This document shows positions 1-39,083 of a stretch of 39,083 bases of DNA, piece by piece. The position numbers were made by a program, and so were the translations under genes. Under the pieces are notes generated by a model. The model was not told where the DNA came from and did not search any database. It saw nothing but the letters and a program-made list of their open reading frames with translations. The number at the start of each line of letters is the position of its first letter. Positions within the stretch are counted from its first letter, which is position 1. The DNA is from a virus, in IMG/VR virus record IMGVR_UViG_3300042391_000334, positions 1 through 39,083 of that record; one strand, written 5' to 3'.

Positions 1-1
1 A

Positions 2-136
2 TACACGAATGACCTCGGCAAAAAAATTACAATTAGAAACCTTGCTGATCATTTTGGTTGCACGTCACGAACAATACATAGAAACATGAGCAATGAACTT
101 AAAAAAGAAAAAGAATTATTAAATCAGTCATTATGA
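2..136 (+). CDS. C-terminal end of a helix-turn-helix protein (5' truncated by window edge)
   Basis: The frame is open from base 2 and ends at a TGA that overlaps the next start (ATGA at 133-136). The 44 visible residues contain IRNLADHFGCTSRTIHRNM, which fits a helix-turn-helix: a first helix around NLADHFG, a turn at CTS, and a recognition helix RTIHRNM. A charged helical tail (ELKKEKELLN) follows. The start and most of the protein lie outside the window, so the function is open: a phage regulator or a replication protein with a C-terminal HTH are both possible. Another short ATG frame at 9 encodes no recognisable motif, and the HTH frame is preferred. Its stop/start overlap with the miniprotein, which in turn overlaps the sigma gene, suggests the three are co-transcribed. 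Confidence 0.6.
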   Translation, partial: YTNDLGKKITIRNLADHFGCTSRTIHRNMSNELKKEKELLNQSL

Positions 137-333
137 AACGTTTTGTAATATTCACTATAACTTGGATCGCTAGTAACTTAGCAATACCATTTTGGGTTGT
201 TGGGCATGTGCATTTAACAATGAATATATATGAAGACATTTATGAAATTATTAGTTCCTTTTGGCTTAATATATTAGTAGCCATAGGATTTTGGATAGAG
301 TGGAAAAACAATATAAAACAAACTAGATTATGA
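133..333 (+). CDS. Two-TM small membrane protein of unknown function
   Basis: This 66-residue protein has two hydrophobic stretches, roughly residues 4-24 (VIFTITWIASNLAIPFWVVG) and 42-55 (SSFWLNILVAIGFW), joined by a short loop with acidic residues. It ends in a basic tail (KNNIKQTR). That pattern suggests a small inner-membrane hairpin protein. The family is not recognised. It overlaps the upstream HTH gene and the downstream sigma gene by ATGA junctions, so translation of all three is probably coupled. Its position directly before a sigma factor would suit an accessory regulator, but nothing in the sequence proves this. A superinfection-exclusion or lysis-related role is equally possible. 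Confidence 0.6.
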   Translation: MKRFVIFTITWIASNLAIPFWVVGHVHLTMNIYEDIYEIISSFWLNILVAIGFWIEWKNNIKQTRL

Positions 334-1094
334 AAAGTTACAACATACCAAATTATATCAGGTATAAAGAAGATATTAAACAAACTAATAGAGATAGCGA
401 ATCAGTTGATTTTAAATCATATCCAAGAGATAAATTGATTGCTAGATTTTTACCATTAGTTGAGAACATTGCAAAGAAGTTTTCTACAACTACGCAAGCA
501 TGTGGCGTATTAGACATTACAGATCTTATTCAATACGGATCTATTGGTTTAGTACAAGCAATTGACAAAATTGAATGGGACACAATCAGAGACAGTGATC
601 ACCAAGAAAGTACATTGAAGTCGTTCCTATCTAAAAGAATTAAAGGATCAATTAGAAGAGCTATTGATATTAATAGAGGCTCAATTAAGATCCCAGAGCA
701 TAAACTTAATGAAATTAGAAAAGATAACAGCAAGGATCATACATTAGTTGCAATGTTTTTCAATTCAATATTCTTAAGCATTGATGAACAAATCAATGAT
801 GATGATGAAGATAATATGTTGTATCAAATTCCTGATCAATCAGAGGTTTACAACGTAGGTTTAATGAATTTATACCTAACAAGTTTATTGAAGAAGCATT
901 TAGATGATCGTGAGTTTGAAGTATTAAGATTAAGTTATGGTTTAGACTGTGATAAACATTCAGCAAATGATATTGCAGACTATTTAGGAATCGAAGGAGC
1001 AAGCGCTTATGTTAGAATTTCAGAGATAAAAAAGCAAGCAATTAAAAAGTTAATTGATAATGTTGATTCCTCACAAGTCCTTGATTACCTATAA
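330..1094 (+). CDS. Phage-encoded sigma-70 family RNA polymerase sigma factor
   Basis: This 254-residue protein shows the core sigma-70 layout. Region 2 spans about residues 35-112, with the hallmark DLIQYGSIGLVQAIDKIEWD at 65-84, the part that binds the core polymerase clamp and the -10 element. A short region-3-like IKIPEH lies at 119-124. After an acidic linker (NDDDEDN) comes region 4 at about 185-242, with FEVLRLSYGLD and a helix-turn-helix NDIADYLGIEGASAYVRISEIKKQA that would contact the -35 element. It lacks region 1.1 and is about the length of alternative sigma factors. It probably redirects host RNA polymerase to a set of phage promoters; which set (middle or late) cannot be read from this window. 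The start overlaps the previous stop (ATGA). The Leu/Ile-rich opposite-strand ORF inside it is a shadow. Confidence 0.88.
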   Translation: MKSYNIPNYIRYKEDIKQTNRDSESVDFKSYPRDKLIARFLPLVENIAKKFSTTTQACGVLDITDLIQYGSIGLVQAIDKIEWDTIRDSDHQESTLKSFLSKRIKGSIRRAIDINRGSIKIPEHKLNEIRKDNSKDHTLVAMFFNSIFLSIDEQINDDDEDNMLYQIPDQSEVYNVGLMNLYLTSLLKKHLDDREFEVLRLSYGLDCDKHSANDIADYLGIEGASAYVRISEIKKQAIKKLIDNVDSSQVLDYL

Positions 1095-1110
1095 GTTAAA
1101 TCAAAATTTG
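1081..1110 (+). promoter_or_regulatory. Candidate Bacteroidota-type promoter upstream of the recombination genes
   Basis: TTG at 1081-1083, then 19 bases, then AAAATTTG at 1103-1110. The Bacteroidota vegetative consensus is TTG or TTTG, a 17-21 base gap, then TAnnTTTG, so this has one mismatch in the -7 element. It overlaps the 3' end of the sigma gene and lies about 75 bases before the Erf-like start, in the largest gap of this gene cluster. Such matches are not rare in AT-rich DNA, so this is tentative. Confidence 0.25.
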
Positions 1111-1185
1111 TAGCATAAATTGACTAAATATGTTACAAAATACGTAATTATATTAATATAGAAACTAAACAATTAAATCAAATAT

Positions 1186-1746
1186 ATGGCAGAAAAAAAA
1201 GAAACAGGATTAACGCTTAACGATAAACTAGCGGTAATTCAAACAGAATTTAAATCTAAGAAATCTAGATTCAATTCATTTGGTAAGTATAACTTTAGAT
1301 CAGCTGAAGATATTCTTGAAGCAACCAAACCATTCTTATTACGGCTTGGTGTATCAGTTACGGTAACAGAGGATCTAATAGAATCTAGTCAAGGCTTCCC
1401 TATCTTAAAGTCCACTGCAACAATTTCCGACGGGAATAGTGCTTTACATGCAGTAGCAATCGTTGGGGTTGACCTTGATCAAAAAGGAATGCAAATGCCT
1501 CAGAAGTTTGGATCAGCATCAAGTTATGGTAAGAAGTATGCATTAGGTAATCTATTTTTAATTGATGATACTCAAGATCCTGATCATGGCAAATCCGAAC
1601 CTGAAACTAAAAAAGCTTTATTAACATTAACGGATCCTGCATTTGAAAAAGCTAAAGACTTTATTGCTAAAGGCGGATCAATTGATACAATCAAAAAGAA
1701 GTATGAACTAGCTGACAATGTTGCTGTAGCATTACAATCATTATAA
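1186..1746 (+). CDS. erf: Erf-family single-strand DNA annealing protein
   Basis: This 186-residue protein matches the ERF family of phage annealing recombinases. These pair complementary single strands during recombination-dependent replication and genome circularisation. The recognisable parts are GKYNFRSAEDI at residues 33-43, an N-terminal ERF motif (family version GxYxYxxxxxI), and the central signature FGSASSYGKKYAL at 108-120, followed by FLIDDTQDPD. The C-terminal third is Lys-rich and less conserved, as usual. The partner exonuclease starts one base after its stop (TAA-T-ATG), and an SSB-like gene follows. This is the classic exonuclease/annealase/SSB trio. The leader is A-rich with no Shine-Dalgarno. 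Confidence 0.85.
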   Translation: MAEKKETGLTLNDKLAVIQTEFKSKKSRFNSFGKYNFRSAEDILEATKPFLLRLGVSVTVTEDLIESSQGFPILKSTATISDGNSALHAVAIVGVDLDQKGMQMPQKFGSASSYGKKYALGNLFLIDDTQDPDHGKSEPETKKALLTLTDPAFEKAKDFIAKGGSIDTIKKKYELADNVAVALQSL

Positions 1747-1747
1747 T

Positions 1748-2479
1748 ATGACTAAAGAAGAAATCTTAGAGAAGTTAAAAGATGATCAAGAATATTATGG
1801 CAAGTTTGGTAAAAACTTTTTAAGTAATTCAAATATATCTGCATTACTTACTAATCCTTTATTGTTGTATGAACCTCAGCCTCCGAATCCAAACTTTGTT
1901 ATTGGTGGTTATTTTCATACAGCAATCTTGGAGCCTGATAAGTTAGATAAGTACAAGATTATTAAAGCAACAACCAGGAATACTAATGTATATAAAGAAT
2001 TATCTGGTGGTGAAATTTGTTTGCTACAACATGAGGCAGACAAGATAGAACTAATGAAGGATACAATGTTAGCTAATAACATTTGTAAAGATCTAATACG
2101 AGGTTTCAATGTTGAATATGAAAAGCCTGGTATTACAGAATTATTTAACGTGATGTGGAAAGGTAAAGCAGATATTGTTAACCACGATGAAGGTCTTATC
2201 ATAGATCTTAAAACAACTTCTAACATAGCAGACTTTGCATATTCAGCACGAAAATATAATTATGATAGTCAAGCATACATTTACAAAAATCTATTCGGAT
2301 ATGATCTTATTTTCATTGCAATAGATAAAGGCACAAATCAAATTGGTATATTTGATTGTTCAGACAAGTTCTTACAAGCAGGTGAAGACAAAGTCAAAAG
2401 AGCTGCCGAAGCATACGAGTTATTTTATAAGACCGAGGACTTTGACCCTCAACAATTTTTATTAACAAGAACCCTTTAA
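1748..2479 (+). CDS. PD-(D/E)XK (RecE/YqaJ-like) 5'-3' exonuclease
   Basis: This 243-residue protein carries the elements of phage recombination exonucleases of the PD-(D/E)XK superfamily. An early substrate-binding motif GGYFHTAILEP lies at 53-63 (family form GxxxHxxxLEP). The metal-binding core follows, KGKADIV with Asp142 and then IIDLKTT with Asp153 and Lys155. A helix with YDSQAYIY at 172-179 holds the conserved Gln. It should resect double-stranded ends to give 3' tails for the neighbouring Erf-like protein. It is coupled to the annealase by a TAATATG junction. A Cas4-like nuclease is the main alternative, but the iron-sulphur cysteine cluster expected of Cas4 is absent. Confidence 0.8.
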   Translation: MTKEEILEKLKDDQEYYGKFGKNFLSNSNISALLTNPLLLYEPQPPNPNFVIGGYFHTAILEPDKLDKYKIIKATTRNTNVYKELSGGEICLLQHEADKIELMKDTMLANNICKDLIRGFNVEYEKPGITELFNVMWKGKADIVNHDEGLIIDLKTTSNIADFAYSARKYNYDSQAYIYKNLFGYDLIFIAIDKGTNQIGIFDCSDKFLQAGEDKVKRAAEAYELFYKTEDFDPQQFLLTRTL

Positions 2480-2499
2480 TTAAACAAACAACGAACATT

Positions 2500-2814
2500 A
2501 TGGCATCAATCATTAAAGCGAGTATCAATTTAAACGAAATCCCTAAGCACAAAATTATAGACGGCAAGAAAGGAAAGTATCTACCAATTACAATTACATT
2601 GAATGACGAGGTAGATCAATTTGGAAATCAAGGACCAATACAAGTAGAACAATCAAAAGAAGAACGTGAATCTAAAGCAGCTAAAACATATCTTGGAAAT
2701 GTTAAAGTGGTATGGACGAATGGCAGTAATGTTGCTGCAGCACCCAGAACTGATGGGCAGTCTGCCCCGCAACAAAGAGTGGCCGCGGTAGTAGAAGATG
2801 ATCTACCATTTTAA
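2500..2814 (+). CDS. Small single-stranded DNA-binding-like protein with DDLPF tail
   Basis: This 104-residue protein ends in VVEDDLPF, an acidic-aromatic tip like the SSB C-terminal tail (DDIPF in E. coli) that recruits partner proteins. The N-terminal 75 residues are rich in beta-strand-forming segments (KGKYLPITITLND, TYLGNVKVVWTNG), compatible with one OB fold. A disordered Ala/Gln/Pro linker (AAAPRTDGQSAPQQRVAA) leads to the tail. It is shorter than cellular SSBs (about 170 residues). Its place just after the exonuclease and annealase supports a ssDNA-coating role in recombination and replication. A hairpin terminator follows within 25 bases. Confidence 0.7.
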   Translation: MASIIKASINLNEIPKHKIIDGKKGKYLPITITLNDEVDQFGNQGPIQVEQSKEERESKAAKTYLGNVKVVWTNGSNVAAAPRTDGQSAPQQRVAAVVEDDLPF

Positions 2815-2835
2815 ACTTATAAATTTATAGAATAG

Positions 2836-2860
2836 TTAAGCCCCACAAGTTGGGGTTTAA
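2836..2860 (+). terminator. Hairpin terminator after the recombination genes
   Basis: The sequence forms a 10-bp stem: TTAAGCCCCA at 2836-2845 pairs with TGGGGTTTAA at 2851-2860, with one G-T wobble and a 5-base loop (CAAGT). The four central C-G pairs stand out in this AT-rich DNA. It lies 21 bases after the SSB-like stop. The following bases are T-containing but not a pure T run, so termination may be partial. Confidence 0.65.
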
Positions 2861-2881
2861 TTATCTATAATAGTGAGCTCT

Positions 2882-2902
2882 TACAATCTAAACACGATTG
2901 TA
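2882..2902 (+). other. Perfect 7-bp hairpin/operator-like inverted repeat upstream of primase-helicase
   Basis: TACAATC at 2882-2888 is repeated inverted as GATTGTA at 2896-2902, separated by 7 bases. It lies 37 bases before the primase-helicase start, in a 125-base gap that holds no gene, and is followed by a very AT-rich run (TATTGATAATATATATG). It could be an RNA hairpin in the leader or a dyad operator. No clear promoter consensus was found next to it. Confidence 0.35.
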
Positions 2903-2939
2903 TATTGATAATATATATGTAACAAATTAAATTTAATAA

Positions 2940-4646
2940 ATGCAGACAACAGAGATAAATGGTTTTTTGATTGACCAATTCAATCAATACAAGCTTGAAG
3001 AAGGTAAGTCTCAAGGCGTTTGTCCAATATGCTCGCCAGATAGAAAACCTCAGAACGAGAAAGCAAAGTGCGCTTCTTACGATTGGGAAAGAGGTATAGG
3101 TACTTGTCATAACTGTAATAAAACTTTTCAACTACATACATACCAACGTAAAGGTAAAAGCGAAAAAGTATACGTTAAGCCTGACATTGCTATACACACT
3201 CCTCCGAGTTCAAAAGTTGTTGAATGGTTTGCAACTCGTTGTATTTCAGAACAAACATTAAACGAGCTTAGTGTTACTGAAGGACAAGAGTTCATGCCTC
3301 AAACAGGTAAAACAGAAAATGTAATCAACTTTAATTATTATGTTGGTGATCAACTTATAAATGTAAAATACAGAGATGGACGTAAAAACTTTAAACTTTA
3401 TAAAGGTGCTGAAAAAGTATTTTATAATATTAATAGTATTGTTGGTTTCGAGTATTGTGTTATTGTGGAAGGTGAAATGGATGTCCTTGCATTACATGAG
3501 GCTGGAATTACTAATGCAATATCTGTGCCAAATGGTGCTACATTGGGTACAAATAACTTGGAATATCTTGACAACTGTATTGACTATTTTGATGATAAAG
3601 ATAGAATCATTATTGCTGTTGATTCCGACTCTGCCGGACAAGCTTTACAAGCTGAGCTGGTAAGAAGATTAGGATCTGAAACTTGTTACTTAGCATCGTT
3701 TGAAGAATGTAAAGATGCAAATGAATACTTATTAAAATATGGAAAAGAAGCACTATCACAAAGAATTTCAAGAGCCAAGCCGGTACCGCTTGAAAACGTT
3801 ACGACATTTAAAGACATCGAAGACGAGGTTACGGATTTTGTCAGAAACGGATTTAAACCAGGATTCCAAGTTGGGTTGGATAATTTCGACAATATTTTTT
3901 CTACGTACACTGGTCAGTTCATTACTGTTACCGGTATTCCTAGCTCTGGCAAGTCTGATTTTGTTGATCAAATGGTTATTGGTTATAATGAAAAATATGG
4001 CTGGAAGACCGCGTACGCTTCTCCTGAAAATACGCCAACGTATTTACATGCTCATAAGTTAATGCGTAAAACATGGCAGGGCATGCCTAGAGTTGAAGAT
4101 ATTAATACTGACAAATGGAATCAAGTTGCGGACCATGTTAATGATAATTATTATTTTATTGATATGGAACGTTATACTTTAGATTCTGTACTTAGAAAGG
4201 GAGCTGAACTAGTTAAACGTAAAGGTATTAAATGCCTAGTAATTGATCCATTTAATAAGGTAAGAGACAACGACGCATCAGGTGATGTTAATGTTTATAC
4301 ATTAGAATACTTAAGTAAGATTGAAATCTTTGCTAAAAAGTATGACGTGTTAGTTATGGTTGTTGCTCACCCCACAAAAATGTATAAAGATGCTAAGGGT
4401 AATATTGAAGAGCCTACTATGTATAACATTAAAGGAGGTGGAGAATGGTACGATGCTTCATATCACGGATTATTAGTTCATAGAAACTATGAAGACAAAA
4501 CTGTTAAAGTAAAAGTACTTAAATGTAAGTTCCAAAACTTAGGTGAGAATGGTGCTGAATGCCATTTTAAGTGGGACTCTGCTTCTGGCTGCTTTATACC
4601 TCATGAGCCTGTTAATATTAATAACGACAAAATGCCTTGGGAATAA
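2940..4646 (+). CDS. DNA primase-helicase (T7 gp4-like, DnaB-type helicase)
   Basis: This 568-residue bifunctional replication protein makes RNA primers and unwinds the fork. A zinc-binding domain carries cysteines 28, 31, 56 and 59 (CPIC, CHNC). A TOPRIM primase domain has IVEGEMD (catalytic Glu177) and AVDSDSAG (Asp228, Asp230). The C-terminal RecA/DnaB-like helicase has Walker A GIPSSGKS at 332-339, Walker B CLVIDP at 432-437, and a VVAHPTK motif at 474-480. The order and length match T7 gp4 (566 residues). It is the first gene after the terminator at 2836-2860. The 112-aa gene starts immediately after its stop (TAAATG). No DNA polymerase is visible in the window; one is presumably elsewhere in the genome. 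Confidence 0.93.
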   Translation: MQTTEINGFLIDQFNQYKLEEGKSQGVCPICSPDRKPQNEKAKCASYDWERGIGTCHNCNKTFQLHTYQRKGKSEKVYVKPDIAIHTPPSSKVVEWFATRCISEQTLNELSVTEGQEFMPQTGKTENVINFNYYVGDQLINVKYRDGRKNFKLYKGAEKVFYNINSIVGFEYCVIVEGEMDVLALHEAGITNAISVPNGATLGTNNLEYLDNCIDYFDDKDRIIIAVDSDSAGQALQAELVRRLGSETCYLASFEECKDANEYLLKYGKEALSQRISRAKPVPLENVTTFKDIEDEVTDFVRNGFKPGFQVGLDNFDNIFSTYTGQFITVTGIPSSGKSDFVDQMVIGYNEKYGWKTAYASPENTPTYLHAHKLMRKTWQGMPRVEDINTDKWNQVADHVNDNYYFIDMERYTLDSVLRKGAELVKRKGIKCLVIDPFNKVRDNDASGDVNVYTLEYLSKIEIFAKKYDVLVMVVAHPTKMYKDAKGNIEEPTMYNIKGGGEWYDASYHGLLVHRNYEDKTVKVKVLKCKFQNLGENGAECHFKWDSASGCFIPHEPVNINNDKMPWE

Positions 4647-4985
4647 ATGGGTAGTGGCTTTCAGAATAAAAGCAAAATTGATATGGGTTTCTATGCGGCA
4701 AGCGAGTCCGAAGAAATGGCTAGGCATTGGTGTATTAACAACGGAATCCATATATCACCCAAAGCCCTTAATACTTTAGAATGGTACGTCTGTATTGTAA
4801 TGAATGGTAAAGAAAATAAAAGCCCTAAGACTTATAAGAAAGTTGATATATGGAAACAAATGTATTTATTCTATCTTTATTATTATAACAAATACAATAC
4901 AGATATAAAGATCAACCCGATGCTGGAAGATAAAAAGAAAGTAGTAAAAGTAAAACAACAATCAACTGATAAACAATTATTTTAA
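4647..4985 (+). CDS. Hypothetical protein, replication neighbourhood
   Basis: This 112-residue protein is of unknown family. It begins directly after the primase-helicase stop (TAAATG) and is followed by a TAATATG junction to the thymidylate-synthase-like gene, so it is embedded in the replication/nucleotide operon. The N-terminal half looks like a small folded domain with several aromatic residues (MARHWCINNGIHIS, TLEWYVCIVMNG). The middle is aromatic-rich (WKQMYLFYLYYYNKY). The C-terminus is basic and ends DKQLF. That ending loosely resembles sliding-clamp-binding peptides, but no clamp gene is in view, so this is only a note. No function is assigned. Confidence 0.75.
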   Translation: MGSGFQNKSKIDMGFYAASESEEMARHWCINNGIHISPKALNTLEWYVCIVMNGKENKSPKTYKKVDIWKQMYLFYLYYYNKYNTDIKINPMLEDKKKVVKVKQQSTDKQLF

Positions 4986-4986
4986 T

Positions 4987-5754
4987 ATGACAAAATATGA
5001 ATCACAATACAAAGAATTATTGTATAAGTGTCTTGCTAGCGGGACTAGCCGTAATGACCGTACTGGAATCGGTTGTAATTCTATTTTTAATGCTAACTTA
5101 AGAATAGATCTTAAAGAAGGTTTTCCATTATTAACCGGTAGAAAAATGTTTCAAAAAACTTTTGATACAGAATTCGAATGGTTTATGAATGGTGAAACCA
5201 ATGTGCAAAGATTTAGAGATGCTAATGTAAAGATATGGGATGCTTGGGCAGATGCAAACGGCGATCTTGGGCCTGTATATGGCCATCAAATGCGCAATTT
5301 TAACGATCAAAATATAGATCAGATGCAAATGCTTATTGATAATTTAATTGACGATCCAGACAGTCGTAGACACATTATAAGTTTATGGAATCCGGCTCAA
5401 ACAAATCAAATGGCATTGCCTCCTTGTTATTTGTATTTTCAATTCTTTGTTGATGGATTAGATCTTAATATGTTTGTTGTACAACGATCTGGTGATATGT
5501 TCTTAGGTATTCCTTATGACGTAGCATTGTTTTCAAAAATACTTTTGTATGTTGCTGACAAAGTCGGCTTGCAAGCTAACTTTATTGACATACAGATTGT
5601 AGATGCTCACGTTTATAACAATCAACACGATGCTATACACAATTATCTTGATCAAGAAACTTTTCAGTCTCCACAGTATTTTTACAAAAACGGAGCATTA
5701 ACCTTAATAAATTATAAACACGGCCCAGTAATTTCAGCAAAAGTGGCCATTTAA
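4987..5754 (+). CDS. Thymidylate-synthase-family pyrimidine methylase; probable dCMP (hydroxy)methylase
   Basis: This 255-residue protein aligns along its length with ThyA (264 in E. coli). It has the phosphate-binding RNDRTG loop, the EFEWFMNG and IWDAWAD motifs, catalytic Cys147 in LPPCY (E. coli Cys146), QRSGD (Arg166-Ser167 equivalents), AHVY (His207 and Tyr209 equivalents) and a C-terminus ending KVAI. The key deviation is GIPYDVALF where ThyA has GLPFNIASY. The uracil-discriminating Asn177 is replaced by Asp178. In this family Asp here marks dCMP hydroxymethylases such as T4 gp42, and an engineered Asn-to-Asp change is known to turn thymidylate synthase into a dCMP methylase. It should therefore act on dCMP with methylene-tetrahydrofolate. 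Whether the product is 5-methyl or 5-hydroxymethyl cannot be told from the sequence. A MazG gene 8 bases downstream could supply dCMP. Plain thymidylate synthase remains the alternative. Confidence 0.85.
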   Translation: MTKYESQYKELLYKCLASGTSRNDRTGIGCNSIFNANLRIDLKEGFPLLTGRKMFQKTFDTEFEWFMNGETNVQRFRDANVKIWDAWADANGDLGPVYGHQMRNFNDQNIDQMQMLIDNLIDDPDSRRHIISLWNPAQTNQMALPPCYLYFQFFVDGLDLNMFVVQRSGDMFLGIPYDVALFSKILLYVADKVGLQANFIDIQIVDAHVYNNQHDAIHNYLDQETFQSPQYFYKNGALTLINYKHGPVISAKVAI

Positions 5755-5762
5755 TCTAAATT

Positions 5763-6596
5763 ATGTATTATATATATCACATTTTTGGTAAAAAGATTGG
5801 AGTTACACGTAATCTTAATAGTAGGGTTACAAGCCAACAAGGTTACAAAGAAGATGAATATGAAGTTTTAGAAACCAGTGATGACATTGATTATGTGTCG
5901 GACCGGGAACTAGAACTTCAATCTATCTACGGCTATAAAGTAGATCGGCAATCATATAAAAATTTAACTCAAAAAAAATCAAATCAAATGCAATTAAACG
6001 TAACAGAACAAACTACAACATTTCCGTGCCCTATTAATAAACTTAAGGGCAACCTAATGGAAAATAAAGGAATGAAATTTAAAACAAACTTAGGTGAATA
6101 TACTGTAAGTTTATCTTTAATAGATTGGATAACTAAGAATGCTAATACTTCAATGTTTAATCCAGCAAGATCATATGTTTATAATAAAGCATTAGATGAA
6201 TTTGCTAAACAATATGACAAGCCAGTTTCTAAACAACAAGAAATGCCTAAAGAAGTCCCTAATGTATATGATCTTATTAGACAATGGGCTGACGAACGAG
6301 GCATATATAGAAATGGAGATGCTAAAACGCAATTTATAAAGCTTCAAGAAGAAACCGGTGAACTTGCTAGAGCAATATTAAAAAACAATCAAGAAGAATT
6401 GATTGATGCCATTGGTGATGCAGTAGTTGTATTAACTAATTTAGCCGCATTAGAAGGATTAAAAATAGAAGATTGCGTTACATCAGCTTATGATGTAATT
6501 AAATCAAGACAAGGATCAATGATCAACGGAACTTTTGTTAAAGAAAGACCAGTTTTAATTACAAAATCAAAATACGATATAACTAATACACTATAA
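5763..6596 (+). CDS. GIY-YIG-like domain fused to MazG-type nucleotide pyrophosphohydrolase
   Basis: This 277-residue protein appears to have three parts. Residues 1-66 resemble a GIY-YIG fold: YYIYHI (GIY strand), KKIGVTRNLNSRV (YIG strand and conserved Arg), RELELQSIYGY (conserved Glu). Residues 100-155 form an uncharacterised segment. Residues 167-262 are a MazG-type all-alpha NTP pyrophosphohydrolase with the metal-binding residues EETGE (Glu196, Glu197, Glu200) and EELIDAIGDAVVVLTN (Glu212, Asp215, Asp219). MazG enzymes convert (d)NTPs to (d)NMPs plus pyrophosphate. The superfamily includes dCTPases, so next to a dCMP-methylase-like gene it may remove dCTP and feed dCMP. The substrate is not readable from the sequence. 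An internal ATG near 6057 could start a shorter MazG-only product. The next gene follows via TAATATG. Confidence 0.8.
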   Translation: MYYIYHIFGKKIGVTRNLNSRVTSQQGYKEDEYEVLETSDDIDYVSDRELELQSIYGYKVDRQSYKNLTQKKSNQMQLNVTEQTTTFPCPINKLKGNLMENKGMKFKTNLGEYTVSLSLIDWITKNANTSMFNPARSYVYNKALDEFAKQYDKPVSKQQEMPKEVPNVYDLIRQWADERGIYRNGDAKTQFIKLQEETGELARAILKNNQEELIDAIGDAVVVLTNLAALEGLKIEDCVTSAYDVIKSRQGSMINGTFVKERPVLITKSKYDITNTL

Positions 6597-6597
6597 T

Positions 6598-7056
6598 ATG
6601 AGAAAACAAGAAATTGAATTTAGAGACCCAGTTGTACAATCAGTAGTAAATAAATTTGTAGATCGTTCTGATGTTGGCTTTGCTAAATATGGAAAGACGA
6701 TGCGAGATGATAGATCTGATGTATATGTTTGGCTTAACCATTTACAAGAAGAATTAATGGATGCTACATTATATCTTCAACGTTTAAAAGAAGAAATATC
6801 TGATCTGCGTGAAGAAAAAGCATTGCTTAATGAATTAAATGACATTGATGTTATAGATGAGTTTGTATTCCTGCCTAAAAAAAAAGAGAAGAAAGTGAAG
6901 CAGAAAAAATCTTCGGAGCAGAAGCTTGGTCGTGGTGATCACTTTACTTTTACAATAGACGAACCTATTTATAATTCTACAAACACTCAAGCAAGATATA
7001 TTTCAAACAACGCTAGAAGCCATTTTGATTTGTTGCATCCACAGGATAACGACTAA
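6598..7056 (+). CDS. Small MazG-like/all-alpha protein with basic tail
   Basis: This is a 152-residue protein. Residues 20-66 (VDRSDVGFAKYGKTM, then HLQEELMDATLYLQRLKEE at 48-66) match a pattern common in small phage MazG-like proteins: a KYG turn followed by a helix with EE-x-x-D. Only one of the two acidic helices of a full MazG domain is obvious, so catalysis is uncertain. A coiled-coil stretch (EEISDLREEKALLNELND) follows, then a Lys-rich linker (KKKEKKVKQKK at about 89-99) and a variable C-terminus. It may be an accessory nucleotide pyrophosphohydrolase or a subunit of the preceding enzyme. It is linked upstream by TAATATG, and its stop overlaps a 30-codon ORF (TAATG). Confidence 0.65.
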   Translation: MRKQEIEFRDPVVQSVVNKFVDRSDVGFAKYGKTMRDDRSDVYVWLNHLQEELMDATLYLQRLKEEISDLREEKALLNELNDIDVIDEFVFLPKKKEKKVKQKKSSEQKLGRGDHFTFTIDEPIYNSTNTQARYISNNARSHFDLLHPQDND

Positions 7057-7148
7057 TGGAAAAAAAAGACCAACAACTGCAAATTAACGGAAAAAAAAGA
7101 CCAATAACTCACAAATGGGGAAAATTAGCAGAAAAAAAGGACCAGTAA
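7056..7148 (+). CDS. 30-codon upstream ORF overlapping the endonuclease start (speculative)
   Basis: An ATG overlapping the previous stop (TAATG at 7054-7058) opens a 30-codon frame beginning MEKKDQQLQ and ending LAEKKDQ, with TAA at 7146-7148. It contains copies one and two, and the start of copy three, of a repeated A-rich element. It overlaps the endonuclease start at 7115 in another frame. At 7133-7139, read in this frame, lies A AAA AAG, a canonical -1 slippery heptamer. A slip there would join residues 1-28 to the endonuclease frame at GPVTSK. It may be a translated leader peptide, an N-terminal extension, or noise from a local duplication. Confidence 0.3.
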   Translation: MEKKDQQLQINGKKRPITHKWGKLAEKKDQ

Positions 7149-7150
7149 CT
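7058..7150 (+). repeat. Three imperfect copies of an A8-containing 20-21 bp element
   Basis: Copies lie at 7058-7078 and 7089-7109 (period 31; they differ at one base, ACAACT versus ATAACT, in GGAAAAAAAAGACCAnnAACT form) and a more diverged one at 7131-7150 (GAAAAAAAGGACCAGTAACT). The third copy encodes residues 6-12 of the endonuclease (RKKGPVT). The second copy, in the upstream frame, reads KKRPIT, so the repeat looks like a duplicated gene start. Confidence 0.75.
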
Positions 7151-7561
7151 TCTAAGGTGGTATTATATGATGGTATCGCCTTTAAATCTGGATTAGAAAA
7201 ATACATGTACAAAGCATTAAAAGATGCCAATATACCTTGTGAGTATGAAAAACACACATTTGAATTACTACCGTCATTTACATTCTTAAATGATTGCATA
7301 GAAAGACAGGCTAATAGTAAAGGTGATTTTATAAACAGAGGTAATAAAAAAGTATTAAATTTAAAATACACTCCAGACTTTGTTGGTGATAGTTTTATAA
7401 TTGAAACTAAAGGTAGAGCAAATGATGCTTTCCCATTGCGCTGGAAAATGTTTAAATATTGGATGACTTTAGCATGTGACAATAGAACACTATATAAACC
7501 ACAATCACAGAAAGAATGTGATATTACTGTTGAATTAATTTTAAAAACCAAAAACAAATGA
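7115..7561 (+). CDS. PD-(D/E)XK endonuclease (T7 endonuclease I/Holliday-resolvase-like)
   Basis: This 148-residue protein has a recognisable nuclease core: GIAFKSGLEKYMYKAL with Glu28, then YTPDFVG (Asp88) and FIIETKGR (Glu97, Lys99). That is the D-(x)n-ExK arrangement. The layout and size fit phage junction-resolving or structure-specific endonucleases such as T7 gp3 (149 residues). It likely debranches recombination intermediates before packaging, but homing or restriction-type activity cannot be excluded. The start is ambiguous because an overlapping upstream ORF and three repeats precede it. ATG 7115 gives the N-terminus MGKISRKKGPVTSK, which is normal for such proteins. Its stop overlaps the next start (ATGA). 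Confidence 0.78.
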   Translation: MGKISRKKGPVTSKVVLYDGIAFKSGLEKYMYKALKDANIPCEYEKHTFELLPSFTFLNDCIERQANSKGDFINRGNKKVLNLKYTPDFVGDSFIIETKGRANDAFPLRWKMFKYWMTLACDNRTLYKPQSQKECDITVELILKTKNK

Positions 7562-7740
7562 CAAAAAAGAAAACAAAGTTAGTAGAAGAACCACAAGAAC
7601 CAAATGAAAGATATTGGAGTATTGAAATAGGACTTTATCCAGGAATACTATTTGGGTTTAGAACTTACCAAGAGAAAGATTTTTCAACACATGTATTGTA
7701 TTTGCCATTTGTTGATATTGCATTAGAAATAGATAATTAA
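7558..7740 (+). CDS. Small hypothetical protein
   Basis: This is a 60-residue protein whose start overlaps the endonuclease stop (ATGA). After a charged N-terminus (KKKTKLVEEPQEPNE) it consists of alternating hydrophobic/polar strands (YWSIEIGLYPGILFGFRTY, HVLYLPFVDIALEI), suggesting a small beta-sheet protein. There is no signal peptide and no long enough membrane helix. The family and function are not recognised. It sits in the nucleotide-metabolism operon, 16 bases before the ribonucleotide reductase start. Confidence 0.65.
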   Translation: MTKKKTKLVEEPQEPNERYWSIEIGLYPGILFGFRTYQEKDFSTHVLYLPFVDIALEIDN

Positions 7741-7756
7741 TAACTAAAAACCAAAC

Positions 7757-9625
7757 ATGAGTTTAACATTAGATAAGCAGATTTTAAGTGATATAACAGT
7801 ATACACTAAATATGCTAAGTATTTGCCAAACAAGGAAAGGCGTGAGACCTGGCATGAATTAGTAACAAGGAATATGGAGATGCACGTTGCCAAGTTTCCT
7901 ACAATGAAAGAATCAATTGAATCAATATATGAAAATTTTGTATTCACTAAAAAGGTTTTACCTTCAATGCGAAGCCTACAGTTTGGTGGTAAAGCTATTG
8001 AGCTTAATAATGCTCGCATTTATAACTGCGCTTTCTTACCTGTTGATAGTATCCATAGTTTTTCTGAGACTATGTTTTTACTTCTTGGAGGTACTGGAGT
8101 TGGCTATTCGGTCCAACAACATCAAATTGACAAACTACCTGAGATTAGAAAACCTAATTATGATCGTAAGAAAAGGTATGTTGTGCAAGACAGTATTATC
8201 GGATGGGCAGACGCAATCAAAACCTTATTTAAATCCTACACAGGAGGATTAACTTCACATATAGAATTTGATCTATCTGATATAAGACAGAAAGGAGCAT
8301 TGCTTGTAACAGCTGGCGGTAAAGCTCCAGGACCAGAGCCATTAAGAATTGCATTAGTTAAAGTAGAAGCTATATTAAGAAGCAAAGAAGATAGATCTAA
8401 ATTAACAGATATTGAATGCCATGATATTCAATGCCATATTGCCGATGCAGTTTTAGCCGGCGGTATTAGAAGAGCTGCAATGATTTCATTATTTGATCTT
8501 GATAGCAATGCAATGCTAAATTGTAAAGCCGGTAACTGGTGGGAAGAAAATCCGCAAAGAGGTAGAGCAAATAATTCAGTAGTACTTTTAAGACATAAAA
8601 TTGACAAGAAAACATTTGATAAAGTTTGGGAACGTATTGAAGCTTCTGGATCGGGCGAGCCAGGCATTTACCTTACTAATGATAAAGATTGGGGTACTAA
8701 TCCTTGTTGTGAAATTGCTCTACGTCCTTATCAATTCTGTAATTTAACAGAGATTAATATGGCTAATATTGAAAGCCAAGAGGATTTTAATGCAAGAGCA
8801 TCAGCCGCATCATTCTTAGGGACATTACAAGCATCGTATTCAGACTTCCATTACTTACGTGATATATGGAGAAAAAACACAGAAAAAGATGCGTTACTTG
8901 GAGTATCAATGACGGGTATTGCATCAGAATCAAACTTAAAACTAAACTATGAAGAAGCAGCACAAACTGTTAAGGAAACAAATAATATTATTGCAGCGGC
9001 TCTTAATATCAACAAAGCAGCCAGAACCACCGCAGTTAAGCCGGCCGGAACGACTAGCCTTGTACTTGGCACTTCTAGCGGTATTCATGCTTGGCACAAT
9101 GACTATTATATTCGCCGCATGCGTTTAGGTAAGAATGAAGCAATCTATTCTTATCTTGCAATAAATCATCCAGAATTGATTGAAGATGAATACTTTAATC
9201 CAACATTACAATCAGTTATATCTGTTCCACAGAAGGCTCCAAATGGAGCTATAACAAGACACGAGTCTACATTAGATGCTCTTGAAAGAGTAAAACTAAT
9301 ATCTAAAGATTGGGTTAAGCCTGGGCATATTAAAGGTAACAATACGCATAATGTTTCTTGTACTGTATCCGTAAGAGATGATGAGTGGAAGATTATTGGT
9401 GAATGGATGTGGGCAAACAAAGATTACTATAATGGATTATCTGTCTTACCATATCACGGAGGTACATATAAGCAAACACCATTTGAAGATTGTACAAAAG
9501 AAATGTACGAACAAATGATGGCGACATTAAAAGATGTTGATCTATCAAAAGTAATTGAAATTCAAGACAATACTAACTTTAGCGAGTCAGTTGCCTGTGG
9601 CCCAGCTGGTTGCGAAATAACTTAA
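7757..9625 (+). CDS. nrdJ: Adenosylcobalamin-dependent (class II) ribonucleotide reductase, monomeric type
   Basis: This 622-residue enzyme reduces ribonucleotides to deoxyribonucleotides using a B12-derived thiyl radical, so it needs no separate radical subunit. The active-site pattern is complete. Cys91 (YNCAF) and Cys328 (FCNLTEIN) form the redox pair. Cys317-x-Glu319 (NPCCEI) is the radical and acid/base pair, with the same 11-residue spacing to Cys328 as in the Lactobacillus RTPR (Cys408/Glu410/Cys419). The C-terminal shuttle pair is in ACGPAGCEIT, the last ten residues. The glycine-rich LLLGGTGVGYSVQ lies near residue 110. It is shorter than RTPR (about 740). No intein is visible. It gives the phage oxygen-independent dNTP supply beside the other nucleotide genes, provided the host makes or imports B12. 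Confidence 0.92.
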   Translation: MSLTLDKQILSDITVYTKYAKYLPNKERRETWHELVTRNMEMHVAKFPTMKESIESIYENFVFTKKVLPSMRSLQFGGKAIELNNARIYNCAFLPVDSIHSFSETMFLLLGGTGVGYSVQQHQIDKLPEIRKPNYDRKKRYVVQDSIIGWADAIKTLFKSYTGGLTSHIEFDLSDIRQKGALLVTAGGKAPGPEPLRIALVKVEAILRSKEDRSKLTDIECHDIQCHIADAVLAGGIRRAAMISLFDLDSNAMLNCKAGNWWEENPQRGRANNSVVLLRHKIDKKTFDKVWERIEASGSGEPGIYLTNDKDWGTNPCCEIALRPYQFCNLTEINMANIESQEDFNARASAASFLGTLQASYSDFHYLRDIWRKNTEKDALLGVSMTGIASESNLKLNYEEAAQTVKETNNIIAAALNINKAARTTAVKPAGTTSLVLGTSSGIHAWHNDYYIRRMRLGKNEAIYSYLAINHPELIEDEYFNPTLQSVISVPQKAPNGAITRHESTLDALERVKLISKDWVKPGHIKGNNTHNVSCTVSVRDDEWKIIGEWMWANKDYYNGLSVLPYHGGTYKQTPFEDCTKEMYEQMMATLKDVDLSKVIEIQDNTNFSESVACGPAGCEIT

Positions 9626-9629
9626 TCAA

Positions 9630-9839
9630 ATGAAAGAACAAAGTTTAATTGAAATGAAGAACAAATTGGATGCTACTATTAGAGTGCTCCAACAGGTTAT
9701 GGATGATCAGCAATATTTAAGAACGCTTGCTGCCGGTACATTTGAAACTGTAAAGTTGTTACCAGGTTATGATGAAGCAATTAAAGCATTAACTGAAAAA
9801 GCAAAACCACCGGCTGAAGAGCCAAAATTAGAAATCTAA
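9630..9839 (+). CDS. Small coiled-coil hypothetical protein
   Basis: This is a 69-residue protein starting 4 bases after the ribonucleotide reductase stop, the last gene of the + strand operon. It looks helical throughout (IEMKNKLDATIRVLQQVMDD, TVKLLPGYDEAIKALTEKA) with a Pro/Glu-rich tail (KPPAEEPKLEI). It probably folds as a short helical hairpin or coiled coil. The family is not recognised. Its coupling to the reductase makes a shared transcript certain in practice, but a functional link is not shown. A hairpin terminator follows 8 bases after its stop. Confidence 0.7.
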   Translation: MKEQSLIEMKNKLDATIRVLQQVMDDQQYLRTLAAGTFETVKLLPGYDEAIKALTEKAKPPAEEPKLEI

Positions 9840-9847
9840 TTAAATAA

Positions 9848-9881
9848 GAAAAGGGGATACACTTAATCGTGGTCCCCTTTC
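9848..9881. terminator. Bidirectional terminator between convergent operons
   Basis: AAAGGGGA at 9850-9857 pairs with TCCCCTTT at 9873-9880. The inner CAC (9860-9862) can pair with GTG (9869-9871) around a small internal bulge, with a TTAATC loop. T-rich bases follow on the + strand side (CTCTTTC), and A-rich bases precede it, giving a U-run for the - strand transcript (TTCTTATTTA). It occupies most of the 80-base gap between the last + strand gene and the end of the 3006-codon - strand gene, so it probably stops both. Confidence 0.8.
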
Positions 9882-9919
9882 TCTTTCATGGATTATTAGG
9901 TATGGTGCCTATTCTATTA

Positions 9920-12900
9920 TCAACCCATTTTTCTTCTTCTTTTCCTTCTTCTTTCTAAAGCTGCTGCACGTTTTAGTTTTATTCTTTCACGCATAGGCAA
10001 GTTACTGATAGAATCTTTTGTACGTTCCCTAGTTTCCTTTGCTTTAATTTTTCCCTCTTCTTTTCTAACTTCTTTAGCTTTAGCTCTTATTGCTTGATCA
10101 CCAGTGGATTCTTCAATCCCAATACTATATGGAGACCATCCTAATCCAACCATAACTCTTTGCCAAGCTTCATTTTGTGTATTCATTGCTTGAGAAGCAT
10201 TTTCTATTTTAGTAACTAAACGATCCATTGGTACATTTGTGAATGACTCAACTAGTTTACCGCTTACGCCATACATAGGGCCTAAATGAACTGTCCCATC
10301 TTGCATAACTCCCCAACCTCTTTCTGCTATAAGGTCTTTTTCAAATTTAGTTTGTTGCAATCCTGAATATAGCTTTCTAAGTTTAGATCCAATTGGAGGA
10401 GATATATTTGCACCTTCCAGCATTACTTTAGCATAATCAGCTTTAAACTTTTTATCTCTTTCTTCTAAATACTTTTTAGCCATGTTCTTTAGAGTAGCTA
10501 TAACGCCCCCGGTGAATCCGGTTCCTCTTAATATAGTATCAATAACTCCATCTGTAACATCAACTAATTTTTCATTTAGTTTCTTTTCTTTTTCAGGTTT
10601 TTCTTTGTCCTCATCATCATAGCCAAATGCAACAGCAAATAAACCTTGTTGCAGTACAGCAAACATTGTATTTTGAATTGCTAAATAATAAGCAATTTTA
10701 GCCACATTTGTTTTATCATTACCTCGTCTATTCTTAAGATCTAATATAGCTTTCTTAACAATACGAGATTGTTGCATTGCAGTATTCTGGAATGTTAATA
10801 ATAATCTACCAGCCGCGCTTGCTTGTTGTTTTGATATATCCCTTGGATCACCTGATTGCTGTGTTTCATCTGATACTTTAGTAAAATCACTCCACGCCGC
10901 AGTTTCAGCTTCTTGTTCAGTCATTCCTTCTTTTAAGTAGCTCTTTATTCTATTTCTATAAAACGGAGCGCCTCCTGAAGCAATAGCAAAACTATCTGCC
11001 ATTTGCGTTGGCGTATAACCTATCTTTAATAGATAAGATAATACTGCTCCAACTTTATTTTTACTACCAGCAGCAGCATTAGCAATCTCCGCAGCAGCAA
11101 CATCTTCTTTTAAACCACCACGTCTTTCTTTCATTTTATCTGAATTCCAAATACGTGCAAAGTCTTCCCAATATTGTTTTTGGTTTGCAAATGCAGCAGC
11201 GGCAGCTATAGGGTTGTTATCTCTTAAGTTTAAGAAATTGACCGCCCCAATTAATTGTAACGCAGCAGACCTTACGTTTAAGAACATAATAGCTCCAGTA
11301 GATCCGGTTACCCAATTAGCCCACATAGAAGTTTCTTTATCTTTGCCTTGACTTCTATTTTTACCAGTAGTCATTCTCCATAAAACATCTTCAATAGCTT
11401 CTCTTACGTTTGTACCGTATACCGCTTCAACTTTGTTAATATTAGGGCCAACTAATTTACCGTTTTCCCATTTACCAAACATTTCTTGAGCATTCTCAAT
11501 AAACTCAGCAAGAAATTTCTTTCTACCTTCTCCTTCAGTTAAATTATGTAAGTCAGATATAATTGTACTTGCATCCCAGAACTCAGTAGGAGTTACCCAT
11601 CCTTTACCTTGTCTACCAGCTATTATTAATCCTTGTTTAAATACAACCAATTCAGGATCGTTATTTACAAGTTCAGTTAATTTCTTTTGGTCTCTTTGCG
11701 ATATTCCTGGTATCTCAACACCTTCTTCGGTCCACATAGCCACACGTATTGCTTGATCATATGTAAAATCTCCATCAGGCGTTAATTTTTCTATTTTATT
11801 TTTAATATTAGGGAACTGATCTGTCAATGCTTTATAACCCCTCTTAATTGATTGTCTCGCGGCATCCATCAAATCATTACCATTTGCGTATGGTTTTAAT
11901 AAGGCATCTGCAAAGAATTTTTGTTGTTCTTCCCCGCGTTTGCCTTTACCTATAAATTTATATAATAGTAATTCAAAATCTGCGGCGGATGGCGGAACAT
12001 AAAAATCAAATTTGTTTTTATCTGCTCCTCTTCTTCTAGCAACAATATCTGAAAACACTTTATAATCTGCCATTCCAGTATTCTCTTCAATTATTTTATT
12101 GAATTCTGGAGATATAGCTTTACTAAATTTAATTCTTGCTTGTTGTATTTTTGATTTAACATCAAGAACATCTAATGCATCTTTAACCGCCGCTACATTT
12201 TGAATTGCATCATCAGCAAAATAGAAATCATTATACCCTTCTGCCGCTTTCGCAGTCATCCAATCTGCTTTTGCTTGAGCTGTACTATTACCTAATCCAG
12301 TTATATTTTCCAATGGTATATCTATACCTATTGAATCTAGGAATTCTTTAATAGGTACAGCTGCATTTGCAGGTCTTGCGGTAAGTATAAAGAAATTTTC
12401 ATTACCAAATTTAGCAATCATTTTCTTCATTTTTTCAACCATAGGGCCTGGTCTTCCATCAACAACTTTACTAAACTCAGAAAAATCAAATACAGCACCA
12501 TTATCAAGCATAGAGCTACCATCTTTTGCAAACTCTTCTGCATTTAATTTACCTTTTGTACCATCAGGCATTGTGTATAGCACACTACCGCTGGTGAACG
12601 CCGATGTATCATCAAAATCAAAAACCGAAATCCCTTTTGGAGCTCTAGAAAGATTATAAGATTTAAGAACGGCTTCTTGAGTATCTTTTATAATTTCTGA
12701 TGAAAAAGTATCTTTTACAACAGCATTATTAATTTGTTTTTTATTATATAAGTCATAAAAGGCGGGCACTTCTTTTCCATTAAATCCGGCATCTAAATAG
12801 CGGATTAAAGGATTATCACCAATGTTATAATAAAATGGCATGTTCGATTTGTAAATCTCATTAACTGATTTATCAAATGATTTAGGTAAAATTGTAACAT

Positions 12901-15900
12901 AAGAATTATTAATTAATTTTGCCATGAAGTCTGTAATAGACGTATCAGTTTTACCTGTTATTATACCTATAGCTATTCTAGATATATATGAAGAGGGTGG
13001 CACATGCTCGTATACCCATTCTTTTGGATTGCTACTATAGTTGCCCTTTTCAGCTACATATCTTAATTCAGATGCTAATTTTAATGGAGAATTCATAGAA
13101 CCTCCTAAAGACTTAAATATTAATCCTAATTGTGTATTATTTACTAATCCAGCTTCGTACATGCCCTTAAGAGCCGTAACCATTATTTCAAGATCTTTTT
13201 TAGCCTCAGTTGAAATTGCTTTTCTTTCTTCAATATTTACCTTATCGGTTTTTCCTGTTTTTATAAATTCAGTAATATCTTTTGCAGAAGTAGATTGCCC
13301 ATACGCACCTATGTTAGAATTAACTTTTGTTCCGTTATAAAGAATTGTTCTGCCTCTAACTTCACCAGCTCCAATTGTAAAACCTGGTTGTCCTTCTAAG
13401 AAAGCATTAAAAAACCCTTCTTGATTATTAAACAAACTTTGATCCTTACCGTAGCTAAAAGCTCTACTAAATAGTCTAGTAAATAGTTTATTTGCTTCCG
13501 CAGCTGACATTGTTTTAGAAAAATACTCAATTGCCGAAACGTGGAAATCTTTCATTTCTTTTTGCGCAGCTATTCTTCTATCTTCAGTTTTCCATTGCAA
13601 ACTAGAATTAGGTATATTTAAAGCTAATGCTAATGATTGATCTTTTGAAAGAGCGTTAAAAATTTTACGATTTGCAAAACTTAAAAAGTCCTCTCCTATA
13701 TTTATACCATAATTTTTAGGTGTTTTTGTTCCGCTTTTTGCTTCATAAAATAAATAAATTCCTTTTATAGCATTTATTATTTTATTTTTATATTTAGGTT
13801 CAAAATAACTATCTTTATAGGCAAAGTTAAATAAAAACTCTACTTCACCAGAATTTGGTACGGTACTTATAAAATTATAAAGTTTGTTTCCGTCTACACC
13901 AATTAATTCTGTTTTTACATTATTTGGTAATTCTACTAAAATTTTTTGAGCTTCTTGTACGGCTTTAGAAAATTTAACATTCCCTCTTTCCGCTTGTTTA
14001 GAAAAGGTTGCTGCAAAATTATTAGCCATTTCATAGCCTAATCTTTCTTGGTTAGTTGCTAAAGCATCAAATATTGGGCCTTCCTCAGCAAGATCGGCAT
14101 TGATAATATCAAATGCGCCTTCTTCTGACATGGCCTTAGATAAAGATTCTTTTCTACCTCTAATTGGATTACCATCAGGCCCTATAATTTGTGATAAAAA
14201 TACTTCGTCAGATATATTATTTGCTACGTTAGGTAATCTCCTAACTAACTCAGCCCCTGAGGTTCTACCGGCTTGATCAGTAGTTGTTTTTTCTCTATCA
14301 ATCTTTTTACCAACCCAATCAGGAAAATTAACCCATTTACCATCAATTTGCTTTTGTACCGCTTGGGGAATTCCACCCTGTCCATCTTTAGCCATTAGCC
14401 ATGTGGTAGTCATGTTTTCAAGAATATATCGTTTATTCCTTAATAATTCTTTTCTAAGAACTCCATCTTTTTTGCCCCCAAGCATTGTTTTTATATCAAT
14501 ATCTAATTGCTTACCAACCTCGTCTCTAATTTCAGAAATAAGAGGCGTAATTGTTCTGTTTAATGTAACAGGAGCATCAATCCTAGATTTTAAAGTTCTA
14601 ACAATAGTTATTATCTTGTTTGTGGCTGTTTTTAATACCTCTAATGGAAAAACTTTTGCTTCTAATGCATTCTTATACTTCGGCTTTTCTTTTGCTTCTA
14701 TAACAGTTTCTTCAGCCATTAAAGCTTTTTGATCTTCCACATCTTTCTTAATTCCGCCTTTAGTTGCTCCTTCAATACCTAATTCAGACGCCAGTGCATT
14801 TGCTCTAAGATTTAAACGAGAGCTAATAAATTTATCTAATGTTTGTTTAGAAGCATCAAATTCATTATTAATTAACAATGCAGCACTTTGAATTAAGGCG
14901 TCTTTATATTCGTCTCTGGTTACATTCCTTTTGGCATCGGCAGCAATAGGATCATATAACCTTCTTGTTATAGTTTCAACTGTACCGCCAAGTTCTTTAC
15001 CTATTATAGATTTTGAAAAATCATTAGTAACACTTCCTGATGGTGTATTTCTTAATCCTTCGGATGCTAATCTTTTTTGATCCCCGCCATATTTTGTATC
15101 TAATAAGTTTTGTAAGTTACCTTTACTTCTAGGTTCTTTTGCTATAGATTCTTTTTTTACGGGTTCTTTTTTAATAACTGAAGCTTCTTGAGTTACCTCA
15201 ACCTCTGGCATTGCTTTTGCAATTTTTAATTCTTCATTAAATATTTTAAGCTTATTTTCGTAGTCATCGTATTCTATATCATCATTATCGTATTGATCTT
15301 CAAGAGCATCTATTTTTGCTTGAACCTCAGCAACTTTAGCTTTAGAAAATGAAACGCCTCCATTATCTAAAACTACGTTTTTAAAATCTTTTGGATTAAC
15401 TTCTGCCGTAGCTATAGTAGATTCAGAGGCTGCTTGTATTTCTTTTAGTGTAAGAGTTCCCTCTTTTATTTTTTTACCTAATCCAACAACAAAGTTAAAC
15501 ATGTCCGTTTGCCCCTTAAAGTCAAAATCGTATTCTTCTATAAATTCTCTTTGAATCATTGATCCAAATAATCCTGAAAGAAATGAATTCTTTTTTTCGG
15601 CAAAAGATATATCACCGCTAGAAACAGATTCTAAAAATCTAGATATTACTTCTTGAGCATCAAACTTATCTCCAACCTTGTCTATATTCTTTGCTAATTT
15701 ATCGTATAGTTTTTTATCTAATTTTTTTGTTGTTACAAGTAATTGATTTGCTACAGGTATAAATGCTTCAGGATTGTTTTTAAATATTGCATTAAAAACA
15801 CCATGCCCAACTTCGTGACTACCTATTTGAGTTCTTTGGTTAGCAAGCATATTCTCTTTAACTACAACAGATAGGTTTCTAATGTTAAATCCATCTCCAC

Positions 15901-18900
15901 CTTTCTGTATTTCATTTATAATGTTTGCTTTTTCATCATCCGGTATATTTTCATTGCTTTGTATAAAAGGAATAACATCTGCTTTGGTATTAAAAGCTAA
16001 TAATTCCATACCTTCTACTTTGCTAGCATTGGCAATATTAATATCTATTTCTTGCCCTAAATATAATTCGTAGGCTTCTTTTTCAATTGTTTCTTTTGTT
16101 GTAACCCCTTTTTTACCTAAGTTAGAAGTTGCTTGATCAATTAAATCATTATATCTGGTAGGTTCATTTGCTTCTAATAAAATAAACTTAGATTTATCCT
16201 GCATTAAATTAGTAGGAGCTAATGCGTTTTCTTTTATATTGTTAAGTTTATTAAATTTATTTCTTAAATCTTTTATTAATATTTCTTTTAATCCGCTATC
16301 AATTGACTTATCGTTTACTATGTCTTTAGCTTCATTTTGTAATTTAGCTTTTTCATTCTCTATAGCAATAACTGTTTGGGCGGCTCCAGATCTTAAATTT
16401 TCATTTATTTTATTTTGCTGTTTTTCAATAGCAATGTTAATTTCTTGTTGCTTAGCGTCCATTAACCCCGCTATTGCCTTTTTTTCAGCTCGTTTTTTTG
16501 TTAATTCGAATTGTTTGCCTAAATCTTTTAAATCGGTGTGTAAAGTTCGTATTTCTTCTTTAGAATTATAATCTGAAAAAGCAGATAAATATAACCCGTG
16601 AGCATATGGCACACCAGACATTACAGTACCCATTCCAAACCCTGAAAACGCAGCGTGATCAACATTCTCCATAACGGGTCTACCGTCTATAATATTTTGG
16701 GTAATAGCAGTACCTGTCTCACCAGCAGATTCTAGAAATTGATCAAAAACAAACCCCGGACTTTTGCTTTTAAAATAAGCGGCTATTCCATCATCAACTA
16801 CATCTTCCCCACCAAACTTTGCAAAATGACTTGTTGCTCTTTTTAATATTGGTATAGTAGTTACCCTTTCAAACAATGCTTCTGATGCTCCAAACCCTAC
16901 CGACTTTAGCCATATTTCAGTATTTGAATAATCAGCAGTGCCTTTTGCTATTTCAGTTTGCATTTGGGCCATTTTACTTCCTGCTCCAAAAGTTCCTATC
17001 ATAGCTGTACTAGCTCCTTCTGCGCTTACCCCAGCAGCACCCGCTGCTCCACCGGTAGCCATCATAGCCATAAGTATAGGTATTTGTTGCGAAATTTCTT
17101 GCGCAGCAAATTTACCAAAATTTCCGCCGTCTTTAAATGCATCTTTAAAAGAAACATCTCTAACGTATGATTGTCTTATATCATCAACGGCTTTAGTATA
17201 GCCAACCGCCCACTCGTCTAATTTACCGGATGTTGTTTGAGCATCCTCTCCATATATTAATTTAGATACTTCGTCTCCGGCATAAGCAAATGGCGTTACA
17301 GCCGCTAATACTTTAGCAGATAAGTAAGATGCCCCTGTTAATATATCAGCAGTGCCCAATCCTATATTAGCCAAGTATTTTTCGCCTAGATCATAATTTT
17401 TAGCTGCTGCTGTAGTAAATATATCTGAATCGTTTAATTTTTCTAAATTATTAGTTTGAGCTTTAAATGCTTGAGTTGCATATAAATTATTAGCTTTATA
17501 TGCTTCATTTAGTTTTAGGTAGGCATCGTAGAAACCTTTGCTTACAGTATTTCCATTTTTTAAAGTTAATAATTCAGTATTATTAACATCCATGTCAATG
17601 CCGACACTTTTGAACTTATTAGCAATAACCACAGCTTCTTCCTCTGTTTTGTATTCTCCATTAAGTATAGAAACGGCATCTTTGCCAAGACCTTGCATGG
17701 TTAACGCAGCGTTTTCAGCAACTTTTAGTTGTGTGGTTGCTTTATTCTGCTCTTTAACCGCTGCTTCATTAGCTAATAAAGAGCCAACGTATAATTTTGA
17801 TTGTAATGTTTTATCATTCTCTATAATACCTTGAGCAACAGAAGCTTTTCTATTATTAAAAGCATCTGTTTTTAATAAAGTTCTAGCTAGTCTATCAGCC
17901 TCAATATTTAATTTTTCTTTAGATATATTAGGGTTATCTAATAAAATTTTCTTTTTTGCTGAATTTAATTCGTTTTCATAAGGTCTAACAATATAAGTTC
18001 CGCCACCAGCAGTACCCATTGTCATTCCCCCCGCAAGATTTGTTCCTGCATAACTTTCCTTTCTTGGAGTAAATAGATTTGGAGCATCAAACTCCGCATT
18101 AACTTCAGCTCTAAATTCTGGAGTTATAGCGTTATTTAATTCTTTATTATATATTAATTTTGATTCTTCACGTAAAGCTTTATTTTTTGCTAAGTTAACA
18201 TTTTTTAAATTTTTATTAAAAAAGTCTTTAAGAATGTCTACATTTTTATTTGCTAATTGAGGCCTTTTTTCAGCGCTAGCATTCATTACTCCAATATCAA
18301 ATTGCAATATATCCGATTCTTTTCTAGCTCCTGTAAATGGATCCACATATATAGCTTTAACAGCATCGAATCTATTTGTTATATCTCCGCTTGTTGCGTT
18401 TGTTTCTTCAAAAGTTAATCCGGGTATACCGGCATAAAGCTTTTCAAGCGTTTGCTTACCTTCTTCTTCTTCTACTCCAAAAAAAGTTTCAGTAGCTTTT
18501 TTAGTTTTTAAAGTGCTTGTTAGATAATCGCCTATTTTATTTTGGTCTTTCACGTAAAGTGATCCATAATCTTTATCCTTTGGGCCAACAACAGATTTTT
18601 TGCTTTTACCAGTCTTATCCCACCTGTCAATGCGCTCTACTATTAAGTCCGTTTTAGGCTTAGTAAGCTTTTGTAATCCAAGCGGATCAAATGTTTTAGT
18701 TTTACCAAACGGGTTAACGGGTGATACCGAAGAAGGTTCCTCCGATTTGAATGCCGTATTTTTTGCTGTTGCAACTGCATCCTTTTTTACAACAGGTTTT
18801 GGCTTTCCCGGCACTTTGTCTTTAACTATTTCAATACCAAATTTATTAAGATATGATTCTAAATCCATACCTTTCTCTTGCGCTTTAGCAATTACTTCTT

Positions 18901-18940
18901 CTTCTGAAAATTCTACTCCGTTATAAATGTATATAGGCAT
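9920..18940 (-). CDS. 3006-aa polyvalent internal virion protein (zincin + HAD domains)
   Basis: This giant protein is the last gene of the virion operon. The N-terminus is MPIYIYNGVEFSEEEVIAKA, a short fold often seen at the front of phage polyvalent proteins. Residues about 520-700 hold long Gly/Ala-rich hydrophobic stretches (around 630: ILMAMMATGGAAGAAG), suited to membrane insertion during ejection. HEVGH at 1042-1046 is a zinc-metalloprotease signature. Residues about 2100-2260 carry all four HAD phosphatase motifs: DFDDT (2108-2112), ILTAR (near 2185), a Lys in AQAKADW, and FADD (near 2241). The C-terminal 700 residues are helical, like the large polyvalent-protein-associated regions, and end very basic (ERRRKRRRKMG). 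Three FSKA motifs (from 1198, 1657 and 2272) may mark borders. By position it replaces T7 gp16: packed in the capsid and ejected into the cell. A role as a cytoplasmic polyprotein is possible. Confidence 0.85.
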   Translation of the reverse strand: MPIYIYNGVEFSEEEVIAKAQEKGMDLESYLNKFGIEIVKDKVPGKPKPVVKKDAVATAKNTAFKSEEPSSVSPVNPFGKTKTFDPLGLQKLTKPKTDLIVERIDRWDKTGKSKKSVVGPKDKDYGSLYVKDQNKIGDYLTSTLKTKKATETFFGVEEEEGKQTLEKLYAGIPGLTFEETNATSGDITNRFDAVKAIYVDPFTGARKESDILQFDIGVMNASAEKRPQLANKNVDILKDFFNKNLKNVNLAKNKALREESKLIYNKELNNAITPEFRAEVNAEFDAPNLFTPRKESYAGTNLAGGMTMGTAGGGTYIVRPYENELNSAKKKILLDNPNISKEKLNIEADRLARTLLKTDAFNNRKASVAQGIIENDKTLQSKLYVGSLLANEAAVKEQNKATTQLKVAENAALTMQGLGKDAVSILNGEYKTEEEAVVIANKFKSVGIDMDVNNTELLTLKNGNTVSKGFYDAYLKLNEAYKANNLYATQAFKAQTNNLEKLNDSDIFTTAAAKNYDLGEKYLANIGLGTADILTGASYLSAKVLAAVTPFAYAGDEVSKLIYGEDAQTTSGKLDEWAVGYTKAVDDIRQSYVRDVSFKDAFKDGGNFGKFAAQEISQQIPILMAMMATGGAAGAAGVSAEGASTAMIGTFGAGSKMAQMQTEIAKGTADYSNTEIWLKSVGFGASEALFERVTTIPILKRATSHFAKFGGEDVVDDGIAAYFKSKSPGFVFDQFLESAGETGTAITQNIIDGRPVMENVDHAAFSGFGMGTVMSGVPYAHGLYLSAFSDYNSKEEIRTLHTDLKDLGKQFELTKKRAEKKAIAGLMDAKQQEINIAIEKQQNKINENLRSGAAQTVIAIENEKAKLQNEAKDIVNDKSIDSGLKEILIKDLRNKFNKLNNIKENALAPTNLMQDKSKFILLEANEPTRYNDLIDQATSNLGKKGVTTKETIEKEAYELYLGQEIDINIANASKVEGMELLAFNTKADVIPFIQSNENIPDDEKANIINEIQKGGDGFNIRNLSVVVKENMLANQRTQIGSHEVGHGVFNAIFKNNPEAFIPVANQLLVTTKKLDKKLYDKLAKNIDKVGDKFDAQEVISRFLESVSSGDISFAEKKNSFLSGLFGSMIQREFIEEYDFDFKGQTDMFNFVVGLGKKIKEGTLTLKEIQAASESTIATAEVNPKDFKNVVLDNGGVSFSKAKVAEVQAKIDALEDQYDNDDIEYDDYENKLKIFNEELKIAKAMPEVEVTQEASVIKKEPVKKESIAKEPRSKGNLQNLLDTKYGGDQKRLASEGLRNTPSGSVTNDFSKSIIGKELGGTVETITRRLYDPIAADAKRNVTRDEYKDALIQSAALLINNEFDASKQTLDKFISSRLNLRANALASELGIEGATKGGIKKDVEDQKALMAEETVIEAKEKPKYKNALEAKVFPLEVLKTATNKIITIVRTLKSRIDAPVTLNRTITPLISEIRDEVGKQLDIDIKTMLGGKKDGVLRKELLRNKRYILENMTTTWLMAKDGQGGIPQAVQKQIDGKWVNFPDWVGKKIDREKTTTDQAGRTSGAELVRRLPNVANNISDEVFLSQIIGPDGNPIRGRKESLSKAMSEEGAFDIINADLAEEGPIFDALATNQERLGYEMANNFAATFSKQAERGNVKFSKAVQEAQKILVELPNNVKTELIGVDGNKLYNFISTVPNSGEVEFLFNFAYKDSYFEPKYKNKIINAIKGIYLFYEAKSGTKTPKNYGINIGEDFLSFANRKIFNALSKDQSLALALNIPNSSLQWKTEDRRIAAQKEMKDFHVSAIEYFSKTMSAAEANKLFTRLFSRAFSYGKDQSLFNNQEGFFNAFLEGQPGFTIGAGEVRGRTILYNGTKVNSNIGAYGQSTSAKDITEFIKTGKTDKVNIEERKAISTEAKKDLEIMVTALKGMYEAGLVNNTQLGLIFKSLGGSMNSPLKLASELRYVAEKGNYSSNPKEWVYEHVPPSSYISRIAIGIITGKTDTSITDFMAKLINNSYVTILPKSFDKSVNEIYKSNMPFYYNIGDNPLIRYLDAGFNGKEVPAFYDLYNKKQINNAVVKDTFSSEIIKDTQEAVLKSYNLSRAPKGISVFDFDDTSAFTSGSVLYTMPDGTKGKLNAEEFAKDGSSMLDNGAVFDFSEFSKVVDGRPGPMVEKMKKMIAKFGNENFFILTARPANAAVPIKEFLDSIGIDIPLENITGLGNSTAQAKADWMTAKAAEGYNDFYFADDAIQNVAAVKDALDVLDVKSKIQQARIKFSKAISPEFNKIIEENTGMADYKVFSDIVARRRGADKNKFDFYVPPSAADFELLLYKFIGKGKRGEEQQKFFADALLKPYANGNDLMDAARQSIKRGYKALTDQFPNIKNKIEKLTPDGDFTYDQAIRVAMWTEEGVEIPGISQRDQKKLTELVNNDPELVVFKQGLIIAGRQGKGWVTPTEFWDASTIISDLHNLTEGEGRKKFLAEFIENAQEMFGKWENGKLVGPNINKVEAVYGTNVREAIEDVLWRMTTGKNRSQGKDKETSMWANWVTGSTGAIMFLNVRSAALQLIGAVNFLNLRDNNPIAAAAAFANQKQYWEDFARIWNSDKMKERRGGLKEDVAAAEIANAAAGSKNKVGAVLSYLLKIGYTPTQMADSFAIASGGAPFYRNRIKSYLKEGMTEQEAETAAWSDFTKVSDETQQSGDPRDISKQQASAAGRLLLTFQNTAMQQSRIVKKAILDLKNRRGNDKTNVAKIAYYLAIQNTMFAVLQQGLFAVAFGYDDEDKEKPEKEKKLNEKLVDVTDGVIDTILRGTGFTGGVIATLKNMAKKYLEERDKKFKADYAKVMLEGANISPPIGSKLRKLYSGLQQTKFEKDLIAERGWGVMQDGTVHLGPMYGVSGKLVESFTNVPMDRLVTKIENASQAMNTQNEAWQRVMVGLGWSPYSIGIEESTGDQAIRAKAKEVRKEEGKIKAKETRERTKDSISNLPMRERIKLKRAAALERRRKRRRKMG

Positions 18941-18959
18941 ATTCTATTTTATTTTATTA

Positions 18960-20450
18960 TTAAGGTAATGTAACTGTTTTGGTTTTGCTTTCTAAATATT
19001 TTTTAAGAGTTTTTCTAGAAAATGCTCGTGGATTCCTATCACTAACTATTTGCCCCTTAGAGTTTACATAAAATTTTTCATCAATACCTTTCCCTCCTTT
19101 AGGACCAGGGAAATTTACTGTAAATTCCGAATCTGGGTCAGCTACAAGAGCATTATAATTTTGTATTGCTGCACTTACGTCGGAATCTGAAAGTACTCTA
19201 GCTGTTCCGCTTTTTGCCCCTCCAGCTTTTCCTGAGCCTTTTCCTGAGCCTTTTGCAGGTTCTTCAGCTTTTTCTATAAATGAAACTTGATCTTTATCAG
19301 GTTTTAATAATGGTTGTGTTGGGGCTATCTGAGTATTAATATAATATTCTTTATAATCCTTAATAAATTTTTTCTTGCCTGCCTCATCCAATGGCTTGTT
19401 AGGGTCAAAGCAATAATCAATACCAGCCCAACGCCCTTGCGGCTTGGCTATTATATCATTATAAAAATCAATTGCAGATGATTGATTTGCATCCAATAAT
19501 CCATTTGCTTGAGCTGTTAACGTAGTTTCAAAGTTTGGATCTTCTTTAATTCTAGCAATATCTACTTTTTGGGTATAAGTTGTTATGTCAGTGCCATCAG
19601 GCGTTTTTGTTCTATTTACTATAACTTCAGGTCTGCCATTGGCGTCTTTGGCTAAAAAATCGGGGTTAATACGGCCGGTTGGCATTGGATCACCTTTTTC
19701 CCCTGGCTTAACAGGCATAGTTTCAAATATACTTGAGTTTGTGGATTTTAATTTATCAAATTCTGCTATTTGATTTGGTATTACTCTGATAATTCCATTA
19801 CCTTGAGAAATCTTTTTTAATTGATCTGCATCAAATTCTTGCAAAACGGTTCCGTCTATATCAGATACTTTCCACATTAGTTTTGTTGGATCACCATCCT
19901 TAAAATACACCTCTTTTCTTCCCTCAACTTTTTGTAATAGTACATTCATTGCCTTAAGGAATGTAGGATTATTGCTTGAAGCAATACCGCCTTGCACCGC
20001 AACACCTTTTGCTAATTTTTCTGTGAGCGTTTCGCTAGCCCCGGACATCGTAGCAATAGACTGCACTACATTATCAACAGACCCTTGAATCTGTCCTAAT
20101 CGTTTCATTGCCCCTTGTTTGTCTGGCAATGTTCCATTTAACATACCAGAACGAATCTGCACCGCCTCATTAATTAATGGTTCATATGTTTTGGCCCAAT
20201 CAACAGAAGGGTCGGAAGCCGTAGACTTAGCTAAATCCGTATATAATGAGAACTCATATTCCTGAGCTTTCATTTCGTTGGCTTTTATTTGTTTAGCATT
20301 GGCTTCTAATTGCTCTCTTATTTCTTTTTGTCTAGCGCTATAGGCATCAGCAACCTTTGCAAAAGTTCCAGATATAGTATCCTGTAACCTTTGATAATGT
20401 TGCGAAGTTTGTGTATCTATGTATGTTTCTGGATTTGAGTAAGCTCCCAT
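18960..20450 (-). CDS. Internal virion/core protein (T7 gp15-position), 496 aa
   Basis: This 496-residue protein has no firm family. Residues 1-75 are helical and coiled-coil-like (YQRLQDTISGTFAKVADAYSARQKEI, then KQIKANEMKAQEYEFSLYTDLAK). A mixed middle part follows. A Gly/Ser/Lys linker from a 12-base DNA repeat (KGSGKGSGKAGG near 410) leads to a small C-terminal domain with a basic end. There is no signal peptide or enzyme motif. It lies between the gp14-like 246-aa gene and the 3006-aa gene, the same order as the T7 internal core genes 14-15-16. It is therefore probably a cargo protein loaded into the head and ejected with DNA. Transcription is continuous, with only 19 bases to the next gene. 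Confidence 0.72.
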   Translation of the reverse strand: MGAYSNPETYIDTQTSQHYQRLQDTISGTFAKVADAYSARQKEIREQLEANAKQIKANEMKAQEYEFSLYTDLAKSTASDPSVDWAKTYEPLINEAVQIRSGMLNGTLPDKQGAMKRLGQIQGSVDNVVQSIATMSGASETLTEKLAKGVAVQGGIASSNNPTFLKAMNVLLQKVEGRKEVYFKDGDPTKLMWKVSDIDGTVLQEFDADQLKKISQGNGIIRVIPNQIAEFDKLKSTNSSIFETMPVKPGEKGDPMPTGRINPDFLAKDANGRPEVIVNRTKTPDGTDITTYTQKVDIARIKEDPNFETTLTAQANGLLDANQSSAIDFYNDIIAKPQGRWAGIDYCFDPNKPLDEAGKKKFIKDYKEYYINTQIAPTQPLLKPDKDQVSFIEKAEEPAKGSGKGSGKAGGAKSGTARVLSDSDVSAAIQNYNALVADPDSEFTVNFPGPKGGKGIDEKFYVNSKGQIVSDRNPRAFSRKTLKKYLESKTKTVTLP

Positions 20451-20470
20451 ATATTATGTTTTGTTATTTA

Positions 20471-21282
20471 TTATAGTGATGGCGTGTAGCTGCCCCATTC
20501 TTCCCCAACTTCTACTGGTGGACGCCCAATTCCCTGGGCTGTTACTTTCCCGGCCCAAGCGCACTCATGTAAGATCCTAATGCACCCGTAACACCACCTA
20601 TCATTCCGGTTAATGCGCCTGTCTTATCCGCCCGAGCCTGAGCTTCTTGAGCTTCTGCTCCACTTAATTGAGCAGCAACTCTATCTATTTTACCTTGTTC
20701 TCTACTTTCTCTTGCCCCAAACATGAACTGTTTACCAGCAGCTTCAGCGCCTTGAACTCTTTGAGCCTCACTAATCTGAACCCCTTGAATTCTTTGCTCT
20801 TCTGCCATTTTCATTCTTTGCATATCTGCCTCTCCTTGAGCTTTTAATTTTTCATTAGCTGCTTCTTGTTGTTCAATGTTAGCCGAAATACCTTGCTTAC
20901 TTTTTAATGCAGCTTGAGCTAATGCAGTAGCACCCCCAGCGCTTGATCCAGTTTCCTTTAAAGTATCTAAGGTGTTAGCTAAAGCAATATCAGTCTCTTG
21001 AGCTTGAAATTTTGATGCTTGAGTTGCAACTCCTAAATTAGCATAAGGATTACTTATCATACCAGACAAATTTTTAGCAAGTCCGCTGACGTCTTTAGTT
21101 GTTTCATAAGGATTGATAATTGCTTGTCTGCTATTTTCTAAGCTATTTAATTGACCTTCTAATTGTCTCCTTTTTTCGGCAGCGGCTGCGGCGGCACGAT
21201 CGGCACTCCCCATCCCCATTATTCCTCCAATTATACTGGATCCTGCGCTTATAAGCATTCCAGCCGCTAATGGTATTGGCAT
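20471..21282 (-). CDS. Internal virion protein (T7 gp14-like), 246 aa, with probable -1 frameshift extension to 270 aa
   Basis: The zero-frame product is 246 residues and stops at 20542. The N-terminus is a Gly/Ala-rich hydrophobic segment (IPLAAGMLISAGSSIIGGIMGMG), a membrane-active type expected of gp14-like ejection proteins. A long Ala/Glu/Gln-rich coiled coil follows (AAAAAAEKRRQLEGQLNSLE, then KLKAQGEADMQRMKMAEEQR and similar), and the C-terminal part is Gly-rich (TGMIGGVTGALGSYMSALGPGK). The last two sense codons sit in a slippery heptamer. A -1 shift adds 24 residues, starting VTAQGIGRPP and ending GSYTPSL. That extension fills the otherwise unusual 91-base gap and leaves 20 bases before the next gene, much like its neighbours. 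By position it is the first internal core protein. Both forms may be in virions. A sequencing error of one base is the main alternative explanation. Confidence 0.75.
20524..20551 (-). other. Predicted -1 ribosomal frameshift site with downstream hairpin
   Basis: On the - strand the last codons of the 246-aa gene read CCG GGA AAG TAA. With the preceding G this gives the heptamer G GGA AAG (20551-20545), which fits X XXY YYZ. The zero-frame stop follows at once. After a 5-base spacer comes GCCCA (20539-20535), a 6-base loop and TGGGC (20528-20524). A -1 slip enters an open frame of 24 codons ending with TAA at 20473-20471. The geometry (heptamer, 5-9 base spacer, stem) is that of known -1 recoding signals. 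Confidence 0.65.
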
Positions 21283-21319
21283 AATTATTTATTTTTAAAG
21301 TTCGTTTTATTTTTATTTA

Positions 21320-21336
21320 ATCCTAATTAATAGGAT
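21320..21336 (-). other. Short inverted repeat at the end of the 517-aa gene
   Basis: ATCCTA (21320-21325) and TAGGAT (21331-21336) form a 6-bp stem with a 5-base loop, overlapping the stop codon of the 517-aa gene. The transcript after it is A-rich rather than U-rich, so it does not look like an efficient terminator. It may stabilise the RNA end or be chance. Confidence 0.3.
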
Positions 21337-22880
21337 GACATTACATAATTTGATGATACAGAATATAATTCTGCGGCTTGAGGCGTTGAAGGATTTACAA
21401 ACGTCATTTTGACTGTAGAGTAAAATCCTTTTATACCATTCATAGAATTACCATAAATAACTTCCCCATAAGTTGCTGGCGTATTATTTATAATAGTTCC
21501 AAAATATTTATTTTCTTTTCTTTTAAAATTATTTGTAAACAATTGGTTTTCTAAAGCAGCTAAGCTACTTGCATTAACTGCCTTATCGATTGGTACTCCA
21601 ATATCAGAATTAGAGTATAGTTCTGTTAAAGCCCATCCTGTAGACCCTTCATAATTCAATGTATTGAAGTTCTTAGAAGCTGAAACCTCGGGATTAAATA
21701 TTAGGGTAACATTTGCATCGTACTGTACTCCATAGAAATTACAATAGTTTATAGATGTTGCAATAGGATCAGCATAATGTCTCCATATATTACCATTCTT
21801 AAAAGTATAGAAGTTATTTCTTAAACTGCCTGATAAACTAGGTTTAAATGAGAATCTACTTGTCCATCCTGTGCAATCTTCATCAAACGCTAATGTTTGA
21901 AATTGCTCTGTGTTAGCAGGCTGTAATGATACAACATATTGTTTATTGTACATATCCCATCCGCCAATTATTTTACCTGTACTGCCAATTAAAGATAAAT
22001 TATCTCTAAAGAAATCTATCATGCCATATGCTGATATTTCAGTTATACCGTCTTGAGATAATCTTAGAACAACGTTCTGGTTCTTGTCTACAAAGTATTT
22101 TCTGTATCCATAAACAGCAAAACTTTCAGGGTTAGTACTTATGCCATAGTTACCAGCATATTGCTGAACCTGACCAATTACTTGAGCTCCGGAAGTAGTC
22201 ATTGGTTGTCCTTCGGCTGAATAAATTGCATCTTTGTCGATCAATGCTCTACTTACTTTTGATTCTTGGAATATAATTAAGTTTGTATCTTCGGCATATA
22301 GTTTTTGTATTGATCCAACCGATGGATCCACGCTTCTTGTTATATCATCAGCTACTGAGAATTGGTTCGTATTATTAACCCCTGTTCTAGAGTTAAATAC
22401 CCCAGAATAAATCAGCGAATTAAATCTATGTTGTTGCGAAGTAGAATCTTCAACTAAGTACGCTTTAACCCCAAAATCAACTGAGGTATTATTATAACCG
22501 CCTCGTATTCTTGCTTCCTCTATATACCAATCAGACTCGTCAGTAGACGCATAAGCTGCTGGAATATGTGAAAAATCTGTAATAACCCCAAATGTAATAG
22601 CTGTTAAATCAGGTATATCTGTAGGAACAAGGTCTGATAACACTATTGTATATGTTCCATCAATATATAATATTGTATTTGTATATGTTGTGCCTGAAAT
22701 ACTATAACTTAAGGTTTGACCAACACCTAAGGATTGAGTATTTTCATTTAATGTCATTATATTGGTGTCCTCAGCAACGTCGCCATCGACAGTATAAGTG
22801 CCCCCTGTAACATTTACAATAGTATCCATTTTTTTTAACCAAAATGAATTAAAATATTTTAGTTCTAATGTTGCTGCCAT
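21327..22880 (-). CDS. Muzzle/tail-nozzle-like protein, C-terminal half (517 aa)
   Basis: This 517-residue virion protein opens with LELKYFNSFWLKKM and a beta-rich insert. From about residue 118 (SDWYIEEARIRGGYNN) onwards it resembles the distal half of the long nozzle/muzzle proteins of short-tailed Bacteroidota phages: RFNSLIYSGVF, NQFSVADDITRSVDPSVGSI, LIIFQESKVSRALIDKDAIY, GISTNPESFAVYGYRKYFVD and VVLRLSQDGITEISAYGMID. These repeats suggest a beta-propeller-like body. The gene upstream has only the proximal half, so the two may assemble as one tail-tip structure, in the position of T7 gp12. It is separated by 44 bases on each side from its neighbours. The family assignment rests on remembered motif similarity and is moderately sure. 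Confidence 0.68.
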   Translation of the reverse strand: MAATLELKYFNSFWLKKMDTIVNVTGGTYTVDGDVAEDTNIMTLNENTQSLGVGQTLSYSISGTTYTNTILYIDGTYTIVLSDLVPTDIPDLTAITFGVITDFSHIPAAYASTDESDWYIEEARIRGGYNNTSVDFGVKAYLVEDSTSQQHRFNSLIYSGVFNSRTGVNNTNQFSVADDITRSVDPSVGSIQKLYAEDTNLIIFQESKVSRALIDKDAIYSAEGQPMTTSGAQVIGQVQQYAGNYGISTNPESFAVYGYRKYFVDKNQNVVLRLSQDGITEISAYGMIDFFRDNLSLIGSTGKIIGGWDMYNKQYVVSLQPANTEQFQTLAFDEDCTGWTSRFSFKPSLSGSLRNNFYTFKNGNIWRHYADPIATSINYCNFYGVQYDANVTLIFNPEVSASKNFNTLNYEGSTGWALTELYSNSDIGVPIDKAVNASSLAALENQLFTNNFKRKENKYFGTIINNTPATYGEVIYGNSMNGIKGFYSTVKMTFVNPSTPQAAELYSVSSNYVMSSY

Positions 22881-22924
22881 ATTTAATAATTACTTGTTTT
22901 TTTCTATTTTTAATTGGTGGATGC

Positions 22925-25900
22925 TTACGCTATAGTTACAGATTGGGTTAGGTTTCTACCAAAGTTATACAACGGAGCTGGTGTTGGAGAAAATTCTACT
23001 GTCCATGCTGTTTGAACTGTATTTACAGGTGCTCCTGCTGGAAGAACATTTACAACTCTGCCATCAATATCAAACTTAGCTGAAAATATTGGAGAATTAG
23101 TTATCGGCGGGTCGGAAAAATAATAACCTCCAAAAGGTATAACCTCATTATAATTTCTATTCTTGTTTTGAAATAAATAAAATTTATCCGGCACAGGAGG
23201 CACCCACGGTGTTGAAAAAGCAGAATCCAAATAAAACTGTTTTACATGAAGACCATTATTTGTTGTTGCATATACCGTTCCAGTAGGCGACGGATACACA
23301 TTAAAAGCAATTGGTGTTCCAGTCGGTAATGTAGTTCCAATAGGGGCAGATAAAATAACTTGCGTTCCAATAACCCCAGTTACTTGACTTCCAAGGCCAC
23401 CGAGTGTAGAAGTTGCATATAGCCCTGCTACGATTTGAAAATCGGCTACATTTAAATTTAATATGTTAGTACCAACAAAAGCTTCTGATGCTAATGTTCC
23501 AGATGTTAGAAATGGAAATCCCGTTGTAGCATCTTGTGTATCATATGGCACAGCATTAGGATCCCCGACTATTGGAGGAGGAGCATACTCTGTAAGCTGA
23601 ACATTATATTCATAAGCCGGCAATGGCGATACAATTACTGGATTAGTATAATTAATAGGAGGTACGTAACTGTAATTAGCATCTTTAACACTAACCCTTG
23701 TTGAAAAATGTACCGCACAATCAACAAAAGGAGGTGGATCATCCGGGTTATCATTTGTAGTATACTCGTGCCACAATACTAAACAGTATTCTCCAGGAGT
23801 AGATGTTATAAAAGATAATTGTTTTTCCACAAGTGTACCAGAAGCTGCAATACTACCGGTTCTTACACCAAAAGCGTTAAGCGAACCTGGAGGCATTCCT
23901 GTTGTTCTAAAAATGCCGTCTGTCCATTCATCATTATCAGAGCCTACATTATTATCATCAAATATGGAAGTCCATACGTTATCAGGCGGTCCAAAATCTT
24001 GGCGATAATATAATATAAATTTTACTTTGCTTTGTCTAAACTGATTTAAACTGCTTTCCCCAGTTGTAGTTATAGTCCATTCTAATTCTCCTTGCGTAAG
24101 CCCAAAAATTTCAGCTGGATCAGAAAAAAGATCGGCTCCATTTGCTTCTTGAACATTGACATATTTTTGGTATGCTCCAGTTCCAGAATATGGAACATCA
24201 ACACCAAGATCATTTTTGTAGTATGTATTTGTTAAATCCGGTAAGTTTGGATTAGTGTTAGTTATTGAATCTAATTGGTAATTACCTCTACCAATATATA
24301 CTGCTCCGTATCCTTGCCCAGGTACTGGGTTACAAGTTGTACTACCCGTATAATATTGGTAAATCCAATTATTAGGGGTATCATAAGATTGTAAATAATC
24401 ATTAACCGGCTGTGGACCAACAGTTATATTGACGAATATTGTATCAGATTTAGAATTATATGGATTAGGTCCGCTTACTCCACCTAATGTAGCATTGAAA
24501 GCATCCCATACTCTTATTTGTAATACATAAGTGCCTAATAAAACATTAGGATCACGTAATCTTAAATCTCCGGTGACAGGGTTTATCTCAAAATAATTAG
24601 CAGCATTGCCGCCGATTATTTCCCAATATAAATCAATTTGATCAGTGACTGGCGGTGGAGGAACTGGTATTAATGGGTCTGTTCCAGGATTAACTCTTGC
24701 TCCGTTTTTAGCATCCATATTAACAATGAAGTCCGCATCCTCCTGTATTACTCTATCATATGCACTTGCAGGTTGATTAAACGACGGCGCAATATTGCCC
24801 AGCCTTCCGGTATAATTGATATAAGCAAATACCCCAGGTTGCCATTCTACTTTAATTTCAAAGTTAAAAGTGCTGTCTCCTAAAGAGGCACCATAATCAA
24901 AAACAAAATAGTCTTTTATTATAAATCTATAAAATCCAGATCCTATAAATGTTTCTTCTATATCAAACTTATTGGTAACTACGCTTCCAGAAACTGTTGT
25001 TACAAGTGAAAATGTAGGTACACTATATAATGCTAATGGAAATCCAGTATTATTTAAAATTTCAAAATCAGAGGTTATATATTTAGAGTCCGCATCTCCA
25101 GTATTTGGATCAGTCCCTTTAGGATCTTGATCTTCAAAGAAAATAAATTCCTCTGGGTTTATAGAGGCGGGGCCATTATAGCCGCTTAGTACATCGTAGT
25201 TTAAATCAGAAATATAGCCTGTTGAAGCAGTTTCCCAAAATAAAGCTAAAGAAGAGAAATCAGGAACGGTTTCATATACACTTAAGAATGGAACCATTAA
25301 TTTACTTAAAACTCCAATTCTTTTTGCTGTAGAAATTCTACCTATTAATGGTTTTGTTTGTAACTGATAAAAATTAATACCAGCTCTTCCGCTAACATTA
25401 TCTACTGTATTATCCAAAAAGTCAAAGTCTGCCGCTGTAGCGATAGATGATACCACATCAGCTTTTCTAGAAGGGAAATACTGAATGCTTTCCGCCCTAG
25501 TAATAATAATGTCAAGAGGCCCCCAACTAGTCCTAGTCCAGTTTCCTGGTGTAAAAGTTATTATACCTTTAGTGGGGTCAATAGGATCGACTATATTTGA
25601 CGTGACTACGGTATTTGCATACCATGTATATGGAGGAATAGCATCACGACAGTCTATCCCATCTCCAGGGTTCGCATTTTCAAGTTCTCCGCCGGGTCCT
25701 AAAAGGTATGATATTGTAGTGGTGTATTTATTATCAACAAGCGCCGCTTCGGCTGTAAAGGTATTTGTTAAAGCAGAATTTTCTACTCTACCGAATAATT
25801 GTACGCTACTACGATATTGTTTTTGATCAGGACCAACCTCTGTTAAATCCCTTGGTATTTTATTTATATTATCATTAATTAATACAATGTGACTTGTCTT

Positions 25901-28141
25901 GCCCTCCTCTCCTACAGGAAAGCTTGTGGTATTTATACCATTCTCTAAAATAGGATCAAAGGTTATAGGGGTATATGCTACTTGTGATCCTGAGGTTTGT
26001 CCATACGGATAACCGTCTAGTATTCCAGGTAAGTAAGCATTATAATAATCTTGTTGCTGTTGTTTAACAACTACTTTATAGGAATACCAACCTATTTCAT
26101 TTATATTGTAAGCAAACTTTACGTCAACAACCCCAGGTATTGGAGTAATTGGTAAATATAAATTATTAACTTGTCCATTAGTTATTATTCTATAATCTCC
26201 TGAAGGTGTTGAAGGGAAAGCAGAAGGATCGTAAATATATCTAAGAGGAAAAGTAGACGTATCCAGCCACCCAACTCTTCTTATTGTAACATAATCTGTA
26301 AATTCTCCTCTCATAGATTCTCCTATTACAGGTATTACGGATGTAGGTGGCCCCGCGGGAGGAGTCCCTGGGTCTATAGTGAAGTCGTAAATATTGCCCG
26401 TTATTGAACCGGCTATTATTGAGAACCCACTTATTGTTGTTGGTTCTGCATATAAACCAGGTGTGCCTAATTGTATATTACGAGTAGAAGCTATTGGATC
26501 ATTAACTAATACCAATAAAGCATTTCCAAACCAACATTTTATACTTAGTCCTTCTGATTCATATGGTGCATATACTGTTGAGCCACCATATTTTATATTA
26601 TCCTGTACAGTATTCTCAAGATCCACTGTTGATAACAATACAGATGATTGTCTACCAAACTTATCTGATAATACAAAACCTACTTGATAATTACGATTTT
26701 GTTTTAAAGTATGGTTAGGATATTCTATAAAGTTTGTGAATATATTGGACTTTGGTTGTACTGCAGTATTGTAATTTATATTTGCGGGTGGAGTATACAT
26801 ATTGTAAAAATTACCATATATAACTCTATTACCTGCTATCTCCTGACTTAAAGCTCTGGTAGGTACAATGTCATAAACCCTAGTTGTTTGGCTTTCATTT
26901 AATGTTTTATATGGCTTTTGTGATTGATATGGGTAATTATAAACATTTGTATTAGGAATAGCGTTGCTTATCGTTGTCCAAGGAATGGTGTCTAAAACAT
27001 TTACAACTAATGAGTCAGATTCTTTGTATAGAATATCAACATCGGTTATTTTATAAGTAGAGTTTACATTTGATCCCGTATCTGGTAGTGGAACTAATAA
27101 TTCAATATTATTAATATTGTTCTCCATCCATTGGACAACTGTACTCCTATAGGCGGCTGTTTCGTCTCCATTAAGGAAGTATCCTTTCTGTCTAGGTACA
27201 TACGCTATTTGAGTAAAAGGAGCCATTAAAGAGTACTCATTATCATCAAATTTGAATCTATAACTAAAACGTACATATTTGTCTTCTAAAAACGACGGAT
27301 CGCCAGGCCATGTTGGTTCATCAGCCTTATTGGTCATCGTAGAAATTAAAAATGTTAACTCAAGTCCATTAGATATTGTAGGTGATCCTAAGTAGGTGGT
27401 GATCTCATTGGTTAAAGGATCAACACTCATGACATAAGTATAATCACAGGATGGTATACCAGTCGCAACAATAGTCATTCCCTCAACAATACCTACTACC
27501 GAATCTAATTCAAAAGTAGAGCTATCGATTACGTTGACTACCGTGGCTGTTGCTTTTCTTATTAATGAAATAGGTTCTACCGGTGCGTATTTAGCTACTG
27601 AAATTTGCACCTCAGTAGTATAATAAGCTGAGTTCCCTATCGCTTTATTATAATTTATCTTTCTTGGTTGATTTCTATTATCAGTCCAAAACAATAAACC
27701 CTCTATTAAGTTTAATCCTAATATTAAATTTGTTTTTGAAAAGTTTAAGAAAGTACCTTCTACTAATGTAGAATAGGTTAATGAGTTTAAATCGTATACT
27801 GTTATTTTCATCACCCATCCCGCTAATGGGGTAGGCTGCGTATTTAACGGACTAGTACATAAAATTATTTGACTTGGATTTTGATCGGTATAATTGGTTA
27901 AGAATTGGTATATTCTATTGTTTTGATTGTCCATAAACATACCAATACATTCCAAATCTGGAATAGTCTCAACAGGTATTTCAACATTACCATATACGTT
28001 TTGTAGTACTCCAATATTGTTTGTTTCAGATTTACCTACTTCTATGTTTAAGGCATCTCTATATTCACTATTAGGTATAAGTCTATCGTCTAAATCTTTA
28101 TTCATTTTAGACGATAGAAAACTATTTTTTACTTCAGCCAT
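22925..28141 (-). CDS. Giant muzzle/tail-tip protein with cadherin-like and fibre-like domains (1738 aa)
   Basis: The N-terminus (FLSSKMNKDLDDRLIPNSEY followed by RDALNIEVGKSETNN) is characteristic of the tail nozzle/stabilisation proteins of marine and crAss-like short-tailed phages. About residues 200-1000 are beta-rich repeats, including RISTAKRIGVLSKLMVPFLS and LFWETASTGYISDLN. Around 1150-1230 there is a cadherin/Ig-like domain (NYFEINPVTGDLRLRDPN, then TYVLQIRVWDAFN). The last 500 residues contain further beta-sandwich-like segments and an adhesin-like C-terminus. No enzyme motif was recognised. It likely forms the tail tip and may carry receptor-binding domains. In crAss-like phages one protein has both this N-terminal part and the part here found in the 517-aa gene. 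It begins 5 bases after the stop of the 413-aa connector gene. Confidence 0.72.
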   Translation of the reverse strand: MAEVKNSFLSSKMNKDLDDRLIPNSEYRDALNIEVGKSETNNIGVLQNVYGNVEIPVETIPDLECIGMFMDNQNNRIYQFLTNYTDQNPSQIILCTSPLNTQPTPLAGWVMKITVYDLNSLTYSTLVEGTFLNFSKTNLILGLNLIEGLLFWTDNRNQPRKINYNKAIGNSAYYTTEVQISVAKYAPVEPISLIRKATATVVNVIDSSTFELDSVVGIVEGMTIVATGIPSCDYTYVMSVDPLTNEITTYLGSPTISNGLELTFLISTMTNKADEPTWPGDPSFLEDKYVRFSYRFKFDDNEYSLMAPFTQIAYVPRQKGYFLNGDETAAYRSTVVQWMENNINNIELLVPLPDTGSNVNSTYKITDVDILYKESDSLVVNVLDTIPWTTISNAIPNTNVYNYPYQSQKPYKTLNESQTTRVYDIVPTRALSQEIAGNRVIYGNFYNMYTPPANINYNTAVQPKSNIFTNFIEYPNHTLKQNRNYQVGFVLSDKFGRQSSVLLSTVDLENTVQDNIKYGGSTVYAPYESEGLSIKCWFGNALLVLVNDPIASTRNIQLGTPGLYAEPTTISGFSIIAGSITGNIYDFTIDPGTPPAGPPTSVIPVIGESMRGEFTDYVTIRRVGWLDTSTFPLRYIYDPSAFPSTPSGDYRIITNGQVNNLYLPITPIPGVVDVKFAYNINEIGWYSYKVVVKQQQQDYYNAYLPGILDGYPYGQTSGSQVAYTPITFDPILENGINTTSFPVGEEGKTSHIVLINDNINKIPRDLTEVGPDQKQYRSSVQLFGRVENSALTNTFTAEAALVDNKYTTTISYLLGPGGELENANPGDGIDCRDAIPPYTWYANTVVTSNIVDPIDPTKGIITFTPGNWTRTSWGPLDIIITRAESIQYFPSRKADVVSSIATAADFDFLDNTVDNVSGRAGINFYQLQTKPLIGRISTAKRIGVLSKLMVPFLSVYETVPDFSSLALFWETASTGYISDLNYDVLSGYNGPASINPEEFIFFEDQDPKGTDPNTGDADSKYITSDFEILNNTGFPLALYSVPTFSLVTTVSGSVVTNKFDIEETFIGSGFYRFIIKDYFVFDYGASLGDSTFNFEIKVEWQPGVFAYINYTGRLGNIAPSFNQPASAYDRVIQEDADFIVNMDAKNGARVNPGTDPLIPVPPPPVTDQIDLYWEIIGGNAANYFEINPVTGDLRLRDPNVLLGTYVLQIRVWDAFNATLGGVSGPNPYNSKSDTIFVNITVGPQPVNDYLQSYDTPNNWIYQYYTGSTTCNPVPGQGYGAVYIGRGNYQLDSITNTNPNLPDLTNTYYKNDLGVDVPYSGTGAYQKYVNVQEANGADLFSDPAEIFGLTQGELEWTITTTGESSLNQFRQSKVKFILYYRQDFGPPDNVWTSIFDDNNVGSDNDEWTDGIFRTTGMPPGSLNAFGVRTGSIAASGTLVEKQLSFITSTPGEYCLVLWHEYTTNDNPDDPPPFVDCAVHFSTRVSVKDANYSYVPPINYTNPVIVSPLPAYEYNVQLTEYAPPPIVGDPNAVPYDTQDATTGFPFLTSGTLASEAFVGTNILNLNVADFQIVAGLYATSTLGGLGSQVTGVIGTQVILSAPIGTTLPTGTPIAFNVYPSPTGTVYATTNNGLHVKQFYLDSAFSTPWVPPVPDKFYLFQNKNRNYNEVIPFGGYYFSDPPITNSPIFSAKFDIDGRVVNVLPAGAPVNTVQTAWTVEFSPTPAPLYNFGRNLTQSVTIA

Positions 28142-28146
28142 TTATT

Positions 28147-29388
28147 TTAGTGTTTAATCCATTTAGACTTGCCTCTCATTATTTGAGTAATCTCTTCTAA
28201 CTTGATATTTGATAATCTTATTTTAGCATTTCTTAAAGCTGCTGATCTTTCTCTTTTAAATCTTTGAACTAAATATTCTGGTGTATTTGCTCTTGTGCTT
28301 AATATACTATGCAAAATATGTAAATACATTGCTTCTTCCGCCATTTTAGGAACTTTAGTGTCCATATCATATGCTAATCCATCTGATATATATTCTAATA
28401 TTATTAATGCTCCAACAAGATCGCTACTGAATGAAAACTTATTTTCTCTTTCATTTATAGTAAATGTTCCATTGAAGTTCATATATTGCGGGTCCCCACC
28501 GTATCTTCTTCCATATGCGCCACCATAACCGTAGTTATTATAACCATATGCAAAAGCATCTCCTCCTAAGGCAATATTATTAATCATAAAGCCCGTATTG
28601 TTTTTTGCCCATCTTTCGTCAGTGATCGATGTACCGTCAATATTGCTCCCAAAATTGTCCTGCGTAGGATTTCCTAAAAAGTCTTGTATATTCGGTTGCG
28701 TAGGATTGCTTGTAAGAGTTGTTGGGTAAATAATATGTTTAACACCACTTCTATCAACCCATGAGCATCTAACGTAGTTAACGTAGTCTTGCGGAATAGG
28801 CAAGCTTAAACTATGAGGTATATTCCATTCTACAGATTTAACACTTTTTAAAGTATCATAACTGAACTCTTGTAATCCTCTTTTAGCATGGAATATAACA
28901 TCGGTTCTTTTAACATCCGCTATTAATTTACCGGCACCAACATAAGCAACCATAAAGTTATTGATAACATCATTTAATGTTATGTAAGCATAGCCTCCAT
29001 AATTGTTCTCTACCGTATCTCCATAGGCTAATTGGGCAGGATCATTTGGATTTGCATAGTTACCTCCTGTTAAAACTTTTAATTGTACAACAACATAAGT
29101 ATTAGCAACAGGGTTAGTTGGTAAAGTTATTGTATTATTGACTACAGTATATATAGTAATAAATTCATTAAACGTCCCAGGCAACCCAGAAGGGCTAGTG
29201 TATAATTTAAAATTATTTAATCCGTAATTAACGTCGTTTGGATTCCAAGCATCAACACCTCCAAATATTAAGTCGGTATTAAATGTTGTAGTAAAAACTC
29301 TTTCACTTCCGCTAGCAATAAATCCTTGTGCTCCTTCGTAGTATTGTCTATTTGTTTCGGTTATTAAACCGTCATTTGGTATCGGCAT
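28147..29388 (-). CDS. Tail-tube/ring (gp11-like) connector protein, 413 aa
   Basis: This is a 413-residue protein. The N-terminal 130 residues form a beta-rich segment (GSERVFTTTFNTDLIFGG, VVVQLKVLTGGNY). The middle and C-terminus look like a head-tail connector or ring protein: VEWNIPHSLSLPIPQDYVNY with VRCSWVDRSGVKHIIYP, a Gly/Tyr-rich loop (YGYNNYGYGGAYGRRYGG) near 275-292, then LIILEYISDGLAYDM and a helical tail YLVQRFKRERSAALRNAKIR. The same order is seen in T7 tail tubular protein A and in crAss-like ring proteins. It is expected to sit below the portal. Its start lies 6 bases after the stop of the 242-aa gene. The assignment is from pattern and context. Confidence 0.7.
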   Translation of the reverse strand: MPIPNDGLITETNRQYYEGAQGFIASGSERVFTTTFNTDLIFGGVDAWNPNDVNYGLNNFKLYTSPSGLPGTFNEFITIYTVVNNTITLPTNPVANTYVVVQLKVLTGGNYANPNDPAQLAYGDTVENNYGGYAYITLNDVINNFMVAYVGAGKLIADVKRTDVIFHAKRGLQEFSYDTLKSVKSVEWNIPHSLSLPIPQDYVNYVRCSWVDRSGVKHIIYPTTLTSNPTQPNIQDFLGNPTQDNFGSNIDGTSITDERWAKNNTGFMINNIALGGDAFAYGYNNYGYGGAYGRRYGGDPQYMNFNGTFTINERENKFSFSSDLVGALIILEYISDGLAYDMDTKVPKMAEEAMYLHILHSILSTRANTPEYLVQRFKRERSAALRNAKIRLSNIKLEEITQIMRGKSKWIKH

Positions 29389-29394
29389 CTTCTA

Positions 29395-30123
29395 TTAGCT
29401 TTTTGAATTAATATTGTTTGCTTGTGCTTGTTGAGCCGCTATTTGTACAATTTGTGGATCCTCAATAACTATACCCGAATAAAGTAATATTCTAGTTATT
29501 AAATTAGTTTGTTCTGTTGGGTGTAATTCAAAATCAACACTAGGGTTTGTAGCACTAGTAGGCGGACTATAAATATATTGTTGGTTTGGACCTAAAGTAA
29601 AATTCCATACCGGGTTGGCAGGCTTTCTAACATAGGTACAAGTAATTCCAGTAGTTATCGTTGTTGGGTATACCTTAATTATAAAATCTTTAAAGGTATA
29701 TATTGGCCAATACTTTGTAGGTTTAGTGATTGGCGATAAATTAAGTTCTAATAATTCATTTGGTTGAACATATTGAACTTCTTTATCATCATTATAAATT
29801 ACAGTTCCTAATTTATAAAAGTCTGTAACTGGCGGCGTATTAAGTGGTCCTGGAACATTAAATCCACCGGTTGTTGGTAAGCATATACCATCTTCCTGAA
29901 AGATCGCAATCTTTTGTTGTAGGTTTTTTATACGATCCGCATATTCCGTATCATTATCTGGAATACGAATTTGTTGATTTAAATTATCAAAGTACTCATT
30001 GAATATTTCAAGTTGAACTTGCGTTGCTGTTTTATTAAATTCATCAGGAGTTATATAACCTCGTTGCTCCTTATTTATGATTAATAAAACGGTTCTATAA
30101 ACCGTATCTACACTTACTGCCAT
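29395..30123 (-). CDS. Head-tail connector/ring-like protein, 242 aa
   Basis: This is a 242-residue protein. The first 60 residues (MAVSVDTVYRTVLLIINKEQ then RGYITPDEFNKTATQVQLEI) form a helical bundle typical of ring/adaptor proteins in short-tailed phages of Bacteroidota and in crAss-like phages. A beta-sheet core follows (FIIKVYPTTITTGITCTYVR, VDFELHPTEQTNLITRILLY). It ends in a short helix with a Gln/Ala-rich tip (IAAQQAQANN). It probably docks on the portal, with the 413-aa protein below it. A GC-rich hairpin precedes it in the transcript (30147-30170), which may set its level relative to the capsid genes. Confidence 0.7.
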   Translation of the reverse strand: MAVSVDTVYRTVLLIINKEQRGYITPDEFNKTATQVQLEIFNEYFDNLNQQIRIPDNDTEYADRIKNLQQKIAIFQEDGICLPTTGGFNVPGPLNTPPVTDFYKLGTVIYNDDKEVQYVQPNELLELNLSPITKPTKYWPIYTFKDFIIKVYPTTITTGITCTYVRKPANPVWNFTLGPNQQYIYSPPTSATNPSVDFELHPTEQTNLITRILLYSGIVIEDPQIVQIAAQQAQANNINSKS

Positions 30124-30146
30124 CTGTTATTTTTATTATAATATTA

Positions 30147-30170
30147 AGGCGGTAACCTCAGCCACCGCCT
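30147..30170 (-). terminator. Intercistronic GC-rich hairpin (partial terminator/attenuator)
   Basis: AGGCGGT (30147-30153) pairs with ACCGCCT (30164-30170), a 7-bp stem with a 10-base loop, in the 65-base gap between the 257-aa and 242-aa genes. On the - strand the stem is followed by TAATATTATAATAAAAATA, which is AU-rich but not a U run. It probably acts as a weak terminator or RNA-stabilising structure. Confidence 0.5.
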
Positions 30171-30188
30171 ATATATTAGTATTACGTA

Positions 30189-30962
30189 TTATTCAAATTT
30201 TTTCGCTATAGACTGATAAATTTCTACACCTTCATCGGTCTTGAAAAATGCAGCCATCGCTGAATAAGGGTTTTCATCAAATGGTACTGTCATTAATTTT
30301 TTACCATTGCTTGCCCATTTAAAGTCTCTTTGATCTTGAGACAATGCAATAATGTTAGCTTCGCATGCTTTAATAGCAAAATTACGAAGTTGTACATTTT
30401 CATCATTCGCCAATTCTAAGAACAAATGTGGATCTTGTCTAGCGAATAATAGTAAATCTCTTTTTATCTCCTTAGAAGTCATCTTAGATGCTTTAGATCC
30501 AATCTCAACGCGTATGATTGCTTCAGCTTGATCAATATCCATCTCCATTGCAGCAGACATTGCTTCAACTTGTAATTCTAAAATATCTAATTCATTTGTT
30601 GCGTGTTGTACAGCGCTAAACTCACGATATTTTTTATTAAGCATTGGATGATACAAAGATAATAATTTTTGTAAATTTTGTTGTTCTTTTGAAACTGTTA
30701 AAGTTCCATCTTTGAACATAATATGCCCTAATGTTGCTTCTCCTTTTTGCTCGTCCACAAATGGTGAATTTTGATTGGTTGCATATCTTAGTTCTCTTTG
30801 CTCTTTACTACTCTCGTCAAACCATAATAATGGAAATCTTCTTGAGTGTCTAGATGATATTGTATAAGTTAATGGGGTAATATGCCCTGTTAATATATAA
30901 GTTCTATCTTTAATTTCCCAAGCATTATCTTGGATTGGTGTTTCTTGTTTTGCTTTTGACAT
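30189..30962 (-). CDS. Capsid-proximal virion-associated hypothetical protein, 257 aa
   Basis: This 257-residue protein lies between the major capsid and the first connector gene. The N-terminal 100 residues contain many aromatic and charged strands (KDRTYILTGHITPLTYTISS, RRFPLLWFDESSKEQRELRY, ATLGHIMFKDGTLTVSKEQQ). The C-terminal 140 residues are helical (ELDILELQVEAMSAAMEMDI, SKEIKRDLLLFARQDPHLFL). No enzyme motif is seen. Similar proteins next to capsid genes in marine phages are usually listed as hypothetical. A head-decoration, head-completion or capsid-assembly role is plausible by position only. The terminator after the capsid gene separates it from that gene, so it is probably made at a lower level. 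Confidence 0.68.
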   Translation of the reverse strand: MSKAKQETPIQDNAWEIKDRTYILTGHITPLTYTISSRHSRRFPLLWFDESSKEQRELRYATNQNSPFVDEQKGEATLGHIMFKDGTLTVSKEQQNLQKLLSLYHPMLNKKYREFSAVQHATNELDILELQVEAMSAAMEMDIDQAEAIIRVEIGSKASKMTSKEIKRDLLLFARQDPHLFLELANDENVQLRNFAIKACEANIIALSQDQRDFKWASNGKKLMTVPFDENPYSAMAAFFKTDEGVEIYQSIAKKFE

Positions 30963-31002
30963 GATATAATATAATTAATTGTTTTTAAAAAAGTAAAAAT
31001 TA

Positions 31003-31023
31003 CCCCTGCAATTTTAACAGGGG
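31003..31023 (-). terminator. Terminator directly downstream of the major capsid gene
   Basis: CCCCTG (31003-31008) pairs with CAGGGG (31018-31023) around a 9-base loop. In the - strand transcript the stem is followed by TAATTTTTACTTTTTT, a good U-rich tract. It lies about 23 bases after the capsid stop, in an 84-base gap. A terminator here would boost capsid relative to downstream products, as T7 does after gene 10. Confidence 0.78.
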
Positions 31024-31046
31024 CAAGATTTACAAAGGGTTATTTA

Positions 31047-32522
31047 TTATCCTGTAACTACAGAAGTAAACAATACGAAATTGTTAGCTCCTTGTACACA
31101 TAAACATCTTTCAGACAAGAAGTTTACCTCCATTGCATCAAGATCAGATGTATAAGCTCCTCCAACAGAACCAGTTACCCATGATTTCATTCTTCTATCG
31201 TCAGCTTGTGCAGCTCTATAACGAACGTGTAAGAATGGTCTACGGATGTTAGTTCCTAAGATTTGATCATATACAGTAGAAGTACCAGCTGGTACAAGAA
31301 TTCCATCAATACCTGATTTTGCAACCGCCCCACGAGTAGATGCATCATTTAAGTATTTCCAGTCAGTTTTGTAGAAATCGTAAGAACCTCTTCTGAATCC
31401 AGAGAATCCTAAGTTCAATGCCATTTCTTCAGAGTTTTCGAATAAACCGTAAGCAACACCACCTGCAGCTCCAGAAGATAATGCAGCAAGCATATCATCA
31501 AAGTCAAGAGATGTTTGACGGTTTAAGAATAACATGTTTTCTTCGATAGCTCCTTGAGTATCTAAGTTTTTCAAGATTGAATCAAACTCAGTTAAACCTG
31601 CAGCAGCAGTAAAGTTGTTTAATACGTTACCTCTTTCATTAACAGCAGCGAATAAACCTTGAGTACCTTTTTTACCAGCAACATCAGCAGCAGAGTTTAA
31701 AGCAGCTAATTCACCCTCAACAACAGCCATTTCTAAATAATCTTCGAAACGTAATCTTGTTTCAGATTCAGCTTTTAAATACCAGTAGTATCCATTAGCT
31801 CCGTCTTCAGTAGCAATTTCTACCCATCCGATTTGAGCTGTGTCAGATCCATTAACTGTATATTTATTACGGATAATGATTGGAGAGTTAGAGAATTGAG
31901 TGAATGAAGGTGTGATGCTAGTGTAGTTATCAGTAGCTAATGTAGAACCTTTAGCATATTCAGAACCATAAACGAAGATTTTCAAATCGTCCATTGCATC
32001 TGTAAATCCAGCAGCAGCCAATGTAGCAGCAGTATAAGGGGCAACAGTTAAAGCTCCCGTTTGTGGGGTTAAAGAAGCTCCAGTAGAAGTAACAATAGCT
32101 TTTACCTCTAGTCCTGTAGCAGGATTCATAATCACAATAGTTTGATTGATTGAGATAACATTAGCTACATAATCCTTTGGGTTTGCAGGAGTTAAGTTAA
32201 TAGGGATTAATAATGTATTTGCAGCAGCACTTACAACATCTACTCCAGTATAAGCAACGTGTAATCTGTTTTGTTCTGACCAGATAACCTGATCTGAAGA
32301 CATTGGCATTTCAGCTCCAACCATACGTAAGAATCCAGAAAGAGTTCTGTTTCCATAACGCTCTACTTCTGCTTCGTAGATTTCAGGTAAATATTGTTGT
32401 GCGAATGTTACGAAATCCTGATTAACTGCATTAGGATCCGTAAAGTTTAAATAGTTTGTGTTTAAAGCTTGTTGCTTTTGAGATGGAGTAATACTCCCAA
32501 AGTTAGGCGTTACATTTGCCAT
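31047..32522 (-). CDS. Major capsid protein
   Basis: This 491-residue protein is probably of the HK97 fold. Recognisable family-like pieces are YLPEIYEAEVERYGNRTLSG and FLRMVGAEMPMSSDQVIWSE at about residues 46-85 (a conserved N-arm in capsid proteins of Bacteroidota short-tailed phages), WVEIATEDGANGYYWYLKAE in the middle, and LFENSEEMALNLGFSGFRRG near 365. It is Ala-rich throughout (LAALSSGAAGGVAYG). Context agrees: it is preceded by an acidic scaffold-like gene with only 6 bases between them, and followed by a strong terminator. No cleavage site or protease gene is obvious nearby, so maturation may not need proteolysis. The leader is AT-only with no Shine-Dalgarno, despite the high expression expected of a capsid gene. 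Confidence 0.85.
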   Translation of the reverse strand: MANVTPNFGSITPSQKQQALNTNYLNFTDPNAVNQDFVTFAQQYLPEIYEAEVERYGNRTLSGFLRMVGAEMPMSSDQVIWSEQNRLHVAYTGVDVVSAAANTLLIPINLTPANPKDYVANVISINQTIVIMNPATGLEVKAIVTSTGASLTPQTGALTVAPYTAATLAAAGFTDAMDDLKIFVYGSEYAKGSTLATDNYTSITPSFTQFSNSPIIIRNKYTVNGSDTAQIGWVEIATEDGANGYYWYLKAESETRLRFEDYLEMAVVEGELAALNSAADVAGKKGTQGLFAAVNERGNVLNNFTAAAGLTEFDSILKNLDTQGAIEENMLFLNRQTSLDFDDMLAALSSGAAGGVAYGLFENSEEMALNLGFSGFRRGSYDFYKTDWKYLNDASTRGAVAKSGIDGILVPAGTSTVYDQILGTNIRRPFLHVRYRAAQADDRRMKSWVTGSVGGAYTSDLDAMEVNFLSERCLCVQGANNFVLFTSVVTG

Positions 32523-32528
32523 AATTTC

Positions 32529-33719
32529 TTAATTTTGATTGTTAAATTTGTTTTTTATCTTCAGTTTTGAAGAATCAACGCCATTGATTGCTTTAACTTT
32601 AAATCCATTAACAAATATTTCACCCGTTGAAGTTTTTCTTGGAGTGGTTGATATGTTATTAGACTTGGCTACAATTTCTTTTACAGCATCGGCTTTACCT
32701 TGCTCATAAAAGTGATTTGCAATAGTGTCTGCATTCTCGGCAGCATACATAGCTTTATGATACCCTTTCAAATCCGTAACTTCACCTTTGTCATTCAAGA
32801 ACTTCTTGATTAGGTTGTTTATGTTTGATTGTTTATCGGCCACCGTTTCCGTGTTCTGAATTCCGTATCTAAAATTTTTCTCCCCCAGTTTAAAATCAAA
32901 ACCTTTGAATTCTTGAGAAAAGAAATTTTTAGTACCATCCTTGAACTTTGAATGTAGTGTTTCTACGTTTGCCTGTTCTTCGTTATATCGGTTAAAAAAG
33001 TCCATAGCTTTTTGTTGATCTTTGGATACGCTCGGTTTCAACTTGATTTCGTCGTAATATTTTCCTTTAAGATCTTCTAAAAAGTTTCTAGCTTTTGCAA
33101 CTTCTTCTTTAAATGCGAGTTTCTTTTTTCTGATGTCTCGATCATCATCTAAATCTTCATCATAACTAAATTCATCTTCCATCAAGAATTCAATCTCTTC
33201 AGAATCTAAATGCGGTCTAGATTTTTTATAATATTCTTTTAGTAAAGCTTCATTATTAATGTTAGAATAGTCGTGGTTTAATCTTACATAATCCTCAACT
33301 GTCCCCCCGGTTTCTTCCATAAAAGAAACAAGTTTATTAATATTTTCTGGTAATGCTCTACCCGTATTTTCTTGCACTTCTAATGCCTGAGTTACTTCTT
33401 CAACAAGTGTGGCTGCTGTGGTGTCAACTTCTTCTTGAGTAATCTCTTGTATTACTGTTATTACTTCTTCTTGGGCTGGAGCTTGAACGGTAACTGTTTG
33501 ATGTTCTTCGTTTCTTTGCTCCACTTCTTGCAATCCCAATTCGGGTTGTTTTGGGCCCAACATGCTTTCATCTGTGTTTTCGATTTGAACGGCATCTTCT
33601 GTTTGTTTTTGTGTTCGTAAATCTACTTTTGAAATTTCATTAGCGTTAACTAACTTTTTCATAGGAGTTCTCTTCTTTTGTAATTTGAAGTCTCCCTCTT
33701 GTTTTACTTGTTCTGACAT
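32529..33719 (-). CDS. Scaffolding-like protein
   Basis: This 396-residue protein is highly charged. The N-terminal 130 residues are low-complexity acidic/Gln/Val/Thr (VQAPAQEEVITVIQEITQEE), likely disordered. The middle holds acidic runs (MEDEFSYDEDLDDDRD) and helices (KLAFKEEVAKARNFLEDLKG). The C-terminus is basic (KVKAINGVDSSKLKIKNKFN). An acidic, helical protein with a basic capsid-binding tail, encoded immediately upstream of the capsid gene, fits a phage scaffolding protein. No protease triad was seen. The next gene starts 6 bases after its stop, so the two are translated from the same transcript at matched levels. Confidence 0.75.
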   Translation of the reverse strand: MSEQVKQEGDFKLQKKRTPMKKLVNANEISKVDLRTQKQTEDAVQIENTDESMLGPKQPELGLQEVEQRNEEHQTVTVQAPAQEEVITVIQEITQEEVDTTAATLVEEVTQALEVQENTGRALPENINKLVSFMEETGGTVEDYVRLNHDYSNINNEALLKEYYKKSRPHLDSEEIEFLMEDEFSYDEDLDDDRDIRKKKLAFKEEVAKARNFLEDLKGKYYDEIKLKPSVSKDQQKAMDFFNRYNEEQANVETLHSKFKDGTKNFFSQEFKGFDFKLGEKNFRYGIQNTETVADKQSNINNLIKKFLNDKGEVTDLKGYHKAMYAAENADTIANHFYEQGKADAVKEIVAKSNNISTTPRKTSTGEIFVNGFKVKAINGVDSSKLKIKNKFNNQN

Positions 33720-33751
33720 AATATGATAATATAAAATTGGTTAATGTATTC

Positions 33752-36160
33752 TTATTGTGGATTAAACTGTGATAAATCGAATCCATCATTACTATTTTCA
33801 AAATCTTTTGGTAATGAATTGTTTTTTCTTTGGTCTATTAATTCTGATTGCTGTGTGGCTTGTATTTTTGTTCTTTGGTCTTTACGATCTTCTGCTTGTG
33901 ATTGTTTTTGTTGAGCAATACCTAATTGCATTTGGGCAAGTTGCATATCATACTCAAATTTAACAGCCATTTTTTGTTTCTCAAGCATCAATTCTTGTTG
34001 CATTCTTTGTATTTCAAATTGAGATTTAGATTGCAATATTTGAATTTCTGTTTGTGCTAATGCTTGTTGCTTTTGTACTTCTGCTAATGCTGCTGCTTCT
34101 GATGCTTGTGCATTTGCTTGACCTTGTGCCGCAATATTTGCTTGCTGGTTTGCTTGGTCTCTCTCTAATTTTTTCTTTCTCTTATATTTTAAAGATTGAT
34201 TAGCCAGTTTTAAATTCTTGATTTGCCTTAGATCAATTACATCTTCTAAATCAATTCCACCAGATTGCAATGCAACTTGTATGTTTTGTTCAAACTGCGC
34301 TTTTTCTACTTCCTCAGGTTCTAACTCTAAGAAAATACCAAAGTCGTGTAAATTTAAATTCTCAATCTCTTTTAGCGTTTCTACATTGGAAATAGATATA
34401 CTTTCAATAAGTGATTTACGAGTCAATGGAAATTCTAATGAATCTTTAATTCTAAGCGCAATGTTTTCACATAATCTCAATGTTAAGAATAAGCTTGATT
34501 GTAATATATGACGTGTTGCAGTATTTGAACTTGCTGCTGCCATTTTTTGTAAACCAACTAGCATATCACTATCTGGCATACTACCATCTCTTGCTTCGTT
34601 TAATCCCGTTACATCACGAATCATTTGTAAATAGTACTGATAAGTATTAATTAAAGAACTTATTTTAGCACTACCCGTCGATGTTTGTAATTCTTGGATT
34701 GGCACTTTGCCCGGGTTCATTCCGCCATCTTGGGACATTGATCTACCAACAATACTACCCGTTTGGAAATACATATTTAATGCTTCAGCAGCATTATAGT
34801 TTGTACCGTTACCTAAATCAACTTCTGCTAATCCGTCAACATCTACAAATACTCCATCTGGTACCATTCTTGATAATACCTGCTGGATCTTTAAATGCGT
34901 TAATTGAATCATATCTGCAAATCCTGTTATACGACTTACAAGTGACTCAATTCTTCCTTTATACATTCTAGGAGCACAGATAGTATAATTCATCTCTACT
35001 CTTGTAGTATCAGCAAATGGTCTAGTCATATTTTCAGCTAGCTCCCATTTAAGCATTTTTTCTAATCCTAATATTTTTGCACCTGAATACAATACCTCTA
35101 TTGATCTTGATACTCTTTCAAAGTTATCGTTTGCTGGAGGATTAAATGTGTCTGGTTTTTCAAGTGCTTTTTCTAATCCTGTTTCAGTCTGTTTAATTTT
35201 AAAGACTTGATTAGAGTATGTTTTATATTCAAAATACAATACTTGAACGGTATTGTCGTTTGTATCAGCTCCGTAATAATTACGAGTATAATTGGCATTG
35301 CCTGGGAATTTTTCTATTTCTTTTAAATCGGCATCACTTAAATATGGGAATTCTTTTTTAAGCTCCTCTAGTGGCACAGATTTAACTTCGCCTACATAAT
35401 ATATATCCTCAAAGTTTGGATCTTCTGTATAAGAATAAACTAAGTTAGCAGGATCAACGTATTCTAAAACTACGCCATTGGCTTCGTTCCAATTTGTTTT
35501 GGCTGCTCCAATACCTAATACAGTTAAATCATAATTTATTCTTCTGTTAATTAATGGGTATCTGTTACGATCTAATATTTGGTTTATTACTTCTTCTTCT
35601 GCTATTTCGATTGCTTGTTTATAATCTAATTGCAAATGAATTTCTAATTCTTCTTTTGTTTCAGGTAGTTCTTCTGGGTTTGGAGTATTATATAGATTAA
35701 CACCTAATTTAGATTGGATACCTTCTAATAAATCCTTTGCCATCATATCTCTTATGATACCTTCAGCATATTTGGTTTTAGCTTGCACGGCTTCTGGATC
35801 TTCAGCATAAGCTTTGATCTCATAGTTCTTGGTAGATATACCATTAACAACGATGTCTACAAACTTAGGAATAATAGGAATTGGCTTCCAATCTAAGTTA
35901 AGATATGACAAGTCACCATTGATTGATAACTCATCTTTATATTTTTGTACAGATTGTTCACCTCTTGCATAAAGACGTAAATTGTGAAAGTTTTGCCAGT
36001 TTGATCCCCACCTGTTACCTACTCCGCCACCAACTCTATCTCCACGAAACCATTCGTTTTCAATAGCTCTGCCAACTAAAGCTCCGTATTCATAACTTTG
36101 TTTTTCTTCATCCGGTACCACCTGACTAGGGAAAGAACTATTATTGTTTGTATAAATCAT
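33752..36160 (-). CDS. Portal protein
   Basis: This 802-residue protein has a portal-like central region: SNWQNFHNLRLYARGEQSVQ near 52-71, LDWKPIPIIPKFVDIVVNGI near 88-107 (the wing/clip entry typical of Bacteroidota short-tailed phage portals), the domain around YVDPANLVYSYTEDPNFEDI, and the helical stem/crown region DMIQLTHLKIQQVLSRMVPD. The last 170 residues are a long Gln/Ala/Lys-rich coiled coil (QQANIAAQGQANAQASEAAA and similar), a barrel-like extension into the head. It is larger than lambda's portal but similar to crAss-like portals. It lies 3 bases after the terminase stop and precedes the scaffold gene, the standard order. Twelve subunits would form the DNA entry ring. Confidence 0.85.
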   Translation of the reverse strand: MIYTNNNSSFPSQVVPDEEKQSYEYGALVGRAIENEWFRGDRVGGGVGNRWGSNWQNFHNLRLYARGEQSVQKYKDELSINGDLSYLNLDWKPIPIIPKFVDIVVNGISTKNYEIKAYAEDPEAVQAKTKYAEGIIRDMMAKDLLEGIQSKLGVNLYNTPNPEELPETKEELEIHLQLDYKQAIEIAEEEVINQILDRNRYPLINRRINYDLTVLGIGAAKTNWNEANGVVLEYVDPANLVYSYTEDPNFEDIYYVGEVKSVPLEELKKEFPYLSDADLKEIEKFPGNANYTRNYYGADTNDNTVQVLYFEYKTYSNQVFKIKQTETGLEKALEKPDTFNPPANDNFERVSRSIEVLYSGAKILGLEKMLKWELAENMTRPFADTTRVEMNYTICAPRMYKGRIESLVSRITGFADMIQLTHLKIQQVLSRMVPDGVFVDVDGLAEVDLGNGTNYNAAEALNMYFQTGSIVGRSMSQDGGMNPGKVPIQELQTSTGSAKISSLINTYQYYLQMIRDVTGLNEARDGSMPDSDMLVGLQKMAAASSNTATRHILQSSLFLTLRLCENIALRIKDSLEFPLTRKSLIESISISNVETLKEIENLNLHDFGIFLELEPEEVEKAQFEQNIQVALQSGGIDLEDVIDLRQIKNLKLANQSLKYKRKKKLERDQANQQANIAAQGQANAQASEAAALAEVQKQQALAQTEIQILQSKSQFEIQRMQQELMLEKQKMAVKFEYDMQLAQMQLGIAQQKQSQAEDRKDQRTKIQATQQSELIDQRKNNSLPKDFENSNDGFDLSQFNPQ

Positions 36161-36163
36161 CTA

Positions 36164-38383
36164 TTATATTATTTTTGAACTATAACCTTCATTATTATAT
36201 CTTTTAAAGTTTAAAGGAGTCTTATCCTTTTGGAAGTTGCTAGTTGGCGTATACATATGTTTGTTACATGCCATTATAGCTAATCCTGAACTTATCGAAG
36301 CATCATGCTTTGTTCTATCGTTTATGTTGAATCTTGCCCAGTCTTCTAATGTCTTTTGAAAATACATATCTCCAAAGGAATCCCCTAAATCACCAACGTG
36401 ATGTTCTATATAAGTTTCAATTGCGGCTGCGTGTGCTTGTATAATATCTTGTCCTGAGTTTGGTATACCACCAATTTCTTTTTCGGCTGGTGATAACTTA
36501 TTCCACACTTTATCAGGTCTATTCATTGAGAACCCTCTGTAGCCTCTTCTTTTGAAATGATATAATAATCTTGCTTTGTTATTCTCTGCAAGTATTGGCA
36601 TACCATAAAACACACAAGCCATTAGAACCTCTTCAAAAAATATCTCAGCTGTTTGTGGTCTTGCAATGTATTCTAGAAAGAAATGATTTGCCGGAACATC
36701 TTCCATTGAGAATTTTGTTAGCCCGTGAAGAGCTCCGTTTGATCCTCTATTGTCAACTGTTCCTGATATATCATAACTATCACAACCAAAAGCACCGCAG
36801 TGTTCATTACCTGGATACTTGTACCCATCTTTTATTATTACGCGGTTTTGCATGTGTTTAGGCGGTACCCAAGAAATTAGGAATCTGCCGTCTTTATTTG
36901 GATAAAAGCTTACTCGAGTATCTGGCACGCCACTATCCCATTGGAAGTTACCACGGGTTAAAACACCTGAGTGTCGAAGATCCGCATTATAATCAATTTG
37001 TTCGTATATCTTTGTAAGATTAAACAATGATTGTTTTGTTTCATCCCTAAATGCATGTTGCTCTGTTCTTGGAAATTGGCGGTAGTATTCGTTTAGACCA
37101 TCTGAATCTGACTTTAAACCATCAACTTCATTCTGCCAGTGTTCAATAACACCTATTTCAATTTCGTTTCCGTCAATTCCTTTAACTGGTCTTTCTGGAG
37201 AGTGGAATACAGGTAAGCCATAAGTATCAATGAATCCCTCGTAGGACCATTCCATAGGTATGAACAAACTATATAATCCTGAGCTAGTCTGTCCATTGGC
37301 GTTTCTTTTCGTAACATCTGAATTGTAATAAAGTTTTTTAAAATTCTCTCCTCCTTTATCTAAAGCATTTGATGTTGAACCCATCATACACTTACCAATA
37401 ATACGACTACCTAATCTTAAACAAGTTTTAGTAACCCTCCAGTTGTTTAATATATTGTCCGGTTTAAGCCACTTACCACTTTCATCATGTACAAGAAGCT
37501 TTAATTTTTCCCCATCATAAGAGTTATCTCCTGTGTTCTTCCAGTCAATTGTTGTATCAAGACCGTCAAGTTCTTCAGGATTTTCGTTATTATCTAACTT
37601 CTTTCTTGTAAACTTAGAAGCTGGCACTCTATATGCTAACTCTGTTTTAGGTCTATCCATACCATCTTGGATAGGTTTAAAGAAGAAAGGATAGTTAATT
37701 GATATTGGTACAACTTTATCGGTAAACATTGTTTTAGCATCACTACCTGATTTAGATAAGATACCAAATCTTGAGTCACTTGATATTGTTGCTTGATTAA
37801 CTAACTCTGCAGAGGACATAAATGAAAATCCAGAACGTCTGTTCTTTAAATAGGACATTCCATAACATCTATAATCTGCTTTGCAAGCTTCCCAGAATAT
37901 AAAGAATAATCTATTTGACTCTCTAAAATCTGGTGCACCAACGTCTATCTTGCTCCATTGCAAGTACATATAATGCGTACCTGTTATATATGTTGGACTT
38001 CCATTACTGTAAAATGAAAATCCTTCTTCTCTTCTTCTAAATTCCTCATCAATATAGTCAAACCATTTCTCTTTAAATGCATCTGGGTATTTATTCCAAT
38101 CAAATACATTTTTTATTTTACTGAGTTCTTTTGGTATTTCTAATTGTTGCCAATATTGTAATTCTTTCTTATCGTTTCTTTTATATGAATTTTCTAATAA
38201 AGGCAAAGCGATTTTTAGATTTTGAATCTCATATATCTCACCAATCTTTCCAGTCTTACTTATAACAACCATATCGTGTTGTTTGTTATAACCGTATTTC
38301 CATGTTTTAAGCCTGTTCTCTTTCTTTAAAACAGCTGGTTTAATATAATCTGGTAAAACCTTAAATAAAGTATTCTCGTACAT
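36164..38383 (-). CDS. terL: Terminase large subunit
   Basis: This 739-residue packaging motor has an N-terminal ATPase and a C-terminal RNase-H-like nuclease. The Walker A position appears as LKNRRSGFSFMSS near residue 180, a deviant loop lacking the usual GKT/S. Walker B plus catalytic Glu is KLLVHDESGKW near 298. The nuclease acidic residues appear as GCDSYD (near 534), AENNKAR (near 600) and RTKHDASISSGLA (near 695). YITGTHYMYLQWSKI and YLKNRRSG are typical of terminases of Bacteroidota short-tailed phages. It translocates DNA into the prohead through the portal and cuts concatemers. Its start overlaps the preceding small gene's stop by one base (TAATG). No certain small terminase is seen; the 91-aa neighbour is a candidate by position. 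Confidence 0.9.
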   Translation of the reverse strand: MYENTLFKVLPDYIKPAVLKKENRLKTWKYGYNKQHDMVVISKTGKIGEIYEIQNLKIALPLLENSYKRNDKKELQYWQQLEIPKELSKIKNVFDWNKYPDAFKEKWFDYIDEEFRRREEGFSFYSNGSPTYITGTHYMYLQWSKIDVGAPDFRESNRLFFIFWEACKADYRCYGMSYLKNRRSGFSFMSSAELVNQATISSDSRFGILSKSGSDAKTMFTDKVVPISINYPFFFKPIQDGMDRPKTELAYRVPASKFTRKKLDNNENPEELDGLDTTIDWKNTGDNSYDGEKLKLLVHDESGKWLKPDNILNNWRVTKTCLRLGSRIIGKCMMGSTSNALDKGGENFKKLYYNSDVTKRNANGQTSSGLYSLFIPMEWSYEGFIDTYGLPVFHSPERPVKGIDGNEIEIGVIEHWQNEVDGLKSDSDGLNEYYRQFPRTEQHAFRDETKQSLFNLTKIYEQIDYNADLRHSGVLTRGNFQWDSGVPDTRVSFYPNKDGRFLISWVPPKHMQNRVIIKDGYKYPGNEHCGAFGCDSYDISGTVDNRGSNGALHGLTKFSMEDVPANHFFLEYIARPQTAEIFFEEVLMACVFYGMPILAENNKARLLYHFKRRGYRGFSMNRPDKVWNKLSPAEKEIGGIPNSGQDIIQAHAAAIETYIEHHVGDLGDSFGDMYFQKTLEDWARFNINDRTKHDASISSGLAIMACNKHMYTPTSNFQKDKTPLNFKRYNNEGYSSKII

Positions 38384-38658
38384 TATTTAGATCTCCCTTC
38401 CGCGAAACCTTTAAACGTTTTTGCCGTTGGTTCTTTTTCGCTTTCCTCTAACATTCTTTCTTCTTCTTCAATCCTATTAAGGATCTCAAAAGCATCAAAT
38501 ATAGCTAGCTTTTTTGTAGCAGCAGCATTCTTTAATTTATCAGCAGCTAAATCATCTTCTCCATTATCTAGAATAGCTTCTTCAGCAACTTTAATCAACT
38601 CAAGAACCGCTTTGTGCCCAGCTAGGACTATATTCCTCTTCGTTTCCTTTATATTCAT
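38383..38658 (-). CDS. Small helical protein upstream of terminase (possible small terminase subunit)
   Basis: This is a 91-residue, almost fully helical protein (GHKAVLELIKVAEEAILDNG; ADKLKNAAATKKLAIFDAFE; LNRIEEEERMLEESE) with a charged C-terminus (KTFKGFAEGRSK). It has no obvious DNA-binding HTH. It lies between the co-chaperonin and the terminase and is coupled to the latter by TAATG, the usual site of a small terminase subunit, so that role is possible but unproven. The ATG start places the first 20 codons inside the 3' end of the co-chaperonin gene (59-base overlap). A TTG codon at 38598-38596, just past the co-chaperonin stop, would give a 71-residue form with no overlap. Confidence 0.65.
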   Translation of the reverse strand: MNIKETKRNIVLAGHKAVLELIKVAEEAILDNGEDDLAADKLKNAAATKKLAIFDAFEILNRIEEEERMLEESEKEPTAKTFKGFAEGRSK

Positions 38659-39083
38659 ATTTAATTACAATATCATTAGATTTCATACAATATAATCTCT
38701 GGCCTTCTATAATGAATTCAAATTCTCCAAAAGGAGTATAACCCACTAAGTCTCCAGGATTGATTTCGAGCTCTTTTAAAGAGTCATTTCCATATTTTAA
38801 TATACCAATAAGCTTACGCTCTTTATCGAGCTTTAAATGGTCTATATTTTTTAATGGTTTTATAAAACATCTATCGCCAAATGATTTCCATTCAGTGTCT
38901 GTTTTATATAAGTAGATTTGATCTGAACTACAGAAGTACAGGTCTTCTTTGAAATAAGATCTGCTATTTTTTTGTTTACCCTTCATATCATAAAATCTTC
39001 TAAAGACATTATGGTGTATGATTACGGTATCACCTACTTTTATATCTGTTTTATATGCAATTGGCACTGAAACCACTTCAGCT
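38600..39083 (-). CDS. Tandem GroES/Cpn10-like co-chaperonin (5' truncated by window edge)
   Basis: The frame stays open to the window end, reading AEVVSVP before the GTG at 39076-39074, so that GTG is probably not the start. Two Cpn10-like halves can be read. First: EVVSVP, IKVGDTVIIHHNVFR, LYFCSSDQIYLYK (domain one, start missing). Second: FGDRCFIKPL, KLIGILKYGND, INPGDLVGYTPFGEFEFIIE, QRLYCMKSNDIVIKYEYK (a whole domain; compare GroES LHDRVIVKR, GEVLAVGNG, VKVGDIVIFND, VLIMSESDILAIV). Two fused Cpn10 folds resemble plastid Cpn20 rather than single-domain GroES or T4 gp31. The protein would cap the host GroEL chamber, probably to fold the capsid protein encoded later in this operon. Being first in the visible virion operon fits such a role. 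Confidence 0.8.
   Translation of the reverse strand, partial: AEVVSVPIAYKTDIKVGDTVIIHHNVFRRFYDMKGKQKNSRSYFKEDLYFCSSDQIYLYKTDTEWKSFGDRCFIKPLKNIDHLKLDKERKLIGILKYGNDSLKELEINPGDLVGYTPFGEFEFIIEGQRLYCMKSNDIVIKYEYKGNEEEYSPSWAQSGS

Follow-up and report, generated by a model that had tools for sequence, protein, structure and literature searches.

C-terminal extensions made by ribosomal frameshifting are known from several phage structural and assembly proteins, including lambda G/GT, the gene 10B products of T7 and T3, and proteins of Listeria phages. In lambda, the assembly chaperones gpG and gpGT arise through a -1 frameshift on G_GGA_AAG. This heptamer is reported to be highly shift-prone in E. 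coli, and halovirus HCTV-5 uses it for g-t expression (PMC5009743). The T7 gene 10 frameshift needs a distant stimulator, and Listeria tsh shifts on CCC_UGA with the stop codon in the A site (PMC5009743). Our search of the open-access literature found no report of frameshifting in crass-like phages, flavobacterial podoviruses or ejection proteins, in agreement with a preliminary description of the present locus, which knew of none in this protein class.

The window, a viral record of 39,083 nucleotides (39 kb), comes from an uncultured phage akin to phages of marine flavobacteria. Its terminase is 65% identical to the best record and 46% identical to the next, and the terminase, the P22-like portal and the PF25729 protein place it near podoviruses of Flavobacterium, Cellulophaga, Tenacibaculum and Maribacter, including Pervagoviridae and Pachyviridae. 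The gene order is muzzle gene, 246-aa gene, 496-aa gene and 3006-aa gene (Table 1), which resembles the crAss001 order of muzzle, C1, C2 and RNA-polymerase-associated protein; the roles of those crAss001 proteins have been described (PMC10172136). The muzzle-like protein is split in the window (21327-28141, minus strand) into a 1738-aa ORF, which matches the start of PHROG 14478, and the 517-aa ORF (MAATLELKYFNSFWL), which matches a later part. It is a single ORF in elemo and phi38:1, and the 517-aa ORF is separate in many relatives too. The 3006-aa protein (9920-18940, minus strand) lies at the place of the giant crassvirus RNA-polymerase-associated protein and matched nothing in Pfam or PHROGs.

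The 246-aa protein is small, rich in Ala and Gln and mostly helical, with a Gly-rich hydrophobic N-terminus. Neither Pfam nor PHROGs holds a family for it, a profile search of the PDB returned nothing credible, and nucleotide and tblastn searches of the gene against 50,697 phage records gave no match, so relatives were sought in IMG/VR and by profile. The family profile aligned with phi38:1 gp99, phi13:2 gp124, elemo gp20, Gundel gp72 and Panino 72 at 97.7% probability and an E value of 1.6e-12 (hhalign). These counterparts, from phages of Cellulophaga, Flavobacterium, Tenacibaculum and Maribacter, are annotated as virion structural proteins, and the family, like that of phi38:1 gp99, has the muzzle gene on one side and a gene of about 450-550 aa on the other. 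The profile match to crAss001 gp45 is weak (E 1.5e-4, probability 51.5%; shuffles, 0.2-0.5) and covers about residues 145-190 of gp45, a stretch of about 45 residues in its predicted transmembrane segment. An AlphaFold model of the homologue L003 (28 rows) was poor, all helix with a mean pLDDT of 54.

We also considered homology to T7 gp14 and rejected it, as its E value of 0.21 equals that of a shuffled sequence. The preliminary description had spoken of a gp14-like internal virion protein. Gene order and the profile match speak for a virion protein, likely an internal one; the likeness to gp14 is one of analogy, as there is no match to the T7 protein. From the gene order and the hydrophobic N-terminus we infer that the protein would be packaged inside the virion and ejected into the envelope, and by analogy it is probably stored and ejected as crassvirus cargo protein C1 is.

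Table 1. Features of the frameshift locus and its neighbours in the window
Feature	Position	Strand	Evidence or remark
517-aa gene upstream, with the crass muzzle C-terminal domain (PF25729)	21327..22880	-	Domain match
0-frame gene, 246 aa, tail-less virion/cargo-like protein	20542..21282	-	236 unique homologues; profile match to Pervagoviridae/Pachyviridae virion structural proteins
Slippery heptamer G_GGA_AAG	20545..20551	-	Sequence; GGGAAAN or AAAAAAG in 0/673 control ORF ends
0-frame stop TAA, abutting the heptamer	20542..20544	-	Stop 0-2 codons past the slippery site in slip-type homologues
GC-rich hairpin GCCCAGGGAAUUGGGC	20524..20539	-	Follows the heptamer after 5 nt; most slip-type homologues have a hairpin here, non-slip ones have none
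24-codon extension in the -1 frame, with its TAA, VTAQGIGRPPVEVGEEWGSYTPSL	20471..20545	-	L003 has a homologous tail in frame
Predicted shift product, 270 aa (246 + 24)	20471..21282	-	Signal, -1 frame and L003 tail
496-aa gene that follows, in the place of crassvirus cargo protein C2 / phi38:1 gp100	18960..20450	-	The 20-nt gap is counted to its start

The 3' end of the 246-aa gene reads GGG CCG GGA AAG TAA. The spacer TAACA (20544-20540, 5 nt) leads to a hairpin of five Watson-Crick pairs, as the preliminary description had it, plus a closing G.U pair and a GGAA loop, and the 40 nt past the heptamer fold at -10.7 kcal/mol. A ribosome that shifts by -1 would enter the new frame at GTA (20545) and terminate at TAA (20473-20471), 20 nt from the start of the next gene (20450), and one junction peptide expected of the shift product is ALGPGKVTAQGIGR. 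The coordinates given in the preliminary description are all correct to the base, and the 24 codons and the residual 20-base gap reported with them are both present in the window sequence. The openness of the -1 frame in the window alone is unremarkable, because the +1 frame is likewise open, for 29 codons.

The comparison with relatives strongly supports the frameshift. Seven viral scans and one genome scan, over metagenomic assemblies, yielded 236 unique homologues; among the cultured records searched, none carries a slip-type gene. Conservation is good along the protein body and gives way to a hypervariable C-terminus with three states: tail-less, tailed in frame, and slip-type. Tail-less homologues stop about 50 aa past a conserved E.R motif. 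Among those tailed in frame, 18 end in a domain akin to the S74 endosialidase chaperone (L018, L024, L073, L093 and about 14 others; SDRRLKxNI...QGVMSDE...DVEFKKI), for which the Peptidase_S74 score is 27.1 bits in L024 (cut-off 22) and just below the cut-off in several others. For a protein presumed to be internal to the virion, an intramolecular chaperone domain is odd; it might hint at a role at the tail tip.

The slip-type state is found in 26 of the 236 homologues, in which the next gene is 59-123 nt away and a slippery site lies 0-2 codons ahead of the stop, with the 0-frame stop directly after the heptamer in most members. The slippery sequence is mostly GGGAAAG/C/T/A or A_AAA_AAG, the exceptions being T_TTG_GGG in L180 and a G run in L432. 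In all 26 the shifted -1 frame ends 9-31 nt short of the next start, and the 0 frame of non-slip homologues usually ends 0-30 nt before it. Among homologues with a recognisable next gene, gaps of at least 50 nt comprised 26 with the -1 signal, three with a +1 arrangement and four with neither, and the signal occurred in 0/164 with gaps below 50 nt; these counts are descriptive only, because the slip-type set was chosen, by eye and script, from the same loci. The four signal-free cases are L092, L112 and L357, which have a different downstream arrangement, and L433. In the last, the sequence downstream of the gene reads GCG TGA GGG GGA AAG TAG, with an in-frame TGA just ahead of a perfect GGGAAAG TAG cassette; this may be a decayed site, or the TGA may be read as an amino acid. 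Measured from the E.R motif, slip-type products run 47-60 aa unshifted and 67-90 aa shifted, lengths that overlap those of the tail-less and tailed non-slip homologues.

The controls were 673 further ORFs, each 100 aa or longer, from the same loci. GGGAAAN or AAAAAAG occurred within the last five codons of none of them, and AAAAAAC in 8. Among 29 loci, an open stretch ending no more than 40 nt from the next start was seen in the -1 frame at 26, in the 0 frame at 11 and in the +1 frame at 8, the last count including the three +1 shift cases. Over the 40 nt past the heptamer, 27 slip-type homologues had a mean folding energy of -8.0 kcal/mol and 178 non-slip ones a mean of -0.9 kcal/mol, with 85% and 0%, respectively, at -5 kcal/mol or below (p 4e-17), a difference that is partly due to GC content, since the mean z against dinucleotide shuffles is just -1.05. 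The first paired base lies at a median of 4 nt past the heptamer. Stems differ in sequence among the phages and keep their place and form; they are weak in some members (L313, L450). Inspection of the 26 sites by eye revealed no consistent upstream stimulator of the Shine-Dalgarno type.

The extensions themselves bear the marks of coding sequence. Tails are homologous within L016/L108, L157/L378, L107/L240, L078/L405, L156/L209 and L013/L019/L120, with shuffle Z values from about 7 up to 23. Eight pairs pooled give a pN/pS of 0.33, and in frame-blind nucleotide alignments differences fall at the three codon positions 50, 38 and 82 times (p 1e-4), so that, by sequence comparison, the extension peptides are under purifying selection. 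Several tails also recur in another frame. The window tail, ...PPVEVGEEWGSYTPSL, is found as ...PPTEVGETWGSYTPTL in L003, which is 83% identical to the window and has the tail fused in frame (...EVGETWGSYTPTL), with neither heptamer nor hairpin; the L313 tail is likewise in frame in L312, which also lacks the signal. In L163 and L165, GCC TTT GGG TAA C precedes the tail VSTVSTLTPQGYSF, which occupies the +1 frame and is homologous to the tail of L450, itself reached by -1 behind GGGAAAT TAA. That homologous peptides are reached by different routes is the best single argument for their translation.

A serious alternative accepts the frameshift and assigns it another role, namely to carry a fraction of ribosomes across the 91-nt gap and so tune translation of the 496-aa protein by coupling, with the tail secondary. 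The uniform spacing favors it, since the shifted frame always ends, and the 0 frame of non-slip relatives usually ends, close to the next start. However, short gaps are expected from compact phage gene packing alone, and the tails are conserved, under purifying selection and recurrent in frame. We therefore regard coupling as the main role as unlikely, even though it survives better than the explanations that follow.

An ordinary in-frame gene could also have been split in the window, whether by a single-base error of assembly or sequencing or by a recent neutral indel, and L003, with the same tail in frame, is the kind of relative this would predict. The preliminary description had named a fused homologue as a sign of sequencing error; such a homologue does exist, but because it has neither heptamer nor hairpin we take it for a form of the gene that is simply read in frame, and it is no evidence of an error in the window. 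The other refuting outcome named there was a broken or unconserved -1 frame; the frame is open in 26/26 slip-type homologues. Moreover, the composite signal stands at the same place in the window and in some 25 diverged contigs, and its repeated creation by error is not to be expected, making this explanation very improbable. L313 alone could be such a case: just before the tail it has A9 where L312 has A10, so that L312 is fused in frame and L313 needs -1, with almost no hairpin. Homopolymer error or transcriptional slippage are both possible accounts of this pair.

Transcriptional rather than ribosomal slippage would suit the A runs at some sites, with A6 in L013, L019, L192 and L267 and A9 in L313. 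Most sites, including that of the window, are G3A3, which is too short for polymerase slippage, and the positioned hairpin and tandem codon register suit a ribosomal slip, leaving this account about as improbable as an error. Least probable of all is that the spacer is non-coding, with an untranslated -1 frame and a hairpin that serves in termination or mRNA processing: the hairpin does lie just past a stop codon, as terminators do, but it lacks a following T-run, sits inside a structural operon, and is overlapped by a -1 frame that is open in 26/26 and codon-constrained, with a spacer length that tracks the heptamer.

Two further candidates were rejected. In-frame readthrough of the stop is contradicted by the 0 frame, which in 18/29 loci ends over 40 nt short of the next start. 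A separate small spacer gene would have no start codon, as the -1 frame is entered within AAG TAA and the few Met codons of the tails are internal.

Taken together, these observations make it very probable that a programmed -1 ribosomal frameshift signal yields tail-less and tailed forms of this virion protein. The frameshift proposed in the preliminary description is thus upheld by the homologue alignment suggested there: heptamer, stop and -1 extension are kept in about 26 diverged homologues, many with homologous -1 peptides under coding constraint. Reasoning from sequence, we infer that the slip takes place in vivo and that both forms would be present in the virion. In the mechanism we propose, most ribosomes would read GGA AAG and stop at the adjoining TAA, giving the 246-aa protein. 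The hairpin 5 nt downstream would pause some of them and allow a back-slip of one base on G_GGA_AAG, the tRNAs would re-pair to GGG AAA, and 24 more codons would complete the 270-aa protein with its C-terminal tail. The adjoining stop would set a precise tail-less end and perhaps offer a second chance to slip, with the stop waiting in the A site. The host ribosomes are probably those of Flavobacteriia, and the shift rate of GGGAAAG has been measured in other ribosomes.

Why the phage would make both forms is a separate matter. It probably requires a fixed mix of tail-less and tailed subunits, and we favor a role in which the minor tailed form would dock, or time release, in the virion. Related phages encode the tail-less form alone, the tailed form alone, or an apparent +1 shift version. 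Within the small clade of the window, L005 and L006, its closest relatives, are tail-less, L001, L002 and L003 are tailed in frame, and the window has the slip. Since L005 and L006 do without a tail and L003 carries it in frame, the family can do without the slip, which may bring little benefit.

On a FastTree tree of 221 representatives, slip-type members are scattered and at least 22 changes between slip and no slip are needed, a count to be read with the poor resolution of the tree. Ig-like extensions of other phages show the same indifference to -1, +1 or in-frame attachment, which has been ascribed to module movement (PMC5009743). It is conceivable, though we hold it only tentatively, that phages swap C-terminal tails at the 3' end of this gene, in frame, by -1 or by +1, and that selection repeatedly installs a slip there to set the mix of tail-less and tailed ejection protein needed for delivery of DNA or cargo. 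If so, this would be the first frameshift-built ejection apparatus.

Further loci record other changes at this gene end. In L158, L163 and L165, the +1 frame past GCC TTT GGG TAA C has 21 to about 40 open codons, and a +1 frameshift probably replaces the -1 shift in the same gene. L448 has the remnant of an S74-type end (KIDVEFKRI) out of frame past the stop of a truncated gene, and L428 has a similar, more degraded stretch, which suggests loss of the S74-type domain.

The phages of this family probably infect Bacteroidetes. The MAGs that contain its contigs L378-L388 bear the labels Aliivibrio, Woesearchaeota and Ilumatobacteraceae in addition to Bacteroidetes, and the non-Bacteroidetes labels are probably mis-binning. 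With this family, the short list of frameshift-expressed phage genes would gain a widespread phage family and a virion gene class. Ordinary gene callers would miss the tails, so in many phage genomes from metagenomes these proteins are likely incompletely annotated. With tail-less, in-frame tailed and slip-type versions among close relatives (L001-L006, L312/L313), the family offers a natural experiment on why virions would want both forms and on the origin and decay of frameshift signals.

The window site combines a heptamer in the 0-frame register, a downstream structure within the usual distance of about 5-9 nt and a conserved, coding-constrained -1 ORF, the hallmarks of described -1 sites. 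Like lambda gpG/gpGT, it lies in a phage structural operon, would give a minority product with a C-terminal extension, and is conserved across a family; unlike lambda G/GT, the protein is a podovirus-type virion or cargo-like protein, the stop abuts the heptamer, and the tail is 15-45 aa. T7/T3 gene 10A/10B offers a -1 slip near the end of a virion-protein gene that gives short and extended forms, although that gene encodes the major capsid protein. As in cps and tsh of Listeria phages PSA, A118 and A500, extensions are reached via -1 in some phages and via +1 in others, and GGG_UAA_C of the +1 members resembles prfB and the CCC_UGA of PSA tsh in having an A-site stop. The Listeria proteins, however, are capsid and tail-shaft proteins, some with Ig-like domains, whereas here a helical protein of Bacteroidetes phages carries short, mutually different tails. 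The gene directly follows the muzzle gene, as that of crAss001 cargo protein C1 (gp45) does, but gp45 has 842 aa against 246 aa here, and no frameshift has been described for it. The counterparts in Cellulophaga phi38:1 (gp99) and elemo (gp20) match in position and size, yet have no slip signal, a next gene at most 6 nt away or overlapping, and any tail in frame. The mechanism is classical, and the gene class appears to be new for frameshifting.
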